This document shows, in pieces, positions 1 through 64,000 of a DNA stretch of 64,000 nucleotides. Numbering within the stretch: position 1 is the stretch's first letter; every line of letters starts with the position of its first letter. Made by a program: the position numbers and the translations under genes. The DNA comes from Thiobacillus sp. 65-1059. Its GTDB lineage: Bacteria > Pseudomonadota > Gammaproteobacteria > Burkholderiales > Thiobacillaceae. The DNA lies in assembly GCA_001897675.1 (NCBI GenBank), contig MKUE01000099.1, positions 1 to 64,000 of the forward strand, given 5' to 3'. The notes beneath the pieces were generated by a model. That model was not told where the DNA came from and searched no databases. It worked only from the letters and a program-made list of their open reading frames with translations.

Positions 1-1088
1 AGGCGAATCAGCGTGGTCTTGCCGGCGCCATTGGGGCCGAGCAGGCCGAGCTTGTCGCCGCGCAGGATGGTGGCGGAAAAGTCGCGGATGAGGGCGCGAC
101 TGTCGTAGCCGTAGCTGACATGGTCGAGTTCGGCCACCACCTTGCCGGAACGATCGCCGCTGTCGAGCTGGAACCCCACCTGGCCGGCGTGGGCGATGCG
201 CGCCTCGCGGGTGCGGCGCAGCGCCTCCAGCCGCCTTACCCGGCCTTCGTTGCGGGTGCGACGCGCCTCGACCCCCTTGCGGATCCAGGCTTCCTCCTGC
301 TTCCAGAACTTGTCGAATTTGCGGTTGTGCACCGCCTCCACCTCAAGCTGCTCGGCCTTTTTGGTCTGGTAGGCGCTGAAATTGCCTTGGTATTCACGCA
401 ACTGGCCGCGATCGAGCTCGACAATCCGGTTCGCGACGTTGTCCAGGAAGCGCCGGTCGTGGGTGATGAAAAGCAGCGCGCCGCGATAGTCGTTGAGCAG
501 GCTTTCCAGCCACTCGATGGCGGAAAAATCCAGGTGGTTGGTGGGCTCGTCCAGCAGCAGCAGTTCGGGCTCGGTGACCAGCGCGCGCGCCAGCGCCACG
601 CGTTTTTTCAGGCCACCGGACAGCGTCTCCACCGCCGCCTCGGCATCCAGGCCCAGGCGCTGCAGGGTTTCTTCCACCCGGCTGTTGAGCCGCCAGGCAT
701 CGGCCGCCTCCAGCTCGTGCGACAAGCGCTCGAAGTCGGCATACACCGTCTCGTCGCCCTCCGCCATCGCATGCGCCACGGCATGGTATTCGGCCAGCAG
801 CGTCTGTGCCGCGCCGACGCCCTCCGCCACCGCCTCGAACACGCTGTGGCCGGGCTGGAACTGCGGCTCCTGCGGCACGTAGGCCAGCTTCAGGCCCGGC
901 GCGCGCCATACCTCGCCGGCATCCGCCAGGCTCTCGCCGGCGATGATTTTCAGCAGGCTCGACTTGCCGGTGCCGTTGCGGCCGATCAGGCCGATGCGCT
1001 CGCCCGCCTCGATCACCAGCGAAGCGCCGTCGAGCAGCGGCCAGTGGCCGTAGGCCAGTTCGAGTCGGTCAAAAGTAAGGAGGGGCAT
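1..1088 (-). CDS. uup: ABC-F family ATPase, Uup-like (3' end runs off the left edge of the window)
   Basis: Not in the ORF track because it has no stop inside the window. Minus-strand reading from ATG at 1088 gives MPLLTFDRLELAYGHWPLLDGASLVIEAGERIGLIGRNGTGKSSLLKIIAGES...LSGGLKKRVALARALVTEPELLLLDEPTNHLD...LLGPNGAGKTTLIR: two Walker A motifs and an ABC signature, ABC-F layout. Confidence 0.88.
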   Translation of the reverse strand, partial: MPLLTFDRLELAYGHWPLLDGASLVIEAGERIGLIGRNGTGKSSLLKIIAGESLADAGEVWRAPGLKLAYVPQEPQFQPGHSVFEAVAEGVGAAQTLLAEYHAVAHAMAEGDETVYADFERLSHELEAADAWRLNSRVEETLQRLGLDAEAAVETLSGGLKKRVALARALVTEPELLLLDEPTNHLDFSAIEWLESLLNDYRGALLFITHDRRFLDNVANRIVELDRGQLREYQGNFSAYQTKKAEQLEVEAVHNRKFDKFWKQEEAWIRKGVEARRTRNEGRVRRLEALRRTREARIAHAGQVGFQLDSGDRSGKVVAELDHVSYGYDSRALIRDFSATILRGDKLGLLGPNGAGKTTLIR

Positions 1089-1118
1089 GATCAGGCGTCA
1101 ACAAGCGTAGGAGCGGAA

Positions 1119-1829
1119 TTATCCGCGATTGAGCGCGGCATGGACGGCCTGGGCAATTTTTAATGCGCCGGGCGTGTCACTGTGCAGGCAGATCGTGTCC
1201 GCCCGCACCCGGATGGCGCCGCCGTCGAGCGCGGAAACCGCTCCGCCATGCGCAAGCGCACGCGCCTGCTGCGCCGCCATGTCGGGCGAGGCGATCAAGG
1301 CGCCCGGGGTTTCACGTGAAACCAGCAGGCCGTCGGCCCGGTAGCGGCGGTCGGCAAACGCCTCGTTCAGCACCGGCAAACCCGCCGCCCGCCCGGCGGC
1401 GATCAGTTGCGAGCCGGACAGGCCCACCAGCCTCAGTGCCGGGTCCAGCGCCGCCGTCGCCCGGGCAATCGCCCGCGCCACCCGCGCATCCTGCGCCGCC
1501 GCGTTGTACAGCGCACCGTGCGGCTTGACGTGCGCCAGCCGCAATCCCCGCCGCGCAGCCTGCTCGGCCAGCGCCTCCACCTGTTGCGTCACCCATGCCG
1601 CAACCTCCGCCTCCGACGCGGCCAGCGCGCGGCGGCCAAACCCGGCCCGATCGGGATAACTCGGATGCGCGCCTACCGCCACGCCGTATTCCTCCGCCAG
1701 CCGCAGCGCCGCCGTCATGCTGGCGGCGTCGCCGGCATGCCCGCCGCAGGCAATCGACACCCGCGCCAGATAGGACATCAGGCTGGCGTCGTCGCAGCCT
1801 TCGCCAATATCGGCATTCAGCTCGATCAT
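1119..1829 (-). CDS. pxpA: 5-oxoprolinase subunit PxpA (LamB/YcsF family)
   Basis: MIELNADIGEGCDDASLMSYLARVSIACGGHAGD... characteristic LamB/YcsF N-terminus; ATG overlaps the end of pxpC. Confidence 0.9.
   Translation of the reverse strand: MIELNADIGEGCDDASLMSYLARVSIACGGHAGDAASMTAALRLAEEYGVAVGAHPSYPDRAGFGRRALAASEAEVAAWVTQQVEALAEQAARRGLRLAHVKPHGALYNAAAQDARVARAIARATAALDPALRLVGLSGSQLIAAGRAAGLPVLNEAFADRRYRADGLLVSRETPGALIASPDMAAQQARALAHGGAVSALDGGAIRVRADTICLHSDTPGALKIAQAVHAALNRG
1308..1323. promoter_or_regulatory. parS-like site GGTTTCACGTGAAACC (inside pxpA)
   Basis: Perfect 16-bp palindrome; inner 14 bp GTTTCACGTGAAAC match the widespread parS consensus TGTTTCACGTGAAACA; close to oriC. Confidence 0.6.
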
Positions 1830-2731
1830 GCCAGCGCCTCGATCGCCCACGGCGCAGGCGCTGGCGCAGCCTCCGCCTCGACGGTCGCAAACCGCACCGC
1901 ATCGCCCGGCCGCAGCTGCGCCAGCCGCGGCCAGTCGGCGGCGATCACCGCGGCAATGGCTGGATAGCCGCCGGTCACCGGGCCGTCCCAGCCCAGAATG
2001 ATCGGTTGTCCGCCGGGCGGAACCTGCACCGTTCCGGGCAACACCCCCTGCGACGGCAATTCAACCCGTGCATGCGTCACCGCCGGCCCGGTCAGGCGCA
2101 GGCCGCGCCGGTCGGATGCGGCATCCACTCGATAGCTGCCGCAAAAAAATGCCCTCAGCCCGGCATCGTCAAACAGGCCGGCCTGCGGTCCCGCCACCAC
2201 GCGCAGCGGCGCGTCCAGTGACGGGACGGGTGGGCGGGCGCGCAACAGATGCATTTCACCCGCCGGGGTAGCGCATGCCAGCGTATCGCCCATGCGCAGC
2301 GCGCGCCCCTGGTATCCGCCGAACCCGGCCGGCAGCAGCGTGCTGCGGCTGCCCAGCACGCGTGGCACCGCCAGCCCGCCGCGCACCGCCAGCCAGCAGC
2401 GGCAACCCGTCTCCGCCCGCTCCAGGTTCAGGATCTCGCCTGCCGCCAGCAACAGGGTTTCGTTCCACGCTGGCGCGCCCCCCTTGCTTCGCGTCGCCAT
2501 AAAGCGCGCGCCGGCGAGTGCCACGACGCCCCCCAGCGGAAACCGCAACGACGGCCCGGCAAGCAGGATTTCCAGCCCTGCGGCCGCCTCATCGTTGCCC
2601 ACCAGCCGGTTGGCCGCCGCCAGCGCCGGCGGATCGGCCGCGCCGCCGGCGGGCACGCCGAGCGCCCCCCAGCCGGGCCGGCCCAGATCCATCACCAGGT
2701 CGCAGCGGCCGGCGCGCAGCACTTCGATCAT
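1826..2731 (-). CDS. pxpC: 5-oxoprolinase subunit PxpC (biotin-dependent carboxyltransferase-like, KipA family)
   Basis: MIEVLRAGRCDLVMDLGRPGWGALGVPAGGAADPPALAAANRLVGND... KipA/urea amidolyase-like; overlaps neighbours by 4 bp. Confidence 0.9.
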   Translation of the reverse strand: MIEVLRAGRCDLVMDLGRPGWGALGVPAGGAADPPALAAANRLVGNDEAAAGLEILLAGPSLRFPLGGVVALAGARFMATRSKGGAPAWNETLLLAAGEILNLERAETGCRCWLAVRGGLAVPRVLGSRSTLLPAGFGGYQGRALRMGDTLACATPAGEMHLLRARPPVPSLDAPLRVVAGPQAGLFDDAGLRAFFCGSYRVDAASDRRGLRLTGPAVTHARVELPSQGVLPGTVQVPPGGQPIILGWDGPVTGGYPAIAAVIAADWPRLAQLRPGDAVRFATVEAEAAPAPAPWAIEALA

Positions 2732-3393
2732 GTGGGCACAAAACGCACGCGGTCGCCCGGCATCAGCAAGGCGGGCGCATGACGCTGCGGATCGAACAAT
2801 ACGGCTGCGGTGCGGCCGACGATCTGCCAGCCGCCGGGTCCGCCGGCCGGATAAATGCCGGCGTATGCGCCGCCGATGGCCACGCTGCCCGCCGCCACCC
2901 GGAGCCGCGGCGACGCCCGGCGCGGTGCGTGGAGGCCGGCAGGCAGCCCGCGCAAATAGGGAAACCCCGGCTGGAAACCCAGGAAAGCGACGGTGTACTC
3001 CACTGCCGCATGACTATGGATATAGCCGGCGGTATCCATGCCCGCCCGTTCCGCCAGCCTCGACAAATCCGGCCCTGCGGACCCGCCGTACTCCACCACG
3101 ATCTCATGCAGCTTTCCGCTGGCAGCCGGCGCGTCCGTCAGCGGTGCCGTCAGCGCCGCGCGCAGGCCCGGCGAAACCGCCGCGCCACGCCGCAATATCA
3201 GCAGCACGCTGTCATCCGACGGAATCACGTCTTCAAGCTCCGCAAAACGCTGGGCGCTCAGCATGGCGTAGCGCGCCAGCGTTGCCTCCCCGGTCGCCAC
3301 CCGCAAGCCGCGCTCGCTCAGCCAGCGCCACGCCGGGGCCGGCTGAACGGTCTGCAGCTTTATTTCAGGAGGCTTCTGTTCGGCGTTTTGCAT
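2728..3393 (-). CDS. pxpB: 5-oxoprolinase subunit PxpB (KipI/allophanate hydrolase subunit 1 family)
   Basis: ...HEIVVEYGGSAGPDLSRLAERAGMD...HSHAAVEYTVAFLGFQPGFPYLRGLPAGLHAPRR... KipI family motifs; start placed at MQNAEQKPP. Confidence 0.85.
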   Translation of the reverse strand: MQNAEQKPPEIKLQTVQPAPAWRWLSERGLRVATGEATLARYAMLSAQRFAELEDVIPSDDSVLLILRRGAAVSPGLRAALTAPLTDAPAASGKLHEIVVEYGGSAGPDLSRLAERAGMDTAGYIHSHAAVEYTVAFLGFQPGFPYLRGLPAGLHAPRRASPRLRVAAGSVAIGGAYAGIYPAGGPGGWQIVGRTAAVLFDPQRHAPALLMPGDRVRFVPT

Positions 3394-3515
3394 AATGCGG
3401 CGAATGATCCGTACGTCCTGCATTATCGCAAATCCGTCCGGCTGCCCTGCCTGTTTTCGGCCAGGCGGAACGCCCCCGCTGGCGGCCGCCACCCCCATCC
3501 CGTCGATGCGGGCAA

Positions 3516-3543
3516 CAAAAAGGGGGTTTCACGTGAAACCCCC
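3516..3543 (-). terminator. intrinsic terminator for rhlE (minus strand)
   Basis: Minus strand: GGGGGTTTCACGTGAAACCCCC followed by TTTTTG, 34 bp past the rhlE stop. Confidence 0.75.
3525..3540. promoter_or_regulatory. parS-like site GGTTTCACGTGAAACC (intergenic, inside a terminator stem)
   Basis: Identical 16-mer to that at 1308-1323, embedded in the 22-bp palindrome GGGGGTTTCACGTGAAACCCCC. Confidence 0.6.
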
Positions 3544-3576
3544 TTGCTAGGCTACTGCCGGCAATCGGACTGGCGA

Positions 3577-5211
3577 TCAGTCCTTGAAGCGTCCACGCAC
3601 GCCGACACGGTTGCCGCCGCGGTTGTCATTGCCGAAGCTGCGCGGCTGGCCAGCGCGCGCGCTGTTGCCGCGATCGCCGTAGCTGCGGCCGGCGCCGGCG
3701 GATTTGGCTTTCGCCTCGCGTTCACGTTTTGCCCAGTATTCAACGCTGTTGCCGTTGACTTCGACCGCAGGCGCGGCGCCGCCGCGATAAGCGTCGTTGC
3801 GCGGCGGCCGGTCGCCGGTCATGCGCGGCACGTCGGACGGGCCGCGCACGGTATTTTCAAACCGGTTGCCGCGAGCGGGCCGGTCGCTGCCGGGGCGCGC
3901 ATCGGCGCGGTAGCCGCGGTCGCGATTATCGCGGCTGTCGCCGCGCGGCGGGCGATCGCCGTAGCTGCGGGGCTCGCTGCGCTCGCCAAAGCTGCGCTTG
4001 TCGCCGAAGCCGCCACGCGGGCCATTGTTGCTGCGCGGACGACCGGCCGCAGGGCGGCCGGACGCTGGCTTCTGGGTCGGCTCCAGCCCCGGCAGGGTAT
4101 GCACCTCGATGCGGTTGCCGGTGTAGCGCTCGATGTTCTTCACCAGTCCGCCTTCACGCATGCCGGCGAAGCTCACCGCGATGCCGGTGCGGCCGGCACG
4201 GCCAGTGCGGCCGATGCGGTGGACGTAGTCCTCGGCCTGGCGCGGCAGGTCGAAGTTGATGACGTGGCTGATCGTCGCCACGTCGATGCCGCGCGCGGCA
4301 ACGTCGGTGGCCACCAGCACCTTGGTGCGGCCTTCGCGCAGGCGCTGCAGCGCGCGGTTGCGCTGGCCCTGCTGCATGTCGCCGTGCAGCGCGTCGGAAG
4401 CGAAGCCGCTGTCGGCCAGGAGGTCGGAAATTTCCTCGGTGCTGCGCTTGGTCGAGGCGAACACGATCGCCTGCACCATGTCGACGTCGCGCAGCAGCGC
4501 GTCGAGCAGGCGGTTCTTGTGGTCCATGTTATCGGCAAACAGCAGGCGCTGCTCGATCTTGGCTTCCTGCTGCGGCGCGGCTGCAATTTCAATGCGCTGC
4601 GCGTCGTGGGTCAGTTCGCGCGCCAGGTTGCCGACCACGCCGTCGAGCGTGGCCGAGAACAGCAGCGTCTGGCGCTCGGCCGGGCAACGCGCGGCGATGG
4701 CTTTGATGTCGTCGACAAAGCCCATGTCGAGCATGCGGTCGGCCTCGTCCAGCACCAGCACTTCCAGGCGCGAGAAGTCGATCTTGCCGCGCTCCAGGTG
4801 GTCGATCAGGCGGCCGGGGGTCGCCACCACCACATCGACCGGCTGCGACAGGCGCTTCAGCTGCAGGCCGTAGGGCGCGCCGCCGACCAGGCAGGCGGTG
4901 CGGAAGCGGCGCAGTTCGCGGCCGTAGGTCATGGCGGATTTCTCGACCTGCAGCGCGAGTTCGCGCGTCGGGGTCAGCACCAGGACCCGCGGGCCCATGC
5001 TCTTGACGGTCGGCTCGGCCTGCAGGCGCTGGATCGACGGCAGCAGGAAGGCCGCGGTCTTGCCGCTGCCGGTGTGCGACGACACCAGCAGGTCGCGCCC
5101 GGTCAGCGCGGCGGGAATCGCCTGCATCTGAACCGGCGTGGCGTTTTCGTAGCCGGCGGCCAGAACGGATTTGAGGATGAGGGGATCAAGCCCCAGTTCG
5201 GAAAAGCTCAT
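3577..5211 (-). CDS. rhlE: DEAD-box ATP-dependent RNA helicase, RhlE type with Arg/Gly-rich C-terminal tail
   Basis: MSFSELGLDPLILKSVLAAGYENATPVQMQAIPAALTGRDLLVSSHTGSGKTAAF...VLDEADRMLDMGF...SATL...HRIGRTGRAG; basic RGG-like tail. Confidence 0.92.
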   Translation of the reverse strand: MSFSELGLDPLILKSVLAAGYENATPVQMQAIPAALTGRDLLVSSHTGSGKTAAFLLPSIQRLQAEPTVKSMGPRVLVLTPTRELALQVEKSAMTYGRELRRFRTACLVGGAPYGLQLKRLSQPVDVVVATPGRLIDHLERGKIDFSRLEVLVLDEADRMLDMGFVDDIKAIAARCPAERQTLLFSATLDGVVGNLARELTHDAQRIEIAAAPQQEAKIEQRLLFADNMDHKNRLLDALLRDVDMVQAIVFASTKRSTEEISDLLADSGFASDALHGDMQQGQRNRALQRLREGRTKVLVATDVAARGIDVATISHVINFDLPRQAEDYVHRIGRTGRAGRTGIAVSFAGMREGGLVKNIERYTGNRIEVHTLPGLEPTQKPASGRPAAGRPRSNNGPRGGFGDKRSFGERSEPRSYGDRPPRGDSRDNRDRGYRADARPGSDRPARGNRFENTVRGPSDVPRMTGDRPPRNDAYRGGAAPAVEVNGNSVEYWAKREREAKAKSAGAGRSYGDRGNSARAGQPRSFGNDNRGGNRVGVRGRFKD

Positions 5212-5517
5212 GGCAATACCTTTTTCAGTGCGCTCAAACGCGCAAAACAAACCTGCGTCCGGTTTAGAACCAGACAGGTCGGAAAATACGAACCGGAAAC
5301 AAGCGGCGTTGGGAATGTTATGAATTCCTGGCCGCCCAACGGGTCGCGTCGATCACATCGGCGCCAACCACAAGACTTGTCGCTGCCGGTTGCGGAAACT
5401 GACCGGCGGCACAAAAGAGAGGTCGAAGACGATGGGGCTGTGAGAACAGTCCCGAGGCACGGCGGCAAAAGCCAGATCTGCCCACTGCTGTATGCACAAC
5501 TCGACGGAGTCTATCAG

Positions 5518-5543
5518 AAAACGCTGATTTTCCCGAGCGTTTT
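5518..5543. terminator. probable bidirectional intrinsic terminator after the ABC exporter gene
   Basis: AAAACGCT gattttcccg AGCGTTTT stem with T-runs on both sides, adjacent to the ABC transporter stop codon. Confidence 0.55.
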
Positions 5544-5544
5544 T

Positions 5545-7311
5545 TTATGCGTGATGGTAAAGCTTGTGGTAAAGCCCGCCGCGCTCGATCAACTCATCGT
5601 GGCCGCCCTCTTCCACCACGCGGCCGTTTTCGAACACCAGGATGCGGTCGGCCTGCCTCACGGCGGACAGCCGATGGGCGATGATGAGGGTGGTGCGCCC
5701 GCTCAGAAACCCAGCGAGCGCCTGGTGCAGCCGCCGTTCGGTATCGGTGTCGAGCGCGGAGGTGGCTTCGTCGAGGATGACGATCTGGGGTTTGGCGACG
5801 ATCATGCGCGCAATCGCCAGACGTTGCCGCTGCCCGCCGGACAGGCGCACGCCCTGCCGCCCCACCACCGTATCCAGCGCGTGCGGCAGCGCGGCGATGG
5901 CGTCCTTCAGCTGGGCGATCTCCAGCGCCTGCCACAGCGCGGCGTCGCCGGTTTCGCGCCCCAGGGTCAGGTTGGCGCGCACGCTGTCGTTGAACAGCAC
6001 CGGGTGCTGCAGTACCACGCCGACATGCTCGCGCACGCTTTCCCAGCCGATCTCGGTAACCGCCGTGTCGCCATACAGAATCCGTCCGGCGCGGACCGGA
6101 TACAGTCCCAGCAAGGCCTGCACCAGGGTCGACTTGCCGCCGCCGGAAGCCCCCACCAGCGCCACCTTCTCGCCCGCCGCCACCGTGAGACTGACGTCGT
6201 CCAGCACCGTCTCGCCGTCCGCATAGGCAAAGCTGACGTGGTCGAGCGCAATGCCGACGGTGGACTGGCCGGCGAACGGATCGCGCAGCGCGGGATACTG
6301 CGGTTCGCCGTGCAGGCCGAGCAGGGCATTGATCCGTCCCAGCGCGGCATTGGCGGCAAACCACGCGTACTGCATGTTCACCAGTTCCTGCACCGGGGTC
6401 ATCATGAACCACAGGTAGCCGAACACCGCCAGCATCTCGCCGATGGACAGGTCGGAAAACACCACCATCAACATCGCGCCGGCACGGAAGGCATCGAAGC
6501 CGGCAAGGAAAACGAAGAAGGAAATCCGGCTCATCGCATCCGACTTCCAGGCGAACGCCGCCGCGTGCCGGCGGATATCGGCCGCCTTTGCGGTCACCCG
6601 CGCCAGGTAATGCTGTTCGCGGTTCATCGCGCGGATCTGCGTCAAGGCATCGAGCGTCTCGGACAGCGTCTCCTGAAACACCTCGAAGGCGCGGTTCTCG
6701 TGCTTTTTCAGATCCTTCACCCGCTTGCCGAGCCGGACGGAAAACAGGATCACGACCGGATTCAGCAGCAGGATGAACAGCGCCAGCTGCCAGTGCATCC
6801 AGAACAGCACGGCCGCCACACCCACCAGCGTCAGCACCGACACCACCAGGCCCGAAATCGACGAACCGAGAAAGCTGTCGATGGCGTTGAGATCGGTCAC
6901 GAAATGCGAGGCGACCCGGCCTGCGCCCACCGTCTCGAATTCCGACAGCGCAATGCGCGACAGCCGGGAGAGCATGCGCACCCGGATGCGGTACACAACG
7001 TCCTTGGCCAGCAGCGAAAACGTCCGCCCCTGCCACACGTTGAGCAGGATCGATATCAGCCGCAGCCCCACCGTCAGCAGCAACGCCATGCCGATGAACA
7101 GCAGCGGGCCGTGCCAGGCGGCCGGAAACCACGCGCCGAAGGCGGCGACCATCCTGCCCGGGTGATGCAGCAGCACCTCGTCCACCATCAACGGCAGCAG
7201 CAGCGGCACCGGCACCGCTGCCGCCACCGCCAGCAAGGCGGCAAGGTTGCCCTGCAGCAGCCGCGCGCGATGGATTTTGAGTTCGTCGGCGATACCGCGC
7301 CAGGTCAGCAT
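5545..7311 (-). CDS. ABC transporter, fused permease/ATPase exporter (MsbA-like)
   Basis: N-terminal TM region plus GASGGGKSTLVQALLGLYP, LSGGQRQRLAIARMIVAKPQIVILDEATSALD. Confidence 0.9.
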   Translation of the reverse strand: MLTWRGIADELKIHRARLLQGNLAALLAVAAAVPVPLLLPLMVDEVLLHHPGRMVAAFGAWFPAAWHGPLLFIGMALLLTVGLRLISILLNVWQGRTFSLLAKDVVYRIRVRMLSRLSRIALSEFETVGAGRVASHFVTDLNAIDSFLGSSISGLVVSVLTLVGVAAVLFWMHWQLALFILLLNPVVILFSVRLGKRVKDLKKHENRAFEVFQETLSETLDALTQIRAMNREQHYLARVTAKAADIRRHAAAFAWKSDAMSRISFFVFLAGFDAFRAGAMLMVVFSDLSIGEMLAVFGYLWFMMTPVQELVNMQYAWFAANAALGRINALLGLHGEPQYPALRDPFAGQSTVGIALDHVSFAYADGETVLDDVSLTVAAGEKVALVGASGGGKSTLVQALLGLYPVRAGRILYGDTAVTEIGWESVREHVGVVLQHPVLFNDSVRANLTLGRETGDAALWQALEIAQLKDAIAALPHALDTVVGRQGVRLSGGQRQRLAIARMIVAKPQIVILDEATSALDTDTERRLHQALAGFLSGRTTLIIAHRLSAVRQADRILVFENGRVVEEGGHDELIERGGLYHKLYHHA

Positions 7312-7387
7312 GACGGGCAACCCTGAGGGAAGGAACACGTTTCAAGCATAAGCGCTGGCGCAGCCCGGTAAAAGACCCGGCGGCCGC

Positions 7388-8728
7388 TCACTTGCCGATG
7401 CAGAACTTGCTGAAGATTTCGCCCAGCAAATCGTCGGCGGTGAATTCCCCGGTGATGTCCGACAGGGCGGCCTGCGCCAGCCGCAGTTCTTCGGCAAACA
7501 GTTCCAGTTGCGTTGCCGCCTGGCGCGCCGCCGCCAGGTGCGCGGCGCCACGGGCAAGCGCGTCCAGATGCCGCGCGCGCGCCATGAACGCGCCTTCGCC
7601 CGCCGACTGCCAGCCCGCTGCCTCGAGCAGCTTGCCGCGCAGCAGTTCGACGCCGGCTCCGGTTTTGGCGGAAAGCCAGATTTCGTCGCCCGCCGCGCGC
7701 GGCGCCTCGGCGCTAACGTCGATCTTGTTGTGGATGGTCAGCCGCGCCACCGCGGGCAGGCGCGCCAGAATCGCCGCCTCGCGTTCGCCCAGGCCATGCG
7801 CCGCATCCACCAGCAGCAGCGCCACGTCGGCTTTTTCCACGGCGGCCCAGGTACGCGCGATGCCGAGTTGTTCCACCGGATCATCGGTATCGCGCAGGCC
7901 TGCCGTGTCGACGATGTGCAGCGGCACCCCGCGGATCTGGATCGCTTCGCGCACGGTGTCGCGCGTGGTGCCGGCGATCTCGGTGACGATCGCCGCCTCG
8001 AATCCTGCCAACTGGTTCAACAGGCTCGACTTGCCGACGTTCGGCTGGCCGATCAGTACCACCGTCAGGCCTTCGCGCAGCAGCGCGCCCTGTTTCGCCT
8101 GCGCGCGCACCGCGGCGAGGCTGGCGTCGATGCGGTCGAGACGGCCGAAGGCATCCGCCTGCTGCAGAAAATCGATTTCTTCTTCGGGAAAGTCGAGCGT
8201 GGCTTCCACCAGCATGCGCAGGCGGGTGAGCGCCTCGACCAGCTCGGCTATCCGCGCGGAAAACGCGCCCGAAAGCGAACGCATGGCCGAGCGCGCCGCC
8301 TCGCCCGAGGCGGCATCGATCAGGTCGGCCACCGCCTCGGCCTGCGCCAGATCGAGCTTGCCGTTGAGGTAGGCGCGCCGGGTGAATTCGCCCGGCTCGG
8401 CCAGCCGCGCGCCCAGCTCGACGCAGCGTTGCAGGATCAGATCGAGGACCGCCGGTCCGCCGTGCCCTTGCAACTCCAGCACGTGCTCGCCGGTAAACGA
8501 ATGCGGCGCGGCAAAATAAAGCGCGATGCCCTCGTCGATCACCCCGCCGCAGCCATCGATGAAACGGGCGAAGGTCGCGTGCCGCGCTTCCGGAACGCGC
8601 CCGAGAACCGCGATGGCAAGCGGGGCGACGTCCGCCCCCGACACCCGCACCACCCCCACCCCGCCACGGCCGGGCGCGGTGGCAATGGCGGCGATCAGGT
8701 CAGGCTTTGGCGGAAGCGGTTTTGCCAC
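7388..8728 (-). CDS. mnmE: tRNA uridine-5-carboxymethylaminomethyl modification GTPase MnmE
   Basis: [20 protein letters not shown]..., [17 protein letters not shown]-terminal [11 protein letters not shown]. Confidence 0.97.
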
Positions 8729-10325
8729 CGCCCTCGACCTGCTTGTTGATCGCCCACTGCTGCGCGATCGACAGGATGTTGTTGGCGACCCAGTACAGCA
8801 CCAGGCCTGCCGGGAAGAACACGAACATCACGGTAAACGCCACCGGCATGATCATCATGATCTTGGCCTGCATCGGATCCATCGGCTGCGGGTTGAGCTT
8901 GACCTGCAGGACCGAGGTGATGCCCATGATGATCGGCAGGATGAACCAGGGATCGGGCGCGGTCAGGTCGGTGATCCAGCCGAGCCAGGGTGCGCCGCGC
9001 ATCTCGACCGCGGCGAGCAGCACCCAGTACAGCGCGATGAACACCGGAATCTGGATCAGGATCGGCAGGCAGCCGCCGAGCGGGTTGATCTTCTCGGTCT
9101 TGTACATCTCCGCCATCGCCTGATGCAGCTTGGCGCGGTCGTCGCCAAAGGTTTCCTTCAGCTGCTGCAGGCGCGGGGTCAGCTTCTTCATCTTGGCCAT
9201 CGACTTGTAGCCCGCCGCCGACAGCGGGTACAGCGCCAGCTTGAGGAGTATGGTCAGAATGATAATGGCCCAGCCCCAGTTGCCCACCAGGCGCTCGATT
9301 TTTTCCAGCGACCAGAAGATGGGGTAGGCCAGCGGCGTCAGCCAGCCGTAATCGCGCGCGTGCTCCAGGCCGGGAGCGGTTTTCTCCAGCAGGCTCTGGG
9401 TTTGCGGCCCGGCATACAAGGGCACGGTGAAGGTCTTTTGCTGGCCGGGCGCGAGCGTGCCTTCGGCCAGAATCACCCCGTTGGAATACAGGCCGTCGCC
9501 CAGCGCACGGGTGTAGTACTCGCGCTTGACGCCATCCTCGGGCAGCCAGGCCGACACGAAATGGTGCTGCACCATCCCCACCCAGCCGTTATTGGCGGTT
9601 TTCTCGAATTCGGCCTTGCCTGCCTGAATGTCATTGAACGCGACTTTCTGGAATTTCATCGCATCCGTATAGAAAGCCGGGCCGGTGTAAGTATGCAGGA
9701 AAAAAGACGAGCCGCGCGGCGCCTCGGCATGGCGGGTGAACTGGTAATACGGGGTCAGTTCGATGGGCTGCGACCCGTTGTTGCTGACCCGGGTTCTGAC
9801 GGCGATCTGATAGCTTCCGCGCTTGAAAACATAGGTTTTTTCAACACGCACGCCGGTGGCCGGATCATTCCATACCAGCGGCACTTCCAGTTGGGCGGCG
9901 CCGCCGGCGAGGCGATAAATGCCGGGATTGAGCTGAAACACGCTACGGTGCGTCGGCAGGTCTTTCCCCACCAGGCCGCTTTGCGCCAGATACGGCCGTG
10001 TCCTGTCGTCCTCGAACAGGGTGAAGACCTGGTTCTTGTCTTCCGTCTCGCGGTACGGCAACAACTGCAGTTGACGCAGGTCGCCGCCGTTGGCGTCGAT
10101 GGTGGCGCGCAGCACGTCGGTTTCCACCTGCGCGCGCTGCCCCTTGGCAAAACCGGCCTGCGCCGGTGCCGCTGCGGCCGGTGCGTTCAGCGCCTGGCTG
10201 GGAGTGGGCGCACTGACCGTGGCTGGCGCAACCGGAGCCGGCGCGTGTTTGTCCTGCCAGGTTTCCCATAACAAGAGCAGCGAGAAGGAAAAAACAATGA
10301 AAAGGATCAGCCGCTGGTTATCCAT
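8700..10325 (-). CDS. yidC: membrane protein insertase YidC
   Basis: [27 protein letters not shown]...; C-terminal Oxa1 region [24 protein letters not shown]. Confidence 0.97.
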
Positions 10326-10339
10326 GAGACGAGACGCGT

Positions 10340-10726
10340 TTAGTTGGAAGAGAATTCCGGCGCTGCTTCGCCTGCCGGAGCGGTCGGCCATTTTGCCATG
10401 GCCCGGTGGCCGGCGCGCTGGAAGGTACGCGGCAGATCGCGCGCCTCTTTCCCGGGAACCGGCTTGGCAATCAGGCGCACGACAAAATCACAGGCAGGCA
10501 ACTCCGGCAGCATCTGCCGGAAGCTTTCCCGCACGCACCGCTTGACACGGTTGCGATCCACCGCACGCGCCAGCAGGCGTTTGGCAATCACCATCCCCAG
10601 CCGCGGGTGGCCCACCTGGTTAGGGCGCGCCATCACCATCACGTAATCCGTTCGAGCGCGCTGATTGTCGGCAAACACCCGGTCGAAATCGGCTTTGTCG
10701 ACCAGGCGCGCGTCGCGGAGGCGCAC
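10340..10726 (-). CDS. rnpA: ribonuclease P protein component
   Basis: VRLRDARLVDKADFDRVFADNQRARTDY...RLGMVIAKRLLARAVDRNRVKRCVRESFR; GTG start inferred after the rpmH stop. Confidence 0.9.
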   Translation of the reverse strand: MRLRDARLVDKADFDRVFADNQRARTDYVMVMARPNQVGHPRLGMVIAKRLLARAVDRNRVKRCVRESFRQMLPELPACDFVVRLIAKPVPGKEARDLPRTFQRAGHRAMAKWPTAPAGEAAPEFSSN

Positions 10727-10755
10727 GCCACCCGCTTTGTTTGGGTACGCGTCGA

Positions 10756-10890
10756 TTAGACGGCCAGACGGGCGCGGCCTTTGGCGCGGCGCGCATTGAT
10801 CACGGCGCGTCCAGCCTTGGTTTTCATGCGGGCACGAAAACCGTGGGTACGCTTGCGGCGGACGGTGGAGGGCTGATAAGTGCGTTTCAT
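10756..10890 (-). CDS. rpmH: 50S ribosomal protein L34
   Basis: [44 protein letters not shown]. Confidence 0.98.
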
Positions 10891-11044
10891 GACATATCCT
10901 TTCTGGCTGGCGCTGACCAGGCCCGCCCGAGGCAGGATGGCCAAACACAAAAAAATTTGTTGAAAAACCGCGTATTAGACGCCCCCCACTGGGGCACTGT
11001 CAAGTTTGTTTCGACCCGCCGCGCCGGGCCCGGCGCGCAGCGCC

Positions 11045-11053
11045 TGTGGATAA
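11045..11053 (-). promoter_or_regulatory. perfect DnaA box (TGTGGATAA = TTATCCACA on minus) upstream of dnaA
   Basis: Exact match to the TTATCCACA consensus in the rpmH-dnaA intergenic region. Confidence 0.75.
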
Positions 11054-11091
11054 CCTCGTCGAAGGGGAGTAAGATTCGTGTTTGAATCCCA

Positions 11092-12465
11092 ATGCAGCTT
11101 TCCGCCCCCGCCCCCTCGACTATGGATTCCTTCTGGGCCCTTTGCCAAGAGCGCTTCCGCGCCAATCTGACCCAGCAGCAATTCAGCACATGGATCAAGC
11201 CCCTGGTATTTGACGACGCCGGCGGCGAGGTGCGCATCCTGGCGCCCAACCATTTCGTGATGGACTGGGTGCGCGAGAAATTCGCCGAGCACATCGACGT
11301 CTGGGCGCAGGAATTTTACGCCCGCCCGGTTGCCATCACCTACGCGCTCGGCAAAAAAACCAGCGCCCCGCGCGCACCTTCCGCGCCGCTGCCGGTTACG
11401 CATTCCGCCGCGCTCCCGGCCAGTGCTGCCGCCCCCGTCCAGCTTGGCCTGCGCATCAATCCGGGATTCACTTTCGATAATTTCGTTTCCGGCCGCGCCA
11501 ACCAGCTGGCACGCGCCGCCGCTCTGCAAATTGCCGACAATCCGGGGGTGGCCTACAACCCCCTGTTCGTCTACGGCGGCGTCGGCCTGGGCAAGACGCA
11601 CCTGCTGCAGGCCATCGGCAATACCGTGCGCCTGGCCACGCCGGATGCGCGTATCAGCTATATCCATGCCAACGATTACGTCGACGACGTGGTCAAGGCC
11701 TACCTCAACAAGCAGTTCGACGACCTCAAGCGGCGCTACATGTCGCTCGACCTGCTGCTGATCGACGACATCCAGTTCCTGGCCAAGAAGGACCGTACCC
11801 AGGAGGAATTTTTCTACGTATTCAACTCGCTGATCGAGAACAAGAAACAGATCGTCATCACCTGCGACACCTTCCCCAAGGAAATCAGCGGGCTGGACGA
11901 TCGCCTGAAATCGCGCTTCGCCTGGGGTCTGACCGTCGCCGTCGAGCCGCCGGAACTGGAAATGCGGGTTGCCATCCTGCTGGCCAAGGCGCAGGCAGAA
12001 GACATCAAGCTCGACGAGAACGTCGCCTTTTTCATCGCCAAGCAGGTGCGCTCCAACGTGCGCGAACTCGAAGGCGCCTTGAAGCGGGTGATCGCATTCT
12101 CGCGCTTCCACGAAAAGCCGATCACCCTGGAACTGGTGAAAGAAGCCCTGCGCGACCTCATCGCTTCGACCTCGCGTATCGTCTCGATCGAGAACATCCA
12201 GAAAACCGTCGCCGATTTCTACAAGATCAAGGTGGCCGACATGTTCTCCAAGAAACGCACGCGCAATCTTGCACGGCCGCGCCAGATCGCCATGGCGCTG
12301 GCGAAGGAACTGACCAACCAGAGCCTGCCGGAAATCGGCGAATCGTTTGGCGGGCGCGACCACACCACGGTGATCCATGCCTGCCGCAAGGTGGCCGAGC
12401 TGCGCGAGACCGAAGCCGACATCGGACGCGACTATCTGGTGTTATTACAAAGCCTGACTGGCTGA
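11092..12465 (+). CDS. dnaA: chromosomal replication initiator protein DnaA
   Basis: [43 protein letters not shown]-terminal [15 protein letters not shown]. Confidence 0.98.
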
Positions 12466-12644
12466 GGATGAAATGTGGATAAAACGGATCCAGCGTCGCG
12501 AGCGGAAAATCCATCCCCATCCCTCCCACCTTGCCAAGGCTTTACCCACACCCATAAAAGCATAACAACAGACTGTTTTAATTGAATAAAAAACCTTATC
12601 CCCAGTTTCAGGCCGCCTTTATTATGATTCTCAGGAATATATAA
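12466..12644. other. oriC: putative oriC (dnaA-dnaN intergenic region)
   Basis: Perfect DnaA box TGTGGATAA at 12474-12482, one-mismatch boxes TTACCCACA (12542-12550) and TTATCCCCA (12596-12604), AT-rich stretch ttttaattgaataaaaaa (about 12576-12593), between dnaA and dnaN. Confidence 0.7.
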
Positions 12645-16288
<3,644 letters not shown>

Positions 16289-16348
16289 ATGTGTAGGATT
16301 CCATTGAAATCTAGATTTCCCCCAAAACTTTGGATTTCTTAGGAATTG

Positions 16349-16382
16349 AAAAAAGGCCAACCTGCTAGGTTGGCCTTTTTGT
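16349..16382 (+). terminator. intrinsic terminator downstream of gyrB
   Basis: AAAAAAGGCCAACCT gct AGGTTGGCCTTTTTG stem-loop plus T-run. Confidence 0.88.
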
Positions 16383-16520
16383 TATCTGGAAAGCTTCAAC
16401 GACATCTTTGCTGGCAGGCGATAGCTTTTGGATAAGAGCGGCTGAGCAGAATGTTGTTGTTACCGTCCGTTAATCGGCCTGAGCACCCTGTCAGACGGAG
16501 CGTCCCTCTCGAAGCGCGGG

Positions 16521-16808
16521 TTAGGCATCTGTGTAGCCACCATTTCTTTGCGCAGCTTGCTGTTTCTTTAGCTTCTCAAACTCGGAGAGGTCTTGTGCGA
16601 TTGAGACAAAGCCGAATTGGGCAACCAAGGTTGCTACGCAGAGGGCGATAAACATCAATATGCTGAACCAGTTCATGTCCAGAACCTCGAAGGTTTCCAT
16701 TTTGTAGTATTGCCTTGACGAGGAAATGAACCACATCATCGGAGTCCAGATGCCGAAGATGATGAATAGGCCGGTATAGCCGTAAAGTTTTTCGCGCCAT
16801 TTTTTCAT
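16521..16808 (-). CDS. small two-TM membrane protein of unknown function (integron cassette ORF)
   Basis: MKKWREKLYGYTGLFIIFGIWTPMMWFISSSRQYYKMETFEVLDMNWFSILMFIALCVATLVAQFGFVSIAQ...; flanked by GTTAGGC and GCCTAAC core sites; stop codon overlaps the GCCTAAC box. Confidence 0.65.
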   Translation of the reverse strand: MKKWREKLYGYTGLFIIFGIWTPMMWFISSSRQYYKMETFEVLDMNWFSILMFIALCVATLVAQFGFVSIAQDLSEFEKLKKQQAAQRNGGYTDA

Positions 16809-16825
16809 GGTTTCTTCCAGCACAT

Positions 16826-16891
16826 GCCTAACGTAGAAGTAACCGGCCTGCGCGGCTTTTCGCGCAGGTCCGGTTGACTGCCGGGTTGGGG
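16826..16891 (-). mobile_element. attC: attC recombination site (integron cassette 3' site)
   Basis: Minus strand: CCCCAAC CCGGCAGTCAACCGGACCTGCGCGAAAAGCCGCGCAGGCCGGTTACTTCTAC GTTAGGC; R''/R' boxes plus imperfect central hairpin AACCGG-CCTGCGCG/CGCGCAGG-CCGGTT. Confidence 0.75.
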
Positions 16892-16901
16892 GCAGAGGCG
16901 C

Positions 16902-17417
16902 TCATCTTGGTTTGACGGCAGGACAGTCTGTTGCATCGAAGACCACCATCGGAGCCCCCTTTTGCCCAAGGCTGCGAACGCCTTCTTCACGAAGCAAAGT
17001 GATTAGCTCTCGAATCTGGGCAGGCGACTGGTCGTGAATAAGCGAATCTTTGGGAGCGGTAAGAACGTTCACGAATTTGATGGTGATGGTGTTCGTGAGT
17101 GCAGCTTCCGACGATTTTTCGATACCAGTTCCGGCCTTCAAATTTCCAGTGGTATCACCAACCGGTTTGGAAAAGTCGATTGTCAATTGCCCGGAGTCTT
17201 TTGCAGACGCCGATAGCGCTAACCGTACTTCGACTTCGGAAGGAATTAGCCCAGTTGTAAGTCCTCTTTGTCCGTCGTACAGGCGCTTGATGCCGCACCC
17301 CACGCTATTCAGTGCTGCTTCAACCGTGACTTCATCGCGCTTTGCAATGTCGGCTGGTGTTATGGAGGCGCAGCCACCTACAAGCACGGCGAATGCAAAG
17401 AAAATTAAGAATTTCAT
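16902..17417 (-). CDS. predicted lipoprotein of unknown function (integron cassette ORF)
   Basis: MKFLIFFAFAVLVGGCASITPADIAKRDEVTVEAALNSVGCGIKRLYDG...; lipobox VGGC; cassette boundaries GTTGGGG (17457-17463, minus) and CCCCAAC (16885-16891, minus). Confidence 0.7.
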   Translation of the reverse strand: MKFLIFFAFAVLVGGCASITPADIAKRDEVTVEAALNSVGCGIKRLYDGQRGLTTGLIPSEVEVRLALSASAKDSGQLTIDFSKPVGDTTGNLKAGTGIEKSSEAALTNTITIKFVNVLTAPKDSLIHDQSPAQIRELITLLREEGVRSLGQKGAPMVVFDATDCPAVKPR

Positions 17418-17498
17418 AGGGATATTCCGATAGAAAGCGGCGAGCAGAATGGAAGCCCCCAACAGTTAATATAGAGACCCATGGGTCCGGATGTTTTT

Positions 17499-17571
17499 AA
17501 TAAAGAGACAGGATTTTTTAAGTCTATCATATTGATTTTTATATAGATGTTGCCCGAGCTGTCTCTTTATT
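17499..17571. repeat. 12-bp perfect inverted repeat AATAAAGAGACA / TGTCTCTTTATT with AT-rich interior
   Basis: Arms 17499-17510 and 17560-17571 in a low-GC non-coding segment. Confidence 0.5.
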
Positions 17572-17973
17572 ACGTTATGCAAAAGGAGACAGGGCTTGCC
17601 GGATTATTCACCTGATCATCTACCCGAACCATCAGGAACGGGCCTCATGTATGAGCGGCGTCTTCCGTGTCGTTGGGCCAAGTTCACTGGCTGCTCTTGA
17701 CCATCAGCTGACCTGATTCGGAGGTGTCAGGACAGGCCGCTTCGGCCGAATTACAGACCTTAGCGGCTGTCGCGCGTATCCGGCGAGGTAGGCATCGCTC
17801 GGGCATGCCAAAGACTGATGAGTCATTCCAGGTTGGCGAGAAAAGTGTAGGAATTTCGCGGGTATTTGGGAATGCGGAGCCGGTTATTCCCAAATTGGAT
17901 GAGAAAGCCCTTGTTTTATAGGGACCCGATTTCTCGCGAATTTTGGGAACCTACAAAATGCTGGCGTCAAGAT

Positions 17974-18022
17974 CCCTGAACGTGCAGAAGCCCGGCTTAG
18001 CCGGGCTTCTGCACGTTCAGGG
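17974..18022. repeat. perfect 49-bp palindrome (24-bp arms, 1-nt centre)
   Basis: CCCTGAACGTGCAGAAGCCCGGCT-T-AGCCGGGCTTCTGCACGTTCAGGG, directly 3' of the rhodanese-fusion gene. Confidence 0.85.
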
Positions 18023-18026
18023 GAAG

Positions 18027-19169
18027 CTAGTTTTTCTTTGCTTCGACCGTCAGCCCGGCTTCCTTCCATTCCGGGAAGCCGCCGCGGAACCAATAGACGT
18101 TTTTCCAGCCGGCCTGGATCGCCATGGTGGCGGATTTGTAGCTCTTCCAGCAGATGGTGCCGTCGCAATACATCATGAAGGGGGCGTTTTTATCCTTGGG
18201 CAGCCGGTTCAGCGCGAACTGGTCGTCTGCCGGGTCGAAGCCGACTTCCTTGGCGCTGCCTTCATTGTAAGGAACGGAAATGGCGCCGGGGACATGGGCG
18301 GTTTCGTATTCTTCTTTCACCCGCACGTCGTAAACCGGCGTTCCTTTGGCAATCAGCGCCTGGGCCTCGGCAGCGCTGATGATCTTGGCGCCGGGCAGGC
18401 TGGTGGGCGTGGTATTCAGCATCGAGGCGACGCTTTTGAAATCGGCCCGGGTGGCGGTGGAGAGCGCGAGATTGAGGCTGTTGCTTTTCTGCAGGGTGGC
18501 GGCCAGCTTCTGCTGGGCGCCTGCGGATACGTTTTCGGACTGTACGGTCAGCGCGCGCAGCGGCACCGATGCGCCGGTGAAAACGATGCGCCCGCCGTTG
18601 GCCGCAGTCCAGGTTTTGGCCTCCTCGGCGGAGGCGACCGCCAGGTCGTAGCGGCCAAGCTTAAGCCCGTACAGCGGGGCCTCGGCCATGCGATGGAATT
18701 TGATTTCGGCAAAGTCGCTTTTGGCCAGCCCGCGGCTGTTGATCTCGCTGCGCGCCATGCTGCCCATCAGCGATTCGTAATCGGGAACGCCCAGCCTGGC
18801 GTGCGATTTGGCACCCAGCGTGCCTTTGTAATCCGGCCCCGACACGAAAGCGGCGGCGATCGTCGCGTTGGATTTGAGAATGGGCTCGAACTTGAATTTG
18901 CTGACGTTGGCGATCACTTGGGCGGGACCGAACACCATGTCCAGCGTGCCGTCCTTGGCGTGCTTGATGGCGGTAAAGCCGCGCGTGTAATACTGCAGCC
19001 GGACCGGCTGGCCGAGCGCCCGCTCGACCTCGTTGGTGAAGGCGCGGTAACGCTTGGTGGTATTGAAATCGGTGATCGATTCGTTTTGATCGAGTACCAC
19101 GCCGAGCGTGAGCGGTGCGGCCTGGACGACGGCCGAGACCAGAAGCAGGGGCAGGATGGCTAAACGCAT
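18027..19169 (-). CDS. PhnD-like periplasmic substrate-binding domain fused to a C-terminal rhodanese domain
   Basis: MRLAILPLLLVSAVVQAAPLTLGVVLDQNESI...AFTNEVERALGQPVRLQYYTRGFTAIKHAKDGTLDMVFGPAQVIA... then DVRVKEEYETAHVPGAISVPYNEG...MMYCDGTICWKSYKSATMAIQAGWKNVYWFRGGFPEWKEAG. Confidence 0.8.
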   Translation of the reverse strand: MRLAILPLLLVSAVVQAAPLTLGVVLDQNESITDFNTTKRYRAFTNEVERALGQPVRLQYYTRGFTAIKHAKDGTLDMVFGPAQVIANVSKFKFEPILKSNATIAAAFVSGPDYKGTLGAKSHARLGVPDYESLMGSMARSEINSRGLAKSDFAEIKFHRMAEAPLYGLKLGRYDLAVASAEEAKTWTAANGGRIVFTGASVPLRALTVQSENVSAGAQQKLAATLQKSNSLNLALSTATRADFKSVASMLNTTPTSLPGAKIISAAEAQALIAKGTPVYDVRVKEEYETAHVPGAISVPYNEGSAKEVGFDPADDQFALNRLPKDKNAPFMMYCDGTICWKSYKSATMAIQAGWKNVYWFRGGFPEWKEAGLTVEAKKN

Positions 19170-19231
19170 GGTCGTCTCCACGGGATGACGTGGAGTTTAA
19201 CGGTCAGCCATATGGAAAGTTTAATTGCGAT

Positions 19232-19626
19232 TCAGATCGATGCGGGAGTGCTGGCCCGCCAGGTCTGCAAGGTGGCGCGCAACAAGTCTTCCTGCACCGG
19301 CAGCGTGAATGCGGCATCGATGCGCAAGCGAGCGCTGACTTTATCGAGCACGGCCTGATGTGCCGTTTCGTAAAAAACCAGGATGCGGGTGTTGGGCGCG
19401 CTCTGCACCGCGGCCAGCAGGGATTCGAGGTTGGACAGGCGGTCGCGGAAATCCGTCTGGTGGTAGAAGTCCGCCACGATGACGGCGGGCGGTTTTTTGC
19501 GTACCAGGCTGATGGCCTTGCGTTCCGACCATTCGGCGACGACCGCGTAGCCCAGTTCCTGATACAGCTTTCTGTAGCCAGCCGTGCCGAGGGAGGCGTT
19601 GACCATGAGCAGGCTGGGCGGCGTGC

Positions 19627-19630
<4 letters not shown>
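19232..19630 (-). CDS. response-regulator receiver-like protein (degenerate)
   Basis: 132 aa CheY-like pattern (PPAVIVADFYH, TRILVFYET, AAFTLPV) without the N-terminal acidic pair; start overlaps topA stop by 4 bp. Confidence 0.5.
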
Positions 19631-22173
<2,543 letters not shown>

Positions 22174-22184
22174 GGTTATTTGAT

Positions 22185-22631
22185 TCAGTGCAAACGTCCT
22201 GGCTCGTGGTTCAGCAGCATGTCTTCCAGGTGGGTGAAATGCTCGATCAGCCCGCGGCTCCACAGCACGATCAGCGTCATCCAGCGCACATGGTCCGGCT
22301 CGATGTCCTCGCCGCCCAGCGCCATCAGCCCGGAAATCACCCATTCGCGCGATTCGGGGTCGAGCACCTGGGCGCCGACCAGATAGGCCAGCTCGGCGCG
22401 GCAGGCGTCGTTCAGGCGCTCCAGTTCTTCGGGCGCGTAATGGCGGTCATAGGCCTGGGCCAGCCGTTCGTGGGTGGCGCTGCCGGTCAGGTTGGCGTAC
22501 CAGTCGAGCGCGGCGTTGATGTCGGTTTCTTCGAAACCGGCGGCAAACAGGCGCTTTTCCAGCGCGTCGCGATCGGGCGCCAGCTCCGCCATGCGGAAGC
22601 TTTCGTACAGGTAAACCAGGATGTCGAGCAT
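22185..22631 (-). CDS. smg: Smg family protein (DUF494)
   Basis: MLDILVYLYESFRMAELAPDRDALEKRLFAAGFEETDINAALDWYANL...; between topA and dprA as is typical. Confidence 0.9.
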   Translation of the reverse strand: MLDILVYLYESFRMAELAPDRDALEKRLFAAGFEETDINAALDWYANLTGSATHERLAQAYDRHYAPEELERLNDACRAELAYLVGAQVLDPESREWVISGLMALGGEDIEPDHVRWMTLIVLWSRGLIEHFTHLEDMLLNHEPGRLH

Positions 22632-22635
22632 AGTG

Positions 22636-23703
22636 TCAGTGGATTTTTTGGTAGCGCCCGCCGGGCAGGGACGCAATTCGCCCATCCAGTTCAAGCGTCA
22701 ACAGCTTCGCTGAAAGCGCATCCAGCGTCAACCCGGTTCTTTGTGCGAGGACGTCGAGCGCGGCCGGCGCGCCGTCGAGCGCCTGCAGTACCGGGTCGGG
22801 CAGGGTTTCCGGCGGCACCCGCAGGCGGGGCGGCGCCAGCCGCTGCGGCCAGGCCAGTTCGTCGAGAATATCGGCGGCGGATTCGACCAGCTTGGCGCCC
22901 TGCTTGATCAGCGCATGGCAGCCGCGCGCCAGCGGCGAATGGATGGAACCGGGAATGGCGAACACCTCGCGTCCCTGCTCGGCGGCGACCCGCGCGGTGA
23001 TCAGCGAGCCGCTGTCGGGCGCCGCCTCCACCACCAGCACGCCGCGGGAGAGGCCGCTGATGAGCCGGTTGCGGCGCGGGAAATGGCCGGGCAGGGGTGG
23101 CGTGCCGAGCGGGAACTCCGACACGATCAGGCCGTTTTCGGCCAGCTGGTGCGCCAGCGCCTTGTTGCGCGCAGGGTAAATGCGGTCGAGCCCGGTGCCG
23201 ATGACGGCGACGCTCGAGCCGGCGCCCGCCAGCCCGCCGCGATGCGCCGCCGCGTCGATGCCGAGCGCCAGCCCGCTGACGATGGTGAGCCCGGCGTCGG
23301 ACAGCGCATGGGCGAAGGCTTCGGCGTCGCGTACCCCCTGCGGCGTGGCGTTGCGGCTGCCGACGATGCCGAGGCCGGGCTGGCTCAACAGAGCGCGCCG
23401 TCCCTTGCAAAACAGCAGCGCGGGCGGATCGGAGATTTCCAGCAGGCTCTTCGGGTAGTCCTCGTCGGCCAGCGTCATCAGGCTGTTGCCCGGCTGGCCG
23501 AGCCAGGCATGGGCGGCGTCAAGCCGCGCGGCGTCGGGTTCGGCCAGCAGCGCTGCGCACTGGGCGGAGGAAAGATGCGCCGCCAGCGCCGTGCGCCCGG
23601 ATGCCAAAACGGCCTCCGGAGAACCGAAGGCCGTCAGCAGGCGGAGCAGGCTGGCGTTGCCGACCCCGGGGGCGAGAGCGAGGCGCAGCCAAGCGTCAGC
23701 CAC
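22636..23703 (-). CDS. dprA: DNA-processing protein DprA
   Basis: GIVGSRNATPQGVRDAEAFAHALSDAGLTIVSGLALGIDAAAHRGGL...; C-terminal winged helix. Confidence 0.95.
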   Translation of the reverse strand: MADAWLRLALAPGVGNASLLRLLTAFGSPEAVLASGRTALAAHLSSAQCAALLAEPDAARLDAAHAWLGQPGNSLMTLADEDYPKSLLEISDPPALLFCKGRRALLSQPGLGIVGSRNATPQGVRDAEAFAHALSDAGLTIVSGLALGIDAAAHRGGLAGAGSSVAVIGTGLDRIYPARNKALAHQLAENGLIVSEFPLGTPPLPGHFPRRNRLISGLSRGVLVVEAAPDSGSLITARVAAEQGREVFAIPGSIHSPLARGCHALIKQGAKLVESAADILDELAWPQRLAPPRLRVPPETLPDPVLQALDGAPAALDVLAQRTGLTLDALSAKLLTLELDGRIASLPGGRYQKIH

Positions 23704-23733
23704 GCCCGATGTCCCCGGCGAGAACGCGCGCGT

Positions 23734-25023
23734 TCAGGGGTTTTTCACCGTGTCGAGCAGGTATACCGGGCGTTCGGACTGCATGATCAGTGCGTAGGAC
23801 ACGCGATCGAACACGCGGTACACCATGACGAGGCCGGTGCGGGAGTCGGGGAGCTGGACGGCGTCGGCCTGGGTCTTGTCGACGCAGCTGCGGTCGTACA
23901 CGTCCTTGGGGTCGAAGAACTGGTCGAAGCTCACTTTCTTGCCGGGCTTCAGGCAGCCCACATCCATGTAGGCCCAGGGCCCGGCCTGGACTTCCGTACC
24001 GGGACAGTCCTGCATGACCTTGCCGGGTTCATAAGGCTGGTCGAAGCCGATCTTTTCGCCTGGCTTGATGCAGCCGGAATCGAGGAAAACCCAGCGCTGG
24101 CGGCCGCCCTCTTTCGGGTCCATTTTGACCAGCTTTCCTGTGCGATACACCGCCAGCACATGACCGGGCTCGAGGCCGTCCTGCGTGCCGCGGTTGATCA
24201 CCACCGTCTGATAGCGCCCGGAGTTGGACATTCCTTCGGCGCCGTAGGCGGAAATCACCTTGCCGGAAATCGGTTTCTCCGGCGCGTGGGGCACGAATTC
24301 GAACACGGTGGTTTCCTGTGCCGGCAAGAGCTTGTCCTTGGCGAGCACCTCTTGCGCCACCCGTTTGATCTTCAGTTTTTGCGGGTTGCCGGCGACCAGC
24401 GTCTCGGCATCGCCCAAAAACACGGCCTCGTAGCCCAGCAGCGCCCCGTTGTCGGGGTTGGTCAGGGCTTGCCCCTGGCGGTAAATCTGCCAATTGCGGT
24501 TTGCCGAGCCATCGCTGGTGGCGTAGGCCGTGTCGCCCGTCGTCATGATGACGCGTTCTTCATTGGTGCCGAGGATCTGCGGGGCGCTATTCAGCTGGTC
24601 TTCGCTGACCAGCAAGGGCTGTTTCAGGAAGGCATGGATCGCCGTGACGGGAATCGCCGGAATGGCATTGCCGCCGATCTCGGCCGCGCGCACGCCGGGC
24701 GACAGCTTGATCGTCGGCATGCCGTTCTTGCCGCCCTTGACCAGCGCCAGGCGCGGCTCCTTGCCGCTGCGGTCGAGCACGATCAGGTCGCCGGGATAGA
24801 TCCAGTGCGGATTCTTGACCTCCTCGCGGTTCAGCTTCCAGATCTGCGGCCAGCGCCACGGATCCTTGAGGAAGCGCGCGGAAATGTCCCACAGCGTGTC
24901 GCCCTTGACCACGACGTATTTGTCCGGCGCGTTGTCCTGCAGTTTAAGGGTGTCGGCCAGCACCGGCGCGGCCAGCAGCAGGGCAAGAGAAACAACGAGT
25001 TGACGCACGGGGGAACCCTCCAT
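23734..25023 (-). CDS. LysM peptidoglycan-binding domain protein, exported
   Basis: Signal peptide then YVVVKGDTLWDISARFLKDPWRWPQIWKLNREEVKNPHWIYPGDLIVLD. Confidence 0.85.
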   Translation of the reverse strand: MEGSPVRQLVVSLALLLAAPVLADTLKLQDNAPDKYVVVKGDTLWDISARFLKDPWRWPQIWKLNREEVKNPHWIYPGDLIVLDRSGKEPRLALVKGGKNGMPTIKLSPGVRAAEIGGNAIPAIPVTAIHAFLKQPLLVSEDQLNSAPQILGTNEERVIMTTGDTAYATSDGSANRNWQIYRQGQALTNPDNGALLGYEAVFLGDAETLVAGNPQKLKIKRVAQEVLAKDKLLPAQETTVFEFVPHAPEKPISGKVISAYGAEGMSNSGRYQTVVINRGTQDGLEPGHVLAVYRTGKLVKMDPKEGGRQRWVFLDSGCIKPGEKIGFDQPYEPGKVMQDCPGTEVQAGPWAYMDVGCLKPGKKVSFDQFFDPKDVYDRSCVDKTQADAVQLPDSRTGLVMVYRVFDRVSYALIMQSERPVYLLDTVKNP

Positions 25024-25169
25024 TTAGACCCTGTCTAATTTTCTGCGTTGAAAATATACTGTGCGCCTAACTTACGGCCATCCGCCGTCTTATATTTAGG
25101 GTTGCAGGCATCCGGGCGCAGATTTTGCGTCAAAGTGTGCCCCCAGCCCCTTCATTCGTAAAGCTTTTT

Positions 25170-25703
25170 ATGGCCAGACTCGACATTTTGCATTACCCCG
25201 ATGCGCGCCTGCACACCGTCGCCAAGCCGGTGAAGGCGGTGGATGCGCGCATCCGCAAGCTGATCGACGACATGGCGGAGACCATGTACGCCGCGCCCGG
25301 CATCGGTCTGGCCGCCACCCAGGTCAACGTTCACGAACGCGTCGTTGTCATCGACATTTCCGAAACCCATGACGAGCTGCGCGTGTTCATCAACCCCGAA
25401 ATCGTCGCGCAGTCCGGACGCGAAGAAAGCGAGGAAGGCTGCCTGTCGGTGCCCGGCATTTTCGACAAGGTCGAGCGCGCCGAGCGCGTCACCGTGCGCG
25501 CGCTCGATCGCGACGGCAAGCCGTTCGAACTCGAGGCCGAGGGGCTGCTGGCAGTGTGCATCCAGCACGAATTGGATCACCTGATGGGCAAGGTCTTCGT
25601 CGATTATCTGTCCAATCTCAAACGCAATCGCATCAAGGCCAAGCTGGTCAAACAGGCACGCGAACACCGCCCCGACGCCGCGCCCGTGCGCGCGTCGCTT
25701 TGA
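25170..25703 (+). CDS. def: peptide deformylase
   Basis: [45 protein letters not shown]. Confidence 0.96.
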
Positions 25704-25713
25704 GCCGCCGCCC

Positions 25714-26661
25714 GTGCGCATCGTTTTCGCCGGAACCCCGCCGTTTGCGGCGGCAGCCCTGAACGCCCTGGCAGATGCCGGGCACGACATCGTCCTGGTG
25801 CTGACCCAGCCCGACCGCCCGGCCGGACGCGGCATGAAGCTTGCCGCCAGCGCCGTCAAGCAGGCGGCGCTGGCACGCGGGCTGCCGCTTGCGCAGCCCG
25901 CCAGCCTGAAACGCCCCGACTCGCAGGCCGAGCTGCGCGCGGCGGATGCCGACATCATGGTGGTCGCAGCCTACGGACTGATCCTGCCGCAGGCGGTGCT
26001 GGACCTGCCGCGTTTCGGCTGCCTCAACATCCACGCCTCGCTGCTGCCGCGCTGGCGTGGTGCGGCGCCGATCCAGCGCGCGATTCTGGCGGGCGACACG
26101 GAAACCGGCATCACCATCATGCAGATGGACGCCGGCCTCGACACCGGCGCCATGCTGGCGAAAACGCCGGTGCCGATCCTTGCAACCGACACCGCGGCAA
26201 GCCTGCATGACACCCTGGCCGCGGCCGGCGCCGGCGCCATCGTCGAGGCGCTGGCGAACTATCCTGCGCTGGTGCCGCAGCCGCAGGACGACGCGCAGGC
26301 CACCTACGCCGCCAAACTCGGCAAGGAAGAAGCCCGGCTGGACTGGCGCCAGCCGGCCGATCTGCTGGCGCGTGCCGTACGCGCCTACAATCCGGCACCC
26401 GGCGCGTGGACGCTGCTGGACGGCGAGCCGCTGAAAATCTGGTCGGCACAAGCCGGTACCGATCCATTGCCTGCCGAAGCCGGTGAAAACACGAATGCGC
26501 CGGGCGAAGTGCTGCGCGCCGACGCGGACCGGCTGATCGTCGCCTGCGGCAGCGGAACGCTGGCCTTGCAGGTGGTTCAGCCGGCAGGCAGCAAACGGAT
26601 GAGTGCCGCAGCCTTCCTCGCCGGCCGTCCGCTGCCGCCCGGAATCAGGCTCGGCGCCTGA
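25714..26661 (+). CDS. fmt: methionyl-tRNA formyltransferase (GTG start)
   Basis: [40 protein letters not shown]..., [24 protein letters not shown]. Confidence 0.96.
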
Positions 26662-26765
26662 GGCCGGATCCGCGCCGGTTGCCTGCGCGGCCCTGCTATC
26701 ATCCGTCGCTCGATGCGGTGGCCGGAATCCCATGAATCAACTGACGAAGCGGGGCGTTTTTCCCC

Positions 26766-28079
26766 ATGCGTAAGCTGCAAAAACTCGCCGCCGGCGCGCT
26801 CGGGGAAGTGCTCGCCGGGACGGCGCTGCACCAGGTGTTGCCGCAGTGCCTGCAGCAGCTGCAAACGCCGGGCGAGCGCGGCGCGCTGCAGGACATCGTG
26901 TATGGCAGCCTGCGCCAGCTGGGGCGCCTCGACGCCTGGCTGGCGGCGCTGCTGGAACGTCCGCTGACCGATCCCGAACTCGGCTGGCTGCTGCGCGTGG
27001 CGCTGTACCAGCTGGCCTACACCCGTGCGCCCGCCCATGCCGTGGTGCACAACGCGGTTACCGCCGCCGGCCAGGGCTGGCGGCGCGGTCTCGCCAACGC
27101 GGTGCTGCGCAATTTCCAGCGGCGCCGCGCCGAACTGGAAAAAATCGCCGACGACCAGCCGTCGGCACGCTGGTCGCACCCCGACTGGTGGATCGCGAAG
27201 CTGCAAGCCGAATATCCGGACCAATGGCAGGGCATGCTCGAGGCCAGCCTGCTGCATCCGCCGTTCACCCTGCGCGTCAATTGCCGCCGCGGCGATGTCG
27301 CCGGCTATCTCCGGCGCCTGAACGAGGCCGGGATGCCGGCGCATCAAACCGGCCCGGATGCGGTCACCCTCGACCGCGCGGTGCCGGTGCACAGCCTGCC
27401 CGGCTTCGACCAGGGCGAGGTGTCGGTGCAGGACGCCGGCGCGCAGTGGGCCGCACGCCTGCTCATCCCCGAGCCGCCCGGCGAGCGGGAACTGCGCCAA
27501 GACCGCCCGCAGGGCGAGCGCCTGGCGGCGTACCCCTTGCGGGTGCTCGACGCCTGCGCGGCGCCCGGCGGCAAGAGCGGCCATATCCTGGAGCGTGCGG
27601 ATGTCGATCTGTACGCGCTCGACGTCGACGCCGGGCGGCTGGCGCGGGTGCGCGAAAATCTCGACCGCCTGCAACTGCCGGCAACGCTGCTCGCAGGCGA
27701 CGCGGCGCAGCCCGCCGCCTGGTGGGACGGCCGGCCGTTCGACCGCATCCTGGCCGACGTGCCGTGCAGCGCCTCCGGCGTGGTGCGCCGCAATCCCGAC
27801 ATCAAGTGGCTGCGCCGCCCCGACGACATCGCTCGATTTGCTGCGCAGCAGGCCGTCATGCTGGAGGCACTCTGGCGGCTGCTGGTCCGCGGTGGTACAT
27901 TGCTTTACGTCACCTGCTCGGTATTCGATGAAGAAAACGACGGGCAGGTGCGGGCCTTCCTGGCGCGCCATACAGAAGACGCCGAACGCTGCCCGCTTCC
28001 TCAACCCTTGACCGATGGGGCGCTGCTGCCCGATGCCGAGCACGATGGTTTCTTTTACGCCCTGCTGCGCAAGACGTGA
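26766..28079 (+). CDS. rsmB: 16S rRNA (cytosine967-C5)-methyltransferase RsmB
   Basis: NusB-like N-terminus; LDACAAPGGKSGHILE, DVPCSASGVVRRNPDIKWLR. Confidence 0.94.
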   Translation: MRKLQKLAAGALGEVLAGTALHQVLPQCLQQLQTPGERGALQDIVYGSLRQLGRLDAWLAALLERPLTDPELGWLLRVALYQLAYTRAPAHAVVHNAVTAAGQGWRRGLANAVLRNFQRRRAELEKIADDQPSARWSHPDWWIAKLQAEYPDQWQGMLEASLLHPPFTLRVNCRRGDVAGYLRRLNEAGMPAHQTGPDAVTLDRAVPVHSLPGFDQGEVSVQDAGAQWAARLLIPEPPGERELRQDRPQGERLAAYPLRVLDACAAPGGKSGHILERADVDLYALDVDAGRLARVRENLDRLQLPATLLAGDAAQPAAWWDGRPFDRILADVPCSASGVVRRNPDIKWLRRPDDIARFAAQQAVMLEALWRLLVRGGTLLYVTCSVFDEENDGQVRAFLARHTEDAERCPLPQPLTDGALLPDAEHDGFFYALLRKT

Positions 28080-28668
28080 CCCGGCTTTTCGATGGCTGGC
28101 CGGGCTGTTGCTGGGCTGCTGGCTGGCCGTCGCGGGCAGTGCGCTGGCCGGCGACAAAAGCATTGTCAAACAGGCGGGCATCCGCGCCACCCAGCAAGGC
28201 TATCTGCTGGAAGCGGACGTCGACATCGTGCTCAACCGCACCCTGGAAGACGCGCTCAGCAAGGGGATCAACCTGTATTTTCTGCTGGAACTGGAACTGA
28301 CCCGCCCGCGCAACTGGTGGCTCGACGAAGACATCGCCGAAGTGGTGCGCAAACTGCGGATTTATTACCACCTGCTGTTGCGTCGCTATGTCGTCGAAAT
28401 CGGTTACACCACGCGCACCGTCGCAACCCTGGGCGAAGCCCTGGCGCTGTTGGGTAGGGTCGACGACTGGCAGGTGCTGGAGCGCGGCGCCCTGAAGACC
28501 GGGCGCCGCTACGACGCCCGTCTGCGTCTGCGTCTCGATACCGCGCAACTGCCCAAGCCGCTCTCCATCGGCGCGGTCACCAGCGACAAATGGGAACTCG
28601 CCACCCCCTGGTACGGCTGGTCGTTCGAGGCACCCGCCGCGCCCGCTTCCTCGCCGTCCTTGCCCTGA
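28015..28668 (+). CDS. DUF4390 family exported protein (true start uncertain)
   Basis: KSIVKQAGIRATQQGYLLEADVDIVLNRTLEDALSKGINLYFLLELELTRPRNWWLDE...; between rsmB and ntrY as in other betaproteobacteria. Confidence 0.75.
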   Translation: MGRCCPMPSTMVSFTPCCARRDPAFRWLAGLLLGCWLAVAGSALAGDKSIVKQAGIRATQQGYLLEADVDIVLNRTLEDALSKGINLYFLLELELTRPRNWWLDEDIAEVVRKLRIYYHLLLRRYVVEIGYTTRTVATLGEALALLGRVDDWQVLERGALKTGRRYDARLRLRLDTAQLPKPLSIGAVTSDKWELATPWYGWSFEAPAAPASSPSLP

Positions 28669-30803
28669 TGCGCAGTCTGATTGCCGCCGCCCTGATCATG
28701 GGCATCGTGCTGCTGTCCCTGCTGTTTTATGCCAGCGGCGACAGCAGCGCATTCTCCGACACCCTGCCCAGCCTGTTCATCGGCGGCGGCGTGCTGGGCA
28801 TGGCGCTGCTGGTGCTGCTGGGGTGGCGCATGTGGTGGCTGCAAAAGCGCATCCGTCGCGGCGTGTTCGGCGCCAAACTCACGTTCAAACTGCTGCTGAT
28901 GTTCGGCGTCGTCGCCCTGCTGCCCGGCCTGGTGGTGTATGGTGCCTCGGTGTTCTTCCTCAACCGGTCGATCGAAACCTGGTTCGACGTGCGGGTCGAC
29001 AACGCGCTGGCCTCCGGCGTCAACCTCGGCCAGGCCGCGCTCGACGACCTGCTGCGCGAGCTGGACAAAAAAGCCCAGCGGATGGCGCTGGCCCTGTCGG
29101 ACGAGGGCATGGGCTCGATCATCACCGGCCTTTCCAACCTGCGCGAACAAAGCGCGGTGCAGGAGCTGACCCTGTTCGACGAACGCGGCGGCGTCATCGC
29201 CCACGTCAGCGGCGAGCGCGGCACCCTGCTGCCGGTGCTGCCCGAGCGCAGCGTGCTGTGGCAGGTCCGGCAGCAGCAGCCCTACAGCCGGATCGAGGAA
29301 GTGGCCGACCGCGGGCTCGTCATGCACGTCATCGTGCCGGTATACACCAGCACGCTGACCGGCGAAACGCGCGTGCTGCAACTGGTGCAGCCGGTGCCCG
29401 CCGGCCTGGCACGCGATGCGCAGGCAGTGCAGCTGGCGTATCAGGAATACCAGCAGATCGCGGTGTCGCGGCTGGGGCTGAAGCGCATCTACGGCGTTGC
29501 GCTCACCCTCACCCTGATGCTGGCCTTGCTGATGACCCTGGTGATCGCATACCTGCTGTCGGAACGCCTCGGTGCGCCGCTGCGCACTCTGGCGCGCGGC
29601 ACCCGCGCCGTGGCCAAAGGCGATTTTTCGCAGATGCCGTCGGTGAAGAGCCGCGACGAACTGGGTGTGCTGATCCAGTCGTTCAACCGCATGACGCGCC
29701 AGCTGTCCGACGCCCGCGAGCAGGTCGCGCAGAACCACCAGCAGACCGAGCAGGCCAAGGCCTTTCTGGAGCGCGTGCTGGCCAACCTGTCCTCCGGCGT
29801 GGTGGTGCTGGACGAAGCGCTGCGGGTCCGCACCATGAACAGCGCGGCGGCGCAGATTCTGGGGGTGCACGCGTCGGCGCTGGACGCCCAGCCGCTTGCC
29901 GGACTGGGGCAGGCGGGCGAGGCGCTGCACGGATTTGGCGCGACGGTGGCGGCGCGCTTCGGCACGCACGAAGGCGAGTGGCAGGAGCAGATCGATTACG
30001 CCGGCAACGGCGGCAGCCAGTCGCTGCTGCTGCGCGGCACCCGCCTGCCGCCGGGCGTCGAGCGCGGCTATGTGCTGGTGTTCGACGATGTCACCAAGCT
30101 GATCGACGCCGAGCGCAACGCCGCCTGGAGCGAGGTGGCACGCCGCCTGGCGCACGAGATCAAGAACCCGCTCACCCCGATCCAGCTGTCGGCCGAGCGC
30201 ATCGCGCGCAAGCTCGACGGCCGGCTGCAGCCGGCGGACGCCGAGTTCCTGGCGCGCGCCACGCAAACCATCGTCAGCCAGGTCGCCGCGATGAAAAGCA
30301 TGGTGGACGCGTTTGCCGGCTATGCGCGGATGCCGCGCGCCACGCTCGAGCCGCTCGATCTGAATGCGCTGGTACGCGAAGTGCTGGCGCTCTACGACGC
30401 CAGAGCGCTGGGCCTGCAGCTGCGCCTCGACGCCGACTTGCCGCGGATCGCGGGCGACTCCACATTATTGCGTCAGGTAATACATAATCTGTTGCAAAAT
30501 GCGCAGGATGCGCTGGCCGGCCACCCCGCACCGCGGGTCGAGGTCGGTACGCACCTTCTCGATAACAATGCTGTTTGTTTGACCGTAACGGACAATGGAG
30601 CCGGGTTTCCGGAACATCTGATGACGCGGCTGTTCGAGCCCTATGCAACCACCAAGGCCAAGGGGACGGGCCTGGGCCTGGCCATCGTCAAAAAGATCGT
30701 GGAAGAGCATCACGGCAAAATCCAGATCGAAAATCTCAAATCGGGCGGTGCCGCCATCCGCATTGCATTGCCCATTTTTGCGGTAGCCGGGGAGAACACG
30801 TGA
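28668..30803 (+). CDS. ntrY: NtrY-like sensor histidine kinase
   Basis: TM segments, HAMP, PAS, WSEVARRLAHEIKNPLTPIQLSAERI, GTGLGLAIVKKIVEEHHGKI. Confidence 0.9.
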   Translation: MRSLIAAALIMGIVLLSLLFYASGDSSAFSDTLPSLFIGGGVLGMALLVLLGWRMWWLQKRIRRGVFGAKLTFKLLLMFGVVALLPGLVVYGASVFFLNRSIETWFDVRVDNALASGVNLGQAALDDLLRELDKKAQRMALALSDEGMGSIITGLSNLREQSAVQELTLFDERGGVIAHVSGERGTLLPVLPERSVLWQVRQQQPYSRIEEVADRGLVMHVIVPVYTSTLTGETRVLQLVQPVPAGLARDAQAVQLAYQEYQQIAVSRLGLKRIYGVALTLTLMLALLMTLVIAYLLSERLGAPLRTLARGTRAVAKGDFSQMPSVKSRDELGVLIQSFNRMTRQLSDAREQVAQNHQQTEQAKAFLERVLANLSSGVVVLDEALRVRTMNSAAAQILGVHASALDAQPLAGLGQAGEALHGFGATVAARFGTHEGEWQEQIDYAGNGGSQSLLLRGTRLPPGVERGYVLVFDDVTKLIDAERNAAWSEVARRLAHEIKNPLTPIQLSAERIARKLDGRLQPADAEFLARATQTIVSQVAAMKSMVDAFAGYARMPRATLEPLDLNALVREVLALYDARALGLQLRLDADLPRIAGDSTLLRQVIHNLLQNAQDALAGHPAPRVEVGTHLLDNNAVCLTVTDNGAGFPEHLMTRLFEPYATTKAKGTGLGLAIVKKIVEEHHGKIQIENLKSGGAAIRIALPIFAVAGENT

Positions 30804-32074
30804 GCGGGCATATTCTCGTCGTCGACGACGAAGTGGGCATTCGTGAATTGTTGTCGGAAATCCTTACCGACGAAGGCTACGACGTGCACCTGGCGGAAAA
30901 TGCCGAGGCGGCACGCGCTTTTCGCATCCAGCGGCGTCCGGACCTGGTCCTGCTGGACATCTGGATGCCCGATACCGATGGCGTGACGCTGCTGAAGGAA
31001 TGGGCGGGGGGCGGCCAGCTCACCATGCCGGTGGTGATGATGTCGGGCCACGGCACCATCGATACCGCCGTCGAAGCCACCCGGCTCGGCGCCACCGATT
31101 TTCTGGAAAAACCGGTGGCGCTGGCCAAGCTGATCGATACCGTCAGCAAGGCCATCAAGCGCGGCGCGTCCCTGCCCCGGCGCACGCCCGGCATGGATTT
31201 GTCGGCGCTCGGGCGCAGCCCGCTGATCCTCGAACTGAAAAAACGCCTTACCCAGATCGCCGGCAATACCGCGCCGGTCCTGTTGCAGGGCGAGCCCGGC
31301 AGCGGCTTTGAAATCTGCGCGCATTTTCTGCACCAGCCCGCCAGTGCGTGGGTCGAGATCAAGGATCGCGCGCGCCTGGTGTCCGAGCCGCTCAGCTTTG
31401 TCGAAGCGCTCGGCAACGGCACCCTCTACCTGCCCGAGGTATCCGAGCTGGCGCGCCTGGAGCAAAAAGGCCTGGGGCTGCTGCTCGACCGCATCGAGGG
31501 CAGCGGCGCGCGCCTGGTATGCGCCAGCAGCCGCAGCCTCGACGCCATGGTCGGCGCCGGCGAATTCGACAGCCGCCTGTTTTACCGCCTGTCCAGTCTC
31601 GCCATCCAGCTGCCGCCGCTGCGCGACCACCGCGAGGATGTGCCCGATATCGCCAACTTCATGCTGGCGCAACTGGTGGAAGAAGGCGTCAGCCCGGTGC
31701 GGCGGCTCACCACGCCGGCCCTGAACCAGCTGCGCAATTTCGACTGGCCGGGCAATCTGCCGCAGCTCAGCAACGTGGTGCGCACCCTGGCGGTTACCGC
31801 GCTGGCGAATGAAATCGACGCCGCCGAGGTCAACCGCGTGCTCGCCCCGATGAAACTGTCCGCGCCGGCGGTGGCGCACGGCATTCCGCTCGACATCCCG
31901 CTGCGCGAGGCGCGCGATGCCTTCGAGCGCATGTATTTCGAACACCTGATCCAGAAAGAGGGCGGCAGCATGACGCGGGTCGCCGACAAGTCCGGGCTGG
32001 AGCGCACCCACCTCTACCGCAAGCTGAAACAGCTGAATATCCGGCATGGGCGGCGCCTGGATGAAGAGCTGTAA
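30800..32074 (+). CDS. ntrX: NtrX-like response regulator with degenerate AAA+ domain (GTG start)
   Basis: VSGHILVVDDEVGIRELLSEILTDEGYDV...LLDIWMPDTDG; Walker A region reads GEPGSGFE, no GAFTGA; C-terminal Fis-type HTH. Confidence 0.85.
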   Translation: MSGHILVVDDEVGIRELLSEILTDEGYDVHLAENAEAARAFRIQRRPDLVLLDIWMPDTDGVTLLKEWAGGGQLTMPVVMMSGHGTIDTAVEATRLGATDFLEKPVALAKLIDTVSKAIKRGASLPRRTPGMDLSALGRSPLILELKKRLTQIAGNTAPVLLQGEPGSGFEICAHFLHQPASAWVEIKDRARLVSEPLSFVEALGNGTLYLPEVSELARLEQKGLGLLLDRIEGSGARLVCASSRSLDAMVGAGEFDSRLFYRLSSLAIQLPPLRDHREDVPDIANFMLAQLVEEGVSPVRRLTTPALNQLRNFDWPGNLPQLSNVVRTLAVTALANEIDAAEVNRVLAPMKLSAPAVAHGIPLDIPLREARDAFERMYFEHLIQKEGGSMTRVADKSGLERTHLYRKLKQLNIRHGRRLDEEL

Positions 32075-32089
32075 GCGCAGGGCCGGCGC

Positions 32090-33463
32090 GTGAAAATCAT
32101 CATCCTCGGTGCCGGCCAGGTCGGCTCCAACCTGGCGGAAAGCCTGGTTGCCGAAGACAACGACATCACCGTCGTCGACCTCGATATCTCGCGCCTGGCG
32201 CTGCTGCAGGACCGCTTCGACCTGCGCACCGTGCGCGGCCACGCGGCGCACCCCTCGATCCTGAAGCAGGCCGGCGCCGAAGACGCGGACATGCTGGTCG
32301 CCGTCACCCAGAGCGACGAAACCAATCTGGTGGCATGCCGCATCGCGTCCACCCTGTTCAACGTCCCCACGCGCATCGCGCGTATCCGTTCCAATGATTT
32401 CCTGGGGCAGGAAGCGGATTTTCTGGCCGAGCATTTCGGGGTCGACGACGTCATCAGCCCCGAACAGGAGGTGACCGACACCCTGCGCCGCCTGATCGAG
32501 CACCCCGAGGCGCTGCAGGTGCTCGACTTTGCCGAGGGCAAGGTGCGGCTGGTGGCGGTGCGCGCCTATCACGGCGGTCCCCTGATGGGGCACGAACTGC
32601 AGGACATCAAGCGCCGCATGCCGAATCTGGAATGCCGGATCCCGGCGATCTACCGTCGCGACCGCGGCATCGTCCCCACGGGGATCACGGTGATCGAGCC
32701 GGGCGACGAGGTGTTTTTCCTGGCGCGCAGGCAGGACATCCCCACCGTGATGCGCGAGCTGCGCCGCATGGAACGCCGGGTCAGGCGCGTGATGATCGCC
32801 GGCGGCGGCAACATCGGGCGGCGGCTGGCGGCCGCGCTGGAGCGCAGCTACGAGGTCAAGCTGATCGACCACAACAAGACCACCTGCACGCTGCTGGCCG
32901 AGCAGTTGCACCGTACCCTGGTGCTGCAAGGCGACGCCACCGACGAGGCCTTGCTGGAGCAGGAGAACATCGGGTCGATGGACGTGTTCTGCGCGCTCAC
33001 CAACGACGACGAGGACAACATCATGTCCGCCCTGCTGGCCAAGCGCATGGGCGCGCAGCGGGTGATTGCCCTGATCAACCGCTCGGCCTACGTCAACCTG
33101 GTGCAGGGCGGCGAAATCGACATCGCCATCTCGCCGGCGCAGGCCACGGTCGGCCCGCTGCTGTCGAAGATCCGCCGCGGCGACATGGCGGCGGTGCATT
33201 CATTGCGGCGTGGCGCTGCCGAAGTGCTCGAGGTCGTCATCCACGGCGACCTCAAAACCTCGAAGGTGGTGGGGCGCCGCATCGGCGATGTGGCCCTGCC
33301 GGAAGGGGCGGCGATTGCCGCCATCATCCGCGGCGAGGAGGTGCTGATCGCCCATCACGATACCCTGATCGAGGCGGAGGACCACCTCATCGTGTTTGCG
33401 CTCAACAAGCGCATCATCCCCAAGGTGGAAAAGCTGTTCCAGGTCGGCTTCGGGTTTTTCTAG
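32090..33463 (+). CDS. trkA: Trk system potassium uptake protein TrkA (GTG start)
   Basis: MKIIILGAGQVGSNLAESLVAEDNDITVVDLD...; second RCK domain VMIAGGGNIGRRLAAALE. Confidence 0.95.
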   Translation: MKIIILGAGQVGSNLAESLVAEDNDITVVDLDISRLALLQDRFDLRTVRGHAAHPSILKQAGAEDADMLVAVTQSDETNLVACRIASTLFNVPTRIARIRSNDFLGQEADFLAEHFGVDDVISPEQEVTDTLRRLIEHPEALQVLDFAEGKVRLVAVRAYHGGPLMGHELQDIKRRMPNLECRIPAIYRRDRGIVPTGITVIEPGDEVFFLARRQDIPTVMRELRRMERRVRRVMIAGGGNIGRRLAAALERSYEVKLIDHNKTTCTLLAEQLHRTLVLQGDATDEALLEQENIGSMDVFCALTNDDEDNIMSALLAKRMGAQRVIALINRSAYVNLVQGGEIDIAISPAQATVGPLLSKIRRGDMAAVHSLRRGAAEVLEVVIHGDLKTSKVVGRRIGDVALPEGAAIAAIIRGEEVLIAHHDTLIEAEDHLIVFALNKRIIPKVEKLFQVGFGFF

Positions 33464-33616
33464 ATGCAGCCCATGCGGCGCCCGGTGCCTGCTGCCCTGG
33501 CCCGGACGATTCCGGCCCTTCCCGCCGCGCGGCCAGGCGGCATGCGGTCCGGCGTGCCGGAGGCAATGCGCTGGTAACATCGCGCGCATGCCGAGTCCGG
33601 TTTGGCGAAACGTCCA

Positions 33617-35074
33617 ATGTCACAAATACTGCCTGTCGTCCACATCCTGTCGAAAGTGCTGATGCTGTTCGCTTTCGCCTTTCTGCTGCCGCTGGGCGTT
33701 TCCACTGCGCTCGACGACGGAGCGCAGTTCGCTTACAAGCAGGCCATCCTGACGGCGTTCCTCTCCGGGGCGGGGCTCTGGCTGCTGTCGCGCCGCGGCA
33801 AGCGCGAACTGCAAACGCGCGACGGCTTCCTGCTGGTGGCGATGATCTGGACCGTGCTGCCGGTGTTTTCGACGATCCCGCTGCTGGCCTACATGCCGGA
33901 ACTGGGTTTCACCGATGCCTATTTCGAAGCCGTCTCGGGTTTGACGGCGACCGGGGCCACCGTGCTCTCGGGGCTGGACGCTCTGCCGCCCTCGATCAAT
34001 ATCTGGCGCACCGAAATGCACTGGCTGGGCGGCATGGGCGTGATCGTGCTGGTGGTGGCCGTGCTGCCGATGCTGGGGGTCGGCGGACGCCAGATGTTCA
34101 AGGCGGAAACGCCGACGCCGATGAAGGACAGCAAGCTCACGCCGCGCATGGCCGAAACCGCCAAGGGGCTGTGGCAGGTCTATGTTCTGGTCACGCTGAT
34201 GTGCATGGGGGCGTTGTGGGCGGGCGGCATGAACTGGATCGACGCGGTGGTGCATGGCTTCAGCGTGATGGGGCTGGGCGGCATGTCGTCGCACGATGCC
34301 AGCATCGGCTACTTCGACTCCGTGCTGCTCGAAATCATCATCATGGTGTTCGCGCTGATCGCGGGCATCAGCTTTTCCACCCACTTCATGGCTTTGCGCA
34401 CCCGCAGCCTGCTGGCCTACCGCTTCGATGCGGAAATTCGCTGGTATTTTACGGTGCTGGGCGTCAGCGTTGCCGGCGTCACCGGCTACCTGTGGCTGAA
34501 GGGCGTTTACCCTGAACTGCCGGATGCCCTGCGCTACGTTTCGTTCAACACCGTTTCGGTGGCCACCACGCTCGGGTTTTCCAACACCGACTACAACGCC
34601 TGGCCGTATTTCGCCCCGCTGTGGATGCTGTTTCTGTCGAGCTTCTGCGCCAGCTCCAGCTCCACCGGCGGCGGCATCAAGATGATGCGCGCCATGCTGC
34701 TCTGCAAGCAGCTTTACCGCGAGCTGGTCAAGCTGGTGCATCCTCACGCCGAAATCCACACCAAGATCGGCGCGCATGCGGTGCCCAACAAGATCATCTA
34801 TGCCGTGCTGGCGTTTTTCTTCGTCTATATTGCCTGCATCGTCGTCTTCACGTTTCTGCTGTCCGCGTCCGGACTCGACGTCTTCAGCGCCTTGACCGCC
34901 GTCGTTGCCATGATCAACAACACCGGACCGGGCCTGGGCCAGGTCGGTCCCGCCAGCAACTTCGCCGCGCTGAACGATTTCCAGATCTGGGTGTGCTGCT
35001 TCGCCATGCTGCTCGGGCGGCTGGAATTGTTCACCCTTTTGGTGGTGCTGACGCCGGCGTTCTGGAGGAAGTGA
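33617..35074 (+). CDS. trkH: Trk system potassium uptake protein TrkH
   Basis: MSQILPVVHILSKVLMLFAFAFLLPLG...VSGLTATGATVLSGLDALPPSINIWRTEMHWLGGMGVIVLVVAVLPMLGVGG. Confidence 0.95.
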   Translation: MSQILPVVHILSKVLMLFAFAFLLPLGVSTALDDGAQFAYKQAILTAFLSGAGLWLLSRRGKRELQTRDGFLLVAMIWTVLPVFSTIPLLAYMPELGFTDAYFEAVSGLTATGATVLSGLDALPPSINIWRTEMHWLGGMGVIVLVVAVLPMLGVGGRQMFKAETPTPMKDSKLTPRMAETAKGLWQVYVLVTLMCMGALWAGGMNWIDAVVHGFSVMGLGGMSSHDASIGYFDSVLLEIIIMVFALIAGISFSTHFMALRTRSLLAYRFDAEIRWYFTVLGVSVAGVTGYLWLKGVYPELPDALRYVSFNTVSVATTLGFSNTDYNAWPYFAPLWMLFLSSFCASSSSTGGGIKMMRAMLLCKQLYRELVKLVHPHAEIHTKIGAHAVPNKIIYAVLAFFFVYIACIVVFTFLLSASGLDVFSALTAVVAMINNTGPGLGQVGPASNFAALNDFQIWVCCFAMLLGRLELFTLLVVLTPAFWRK

Positions 35075-35397
35075 TGTCTGCCATCGACAATTTTGAAGCC
35101 ATGCTGGCGCAAGGGCGCGACAATGCCCTGCTGCGGTTCTCGCTGGGCAGCGAATACCTCAAGCAGGGCGACGCCGCCCGTGCCGCCGAGCACCTGCGGC
35201 GCGCGGTCGAACACGACGCGCAGTATTCCGCCGCCTGGAAACTGCTGGGCAAGGCGCTCACCGACAGCGCAGCCTGGAGCGAGGCGCTGGCCGCGTACCG
35301 GCAGGGCATCGCGGTGGCCGAGGCGCGCGGCGACAAGCAGGCGGCCAGGGAAATGGGCGTATTTGCACGGCGAATCGAGAAGCAGCTGCAGCCTTAG
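35074..35397 (+). CDS. tetratricopeptide-repeat protein
   Basis: [62 protein letters not shown]...; ATG overlaps trkH stop. Confidence 0.8.
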
Positions 35398-35533
35398 AAT
35401 GGACGTTGACCGCTCGCCGCCCTGGCGGGGCCGGTCTGCCCGGTTCGTCGCCGGGCTGAAGTCCGCGGGTGCGCCCAACGGCCGTTTCCAGGTTGAGTTA
35501 GAATCCGGCGATCAACTTTTTCAGGAGCAGCAA

Positions 35534-35809
35534 ATGACGCGGATGGTGAATTGTGTGAAGCTTGGGCGCGAAGCCGAAGGTCTGGCCTTCCAGCCGGTGC
35601 CGGGGGACCTGGGCAAGAAGATTTTCGAGAACGTGTCGAAAGAAGCCTGGGCGGGCTGGCAGCGCCACCAGACCATGCTGATCAACGAAAACCGCCTCAA
35701 TCTGGCCGACCCGCAGGCACGCAGCTATTTGATGGAACAAATGGAGCGCTACTTCTTTGGCGGCGGCAATGTCGATACCGCCGCAGGCTACGTTCCGCCG
35801 GCCCGGTAA
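35534..35809 (+). CDS. yggX: Fe(2+)-trafficking / oxidative damage protection protein YggX
   Basis: [78 protein letters not shown]. Confidence 0.93.
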
Positions 35810-35816
35810 ACACGGC

Positions 35817-35868
35817 GCCGCACCCATGCAAACGGGCTCCCGCGGGAGCCCGTTTGCATGGGTGCGGC
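35817..35868. repeat. perfect 52-bp palindrome filling a convergent intergenic region
   Basis: GCCGCACCCATGCAAACGGGCTCCCG|CGGGAGCCCGTTTGCATGGGTGCGGC between yggX (+) and phoU (-). Confidence 0.9.
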
Positions 35869-35874
35869 TGAAAA

Positions 35875-36576
35875 CTACAGCACTTCCTTTTCGATCTCCT
35901 CCAGCGAGGTGTGGCGCACGTCCTTGCCCTTGACCATGTAGACCACGTACTCCGACATGTTCTTGGCATGGTCGCCCATCCGCTCGATAGCCTTGGTGAC
36001 GAACAGGATGTCGATGAAAACCGAAATGGTGCGCGGGTCTTCCATCATGAAGGTGATGAGGTGGCGCAGGTTGAGGCGGAACTCCTCGTCCACCGACTGG
36101 TCCTGGCGCGCGATTTCCACCGCCAGGGTGGCATCCAGGCGGGCAAAGCCGTCGAGCGCCTTGCGCAGCATGTCGAGCACCAGATCGGCCATGTACTTGA
36201 CCTCGGTGAAGCGCGGCAGGCTGATGCGCTCGGACTGGTGGATCAGCCGGGACATGCGCGCGATCTTGGCGGCCTCGTCGCCGATGCGTTCGAGGTCGGT
36301 GATGGTCTTCACCACCATCATCACCATGCGCAGGTCGGACGCGGTGGGCTGGCGGCGCGCGATGATGTGGGTGCAGTCTTCGTCGATGGCGACTTCCAGC
36401 GCATTGACGTTGTGGTCGTTGGCCTCCACCTGGTTGGCCAGCTTCATGTCGCCCTTGGTGAGTGCTTCGATCGCGTTGATGATCTGCTCTTCGACCAGGC
36501 CGCCCATCTTCAGCACGTTGGCGCGCACGGCTTCCAGCTCGGCGTCGAATTGCTTGTAAGTGTGTTCAGTTAGCAT
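35875..36576 (-). CDS. phoU: phosphate transport system regulator PhoU
   Basis: MLTEHTYKQFDAELEAVRANVLKMGGLVEEQIINAIEALTKGD...ERIGDEAAKIARM...ERMGDHAKNMSEYVVYMVKGKDVRH. Confidence 0.95.
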   Translation of the reverse strand: MLTEHTYKQFDAELEAVRANVLKMGGLVEEQIINAIEALTKGDMKLANQVEANDHNVNALEVAIDEDCTHIIARRQPTASDLRMVMMVVKTITDLERIGDEAAKIARMSRLIHQSERISLPRFTEVKYMADLVLDMLRKALDGFARLDATLAVEIARQDQSVDEEFRLNLRHLITFMMEDPRTISVFIDILFVTKAIERMGDHAKNMSEYVVYMVKGKDVRHTSLEEIEKEVL

Positions 36577-36648
36577 CGTGTTGCCCTCTCCAGTAGTCCG
36601 CTTTTGATTATATGCCCCGCATTGTGACCATTGCATGCACGGCAGGTT

Positions 36649-37053
36649 TCACCGGGTGCTGAAGGGCAGTGCGTAACGCGTCCCGTCGATGTCGAGGTAC
36701 AGCACCCAGTCGCGCCGGCCGCTGACGCACGCAGGCAAGGTCACGGTTGCGCCAAACGCGCCGTCCGGGGCGGGGCGCAGGTCATAGCGGTTAAAGCCCA
36801 TGTCCATGCCGCTCATCTGCAGTTCCGCGCTGATCCGGCCGGCGCCCGGCGCGCGGACGCTCAGCTCGAAAGCCTCCAGCGGCGCCGGCTGCGACGAAAA
36901 GCGCAGGCGTGCGGTTGTGCCGCGGTGGTCGAACGCGCAGCCGGCCAGCGGGTCGGCGCAACTCACCGCCACCGCTGCGGCCGGACGCTTCAGCCAATAG
37001 CCGGCCGCTGCGATGGCCGCCAGCACGACAACCAGTATCAGCGCCCGCTTCAT
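36649..37053 (-). CDS. hypothetical membrane-anchored/exported protein
   Basis: MKRALILVVVLAAIAAAGYWLKRPAAA...; single N-terminal hydrophobic segment; family not recognised. Confidence 0.6.
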   Translation of the reverse strand: MKRALILVVVLAAIAAAGYWLKRPAAAVAVSCADPLAGCAFDHRGTTARLRFSSQPAPLEAFELSVRAPGAGRISAELQMSGMDMGFNRYDLRPAPDGAFGATVTLPACVSGRRDWVLYLDIDGTRYALPFSTR

Positions 37054-37991
37054 GTCCAGGCGCCCCGCAGCAGCGCCACACCGTGCGCGCCGTGCGACTG
37101 GGCCAGCGCCACGTCGTGGCGCTCCAGCCCGCCCAGCCCGTACACCGGGATCGGACTGGCGGCGGCCAGCTCGGCGAACCGGTCCCAGCCGAGCGTGGCC
37201 GCGCCCGGATGGGTGAGCGTGGGCAGCACCGGCGACAGCAGCGCAAAATCGGCCCCGATCGCGGCGGCATGCGCCAGCTCGGCAGCGTCGTGGCACGACA
37301 CCCCTAGCCATACGCAATCGGGACGCGCGGTCAATGCGGCGGCGGCGGCCGAATCCAGATGCACGCCGTCGGCGCCCGCCGCGCGCGCCAGTTCCGGACT
37401 GCCGTTGACCAGCACGCGCGCGCCATGCAGATGGGCGCGGCGCACGGTCGCCTGCGCGAGTTGCAGGCGCGTGTCCTGCGGCAGCGTCTTGTCGCGCAGC
37501 TGGATCAGCCGCAGGCCGTTATGCAGGGCGACATCCAGCCGCGCCAGGAAGGTATCGACGCCGAGCGACTCGGCGTGAGAAATCCCCAGCAGCGGCGGCA
37601 GCGACAGCGCCTTCAGGATCGGAAAGTTGGCGGGCAGCAGCGGCGTCACCTCGACCGCGTCGGGCAGCTGCCAGGAAAAAACCTGCCCTTCGCGCGGGTG
37701 CGGCTCGCCCTGCCATTCGAACACGCGAAAGAAATTCAGCCGCACCGTGGCATGCGGGTATTCGAACACCCGGGTGATCCAGCGGCAGGCGCGGGAAACG
37801 ACGATGCCGAGCTCCTCGTGCAGTTCGCGCGCCAGCGATTCGCCCAGCGATTCGCCCGGCTCCACCTTGCCGCCGGGGAATTCCCAGTAGCCCGCATAGA
37901 CCTTGCCCGGCGGCCGCTGCGCTAGCAGCACCCGGCCATCGGGCCGGGTCAGCACGGCCGCCACGACTTCCGTGATGGGCGGCGGGGTCAT
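37050..37991 (-). CDS. Nudix hydrolase (MutT-like) fused to thiamine-phosphate-synthase-like domain
   Basis: VVAAVLTRPDGRVLLAQRPPGKVYAGYWEFPGGKVEPGESLGESLARELHEELGI plus ThiE-like LIQLRDKTLP...VLVNGSPELARAAGADGVHLDS...GLGG. Confidence 0.88.
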   Translation of the reverse strand: MTPPPITEVVAAVLTRPDGRVLLAQRPPGKVYAGYWEFPGGKVEPGESLGESLARELHEELGIVVSRACRWITRVFEYPHATVRLNFFRVFEWQGEPHPREGQVFSWQLPDAVEVTPLLPANFPILKALSLPPLLGISHAESLGVDTFLARLDVALHNGLRLIQLRDKTLPQDTRLQLAQATVRRAHLHGARVLVNGSPELARAAGADGVHLDSAAAAALTARPDCVWLGVSCHDAAELAHAAAIGADFALLSPVLPTLTHPGAATLGWDRFAELAAASPIPVYGLGGLERHDVALAQSHGAHGVALLRGAWT

Positions 37992-38827
37992 CGCTTCCCC
38001 GCCCAGTCGCGCGCGAACTGCCACGCCACCCGGCCGTTGCGAGCGCCGCGTCCGAGCGACCACTGCAGGGCGGCCCGCCCGAACGCTTCGTCCGGCGTTG
38101 CGCCAAGGCGCTCGGCCCAGTGCCGGGCGATCGCCAGATAGGTTTCCTGGTCCATGCCGTGGAACGCCACCCACAGCCCGAAGCGGTCGGACAGCGAAAC
38201 CTTTTCCTCGGTCGCCTCGCCCGGATGCACCTCGCCGCCGAGATGTTTCGTTTCCAGGTTTTCCGCCATGTATTCCGGCATCAGGTGGCGGCGGTTGCTG
38301 GTGGCGTAGATCAGCACGTTGTCGGAGGGCCCCGCCAGCGAGCCGTCGAGCGCGGCCTTCAGGCTGGCGTAGCCGGCTTCGTGCTCGGCGAAAGTCAGGT
38401 CGTCGATGAAGACGATGAAGCGATAGTCGGCATCCGCCAGCAGCTCGAACAGGTCCGGCAGGCTCGGCAGCCCGGCCTTGTCGACCTCGATCAGGCGCAG
38501 CCCCTTCGCCGCGTATTTGGCGTGCACGGCCTTCACCAGCGAGGACTTGCCGCAGCCGCGCGCGCCGGTCAGCAGCACGTTGTTGGCGGGCCTGCCGGCG
38601 ACGAACTGGCGCGTGTTGGCGTCCACCCGCTGCTTCTGCTCGTCGATCGCCAGCAGGTCTTTCAATGCCGCCCGCTGCGGGTGCAGGATCGGCTTCAGTC
38701 CGCCGGCCTGCGCCGACCAGCGCGCGGCGCGCACGTTTTTCCAATCCAGCCCCGGAGCGGCGGCGGGGGGGTCGAGGCGGTCGAGCAGGCGTTCGATGCG
38801 GGGCAGGAGGGCGGCGAAATCGGTCAT
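37988..38827 (-). CDS. DUF815 family P-loop ATPase
   Basis: NNVLLTGARGCGKSSLVKAVHAKYAAKGLRLIEVDK..., FIVFIDDLTFAEHEAGYASLKAALDGS, SNRRHLMPEYMAEN. Confidence 0.88.
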   Translation of the reverse strand: MTDFAALLPRIERLLDRLDPPAAAPGLDWKNVRAARWSAQAGGLKPILHPQRAALKDLLAIDEQKQRVDANTRQFVAGRPANNVLLTGARGCGKSSLVKAVHAKYAAKGLRLIEVDKAGLPSLPDLFELLADADYRFIVFIDDLTFAEHEAGYASLKAALDGSLAGPSDNVLIYATSNRRHLMPEYMAENLETKHLGGEVHPGEATEEKVSLSDRFGLWVAFHGMDQETYLAIARHWAERLGATPDEAFGRAALQWSLGRGARNGRVAWQFARDWAGKR

Positions 38828-38962
38828 GCGGGGATTCTAGCCGCTTAGGAAAAATTTAGGTTTTCGCTAGCAAAGACTTATCAACGGGCGCCTGGCAATC
38901 CGCCTAAGCTGCCGGTCGCTCGGCGCATCGTGCGCCCCGCAACGAAACAGGAGAGTATTGCC

Positions 38963-39460
38963 ATGAAGACAACTTTGAAAATCGCCGGCGCGCTGCTTGC
39001 CGGCTGGGCCGGGCTGGCGGGGGCGCAGCCGCCCGCCGGCGACGCCGACATCCGCCACGGCCGCTATCTGATCCAGACCTCGGGCTGCAACGATTGCCAT
39101 ACCGTCGGCTACATGCAGAAAAACGGCCAGGTGCCCGAGGCCGAATGGCTGACCGGCGACGCGATGGGATGGCAGGGGCCGTGGGGCACGACTTACGCCA
39201 CCAATCTGCGCCTGCTGTTCCAGCAAGTGGACGAGCAGGCCTGGCTGGCGCGGGCACGCCAGCCGATGCGGCCGCCGATGCCGTCGCCGTCGCTGCGTGC
39301 CATGAGCGATGACGACCTCAGGGCGATCTACCGTTACGTGCGCAGCCTCGGCGTGAAGGGCTCGCCCGCGCCAGCCTACGTGCCGCCCGGCGGCAAGGTG
39401 GCGACGCCGTATTTCGATTTCACGCCGAAGAACCTGCCGCCGATGGCCAGCCAGCGCTAG
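38963..39460 (+). CDS. mono-haem c-type cytochrome
   Basis: Signal peptide MKTTLKIAGALLAGWAGLAGAQ; haem motif CNDCH. Confidence 0.8.
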   Translation: MKTTLKIAGALLAGWAGLAGAQPPAGDADIRHGRYLIQTSGCNDCHTVGYMQKNGQVPEAEWLTGDAMGWQGPWGTTYATNLRLLFQQVDEQAWLARARQPMRPPMPSPSLRAMSDDDLRAIYRYVRSLGVKGSPAPAYVPPGGKVATPYFDFTPKNLPPMASQR

Positions 39461-40767
39461 CTCATCGCGTGCAAGGCCAGCGGGCGGTCCAGCACCAGGC
39501 GAAAGCGGCCGCGTCCGGTCTTTTCCAGCGCGATGGCCGGGCAGCGTTCGGCGAGCCGGCGTTGCAGCAGGAGCAGCCGGGTTTCCAGGTTGTCGCCGCC
39601 GTCGGGCAGTGGCAGGCGCCGGTCGCGGCGCAGTTCGCGGTTGCAGAAATCGCGGCGGCCGCTTTGGGCGTGTTCGTTGAGCAGCGTCCACAGAATGCTG
39701 CCGGCGACGCCCTTGATGAGGTAGTCGTTGTCGATGAACACGCTGTGGTCATCGGGAAAGTAGCGCACCGCGAGCGGCGCGCCGGTGGGGGCTGGCGTGG
39801 CCGCGGCCGGCAGGGGCTCGGCATCGTCCGGCAGGGCCGCCAGCTGCGCGAGCAGCGCGGCGAGGTGGCGGCCATAGATCGCCAGCGCGTCCTCGTCGGC
39901 GTGGCTGAAGAAGGCATCGTGTTCGCTTTCGGCGTAGAGCACGCCCAGCAGGCGGTCGGCGTGCATGAGCGGCACCGCGATCTGGCTGTGCGGTTCGGCC
40001 AGCACCGGCAACGGGATGCGCGGCTCGTGCGGCGCGGCCGTGCGCAGCGCCGCATGGTAGGCGTAATCGCCGGTGCGGTGATTGATGCGGACGAGAATCC
40101 GCTCGTGCGCCGCCACGCCGATGATGCCCTTGCCCAGCGCCACCTCGGCGCCGATTCCGGAATGGCCGTAGCCCATGCTCGCCAGGGTGTAGAGCGACGC
40201 GCCGGTCTCGTCCAGCATCGTCAGGAGCGCGTGGCGGATGCCGAAGCCTGGCGTGAGCGCGGCGAGCGCACGGTCGGCCAGTTGTGCAAGTTCGTCGCAC
40301 GCGCCCAGATGGTCGAGGGTGCGGCGCAGGCGCAGCAGCGCATCGGGCGGCGGCGGCGCGGGCGGCAGGCGGTGATCGACCGCCTCGATGTCGAGCACCC
40401 GGTAGATGTCCGCGCCGCGCAGCACGAACACCTTGCCCATGCCGCTTTGCGCGGCGATGCCGGCGAGCTGTGCCTTCATGTATTGGAAAAGCGGTCCGCC
40501 GGTCTCGGTGCGCAAGTACTGCACGCGCAGACGGTAGTGGCGAAAGCTGCCCGGCTCGACCACCTGCACCTGCGCGTAAGGATGGGCGAGCACGTTCTCG
40601 CGCGTCTTGCTGAAAAACTGGTACGACAGCGCCACGTGTTCGGCGTCGACGTAATGCACCTGCGAGGCGTAGGCCACGTTGGGGGTGCCGTCCGGTGCGC
40701 AGGTAGCGATCACGGCGGGAATCGCGCCGTCGAGGCAGGCGCGCAGCGACTCCAGCGCGGGCTTCAT
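39457..40767 (-). CDS. PNPOx-like flavin-binding split barrel + GAF + C-terminal winged-helix-like protein
   Basis: GAIPAVIATCAPDGTPNVAYASQVHYVDAEHVALSYQFFSKTREN (PNPOx-like) then GAF-like IGVAAHERILVRINHR...IAVPLMHADRLLGVLYAESE; C-terminal VRYFPDDHSVFIDNDYLIKGVAGSILWTLLNEH. Confidence 0.65.
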   Translation of the reverse strand: MKPALESLRACLDGAIPAVIATCAPDGTPNVAYASQVHYVDAEHVALSYQFFSKTRENVLAHPYAQVQVVEPGSFRHYRLRVQYLRTETGGPLFQYMKAQLAGIAAQSGMGKVFVLRGADIYRVLDIEAVDHRLPPAPPPPDALLRLRRTLDHLGACDELAQLADRALAALTPGFGIRHALLTMLDETGASLYTLASMGYGHSGIGAEVALGKGIIGVAAHERILVRINHRTGDYAYHAALRTAAPHEPRIPLPVLAEPHSQIAVPLMHADRLLGVLYAESEHDAFFSHADEDALAIYGRHLAALLAQLAALPDDAEPLPAAATPAPTGAPLAVRYFPDDHSVFIDNDYLIKGVAGSILWTLLNEHAQSGRRDFCNRELRRDRRLPLPDGGDNLETRLLLLQRRLAERCPAIALEKTGRGRFRLVLDRPLALHAMS

Positions 40768-41249
40768 GCCGTCGCCAGCACGCGGCCGGCGGCCGGGCCG
40801 GGGGTCTGGTCGAAGACGACTTCCGGGGCGAAGCGCAGCGCCGCCAGATCGCCCGCCGCCGTCAATGCCGTCAGGCCGCGCACCAGTTCGTCGCCGTAGC
40901 CCAGTGCAGCGAGTTCGCCGCCGAATGCGGCCGCGTAGCGCGCATGACAGGCATGGTGCGCCGAGTTCGGCGCCACGCGCGCCGCACAGGGGGCCTTGAG
41001 CTGCAGCGTCGCATGCGTTGCCGGATGGCTGAACACCGCCGCGATGCCGCTGCCGGCGTCCAGCGCGTCCAGCACCTCGCGGCCGCGCCCGGCCGCGAGC
41101 AGCACCGTCAGCGCGCGCCGGTCGCGCGCCACCAGCACGCCCTGCGCCCGGCATACGCAGGGCCAGCCGTCGCGCCCGACCGCACCGACGTTGATCGACA
41201 GCGGGCCCTGCAGGAAGGCGGCCTGTTCGGCGCTGAGCCGGATGCTCAT
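40764..41249 (-). CDS. pyridoxamine 5'-phosphate oxidase-like protein
   Basis: MSIRLSAEQAAFLQGPLSINVGAVGRDGWPCVCRAQGVLVARDRRALTVLL...; 4-bp overlap with downstream GAF gene. Confidence 0.6.
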   Translation of the reverse strand: MSIRLSAEQAAFLQGPLSINVGAVGRDGWPCVCRAQGVLVARDRRALTVLLAAGRGREVLDALDAGSGIAAVFSHPATHATLQLKAPCAARVAPNSAHHACHARYAAAFGGELAALGYGDELVRGLTALTAAGDLAALRFAPEVVFDQTPGPAAGRVLATA

Positions 41250-41253
41250 GGCA

Positions 41254-42480
41254 TCAGGTACGGTATTCCGCGTTGATCTTCACGTAGTCGTACGAAAAAT
41301 CGCAGGTCCATACCGTGGCGTCCGCGTGGCCGCGGTTCAGCACCACGCGCACGGCGATGTCGGCTTCCTTCATCACGGCTGCGCCCTGCGCCTCGGTATA
41401 GCTTGCCGCGCGGCCGCCCCGCTCCGCCACCAGCACGTCGCCCAGGTAAACCTGCAAGGCGTTGACGTCGAGGTCGGTCACGCCGGCATAGCCGATGGCG
41501 GCAAGGATGCGCCCGAGGTTGGGATCGCTGGCGAAAAAGGCGGTCTTGACCAGCGGCGAACGCGCGATGGCGTAGGCGATCTGCTTGCATTCGGCACGGT
41601 CGCGGCCGCCCTCGACCGCCACGGTGATGAACTTGGTCGCCCCCTCGCCGTCGCGCGCCATCGCCTGCGCCAGGCCGATGGCCACCTCGCTCAAGGCGGC
41701 TTTCAGCGCGGCGTAGTCGGCGCTGGCGCTGTCGGCAATTTCGGCATTGCCGGCCTGGCCGGTGGCGATCAGGATGAAGCTGTCGTTGGTCGAGGTGTCG
41801 CCGTCGACGGTGACGCAGTTGAACGACACGTCGGCCACCTCCTTCACCAGCTGCGGCATCAGGCCGGGCGCGATCACAGCGTCGGTCGCCACATAGCCGA
41901 GCATGGTCGCCATGTTGGGATGGATCATGCCGGAGCCCTTGGCGATGCCGGTAACCGTGAGCGTGCTGCCGCCGACCTGTATCTGACGCGAGACGCCCTT
42001 GGCGACGATGTCGGTGGTCATGATCGCGTGCGCGGCCTCGCTCCAGTGGTCCGGAGCGAGGTCGGCCCGGGCGGCGGGCAGCGCGGGCAGGATCCTGTCG
42101 ACCGGCAGCGGCTCCAGGATCACCCCGGTGGAAAACGGCAGCACGTTTTCCGCCGCGCACCCCATCAACTGCGCCACCGCCTCGCAAGTCCGGCGCGCGC
42201 GCGCGAGTCCTTCCTCGCCGGTGCCGGCGTTGGCATTGCCGGTATTGATCAGCAGGGCGCGGATGTCGCCCTGCGCCAGATGCTGTTTGCAGACGGCGAC
42301 CGGCGCGGCGCAGAAGCGGTTTTGCGTGAACACCCCGGCCACCCGGGAGCCGGGCGCAAGCTCGATCAGGGTGATGTCGCGGCGTCCGGGTTTCTTGATG
42401 CCGGCGGACGCAATGCCGAGGCGTACGCCGGCAACCGGCAGCAGGGAGGCGGGGTCGGGGGCGGAGAGGTTGACGGGCAT
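41254..42480 (-). CDS. argJ: bifunctional glutamate N-acetyltransferase / amino-acid acetyltransferase ArgJ
   Basis: [60 protein letters not shown]. Confidence 0.96.
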
Positions 42481-42544
42481 GAGGGCTTCGCAAGACGGAA
42501 AGCCGCCATTTTATGCCGCACAGGCGGCAAATGGATGGCGCGGC

Positions 42545-42784
42545 TTACTGCGCGCGCCCCCGCAGCCAGTTCACGACGCGGCGAAATCCGGGCCGCCATG
42601 GCCATACCGGGTCGAGCTCGATCGAACGCGCCAGCGCCGCCAGCGCAATCAGCGCAAATACGGAAAACAGCAGTTGCGAGACGAGTTGGCGCGGCGTGAG
42701 CATGCCGATGGGCTGGTCGAGGAAGCCCGGAACATAGAACAGGCTGGCAAACGCCGCGAAAAGGAAGGCCGGGCCGAGATACAT
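42545..42784 (-). CDS. small membrane protein of unknown function
   Basis: MYLGPAFLFAAFASLFYVPGFLDQPIGMLTPRQLVSQLLFSVFALIALAALARSIELD...; two hydrophobic segments. Confidence 0.5.
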   Translation of the reverse strand: MYLGPAFLFAAFASLFYVPGFLDQPIGMLTPRQLVSQLLFSVFALIALAALARSIELDPVWPWRPGFRRVVNWLRGRAQ

Positions 42785-42918
42785 GATGTCCGCAGTCTGA
42801 GTCGTTGTGCCAAGGCATCATGCAAACCTTGTGCCTGCCAAGCAAAGGCAAGCAAAAACAACGCGTTGGGATGGCTGGCCCGACCGGCCCGGCCATGAAA
42901 TGTAAATTAATTCGACGG

Positions 42919-43257
42919 CTATTTGTCGAGCGGCGGGGCGGCGAACTTGCGCAGGATTTCGTGCGACAGCGAATAGAACTGCGGCGTGGGGCCGAGGTCT
43001 TCGTAGATCGGGTCGCCGTAGTCGTCTTCGGCGATGATGCGGTTGCCGGGAATGTAGGGCATGGCAACCTCCAGTTCGTCGAGGGCGGCACGGATCAGGT
43101 CGGCCATCAGCTGGGAGTCGCTGCGGCCGGGGTACATGACGTGCAGGGCTTCCACCCGTGCAGCGTCGCGTAACGGCAAATGGACGGCATAGACGCGCAC
43201 GTCCGCGCGCGCATGTCCCTCCTTGCCCCAGCGTTGAATCAATTCGGCGATGCGCAT
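42919..43257 (-). CDS. hypothetical protein
   Basis: [68 protein letters not shown]...; family not securely recognised. Confidence 0.55.
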
Positions 43258-43319
43258 GAGTCTTCCCCTGCCTGCGATGGTTTTGTTATAGCAAAGCCGC
43301 CTGCAAGACAAGGCCGGGT

Positions 43320-43976
43320 TCAGCCGGTGCGCCGCCACACCAGGGTGCGATTGTTCGCCGGCATGGCGATGTCCCGTTGCAGAACCAGGCCCTGGGCGCG
43401 CGCCAGCGCATCCACAGCCTCGAAGTCGCGCACCCCGCTAGCCGGGTCGCGCGCTTTCAGCCAGGCGTCGAAGCGGGCATTGCTCTCCGCGGTATAGGCG
43501 CCGTTGTAGTTGAACGGGCCGTACACCGCCAGTACGCCGCCCGGTTCGAGCACCCGCGAGGGGTACGCCGACGGGGGCCCCGCTGCTGCGCAGCGACCCT
43601 TCCGCAGCACCTCGCCGACGCCCTCGAAAAACCGCTCGACCTCGGGCCAGCCCATGATGTGCAGCGTGTTGGCCGAGAACACCGCATCGTAGCGGCCGTT
43701 GCGCCAGGCGGTCTGGCTGACGTCGAGCGCGATCGGCGGCAGCACGTTGGGCAGCGCCGCCTCGTCGAGCCATTGCCGGATGCCGGGATGCTGCTGCGGC
43801 ACATCGGCGGTCTGCCAGACGAGATGCGGCAGTTCGGCGCCGAAATACACTGCGTGCTGGCCGGTGCCGCTGCCGATTTCCAGCACGCGGCGGCGGTCGG
43901 CAAATACCTCGCGCAGCACCGCCAGGATCGGGTCGCGGTTCTGCACGCAGGACTCGGCAAAGGGCTTGTCGGACAT
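43320..43976 (-). CDS. DUF938 family SAM-dependent methyltransferase, carrying an in-frame repeat insertion
   Basis: [46 protein letters not shown]...[25 protein letters not shown][[19 protein letters not shown]][16 protein letters not shown]. Confidence 0.88.
43555..43605. repeat. 51-bp dispersed element, copy A, flanked by 6-bp direct repeats AGCACC
   Basis: CGCGAGGGGTACGCCGACGGGGGCCCCGCTGCTGCGCAGCGACCCTTCCGC; AGCACC at 43549-43554 and 43606-43611. Confidence 0.75.
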
Positions 43977-43978
43977 TC

Positions 43979-46900
43979 TCAGGTCTCCACTTGAATCAGC
44001 CGGCCGTCGGCCAGCAGCACTGCGGCATGCACCGGCTTGCCCGGATACAGCCCCGCCAGCAGGGTGCGGTAGCCCGCCAGCTGGGGCCGATGGCGTTCGG
44101 CCAGCTGCGCGTCGGACAGCATGCGGCTGTCGTCGCCGGTTTTGTAGTCGATCAGCCATACCGCATCGTCGAATTCCACCACGCGGTCGAGCCGCTGCAT
44201 CCGGCCGTCGGCATCCAGCAGCGCCAGCTCGCTGTGCGCGCGCAGGTACAGCGCGGGATCGAAGAAGCGCGCCAGGTGCGGCTGCGCCAGCAGGGCGCGG
44301 GCATCCGCCTCGATCCTGGCGAGCCCGGCCGCCACCCCCAGCTGCATCGCCAGCGCGGGCAGGTCGCGCGGCGTTCCCGGCGGCGCATGGTGTTCGAGGC
44401 AGGCATGGAACAGTTCGCCGCTGGCCGCCGCCGGGCTGGCGGGCGCAGGGGCAAGCCGCTGCCCCACGGCGGGGGCAGCGATGCGCGGCGCCAGCGCTGT
44501 CATGCACGGCGCGTCGGCGCTGGCGGCCGGCGGCAGGTCGGCCGGCAGCGCCAGGCCCTGCCAGGCCGCCTCGACCCGCTGCAGCCAGGCGCTCTTGTCG
44601 GCGGCGCCGCTGACGATCAGTCCCTGCTCGGCGCGGGTGAGCGCCACATACAGCAGGTTGTCGGACTCGCGCTGCGTCAGCGCGGCCTCCTCGGCAAACC
44701 AGCGTTCCCGCCAGGCGCCCCGCTCGTCCTGTTTGCCGAACAGCGAAAAATGCTCGGGCCGCGCGGCTTCGGGCGGCCACGGCGCCAGCACGCCATGGCT
44801 GTCGCCGCGCGCATGGTCGCTGCCGCCGAGCAGCCAGACGATCGGCGCCTCTAGTCCCTTGGCGCCGTGGATGGTCAGCAGCCGCACGGCGTTTTCGCCG
44901 TCGGCCGCCAGCCCTTCGCCGGGCGCGGCGTCGGCGTCGTCGACGAGCGAGGCCAGTTCGCGGATGAAGCCGGCCAGCGTCGGGTAGCGGCCGGCGTCCT
45001 GCGTCAAGGCCAGCCGCATGAAGGCGCGCAGGTTGGCGGCAACCTGCGGACGCTGGGCGGGCGGCACGGCGGCGGCGTAGCGCGCCTCGACGTCGCCTTC
45101 GAAATAAATGCGGTCGAGCAGGTCGTGCACCGGCAGCGTGCCGACGCGGGCGCGCCAGCGGAGCAGAAGCTGTGCGGCGCGCGCGAGCGCCGGCGGGCTG
45201 TCCGGCGACCCGCCCAGCGCAGTCAGGCGTTCCCAGCCGCACGGCCCGGCAGGGCCGAACACCCTCGGCAAGTCGGCGTCGCTGCAGCCGAAGATCGGGC
45301 TTTTCAGGGCATGCGCCAGCTTCAGATCGGCGTGCGGCAACAGCAGGGTTTCGAGCAGCGCGATCACGTCCTGCGCTTCCAGCGCATGCAGCAGGCCGCC
45401 GCGCCGCGAGGTGATGAAGGGGATGCCTGCCGCTTCCAGCGCGCGCTCGTACAGGTGCAGGTGGGTGCGCTTGCGCACCAGCGCCATCACGTCGCCGGGG
45501 CGCGCCGGGCGGCTGTTTCCAGCCGGCCCGTCGGCCACGCCCCAGCGTCCCAGCATCTCGTCGCGCAACACGCGGGCAAAGGCCTGCGCCTCGACGTGCA
45601 CCGCGCGGTCGTCGGCCTCCGGTTGCGGCGTGGTGAGCGGATTGCGCAATCCGGCCGTGGCAGCGGCCGCGCTTCTTTCCACGCCGACCGGCAGGCAGCG
45701 CAGCGCGCCGGGGCGGGCTGCATTGGCCGGGGCATGGCTGTGCGCGGCAAAGCCGGCCACCCCGGCGAACACCGGATTGATCGCCTGCACCACCGCAGGC
45801 GACAGCCGCCGCGTCATGGTGGCGCTGAAATGCGGCGCGCCGAAGTGCGTGCGCAGAAAATCTGCCGCTGCGTCGAACACCCGCGCTTCGCCGCGCCGGA
45901 AGCGGTAAATCGCCTGCTTCGGGTCGCCCACCATGAACACGGTCATTGCGCTGTCCGCCGCGCGCGCCTCGCTCAGCCAGGTGGAGAGCGCCTGCCATTG
46001 CAGCGGATTGGTGTCCTGGAATTCGTCGAGCAGCAGGTGCCGGTAGCGCGCATCCAGCTTCAGCGCCAGGGCCGGCGCGTGCTCCTCGCTGGCGAGCAGG
46101 CGGCAGGCCAGCCATTCGGCATCGGCGAAATCGATCGCCCCCTGCTGCGCCTTGGCGTCCTGATAGCCTTGCAGCAGCGCGTGGCCGAGCAACAGGCCGT
46201 GGCGGTTGAGGTTCCAGATGCGGATGTCGGTCTGGATCGCGGTGATGGTTTCGAGCGCGGTTTCCAGCGCGTCGAGGTCGCGCAGGTAGGCGTCGAGCTC
46301 GGCGCCGAGCGCCTTTTCCAGTTCGCGGGTGGCCTGCTTCTTGCGGCGCGCGCCGGCGGTCATCAGGCGCGTCATGAGGCAGGCATGGGCGCTTTCCGCA
46401 TCCAGTGTCGGGCTTCTCAGGATGTCCACCGCGCGCTCGCGCTCGGTTTTTGAGCCTTTTTCCAGCGCATGGCCCACCCGCTTCACCCGCGCCAGCATGA
46501 GCTCGTCGGCCCAGAAGGCCGCCACCGGATCGCTGGCCAGATCGGGATGCAGGCCGGGCCGCAATTGTTCCAGCGCATACGCTACCGGGTCGGGCTGGCC
46601 GTCGGTATAGGCCCACCATTCCGCCCGCGCCTGCAAAAAATGCGCAAGCAGGGCGTGCAGGCTGTGCTCGCCGATGTCGGCGAGCAAGGCGAGCAGCGCG
46701 GTGCCTTCCGCCGATTCCGGCGCCACCGCCCATTTCGTCAGCAGCTGGTCGCGCACCTCGTCCTGCAGCTGTCTTTCGCGCTCCAGCAGCGGCGCGCCCC
46801 ATGGCAGCCCCGCCTCCAGCGGCGCACGCTTCAGCAGATCGAGAAACCAGCCGTGGAAGGTCGTCACCGTCGGCCCAGGCTGCGCGGCCAGCACCGTTTC

Positions 46901-47215
46901 CAGCAGCGCGCGCGCGCGCGGCAGCAGCGCCTCGATCTCGTGTTCCGGCACCGCGCGCTCGCGCAGGAATGCGCGCACCGTCGCGTCATCCTCCAGCGCC
47001 AACACCCGCAGCCAGGCGTGCAGGCGGTCGGTCATTTCCTGCGCCGCCTTGCGCGTGAAGGTGATCGCCAGCAGTTCCGAGGGTTCGGCCCCGGCCAGCA
47101 GCAGGCGGATCATGCGCGACACCAAGAGCCAGGTCTTGCCGCTGCCGGCGCAGGCCTCCACCACCGCGGAATGGCCGGGCGCGAGCGCCACGCTTGTCTC
47201 CAGCGGCTCACTCAT
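43979..47215 (-). CDS. addA: UvrD/Rep-type helicase-nuclease, AddA/RecB-like
   Basis: MSEPLETSVALAPGHSAVVEACAGSGKTWLLVSRMIRLLLAGAEPSELLAITFTRKAAQEMTDRL..., LLLDEFQDTNPLQWQAL, C-terminal nuclease VWLIDYKTGDD. Confidence 0.88.
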   Translation of the reverse strand: MSEPLETSVALAPGHSAVVEACAGSGKTWLLVSRMIRLLLAGAEPSELLAITFTRKAAQEMTDRLHAWLRVLALEDDATVRAFLRERAVPEHEIEALLPRARALLETVLAAQPGPTVTTFHGWFLDLLKRAPLEAGLPWGAPLLERERQLQDEVRDQLLTKWAVAPESAEGTALLALLADIGEHSLHALLAHFLQARAEWWAYTDGQPDPVAYALEQLRPGLHPDLASDPVAAFWADELMLARVKRVGHALEKGSKTERERAVDILRSPTLDAESAHACLMTRLMTAGARRKKQATRELEKALGAELDAYLRDLDALETALETITAIQTDIRIWNLNRHGLLLGHALLQGYQDAKAQQGAIDFADAEWLACRLLASEEHAPALALKLDARYRHLLLDEFQDTNPLQWQALSTWLSEARAADSAMTVFMVGDPKQAIYRFRRGEARVFDAAADFLRTHFGAPHFSATMTRRLSPAVVQAINPVFAGVAGFAAHSHAPANAARPGALRCLPVGVERSAAAATAGLRNPLTTPQPEADDRAVHVEAQAFARVLRDEMLGRWGVADGPAGNSRPARPGDVMALVRKRTHLHLYERALEAAGIPFITSRRGGLLHALEAQDVIALLETLLLPHADLKLAHALKSPIFGCSDADLPRVFGPAGPCGWERLTALGGSPDSPPALARAAQLLLRWRARVGTLPVHDLLDRIYFEGDVEARYAAAVPPAQRPQVAANLRAFMRLALTQDAGRYPTLAGFIRELASLVDDADAAPGEGLAADGENAVRLLTIHGAKGLEAPIVWLLGGSDHARGDSHGVLAPWPPEAARPEHFSLFGKQDERGAWRERWFAEEAALTQRESDNLLYVALTRAEQGLIVSGAADKSAWLQRVEAAWQGLALPADLPPAASADAPCMTALAPRIAAPAVGQRLAPAPASPAAASGELFHACLEHHAPPGTPRDLPALAMQLGVAAGLARIEADARALLAQPHLARFFDPALYLRAHSELALLDADGRMQRLDRVVEFDDAVWLIDYKTGDDSRMLSDAQLAERHRPQLAGYRTLLAGLYPGKPVHAAVLLADGRLIQVET

Positions 47216-49847
47216 GCCACATCCCCTTGCGGCACAGCCCGCGCGCCTCGCAGAACTGGCAGACGGCGTCGATCCCCGATGCGGGCAGCGCTGCGCCGGC
47301 GGCAATCGCTTCGAGCAGCTCTGGCAGGCGGCGGCCGATGGCGTCGACGTCGGTTTCGCCGTCGAGTTCGAGCAGCGCGACCGGAGTTTCATTGATCGGC
47401 AGGTAGGCGGCGGCGGCCTCCGCGAGCCAGGCGTAGAACGGCAGCTGGACCGCTTCGGCGGGGTCCTTGAGTTTCTTCTTGAGAGCTTGCGCGGCGCCGG
47501 TCTTGTAGTCGATGACGGTACGGGCGTCGCCCTTCTGATCCACGCGGTCGACGCGGCCGTGCAGGGTGATTTCGCCGAGACCGGCGACGTCGAACGGCAT
47601 GCTGAATTCGGCTTCGCCAGCCTGGTACTGCCAGCCTTGCGCAACCCACTCCAGCCAGGCGTCGATGTAGGCGGGCTGGATTTTTTCCCAGCGGTTGCGC
47701 CAGGCGGTGGCGGTCCAGGCGGGCAGCGCGGCGAATTCGGCGGCGGAGATTTCCTGCAGGCGGGCCAGCGCGGCGGTGCGTCCGGGCGGCGGGGCGCCGT
47801 CGTGAAAGGCCTTGAGGATGCGGTGCAGCGCGTTGCCGTAATCGCTCTTGTCGAGCGCGTCGTCGGCTTCGTCCAGTTCGCGGATGCCGAGCACGCTCTT
47901 CACGAAAAACCGGTACGGGCAATCGAGCAGGGTCTGGTAGGCGGTGGGCGAATAGTGGCGCGGCAATTGCATCGCCGACACCGCCGGCGCCGGCTGTCCG
48001 CTGGCGCCGGGCAACGGGCTGGGCCGGGCGGGCGGCGCGCCGCTGGCCTGTTCGGGCAGGGCGGCGCCCCACGCGGCCAGATGCAGGGCCTGCAGCCGCA
48101 AGACCAGCTGCGAGGCGGGGTTGGGCTCGTCGTCGTTCCATGCCTGCCAGCTCAACAGCGCAGGCCCCTGGGCCAATAGCGGGATCAGGTCGGCGGTGGC
48201 GGCTTCGGCCTCGATGGCGGCAGTGGACAGGCCGAGTTGCGCGCGCGTGGCCTGGCTGAACAGGCCGGGTGCGGGGCGCGCGGGCAGGCGACGGGCGTCG
48301 GCGCCGATCACCGCGACCGCGTCGAACAGGCGCCCGCGTGCGGCGGGCAGCGAGGTCAGCACGATGGGACTGGCGATGCGGACATCGATGAAGCTGGCCG
48401 ACTCCAGCGCCAGATTGAGCCAGCGCCGCCATTCGCCGAAGCCGTATTTTTCGCCGTCGTCGGCCAGCTCGCGGCGCAGGGTTTCGAGCGTGGCGAGCAG
48501 GCTGGCGCCGGCGGCGTCGGCATCCAGCGGGCCGCAGGCGCCAAGCCGGGCAAGGCTGTCGGCCAGCCTTGCGAGCCAGCTCGCGAGCGGCGCACGGCTT
48601 TGGGCAAAGCCTTGCCGGGCGTTGAACAATGCGGCAAGCCAGGGCGGCAGCGCGCCGAATTGCGCATGCGCCAGCCGCTGGATATCGGCCATGCCTTGCG
48701 CCACCCCCTGCCGCCGCAGCGCGAGTTCGAGCTGCAGCACCTGGTCCTGCCGCGCCGCGAACTCGCCCAGCAGGAAGGGCGACTTCAGCAGATCGAGCAA
48801 TTCGATATGCGGGAAGTCGTGCGCCACGCATTCCAGCCAGCGATCGATCACGGCGGCGGCGGCGGTGGTCGACAGCGCCCAGCCGGTTTCGTCGGCCACC
48901 AGCACGTCGGTGCGTTCGAGCAGCGCGCGCACCCGGCGCGCGGTTTCGCGGTCGAGCGCGATCAGTGCGATAGCGCGCTTGCCGGCGTGCAATTGGGCGG
49001 CCACCCAGGCGGCGACGGCGCGCGCCTCGGCTTCCAGGTGCGGGGCGGGACACAGCGTCAGGCGCGGGTGCACGGGAGAACGGGGATGAAGGGCCGCCAG
49101 CATGGCAGCGCGTTCGCGCAGCGGCGGCGCGGCTTTCTGCCAGGCCTGGTGCAGCGTGAACGCCACGCCGTCGGCGGCGTCGGCGGCAGGCTCGAACAGC
49201 GTGACGGGCGCATGTTCGGCACAGCGACCGAGAAATTGCCGTTCGATGGCGGTCAGCGTTCCCAGCGCGTAGCCGTAAACGGGCTGCGGCGCAGACCGGC
49301 ATTGCTCAAGCAGCTGGTCGAGCGCGCGCGCATAGTGCGCCTGCGGGTCGCTGCCATCGCTGTTGAGCGTCTGCCATACCGCCTCGATCAGCGCGGTTTC
49401 GCGGTCGAGCGTATCGGCATGCAGCGCGCGGATGCGCGATCCGATGGCGGCGCCCAGGCGGGCGGCGGAAAGTTCGTCGGCCAGCTGCAGCAACTCGTTG
49501 GCGAGCGCCCATCGGTCGACCGTGCCCAGCCAGTCGATGTTGCGCAGCACGCCGTGCAGCCGCGCCAGCCGCCGCGCATGCGGCTCGGCGCGGCCGTCGG
49601 CCATGCGTGTGTCCTGCAGGGCGCTTTCGGCCCAGGCTTTCAGCGGAGTGATGCGCGGCGGGATCAGGGCGGGCAGGCCGGCAGCCTGCGCCAGCGCGCG
49701 GGCGAAATCCTGTCCGGCGCGGTGGTTGGGGACGAGCAGCGTCAGTCCGGAGAGATCGGGCAGGCGATCGGAGTAACGGTCGAGCAGGGTGCGGGCGGCG
49801 GCGTGCGCCAGGGGCGCGCCGCCCAGGAGAATCGTTGCGATTCCCAC
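47208..49847 (-). CDS. addB: PD-(D/E)XK nuclease / inactivated helicase-like subunit, AddB-like
   Basis: C-terminal ARTVIDYKTG nuclease motif and candidate Fe-S cysteines LLDCPYRFFVKSVLG ... CQFCEARGLCRKG; overlaps addA-like gene. Confidence 0.82.
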   Translation of the reverse strand: MGIATILLGGAPLAHAAARTLLDRYSDRLPDLSGLTLLVPNHRAGQDFARALAQAAGLPALIPPRITPLKAWAESALQDTRMADGRAEPHARRLARLHGVLRNIDWLGTVDRWALANELLQLADELSAARLGAAIGSRIRALHADTLDRETALIEAVWQTLNSDGSDPQAHYARALDQLLEQCRSAPQPVYGYALGTLTAIERQFLGRCAEHAPVTLFEPAADAADGVAFTLHQAWQKAAPPLRERAAMLAALHPRSPVHPRLTLCPAPHLEAEARAVAAWVAAQLHAGKRAIALIALDRETARRVRALLERTDVLVADETGWALSTTAAAAVIDRWLECVAHDFPHIELLDLLKSPFLLGEFAARQDQVLQLELALRRQGVAQGMADIQRLAHAQFGALPPWLAALFNARQGFAQSRAPLASWLARLADSLARLGACGPLDADAAGASLLATLETLRRELADDGEKYGFGEWRRWLNLALESASFIDVRIASPIVLTSLPAARGRLFDAVAVIGADARRLPARPAPGLFSQATRAQLGLSTAAIEAEAATADLIPLLAQGPALLSWQAWNDDEPNPASQLVLRLQALHLAAWGAALPEQASGAPPARPSPLPGASGQPAPAVSAMQLPRHYSPTAYQTLLDCPYRFFVKSVLGIRELDEADDALDKSDYGNALHRILKAFHDGAPPPGRTAALARLQEISAAEFAALPAWTATAWRNRWEKIQPAYIDAWLEWVAQGWQYQAGEAEFSMPFDVAGLGEITLHGRVDRVDQKGDARTVIDYKTGAAQALKKKLKDPAEAVQLPFYAWLAEAAAAYLPINETPVALLELDGETDVDAIGRRLPELLEAIAAGAALPASGIDAVCQFCEARGLCRKGMWHE

Positions 49848-49914
49848 CGGGGCTAATCTAAAAACGGCGGCTGGGCGCGCCCGCCCGGCGGGCGGTCAAC
49901 TGCAGTTGACCGGC

Positions 49915-50238
49915 TCAACGTTCCAGGTACTGGCGCTTGTCCTTGACGCCGGCCCATTCGTCGGCATCGGGCAGCGGGTCCTTGCGTTCGACGATGACTT
50001 TCCACTCCTTGGCAAGCTCGGCATTGAGCGCGATGTAGGCGCGCTGGTCATCCGGCACGTCGTCTTCGGCATAGATGGCCTCGACCGGGCATTCGGCCAC
50101 GCACAGGGTGCAGTCGATGCATTCCTCGGGGTCGATGACGAGGAAATTGGGGCCTTCATGGAAGCAGTCCACCGGACAGACATCGACACAATCGGTGTAT
50201 TTGCACTTCACGCAGGCGTCGGTTACAACGTAGGTCAT
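49915..50238 (-). CDS. fdxA: 7Fe ferredoxin FdxA
   Basis: [62 protein letters not shown]. Confidence 0.96.
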
Positions 50239-50398
50239 TCGTATTTACCCTGATGATTTGAGGAATGCCCGGATGCTTGCAGGCGGCAGTTTTGATGTAG
50301 CATATCGTCACAAAACCGATTTTTCCAGCATTGCCACCTTCCCAAACCGTCCAGGCCGCGTCCGGCCAACCGCATACTTCAAAATAGGAGCCTCACCG

Positions 50399-50725
50399 AT
50401 GAGCGAGCATGTTCATTACATATCCGACGATTCCTTCGAACAGGAAGTCCTGCAGGCGGGTGTGCCCGTGCTGGTGGATTACTGGGCGGACTGGTGCGGC
50501 CCCTGCAAGATGATCTCGCCGATCCTCGACGAAGTCGCCAAGGAATACGCCGGCAAGCTCAAGGTGTGCAAGCTCAATATCGACGAGAACCAGGCCACCC
50601 CGCCCAAGTTCGGCATCCGTGGCATCCCCACCCTGATGATCTTCAAGAACGGCAATGTCGAGGCGACCAAGGTCGGCGCCCTGTCCAAGTCGCAACTCAC
50701 CGCTTTCGTCGACAGCAACATCTAA
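50399..50725 (+). CDS. trxA: thioredoxin
   Basis: [41 protein letters not shown]. Confidence 0.96.
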
Positions 50726-50831
50726 AACCCTACCGGACGGCGCACCCGCGCGCCGCCTTCCCGCAGTGCCGTCCGGCTTCTCTCCCCCTTCACGTCCGGC
50801 TCTTTCAAGCGAGCCCACTCAGGCCCTTTCC

Positions 50832-52091
50832 ATGCATCTTTCCGAACTCAAGCAGAAGCCGATCACCGAGCTCCTCGAAATCGCCGCCACCAACGGCATC
50901 GACAACGCCAACCGTTTTCGCAAGCAGGAGCTGATCTTCACCATCCTGAAAACGCTGGCCAAGCGCGGCGAGAGCATCTACGGCGACGGCGTGCTGGAAG
51001 TGCTACCGGACGGCTTCGGATTCCTGAGATCGCCGGAAACCTCGTATCTCGCCAACACCGACGACATCTACGTGTCGCCGTCGCAGATCCGCCGCTTCAA
51101 CCTGCATACCGGCGACAAGATCGAGGGCGAGATCCGCACGCCGAAGGACGGCGAGCGCTATTCGGCGATGACCAAGCTCGACAAGATCAACGGCGAGCCA
51201 CCCGAGGCGAGCAAGAACAAGATCCTGTTCGAGAACCTCACCCCGCTGCATCCGGACAAGCCGCTCAAGCTGGAACGCGACGTCAAGGCGGAGGAGAACA
51301 TCACCAGCCGCGTCATCGACATCGTCGCCCCGATCGGCAAGGGCCAGCGCGGCCTCCTGGTGGCGCCGCCGAAGTCCGGCAAGACGGTGATGCTGCAGCA
51401 CATCGCCCACGCCATCACTTCCAACCATCCCGACGTGGTGCTGTTCGTGCTGCTGATCGACGAGCGTCCGGAGGAAGTGACCGAGATGAGCCGCACCGTG
51501 CGCGGCGAAGTGGTCGCCTCGACCTTCGACGAACCCGCCAGCCGCCACGTCCAGGTGGCCGAGATGGTGATCGAGCGCGCCAAGCGCCTGGTCGAGCACA
51601 AGAAGGACGTGGTCATCCTGCTCGACTCGATCACGCGGCTGGCGCGCGCCTACAACACGGTGCAGCCGGCTTCCGGCAAGGTGCTCACCGGCGGCGTCGA
51701 CGCCAACGCGCTGCAGAAGCCGAAGCGCTTCTTCGGCGCCGCCCGCAACATCGAGGAAGGCGGCAGCCTGACCATCCTCGCCACCGCGCTGATCGACACC
51801 GGCAGCCGCATGGACGACGTCATCTACGAAGAATTCAAGGGCACCGGCAACCTGGAAATCCATCTCGACCGCAAGATGGCCGAGAAGCGCCAGTACCCCG
51901 CCATCAACGTCAACCGCTCCGGCACCCGCCGCGAAGAACTGCTGATGCCGCACGACATCCTGCAGAAGGTGTGGGTGCTGCGCAAACTGCTGTACCCGAT
52001 GGACGACATGGAGGCGATGGAGTTTCTGCTCGACAAGATCCGCGCGACCAAAAACAACAGCGAATTTTTCGACTCGATGCGGCGCGGCTGA
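50832..52091 (+). CDS. rho: transcription termination factor Rho
   Basis: [36 protein letters not shown]..., [29 protein letters not shown]. Confidence 0.98.
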
Positions 52092-52167
52092 CCCGCGCGG
52101 CTTGCGCATCGCGCGTTGCTCCGCTACAATCCCGCGTTCTCCGAATTCAACCCGTTAAGGAATTGCC

Positions 52168-52374
52168 ATGAAATCCGGCATTCACCCCGATTACAAGGAA
52201 GTCGCCGTGACCTGCTCCTGCGGCAGCACGTTCAAAACCCGCTCCACGCTGGGCAGGGAAAAGCTGCACGTGGAAGTCTGCGCGGCCTGCCATCCGTTCT
52301 ACACCGGCAAGCAGAAGATCGTCGACACCGCCGGCCGTGTCGAGAAGTTCCGTCAGCGCTACGGCATGAAGTAA
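52168..52374 (+). CDS. rpmE: 50S ribosomal protein L31 (cysteine-containing form)
   Basis: [68 protein letters not shown]. Confidence 0.97.
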
Positions 52375-52407
52375 GCCGCTCTGCACGGCGCTTGCGTGAT
52401 GCGACTC

Positions 52408-52429
52408 AAAGCGGCTTCGGCCGCTTTTT
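52408..52429 (+). terminator. intrinsic terminator downstream of rpmE
   Basis: AAAGCGGC TTCG GCCGCTTTTT. Confidence 0.8.
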
Positions 52430-52487
52430 GCGTTTTGGCGGCGACACAACGGTATCATTGGACACTCCCGACCAGGACGAGGCAGAC

Positions 52488-53939
52488 GTGACCCCCCGAG
52501 CTTTCCGCCGCATTGCAATGGCCGTTCTCGGCGCGCTGGCGCTGACGCACTGTGCGCAGAATCCGGTGACGGGCGGCAAGGATTTCGTGCTGATGTCCGA
52601 GCAGCAGGAAATCCAGATGGGTGCGCAGGCGCACCAGGATGTATTGAAGGAATACGCGGCGCTGGACAATCCGGCGCTGCAGGCCTACGTCAACGAGGTC
52701 GGCCAGCGGCTGGCGAAACAGAGCCATCGGCCGAACCTGCCATGGCATTTCACCGTGGTCGACAGCCCCGACGTCAACGCCTTCGCCCTGCCCGGCGGCT
52801 ATGTCTACATCACCCGCGGCATCATGGCCTATCTGAATTCCGAGGCCGAACTGGCCGGGGTGGTGGGGCATGAAATCGGCCATGTCACCGCGCGCCACGG
52901 GGTGCGCCAGCAAAGTGCGTCCACCGCGGCAGGACTGGGCGCGGTGCTGGGCTCGATTCTGGTGCCGGGGATGAACAGCCAGGCGGGCGCATCGCTGCTG
53001 CAAACGCTGGCGCAGGCCTGGACCGCCGGCTACGGGCGCGAGCACGAACTGGAATCCGACCGCCTCGGCGCCGAATACCTGGCCCGGAGCGGCTACAACC
53101 CGCAGGCAATGATCGAGGTCATCGGCGTGCTGAAAAACCAGGAGCTGTTTGCCGCCGAACAGGCCAAGCGCGGCGGCCGCCAGCCGCGCACCTATCACGG
53201 CACTTTCGACACCCACCCGAGCAACGATGCGCGCCTCAAGCAGGTGGTGGGCGAGGCCGGCAAGTACAGCGTCGCCAATCCGCGCGACGGCCGCGACGAT
53301 TTCCTGCAGAAAATGGCCGGCGTGTATTTTGGCGACAGCCCCGACCAGGGCGTGATCCGCAACAATGCCCTGCTGCATGAAAAGCTCGGGCTGGCGCTGC
53401 AGTTTCCGCCTGGCTGGCAGGTACGCAATCGCCCCGACCGGGTGGTGGCGACGAATCCCCAGGGCGACGCGCTGGTCGAGCTGCAGCAGGGGCCGAAAAG
53501 CGACAAACCGCTGGAGACGCTGCAGAAAGGGCTCAAGCTGGATGCCGGCGCACGCTACGACAGCGGCAATCTTGGCGGCCACCCGGCCGCATTCGCGGCG
53601 GGCGCGCAGCAGGGCAAACCGGTGGTGGTGGCAGCCGTGGTGTTCAACGGCACGCAGTACCTGATCGCCGGCATGGCCAAGGACAAGCCCGCGTACGAGC
53701 GCGAGCGCAGCGCCCTGCGCGCGGCGATCAACAGCTTCCACGCACTCGGCGCGGCGGAACGGCAGGCGGCGCGCCCCCATGTGCTGCGCCTGCTGACTGC
53801 GCAACCCGGCACCACGATGGCCGCGCTGGCGCGGCAGTCGCCATTGGAAGGCGATGCCGAAAGCCAGCTGCGCCTGCTGAACGATCTCTACCCCGGCGGC
53901 GAGCCCGAGCGGGGGCAGCTCCTCAAAATTGTTCAATAA
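52488..53939 (+). CDS. M48 family Zn-metalloprotease, lipoprotein-like (BepA-like; GTG start)
   Basis: ALTHCAQNPVTGGKDFVLMSEQQEIQMG..., GVVGHEIGHVTARHG (HExxH). Confidence 0.88.
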   Translation: MTPRAFRRIAMAVLGALALTHCAQNPVTGGKDFVLMSEQQEIQMGAQAHQDVLKEYAALDNPALQAYVNEVGQRLAKQSHRPNLPWHFTVVDSPDVNAFALPGGYVYITRGIMAYLNSEAELAGVVGHEIGHVTARHGVRQQSASTAAGLGAVLGSILVPGMNSQAGASLLQTLAQAWTAGYGREHELESDRLGAEYLARSGYNPQAMIEVIGVLKNQELFAAEQAKRGGRQPRTYHGTFDTHPSNDARLKQVVGEAGKYSVANPRDGRDDFLQKMAGVYFGDSPDQGVIRNNALLHEKLGLALQFPPGWQVRNRPDRVVATNPQGDALVELQQGPKSDKPLETLQKGLKLDAGARYDSGNLGGHPAAFAAGAQQGKPVVVAAVVFNGTQYLIAGMAKDKPAYERERSALRAAINSFHALGAAERQAARPHVLRLLTAQPGTTMAALARQSPLEGDAESQLRLLNDLYPGGEPERGQLLKIVQ

Positions 53940-55548
53940 GCGCCTGATCACGCCGCTCCACCCGCAAGGAGCACGCCGGTGGGTGCCCCGCTGCTGTGCA
54001 GCGACCCTCCCGCAGCTCGGGTTGTGGCTGCTGTGTGCGGCCTGGCTGGTGCCGGGGCTGGTGGGGCACGCGCCGTGGAAAGGCGGCGACGGCGATCATT
54101 TCGCCCAGTTGTGGCTGCTGCTGCAAAACGGGATTGCGCCCCAGGCCGCCTCGGCTACGCCGCCCCTGTATTACTGGGTCGCTGCCGCCACCGCCTGGCT
54201 CACTTCGCCCGTCCTGGCTTTGGCCGATGGCGCCCGCCTGGCTTCGGGCCTGTTCATCGCGCTGGCGCTGTTTTTTGTGGCGCGCACGGCGCGCGTGCTC
54301 TACGGCGCCGAGGCGGGCTGGGCCGCGGTGCTCACCCTGCTGGGTTGCGTGGGCCTGCTGGTGCGCGGCCACGAACTCAATGCCTATACCGCCCAGTTTG
54401 CCGCCGCTGCCGCGATGTTGTACGGCATCGCCAGCCTGCCGCAGGGTGCTCGCAGCGGCTGGATGCTGGGGGGCGGCGCGGCGCTGATGCTGCTTGCCGG
54501 CGGCGCGGCGGAAGCCTTGCTGTTTCTGTTGCTGGCGGCGTTGTTGCCGCTGTTGCTGGTGGCCTACCGCAGTCCGGCGGCGCGGCGTTCGCTGGCCTGG
54601 GGCGTGGGCGGTGCGCTGCTGTTCGGCGCAGCATGGCTGGCGTTTCTGGCAACCCAGCATATTCCGTTGATGCGCGCATTCGATCTGCAACGCTGGCTGG
54701 GCGGCGACGGCCTGCAGCCCGGCTATTACCCCGGCATCCTCGGCTGGTACGCCTGGCCGGCATGGCCGCTGGCGGCGTGGGCGGTATATCGGGGACGGCG
54801 GCAATGGCGCACGCCTGGCATGGCGCTGCCGCTCGGGGCGCTGGCGGGCCTGCTCGGCCTATACGCTCTGGCGGCCGAACCCGGCGAGGAGCAGGGCCTC
54901 ATCCTGCTGTTGCCGCTGGCGCTATTGGGCGGCGCCGGACTGTTCACGCTGCGGCGTGGCGCGGCCAACGCCCTGCTGTGGTTTGCGGTCATGCTGTTCG
55001 GCTTTATCGGACTGCTGTTCTGGACCTACTGGAGCGCGCACGATCTCGGCAGCCCGGCGCGGCTGGCCGTGCGGCTAGGCAAGCTGGGGATGACCCAGGT
55101 CGGCGGGCTGCGTCCGTGGGCGCTGGCGCTGGGCATCGCCGTCACCCTGGCCTGGATCGTCTTTCTGGCGCGCCTCCGGCGTTCGCCGCTGCGGCCCATG
55201 CTGGCGTGGACAGCCGGCATGACCTTCATTTGGACACTGCTGATGGCCTTGTTTCTGACGCCGCTCGACCGCCGCCTGAGCTATGCCAGCGTGGGCGAAG
55301 CGCTGGCGGCGCGGGTGCCGCAAACCGCCTGCATCCAGACCTACCAGGTGCGCAGCCAGCAACGTCTGCTGCTTGCCTATCACAGCGGGCGCCTGCTCGC
55401 CCCGGCCGATATCGGCTGCGGCTGGCTGCTGGTGGAAACCCGGCGCCGCGAGGCCGGGCCGCATATACCGGGCGGCTGGGTCAAGCAATGGGAAGGCGCC
55501 CGCCCGGGCGACCGTTCGGACCGCTTCCATCTGTATGTCCGCCGCTAG
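53929..55548 (+). CDS. multi-pass membrane glycosyltransferase-like protein (ArnT/PMT-like)
   Basis: LPQLGLWLLCAAWLVPGLVGHAPWKGGDGDHFAQLWLLLQNG...PPLYYWVAAATAW, many TM segments; repeat copy B encoded near the N-terminus; exact start uncertain. Confidence 0.7.
   Translation: MFNKRLITPLHPQGARRWVPRCCAATLPQLGLWLLCAAWLVPGLVGHAPWKGGDGDHFAQLWLLLQNGIAPQAASATPPLYYWVAAATAWLTSPVLALADGARLASGLFIALALFFVARTARVLYGAEAGWAAVLTLLGCVGLLVRGHELNAYTAQFAAAAAMLYGIASLPQGARSGWMLGGGAALMLLAGGAAEALLFLLLAALLPLLLVAYRSPAARRSLAWGVGGALLFGAAWLAFLATQHIPLMRAFDLQRWLGGDGLQPGYYPGILGWYAWPAWPLAAWAVYRGRRQWRTPGMALPLGALAGLLGLYALAAEPGEEQGLILLLPLALLGGAGLFTLRRGAANALLWFAVMLFGFIGLLFWTYWSAHDLGSPARLAVRLGKLGMTQVGGLRPWALALGIAVTLAWIVFLARLRRSPLRPMLAWTAGMTFIWTLLMALFLTPLDRRLSYASVGEALAARVPQTACIQTYQVRSQQRLLLAYHSGRLLAPADIGCGWLLVETRRREAGPHIPGGWVKQWEGARPGDRSDRFHLYVRR
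53963..54013. repeat. 51-bp dispersed element, copy B
   Basis: CGCAAGGAGCACGCCGGTGGGTGCCCCGCTGCTGTGCAGCGACCCTCCCGC; ungapped alignment to copy A, 8 differences over 58 bp including flanks, 7 of them transitions. Confidence 0.75.
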
Positions 55549-56122
55549 CGGACCGGCAACGGCGCGCGTGGCCGCCGTCATCCTGGCGGGGGGGCAAGGC
55601 CGCCGCATGGGCGGGGCTGACAAGGGGCTGATCGAATACCGGGGGCGGCCGCTGATCGAATGGGCGCTCGCCGCGCTGGCGCCGCAGGTTGGGGAAATCG
55701 TCATCAGCGCCAACCGCAATGCCGAGCGCTACGCGGCTTACGGCCGCCGCGTGCTGGCCGATCCCCTGCCCGGCTTTCCCGGCCCGCTGGCGGGCGCGCT
55801 GGCGGCGCTGCAGACGGTGGAGGCGGACTGGCTGGTCGTGGTGCCGTGCGACACGCCGCATCTGCCCGCCGATCTGGTGATCCGCCTGCTGGGCGCGGCG
55901 CAGCTGGAAAGCGTGCCGCTGGCGGTGGCGGAAGACGGCGCGCGCGTGCACCACACCTGTTTCATCGTGCGCACCGATCAGGGCGGGAATCTGGCCGCGT
56001 TTCTCGCGCGCGGCGAACGCGCGGTGCGCCACTGGCAGGCGGGACTGGCCTCGACGACGGTGCGCTTCGACCCCGCCGGGTTCGCCAATTTCAACCAGCC
56101 CGACGATCTCCCGCCCGGCTAG
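55535..56122 (+). CDS. mobA: molybdenum cofactor guanylyltransferase MobA
   Basis: VAAVILAGGQGRRMGGADKGLIEYRGRPLIEWAL..., VVPCDTPHLPADL. Confidence 0.94.
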   Translation: MSAASGPATARVAAVILAGGQGRRMGGADKGLIEYRGRPLIEWALAALAPQVGEIVISANRNAERYAAYGRRVLADPLPGFPGPLAGALAALQTVEADWLVVVPCDTPHLPADLVIRLLGAAQLESVPLAVAEDGARVHHTCFIVRTDQGGNLAAFLARGERAVRHWQAGLASTTVRFDPAGFANFNQPDDLPPG

Positions 56123-56868
56123 CCTTGCCGGCTCTCTGCGATCTGCGCGCAATACTGCTGCAAATGTTCCGGCACGCCGGGCGGACAGGTGCCGCAGTCG
56201 CGGTTGCCGGGCACGGCGTAGTCGATGAACCTGGGGTAGGCGAGCTGCAGTCCGTTCATCAGCGCGACGAAATCCTCCAGCGTGCGTTCGCCGCCGAGGC
56301 GCGGATTGCGCGCCTTTTCCTGGCCGATGGTGCTGATGCGGCGCTGCTCGTAGTCGTGCGCCGGATAGACCAGGGTGTCGTCGTCGTAGGCAAACAGCTT
56401 GCCGCGCACCGAGCGGTACAGCGCGGCCGCATCGCCGCTCTGGAAGTCGGTGCGCCCGCAGCCTTCGATCAGCAGCGCGTCGCCGGTGTAGAGCCGGCCG
56501 GCGTGGGCGTAGGCGAAGTGATTGTTGGTATGGCCGGGGGTGTGGATCGGCGTCAACTCGACCGAGCCCATTCTGAACGGCGTGCCGTCGACGATGCCGA
56601 TGTCGGTGCACGGCAGCGCATCGAGCGCGGGGCCGGCGATGCGGCTGCCGGCGACTTCCTTCAGCTTCTTCGCCGAGGTGATGTGGTCGGCGTGGATGTG
56701 CGTCTCCACCGTGAACGCGAGCTTGAGGCCGAGCTTATCGACCTCGCCGAGGTCGCGTTCCCAGGTCGGCAGCACCGGATCGATCAGCAGCGCCTGGCCG
56801 GTTTCCCCGCAACCGATGAGGTAGGTGTAGGTGCTGGAAACGGGCTCGAACAGTTGCTTGAAAATCAT
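56119..56868 (-). CDS. MBL-fold metallohydrolase, ETHE1/persulfide dioxygenase-like
   Basis: MIFKQLFEPVSSTYTYLIGCGETGQALLIDPVLPTWERDL...FTVETHIHADHITSAKKL...HTPGHTNNHFAYAHAGRLYTGDALLIEGCGRTDFQ. Confidence 0.85.
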   Translation of the reverse strand: MIFKQLFEPVSSTYTYLIGCGETGQALLIDPVLPTWERDLGEVDKLGLKLAFTVETHIHADHITSAKKLKEVAGSRIAGPALDALPCTDIGIVDGTPFRMGSVELTPIHTPGHTNNHFAYAHAGRLYTGDALLIEGCGRTDFQSGDAAALYRSVRGKLFAYDDDTLVYPAHDYEQRRISTIGQEKARNPRLGGERTLEDFVALMNGLQLAYPRFIDYAVPGNRDCGTCPPGVPEHLQQYCAQIAESRQG

Positions 56869-56889
56869 GGCGCATCTCCTTGAGGGTAT

Positions 56890-58128
56890 TCAGGGTGCGG
56901 CCAGCGCCTCGTCCAGAAGTTCCACCCAGTGCCGCACCGGGACCGGGCTGCCCGATTGCAGATGGGTGAGGCAGCCGATGTTGGCGGTGACGATCAACTC
57001 TGGTGCGCCGGCCTGCAGGTGGCCGAGCTTGCGCGCCTTGAGCTGGTTGGCGATCTCGGGCTGCAGGATCGAATAGGTGCCGGCCGAGCCGCAGCACAGG
57101 TGTTTTTCCGCCACCGGCGTGAGCTCGAAGCCGGCGTTGGCGAGCAGCGCTTCGACGCCGCCTGTGAGCTTCTGCCCGTGCTGCAGGGTGCAGGGCGGAT
57201 GGTAGGCGATGCGTTTCTGGGTGGGGGGCGAGGCGCGAGGCGCGAGGGGTTTCAGCGCGGCCGCTTCGCCAACGAGGATTTCGGAAATGTCTTTTGTCGC
57301 GGCGGAAACCCGCGCGGCCTTGTCCGCATAGGCAGCGTCGTCGCGCAGCAGCCAGCCGTAGTCCTTGACCATCGCGCCGCAGCCGGAGGCGGTCATCACG
57401 ATCGCCTCCACCCTGGCGTCGAGATGCGGAATCCAGGCGTCGATGTTGCGGCGTGCGGCGGCAAGGCCATCGTCGCGGTCGTTCAGATGATGCGCCAGCG
57501 CGCCGCAGCAGCCGGCCTCGTCCGCGGCGACGAGCGAGATGCCGATGCGGTCGAGCACGCGCGCGGCGGCGGCGTTGATGTTGGGCTTGAGGCCGGGCTG
57601 CACGCAGCCCTGCAAGACCAGCATGCGGCGTTGATGGCGCGGCGCGGGCCATGCGCCGGCGTGCTCGGCGGGCGGCACCCGCGCCTTCAGGAAATCCGGC
57701 ATGAGGCCGCGCACGCTCTGCCCGAGCTTGAGCGCGCCGTTGAACAGCAGCGGGGTGCCGAGGCCGCCCCTCAGAGCCGCGCGCGTGGCGCTTGCGAGGG
57801 GACTGCGGCCGACTTTCTCCTCGACGATGTGGCGGCCGATGTCGAGCAGCTTGCCGTATTCGACGCCCGACGGGCAGGTGGTCTCGCAGTTGCGGCAGGT
57901 CAGGCAGCGGTCCAGATGCAGCTGGGTCTTGGCCGTCGGCGTCGCGCCTTCGAGCACCTGCTTCATCAGGTAGATGCGGCCGCGCGGCGAATCGAGTTCG
58001 TTGCCGAGCACCTGGTAGGTGGGACAGGTGGCGAGGCAGAAGCCGCAATGCACGCAGCTGCGCAGGATGCGCTCGGCGACCTCGCCCTCGGGGGTGTTGC
58101 GGTAGGAATCGGCGATCTGGGTCTGCAT
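56890..58128 (-). CDS. glcF: glycolate oxidase iron-sulfur subunit GlcF
   Basis: CVHCGFCLATCPTYQVLGNELDSPRGRIYLMKQVLEG..., CLTCRNCETTCPSGVEYG, CCG motifs. Confidence 0.94.
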   Translation of the reverse strand: MQTQIADSYRNTPEGEVAERILRSCVHCGFCLATCPTYQVLGNELDSPRGRIYLMKQVLEGATPTAKTQLHLDRCLTCRNCETTCPSGVEYGKLLDIGRHIVEEKVGRSPLASATRAALRGGLGTPLLFNGALKLGQSVRGLMPDFLKARVPPAEHAGAWPAPRHQRRMLVLQGCVQPGLKPNINAAAARVLDRIGISLVAADEAGCCGALAHHLNDRDDGLAAARRNIDAWIPHLDARVEAIVMTASGCGAMVKDYGWLLRDDAAYADKAARVSAATKDISEILVGEAAALKPLAPRASPPTQKRIAYHPPCTLQHGQKLTGGVEALLANAGFELTPVAEKHLCCGSAGTYSILQPEIANQLKARKLGHLQAGAPELIVTANIGCLTHLQSGSPVPVRHWVELLDEALAAP

Positions 58129-58129
58129 G

Positions 58130-59176
58130 TCAGAAGTCGGGGTAGAGCCGGCCGCGGTTGAGGATGCCCCGCGGATCGAAGCGTTGCTTGAGGCTGCGGT
58201 GCAGCGTCGCCAGCGCCGGGGCGAGCGGGGCGAAGGCGCCGTCGGCCGGCGCCTTGCCGCGGAACAAGGTGGCGTGGCCGCCCGCTTGCCCGGCGGCCTC
58301 GCGCAGCGCCGCGGCGGGCAGCTCGGACGCCAGCCAGCGCACCGCGCCGCCCCACTCGATCCATTGCGCCTCGCCCAGCTTCAGCGGCGGCGTGGTGGAT
58401 TTCACCGCCAGCCGCCACAGCGGGCGCTTGTCGAAGAAGGGCGTGGCCTGGTCGCGCAGGCGCTGCCAGAACGCGCCGGCGTCCTGCAGCGGTTCGCCGC
58501 CGAGCCTCGCCTGCGCGGCGCGCACCGCGGATGCCGCGCCCGACAGCCGCAGCGTCAGCAGGCCGGCGTGCCACGAGCTTGCCGACAGCGGCAGCGGCTG
58601 CCCCGCCCACTGGTTCATTCTCCCGATCGCGGCGGCTTCGTCGAGTTCGAACTGCAGCGTGGTTTCCAGCGCCGGCTGCGGCAGCACCTTGAGCGAGACT
58701 TCGGTGATCAGGCCGAGCGTGCCGAGTGCGCCGACCATCAGGCGCGACACGTCGTAGCCGGCGACGTTCTTGATCACCTGGCCGCCGAAGCGCAGCGGCT
58801 GGCCGGTGCCGTCGATCAGGCGCACGCCGAGCACGAAGTCGCGCGCCGCACCGGCGTAGGGCCGGCGCGGGCCGGACAGGCCGGCGGCGATGCTGCCGCC
58901 GAGCGTGGCCGCATCGCCGAAGTGCGGCGGCTCGAACGCCAGCATCTGGTTCTGTTCGGCGAGCAGCGCCTCGATCTCGGCGAGCGGGGTGCCGGCGCGG
59001 GCGGTCAGCACCAGCTCCTTCGGCTGGTAGTCGACCACGCCGGTGAGCGCGCGGGTGCTCAGGACTTCCCCTTCATCGGCATTGCCGTAGAAGGTCTTGC
59101 TGCCGCCGCCTTGTATGACGAGCGGCGTATTCGCCGCATGGGCCGAGCGAATGCGGTCAAGGAATTCGGTCAACAT
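58130..59176 (-). CDS. glcE: glycolate oxidase FAD-binding subunit GlcE
   Basis: TPLVIQGGGSKTFYGN...LSTRALTGVVDYQPKELVLTARAGTPLAEIEALLAEQNQMLAFEPPHFG..., between glcF and glcD. Confidence 0.93.
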   Translation of the reverse strand: MLTEFLDRIRSAHAANTPLVIQGGGSKTFYGNADEGEVLSTRALTGVVDYQPKELVLTARAGTPLAEIEALLAEQNQMLAFEPPHFGDAATLGGSIAAGLSGPRRPYAGAARDFVLGVRLIDGTGQPLRFGGQVIKNVAGYDVSRLMVGALGTLGLITEVSLKVLPQPALETTLQFELDEAAAIGRMNQWAGQPLPLSASSWHAGLLTLRLSGAASAVRAAQARLGGEPLQDAGAFWQRLRDQATPFFDKRPLWRLAVKSTTPPLKLGEAQWIEWGGAVRWLASELPAAALREAAGQAGGHATLFRGKAPADGAFAPLAPALATLHRSLKQRFDPRGILNRGRLYPDF

Positions 59177-60636
59177 CAAAACCTCGGCAATTCCGGATGC
59201 GCCAGTTGCCCGCCGTGGACGTGCATCGCGCCCCACTCGGCGCAGCGGTGCAGTTCGGGCACGGCCTTGCCGGGGTTGAGCAGTTTGGCGGGGTCGAACG
59301 CCGCCTTCACCTCGTGGAAGCGGGCCAGCTCGGGGGTGGCGAACTGCGCGCACATCTGCTTGATCTTCTCGAGCCCGACGCCGTGTTCGCCGGTGATGGT
59401 GCCGCCGACTTCGACGCACAGTTCGAGGATCTTGCCGCCGAAGGCTTCGGCTTTTTCGAGCTCGCCGGGCTGGTTGGCGTCGAACAGGATCAGCGGATGC
59501 AGGTTGCCGTCGCCGGCGTGGAACACGTTGGCCACGGCGAGACCGAATTCCGCGCCCATCTCGCTGATGCGCTTCAACACATGCGGCAGCTGGGCGCGCG
59601 GGATGGTGCCGTCCATGCAGTAGTAGTCGGGTGCCAGCCGCCCGACGGCGGGGAAGGCCGCCTTGCGCCCGGCCCAGAATTTCAGCCGCTGTTCCTCGCT
59701 GTCGGCGGTGCGGATCTCGGTCGCGCCCGAGGCTTCGAGCACCTGGCGCACGGTGTAGATGTCGGCCGACACTTCCTCGTTGACGCCGTCGACCTCGCAC
59801 AGCAGCAGCGCCTCGCAATCGAGCGGATAGCCGGCGTGGACGAAGGCCTCGGCGGCCTGGATGGCGAGGCGGTCCATCATTTCCAGCCCGGCCGGGATCA
59901 CCCCGGCGGCGATGATGTTGCCGACCGCCGCGCCGGCTTTCGCCACGTCGTCGAACGCCGCCAGCACCACCTGCGCGCGTTCGGGCCGCGGCAGCAGCTT
60001 GACGGTGACTTCGGTGATCACCGCCAGCATGCCTTCCGATCCGGTGAGCAGCGCCAGCAGGTCGTAGCCGGGCGCATCGAGCGCGTCGCTGCCGATTTCC
60101 AGCAGCTGGCCGTCTACGGTCCAGGCGCGCAGCTTCTGGATGTTGTGCACCGTGAGGCCGTATTTCAGGCAGTGCACGCCGCCGGAGTTCTCGGCCACGT
60201 TGCCGCCGATCGAGCAGGCGATCTGCGACGAGGGGTCGGGCGCGTAATAAAGATTGTGTGGCGCGGCGGCTTCCGAGATCGCGAGGTTGCGCACGCCGGG
60301 CTCCACCACCGCGGTGCGGGCGAGCGGGTCGATCGCCTTGATGCGGTTGAGCTTGGCCAGCACCAGCAGCACCGCGCCGTCGACCGGAAGGGCGCCGGCG
60401 GCCAGGCCGGTGCCGGCGCCGCGCGCCACCACCGCGACCCTGTTTGCATGGCACAGCCGCAGCACCGCCGCCACCTGCGCCTCGTTCTCCGGCAGCGCCA
60501 CCACGTCGGGGACGTTGCGGTAGGCGGCAAGGCCGTCGCTCTCGAAGGGCAGCAGATCCTCGCGCTCGTTGAGCACGCAATGGGCCGGCAGCAGGCTGCG
60601 CAGTTGGGAGAGAAAGACGGGACTGATCATGGCCAA
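59176..60636 (-). CDS. glcD: glycolate oxidase FAD-linked subunit GlcD
   Basis: PDVVALPENEAQVAAVLRLCHANRVAVVARGAGTGLAAGALPVDGAVLLVLAKLNRI..., GTITGEHGVGLEKIKQM. Confidence 0.95.
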   Translation of the reverse strand: MAMISPVFLSQLRSLLPAHCVLNEREDLLPFESDGLAAYRNVPDVVALPENEAQVAAVLRLCHANRVAVVARGAGTGLAAGALPVDGAVLLVLAKLNRIKAIDPLARTAVVEPGVRNLAISEAAAPHNLYYAPDPSSQIACSIGGNVAENSGGVHCLKYGLTVHNIQKLRAWTVDGQLLEIGSDALDAPGYDLLALLTGSEGMLAVITEVTVKLLPRPERAQVVLAAFDDVAKAGAAVGNIIAAGVIPAGLEMMDRLAIQAAEAFVHAGYPLDCEALLLCEVDGVNEEVSADIYTVRQVLEASGATEIRTADSEEQRLKFWAGRKAAFPAVGRLAPDYYCMDGTIPRAQLPHVLKRISEMGAEFGLAVANVFHAGDGNLHPLILFDANQPGELEKAEAFGGKILELCVEVGGTITGEHGVGLEKIKQMCAQFATPELARFHEVKAAFDPAKLLNPGKAVPELHRCAEWGAMHVHGGQLAHPELPRF

Positions 60637-60647
60637 AACGGAAGCGG

Positions 60648-61988
60648 TCAGGCTGCGAGTTTAGCCGGGCTCGCCTGCGCGCGCGAGGGCGCCAGCCGCC
60701 GGTAGGCCTCCGCCAGCGCGGCGTCGCCGCCGACGTTGCCGGGGAAGATCACCACCGGCAGGGTCGGCAGCCGATGCCACGGCGGCGTCTGCACCACCGT
60801 GACGCCGGGCAGGATCTGCCCCAGCACGCGCGACGCGGTGAGTGCGAGCCCGGTCGACAGCACGTCGTTGGAGGTGATGCCGCCCTTGCTGATGAGAAAG
60901 CCCAGCGTGTCCGGCAGCCGCTGCACCACGTCCATCAGCGTTGCGGAGACCGCTTCGCCGAAGGCCAGGCGCTCGGCGGTGCCGGCGAACTTGAGTTCGC
61001 TGCGGCTGGTGAAGACGACGGGCGTGAGGCCGCGGGCATGGGCGTGGGCGATGCTCGCGGCCAACTCCTCGACCACCGCGGCGCGCGCATCCGGCAGGCG
61101 GGCGACGTCGAGCGGCAGGCCGATCACGCCGCGCTCTTTCAGCAACTGCGTGAGCTGTGCCGTGGTTTTCGCCACGTGCGAGCCGACCACGACCGCGCCG
61201 GGCTGGCCGTCGCGCACCAGGGCGGCGAAGGATTCGGCGGCGACCGGCTGCGGCGGCAGCTTCGCCAGCGCGGTCAGCAGCGAGGCGGCGCTGCGGAACA
61301 AGAGCCGTTTGCCTGCGGCTGCCGCTTTCAGCACGGCGTCGGCGAAGACGCGGTAGTCGTCCGGCGTTTCGCCGTCGACCGCGCCGACGGCGTTGTGCGT
61401 GAGCGAAGCGAGCCAGGCTCCGGCACGGCCGGCGCGCAGGTCGGAAAGCGTCAGCCGCGCGACATCGCCAGCCGCCACGCGGCCGCCGGTCTTCTCCGCG
61501 ACGTAATCGGGCAGGAACGCGGTCGTGTAGCCGAACACCGAATCGCGCGCGAACTCGGTCTCGTGCGTCGGCACCGGCGTGCCGTCGACGATGAGGTAGT
61601 GCGTGCCGTCGCGCGTGATGCGCCCGCCCTCGAAAAAGCCGGGGGTCAAGAGCGTCGCGTCGAACGGGCCGAGCACCTCGTTCATGACGTCGGTCTCGAC
61701 CGGATAGTGGCCGCGCAGGGTCGAGTCCGAGCGCGACACGAACAGCACCGGGCCGGCGTAATCGGCCAGCGCGGCCTTGAGGTTGCCGCACACCTCGCGC
61801 GTGACCTCAGCGGCGCGCGCGGCGTCCATGCCGCGCGTGTTGGTTAGCACGAAGAACAGCGGCGCGGCGTCGGCCAGCGCTGTCTTCAGCGTGGCGACGT
61901 CCCAGCGCGTCAAGAGCAGGCAGGAATGCACCGTCTGCGAGCCGGTGGGATCGTCGTCGAGAACGATGATTTTCGGGTTCATGGTCAA
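60648..61988 (-). CDS. DUF1537 / four-carbon acid sugar kinase family protein
   Basis: IIVLDDDPTGSQTVHSCLLLTRWD...LFVSRSDSTLRGHYPVETDVMNEVL...LISKGGITSNDVLSTGL: hallmark OtnK/DtnK-type motifs. Confidence 0.9.
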   Translation of the reverse strand: MTMNPKIIVLDDDPTGSQTVHSCLLLTRWDVATLKTALADAAPLFFVLTNTRGMDAARAAEVTREVCGNLKAALADYAGPVLFVSRSDSTLRGHYPVETDVMNEVLGPFDATLLTPGFFEGGRITRDGTHYLIVDGTPVPTHETEFARDSVFGYTTAFLPDYVAEKTGGRVAAGDVARLTLSDLRAGRAGAWLASLTHNAVGAVDGETPDDYRVFADAVLKAAAAGKRLLFRSAASLLTALAKLPPQPVAAESFAALVRDGQPGAVVVGSHVAKTTAQLTQLLKERGVIGLPLDVARLPDARAAVVEELAASIAHAHARGLTPVVFTSRSELKFAGTAERLAFGEAVSATLMDVVQRLPDTLGFLISKGGITSNDVLSTGLALTASRVLGQILPGVTVVQTPPWHRLPTLPVVIFPGNVGGDAALAEAYRRLAPSRAQASPAKLAA

Positions 61989-62000
61989 AACCTTTCATGG

Positions 62001-62028
62001 ACGCGAATGCGCCGCAGCGCATTCGCGT
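62001..62028. repeat. perfect 12-bp stem-loop between the phosphoketolase-like and DUF1537 genes
   Basis: ACGCGAATGCGC cgca GCGCATTCGCGT in a 47-bp intergenic gap. Confidence 0.7.
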
Positions 62029-62035
62029 TGACGTC

Positions 62036-64000
62036 TCAGACCGCGGCGCGCTCCAGCATCGCCAGCGCGCGCGCGTGCATCGCCTGCGCGTTCATGCCGT
62101 TGAAATCGAACAGCTGCTGCGGGCTGGCGGTGGTTTCGCCGCGCTTCCAGCAGAACACATCGCGCTGCGAGGCCTGGCTGCGCAGCAGCACCGGCTCCAG
62201 CGGTGCCGACGGACCGCCGGTGACGCCGATCAGCACGTCGCCGTGGAACATCGCGCGGAAGGGCTCGTCGCCCATGAAGCGGCCGTCGGGCTCGGACACG
62301 CTGTCCCACAGCACGTCGCCCGGGCGGTACAGGCGGCGCGGGTTGACCACCGCGACGATGCGCGAGCCGATGCCGGATTCCGCCAGCTTCTCGGCGGCGG
62401 CGAACACCGGCTGCAGCACCATGTCGCCGGTCACGGCGAACACCACGGTGTGCGAGCCCTTCGTCTCCTTCAGGACCATCGCGCCGTCCTCGATCGCCTG
62501 GCGGCTCTGCGCCAGCGTCGCGTGCACCGGCAGCGGCGACTTCGACGCGGTGATGACGATGCCCTTGTTGTGCTGGCGCAAGGCCCAGTCGTAGCTCGCC
62601 TGGATCATGTTGGCGTCGACCGGGAACAGCGGGTAGACGTTGCCGTTGCGCATCATCGCCGCGAAGTAGCTCTCGATTTCCGGGCGCTGGTGGGTCCAGC
62701 CGTTGCGGCCCTGCTCGAGCGCGCCGGCGGTGAACAGGCACACCGTGGCGGGGGTGGCGCGGCGCAGCTCGGCCATCGCCTGCGTCACCGTCTGCCAGAT
62801 CGGCAGGCCGTTGATGGCGAAGGACTCGTAGCTGCACCACAGGCTGCGCCCGCCGAACAGCGACACGCCCACCGCGAGGCCGGCGCAGGCGTCCTCGTTG
62901 AGCGGCTCGTAGACCTGGCCGGACGGCCCCTGGAAATACAGGTCGTCGGCGGTCGGGTGGCGGATCGTCAGCGCCTTGTTGATGTTGGCCATGCCCGAGG
63001 CCTCGTTGCCGTCGGCGTTGGTGACGACGAACAGCGGGTCGCGGCGGCCGACCTCGCCGACCATGTGGCCGAAGGCGGTAGTGGGGATGTGGTTTTCGCC
63101 GACCGCGAATTCGGTGAGCGGCAGGCCGTCGAGGCTGGGCAGCTCGCGCACGCTCTCGGTCACCGCGACCTTCGCGGCCGGACCGCCGCCGGCGTGGCGG
63201 AAATTCTCGCGGGTCACCTTCCACGCCTGGATCGGCAGCGCACGGCGCTGCAGGCCGGATTTCACGTCGTCGGAGTCGAGCGTATGGTGGGCGTAGAGGT
63301 TGTGCGACTTGGCGCCGGTGGCGTGCACGCCCGCGCCCTTCAGCTGCTTGACGATGAGGCAGGCGCGGCGACCGGACAGCGCGCTCTTCGCGGCGGCGTC
63401 GGCGGCCTTGAGGATGGCACCGGTGAAGGCCATGCGCGCGGCGAAGCCGAAGGTCGTGGAGTCGGCATAGACGGGTGCGTCGGGGGTGCCGGCGAACTCG
63501 CGGGCGTCGACCAGGTGCACTTCGTCGAAGCCGTGGGCACGCCAGTAGGCGGCCATGCGGCCGTTGTCCCACAGCGACACCATGCTGTGGTGCTCCTGCG
63601 AATAGCCGTTCCACACCAGCACCGGCAGATAGTTGGTGACGTCGGGGTAGGCGGTGGCGAAGTGCTGGAACGCGCTCATGATGTAGGGCTCGCCCAGCCC
63701 GCCGTCGCCGATGGTGACCGGGAATAGCTTGTCGCGGTGCAAGTAAGCGCCCGCCAACGCGAAATGCTGGCCCTGGCCCAGGGGGCCGGCGGGGGCCAGC
63801 AGGCCGGGGATCGCGCCGGAAAGATGGCCCAAGAGGCCGTGGCGCTCGCGGAAGCGCGTGCGCATCTCGGCCACGCTGTGGATGCCCATGTCTTCCAGCG
63901 AGGTGTCGAGGAACATCGCCGAATAGAAGCCGGGCGCGTGGTGCCCGACCTCGGTCACCATGTTGCGGTGGCCGAGCAGGTGCAGCGCGGCGACGGCGTC
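62036..64000 (-). CDS. divergent phosphoketolase (XFP)-like TPP enzyme; N-terminus lies beyond the right edge
   Basis: Open to the window edge (DAVAALHLLGHRNMVTEVGHH...); FPVTIGDGGLGEPYIMSAFQHF, VLVWNGYSQEHHSMVSLWD, SYESFAINGLPIWQ, GRNGWTHQRPEIESYFAAMMRNGNVYPLFPVDANMIQASYDWALR resemble XFP segments with poor overall identity to canonical XFP. Confidence 0.75.
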   Translation of the reverse strand, partial: DAVAALHLLGHRNMVTEVGHHAPGFYSAMFLDTSLEDMGIHSVAEMRTRFRERHGLLGHLSGAIPGLLAPAGPLGQGQHFALAGAYLHRDKLFPVTIGDGGLGEPYIMSAFQHFATAYPDVTNYLPVLVWNGYSQEHHSMVSLWDNGRMAAYWRAHGFDEVHLVDAREFAGTPDAPVYADSTTFGFAARMAFTGAILKAADAAAKSALSGRRACLIVKQLKGAGVHATGAKSHNLYAHHTLDSDDVKSGLQRRALPIQAWKVTRENFRHAGGGPAAKVAVTESVRELPSLDGLPLTEFAVGENHIPTTAFGHMVGEVGRRDPLFVVTNADGNEASGMANINKALTIRHPTADDLYFQGPSGQVYEPLNEDACAGLAVGVSLFGGRSLWCSYESFAINGLPIWQTVTQAMAELRRATPATVCLFTAGALEQGRNGWTHQRPEIESYFAAMMRNGNVYPLFPVDANMIQASYDWALRQHNKGIVITASKSPLPVHATLAQSRQAIEDGAMVLKETKGSHTVVFAVTGDMVLQPVFAAAEKLAESGIGSRIVAVVNPRRLYRPGDVLWDSVSEPDGRFMGDEPFRAMFHGDVLIGVTGGPSAPLEPVLLRSQASQRDVFCWKRGETTASPQQLFDFNGMNAQAMHARALAMLERAAV

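Follow-up and report, generated by a model that had tools for sequence, protein, structure and literature searches.

The question raised by this locus is how a pair of integron gene cassettes came to lie beside gyrB with no integrase gene next to them. The stretch analysed (the window) comprises the first 64 kb of contig C99 in a genome of 2.9 Mb and 143 contigs. The cassette block is flanked on one side by gyrB (13817-16288) and on the other by a rhodanese/phosphonate-binding gene on the minus strand (18027-19181). Read on the minus strand, the gap between these two genes contains, in order, GTTGGGG, a lipoprotein ORF, CCCCAAC, an attC site, GTTAGGC, a membrane-protein ORF and GCCTAAC. The initial annotation described the block as an AT-rich, CALIN-type cassette pair situated unusually close to oriC. 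Its composition agrees with that description: the GC content is 0.51 in the block versus 0.67 in the remaining window.

The search for attC sites used a covariance model trained on 11 Thiobacillus sites from outside the window. The 66 bp site at 16826-16891 (minus strand) scored 69.8 bits (E = 4e-15); the next-best match in the 64 kb window had an E value of 0.05, so that this site is the sole credible one. The same model gave 79 matches at E values up to 0.05 across 31 related loci. The site is complete, with an extrahelical base, and is identical at 56 of 66 positions to one attC of a cassette array on contig C72 of the same genome and at 64 of 66 to one in locus L186. It belongs to cassette 1 (16832..17462, minus strand), which extends from the GTT of attI to the GTT of this attC and has the leading box GTTGGGG at 17463-17457 and the trailing box CCCCAAC. 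Cassette 2 (16494..16831, minus strand) is truncated at its 3' end. Its leading box is GTTAGGC (16832-16826) and its trailing box GCCTAAC (16526-16520). The latter lies in the remnant of a second attC (16494..16526, minus strand), of which only the R'' box and the first arm survive; the sequence corresponds to the opening halves of attC sites from C72 and C139 and breaks off at 16494 after about 33 bp. This remnant gave no match to the covariance model. The cassette pair is thus real in sequence and coordinates, and running the model, as the initial annotation had proposed, gave a significant score for its 66 bp site. The paired core and trailing boxes that it reported are both present, but the second trailing box represents just the R'' half of a broken attC.

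Cassette 1 encodes a 172-residue predicted lipoprotein (MKFLIFFAFAVLVGGCAS...; 16902..17420, minus strand) and cassette 2 a 95-residue predicted membrane protein (16521..16808, minus strand; 100 residues from a GTG start). Neither belongs to any recognised family, in agreement with the earlier statement that their functions could not be assigned. Against Pfam, NCBIfam and PADLOC the lipoprotein gave no match and the membrane protein gave weak, sub-cut-off matches only; assignments of the latter to DUF4231 (E = 0.023), KwaA (E = 0.0097) or AmaP (E = 0.068) were rejected as falling below the cut-offs. No homologues of the cargo were found in 117 family genomes, and no match to Rfam at gathering scores was found in the window.

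No IntI is encoded in the window, as was first reported for tyrosine recombinases: the IntI profile matches other contigs only. A search of the remaining genome showed that it is not integrase-free. Contig C72 encodes a complete IntI (TIGR02249; 492 bits, cut-off 265) with its own array of about eight cassettes behind it. This intI is of a different subfamily from the one associated with the module described below, and the cognate integrase is therefore absent from the window's genome. A second attI of the C72 family is present on C139 (G000:C139:10964-10991, in L017) and is followed by cassettes with attC sites; no intI was seen upstream of it. Upstream of intI in loci L069-L097, repeated palindromic motifs lie near intI and attI, each IntI subfamily in Thiobacillus having a motif of its own.

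The cassettes are preceded by a left module of 289 bp (17749-17461, minus strand) that contains attI. Matches to this module occur in 36 of the 56 Thiobacillus genomes, with up to eight in one. About 60 matches end at attI, the weakest covering only 30-50 bp of the attI core; they stop at the cassette-junction GTT, and the left flanks of the copies are unrelated. In four copies (in G053, G031, G008 and a Halothiobacillus MAG) the module is split in two by intI, which is frameshifted in G008. Alignment of the window with these four copies places an intI deletion scar at 17652..17653 (minus strand). The same junction (type I) is common to eight copies, namely the window, L112-L117 and L119, which have modules of 289-294 bp and are drawn from six species (G000, G001, G008, G016, G026 and G034). 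A second junction (type II) is common to six copies with modules of 311-315 bp (L118, L121, L124, L125, L128 and L190). Each form goes back to a single loss of intI. The modules of L187 and L193 are shorter, and L186 retains no more of intI than its last 26 codons. In a tree of the attI modules the type I copies cluster (four changes versus 7.3 in shuffles, with none of 500 shuffles as low), and the window groups with L113, L115, L116 and L120. A scar common to unrelated sites is the kind of argument that is applied to MITEs. Most of the genomes are MAGs, in which repeats can break or misjoin contigs; the position of several copies deep inside contigs 100-430 kb long speaks against wholesale misassembly.

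The attI core (17461..17513, minus strand) ends at the cassette-junction GTT and occupies the same place beside intI in the intI-bearing copies. The core, ...GTCTCTTTATTAAAAAACGTCCGGACCCATGGGTCTCTMTATTAACTGTT, is shared by the first 20 copies compared, in most of which an attC-bearing cassette array follows. By alignment, the putative attI of the window is a homologue of the intI-adjacent site of intact copies, and the cassette is joined to it at the GTT. The core is 89-98% identical to those of the type I copies versus 77-83% for the remaining module. Among 32 copies the first cassette is common along its length in two pairs only (L190/L191 and L194/L198), and the first ORFs encode small or membrane proteins that are for the most part unrelated. 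Since the first cassettes differ and the core is better conserved than the remaining module, the simplest reading is that attI was kept in use after dispersal. Between the intI position and attI lies an inverted repeat, CTGTCTCCTTTT...AATAAAGAGACAG (17559..17592, minus strand), which is kept in all aligned copies; it is operator-like in form and may act as such. A scan for Pc found no sigma-70-like promoter, in a group whose promoters are uncharacterised; the cassettes would presumably be expressed from the platform.

Both ends of the unit were set by comparison with the dispersed copies, giving a mini-integron of 1276 bp (16474..17749, minus strand) that consists of a left end, the attI module, two cassettes and an eroded right end. 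Similarity between copies begins at the left terminal repeat TCGGCCGAAGCGGCCTGTC (17731..17749, minus strand), beyond which the flanks are unrelated; the left end of the dispersed copies reads TCGGCCGAAGCGGCC.... On the right, the copies have a conserved module of ~80 bp that begins with the GTT of the final attC and has GGCCGCTTCGGCCGA as its end. The window keeps just the last 20-29 bp of it, at 16474, where 23 of 29 positions fit the right-module consensus (an equally good fit was obtained in 3 of 2000 shuffles). The right terminal repeat placed by this consensus (16474..16493, minus strand) ends ...GGTGCTCAGGCCGA and matches the left terminal repeat at 15 of 20 positions. In the copies generally, the ends are imperfect inverted repeats of 15-20 bp, with 13-16 of the first 20 bases matching between the two ends.

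We infer that a transposition-like mover acted on these terminal repeats. No target-site duplication accompanies them, the bases adjoining the two ends differing in every copy checked, and no transposase or other mover was found, no transposase having been noticed in the intI-bearing copies, which carry intI and cassettes. The terminal-repeat pattern occurs no more often than its reversed control and is therefore useless in a search for a parent transposon. A clean empty site did not emerge from searches with the flanks joined: relatives keep one flank or the other, and in G028 the two flanks are separated by 8.5 kb of ordinary genes. No empty shell, with attI joined directly to the right module, was found. 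The border motif TCGGCC/GGCCGA is also present at the orthologous border of relatives carrying different inserts, which means that part of the terminal repeats may be a host intergenic motif. A longer intergenic motif, GACCGTC-N6-TCGGCC(G/A)AAGCGG, recurs at copy borders, at L132, L136 and L151 and elsewhere. Readings of the border motif (GTC-N6-TCGGCC) as a Tn916-like coupling sequence or as an Xer/dif-like site were considered and were set aside for want of further support. The 289 bp module was not found in plasmids or phages, nor the attI core in viral contigs. Beyond the genus, the module search of 369 genomes of the class matched one, the window's own; by exact pattern, the attI core is present in Halothiobacillus, Methylotenera and Methylophilus records.

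Our reading of the block, to which we assign a probability of roughly 0.8, is that it is an integrase-less, MITE-like mini-integron from which intI was deleted once, which then dispersed and which received its cassettes at attI through IntI acting in trans. Of these steps, the common deletion and the dispersal are shown, and the mover and the action of IntI in trans are inferred. The ancestral element would have consisted of a left terminal repeat, intI, attI, cassettes and a right module with its terminal repeat. Loss of about 1 kb including intI would have produced the left module of 289-294 bp with attI intact, and this deleted form, together with a second form with the other junction, would have reached numerous unrelated positions in Thiobacillus chromosomes. 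At its attI, each copy would then have acquired cassettes of its own, inserted either by an IntI in trans or by the IntI of an earlier host. In the window's genome, one copy may have landed in the gyrB-rhodanese gap and gained the lipoprotein and membrane-protein cassettes, and would afterwards have lost the 3' half of its last attC and most of its right module.

The dispersed modules could instead be old intergenic sites under vertical inheritance, reshuffled through homologous recombination of copies and host repeats, with no transposition. Some flanks are indeed orthologous across species while the inner DNA differs, the border motif also occurs elsewhere in these genomes, and the copies L119 (G001:C3) and L124 (G030:C34) share one left flank in two species with different deletion forms. 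Set against this are the up to eight matches per genome with unrelated flanks, the close copies L115 and L116 inside one genome (G034) and the pairing of a conserved right module with the left module; we therefore regard this alternative as unlikely.

A sedentary integron between gyrB and the rhodanese gene might also have lost intI in place, leaving a CALIN and no mobile mini-element. Loss of intI is the usual account of CALINs, for which off-target insertion and rearrangement have been proposed as further origins (PMC8618304). The gap itself offers some support. In G047 a complete integron lies directly beside, and downstream of, the same rhodanese gene (L063, G047:C61), in the orientation seen in the window, and the gap of G041 (L050, G041:C30) contains an inverted 5' intI fragment with attI, which is flanked by inverted copies of CGACCCTGGCCCCTTTGATTCC. 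The G047 integron is a different one, however: its intI is 66% identical to the C72 intI, and its intI and attI are of another family than the window module. Among its cassettes are pairs of small ORFs resembling toxin-antitoxin genes. In four related species the gap is bare (76-77 bp), and G009, which is the closest relative and whose rhodanese protein is 99% identical, lacks the block and has other DNA in the gap, so that the comparison downstream of gyrB gave no sign of a vertically conserved block. The window scar is common to seven copies at unrelated loci, which contradicts loss in place and implies that intI was lost before the element arrived at gyrB. Loss in place is accordingly improbable. 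The gap is an insertion hotspot in Thiobacillus, with unrelated inserts of 1.3-4.2 kb in at least six species (loci L049-L068). Since it receives unrelated inserts in many species, the complete G047 integron among them, the proximity to oriC looks incidental.

It is very improbable that the resident C72 IntI put the two cassettes into an attG-type genomic site beside gyrB: an intact IntI is present in the genome and attG insertion, which likewise places cassettes outside the main array, is established according to Loot et al. 2024 as cited in PMC12901181, but the cassettes of the window join at the GTT of a conserved attI, found beside intI in intact relatives, and not at a random genomic site, which contradicts this origin.

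The integrase-less mini-integron favoured here was compared with known systems. It resembles a CALIN in having attC cassettes with no intI nearby, and to this extent the original classification holds. It differs in keeping a conserved attI platform, overlooked in that classification, in having one complete attC and one truncated one where IntegronFinder 2 by default calls a CALIN from at least two attC sites (PMC9024848), and in a deletion scar common to copies at unrelated loci. With sedentary chromosomal and mobile integrons it shares attI, cassettes and attC, and its intact relatives have a TIGR02249 IntI at the expected place; unlike them it has its intI deleted and is a small unit with terminal repeats that is present in several copies per genome. 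Its likeness to MITEs and other non-autonomous transposons lies in being an internal deletion derivative with imperfect terminal inverted repeats and many dispersed copies, whereas it has no known transposase parent and no visible target duplication and retains an integron docking site as its core function. Gillings et al. 2009 reportedly described a class 1 integron flanked by MITE-like structures (IMU elements) that move the complete integron. That case also links integrons with MITE-like ends, but there the flanking elements move a whole integron, whereas here a small intI-less platform is itself the element. No description of dispersed integrase-less attI platforms was found in the openly accessible literature searched. 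Outside class 1 integrons, attI sites are poorly described and go undetected by IntegronFinder 2 (PMC9024848); with a non-class-1 attI and a single-attC array under the CALIN threshold, blocks of this kind are missed by annotation.

These results suggest that integrons can spread as parasitic mini-elements. More tentatively, and with somewhat less than an even chance in our estimate, Thiobacillus may hold a network of dispersed integrase-less attI docks, in which a transposable mini-element is filled in trans by any IntI present, so that platform and integrase would have become separate and the integron platforms would behave like MITEs. The family would represent a further route to integrase-less cassette clusters, in which a single intI deletion is followed by dispersal of the attI platform and the scar remains traceable, and it would supply natural multi-copy attI sites on which the action of IntI in trans can be tested.
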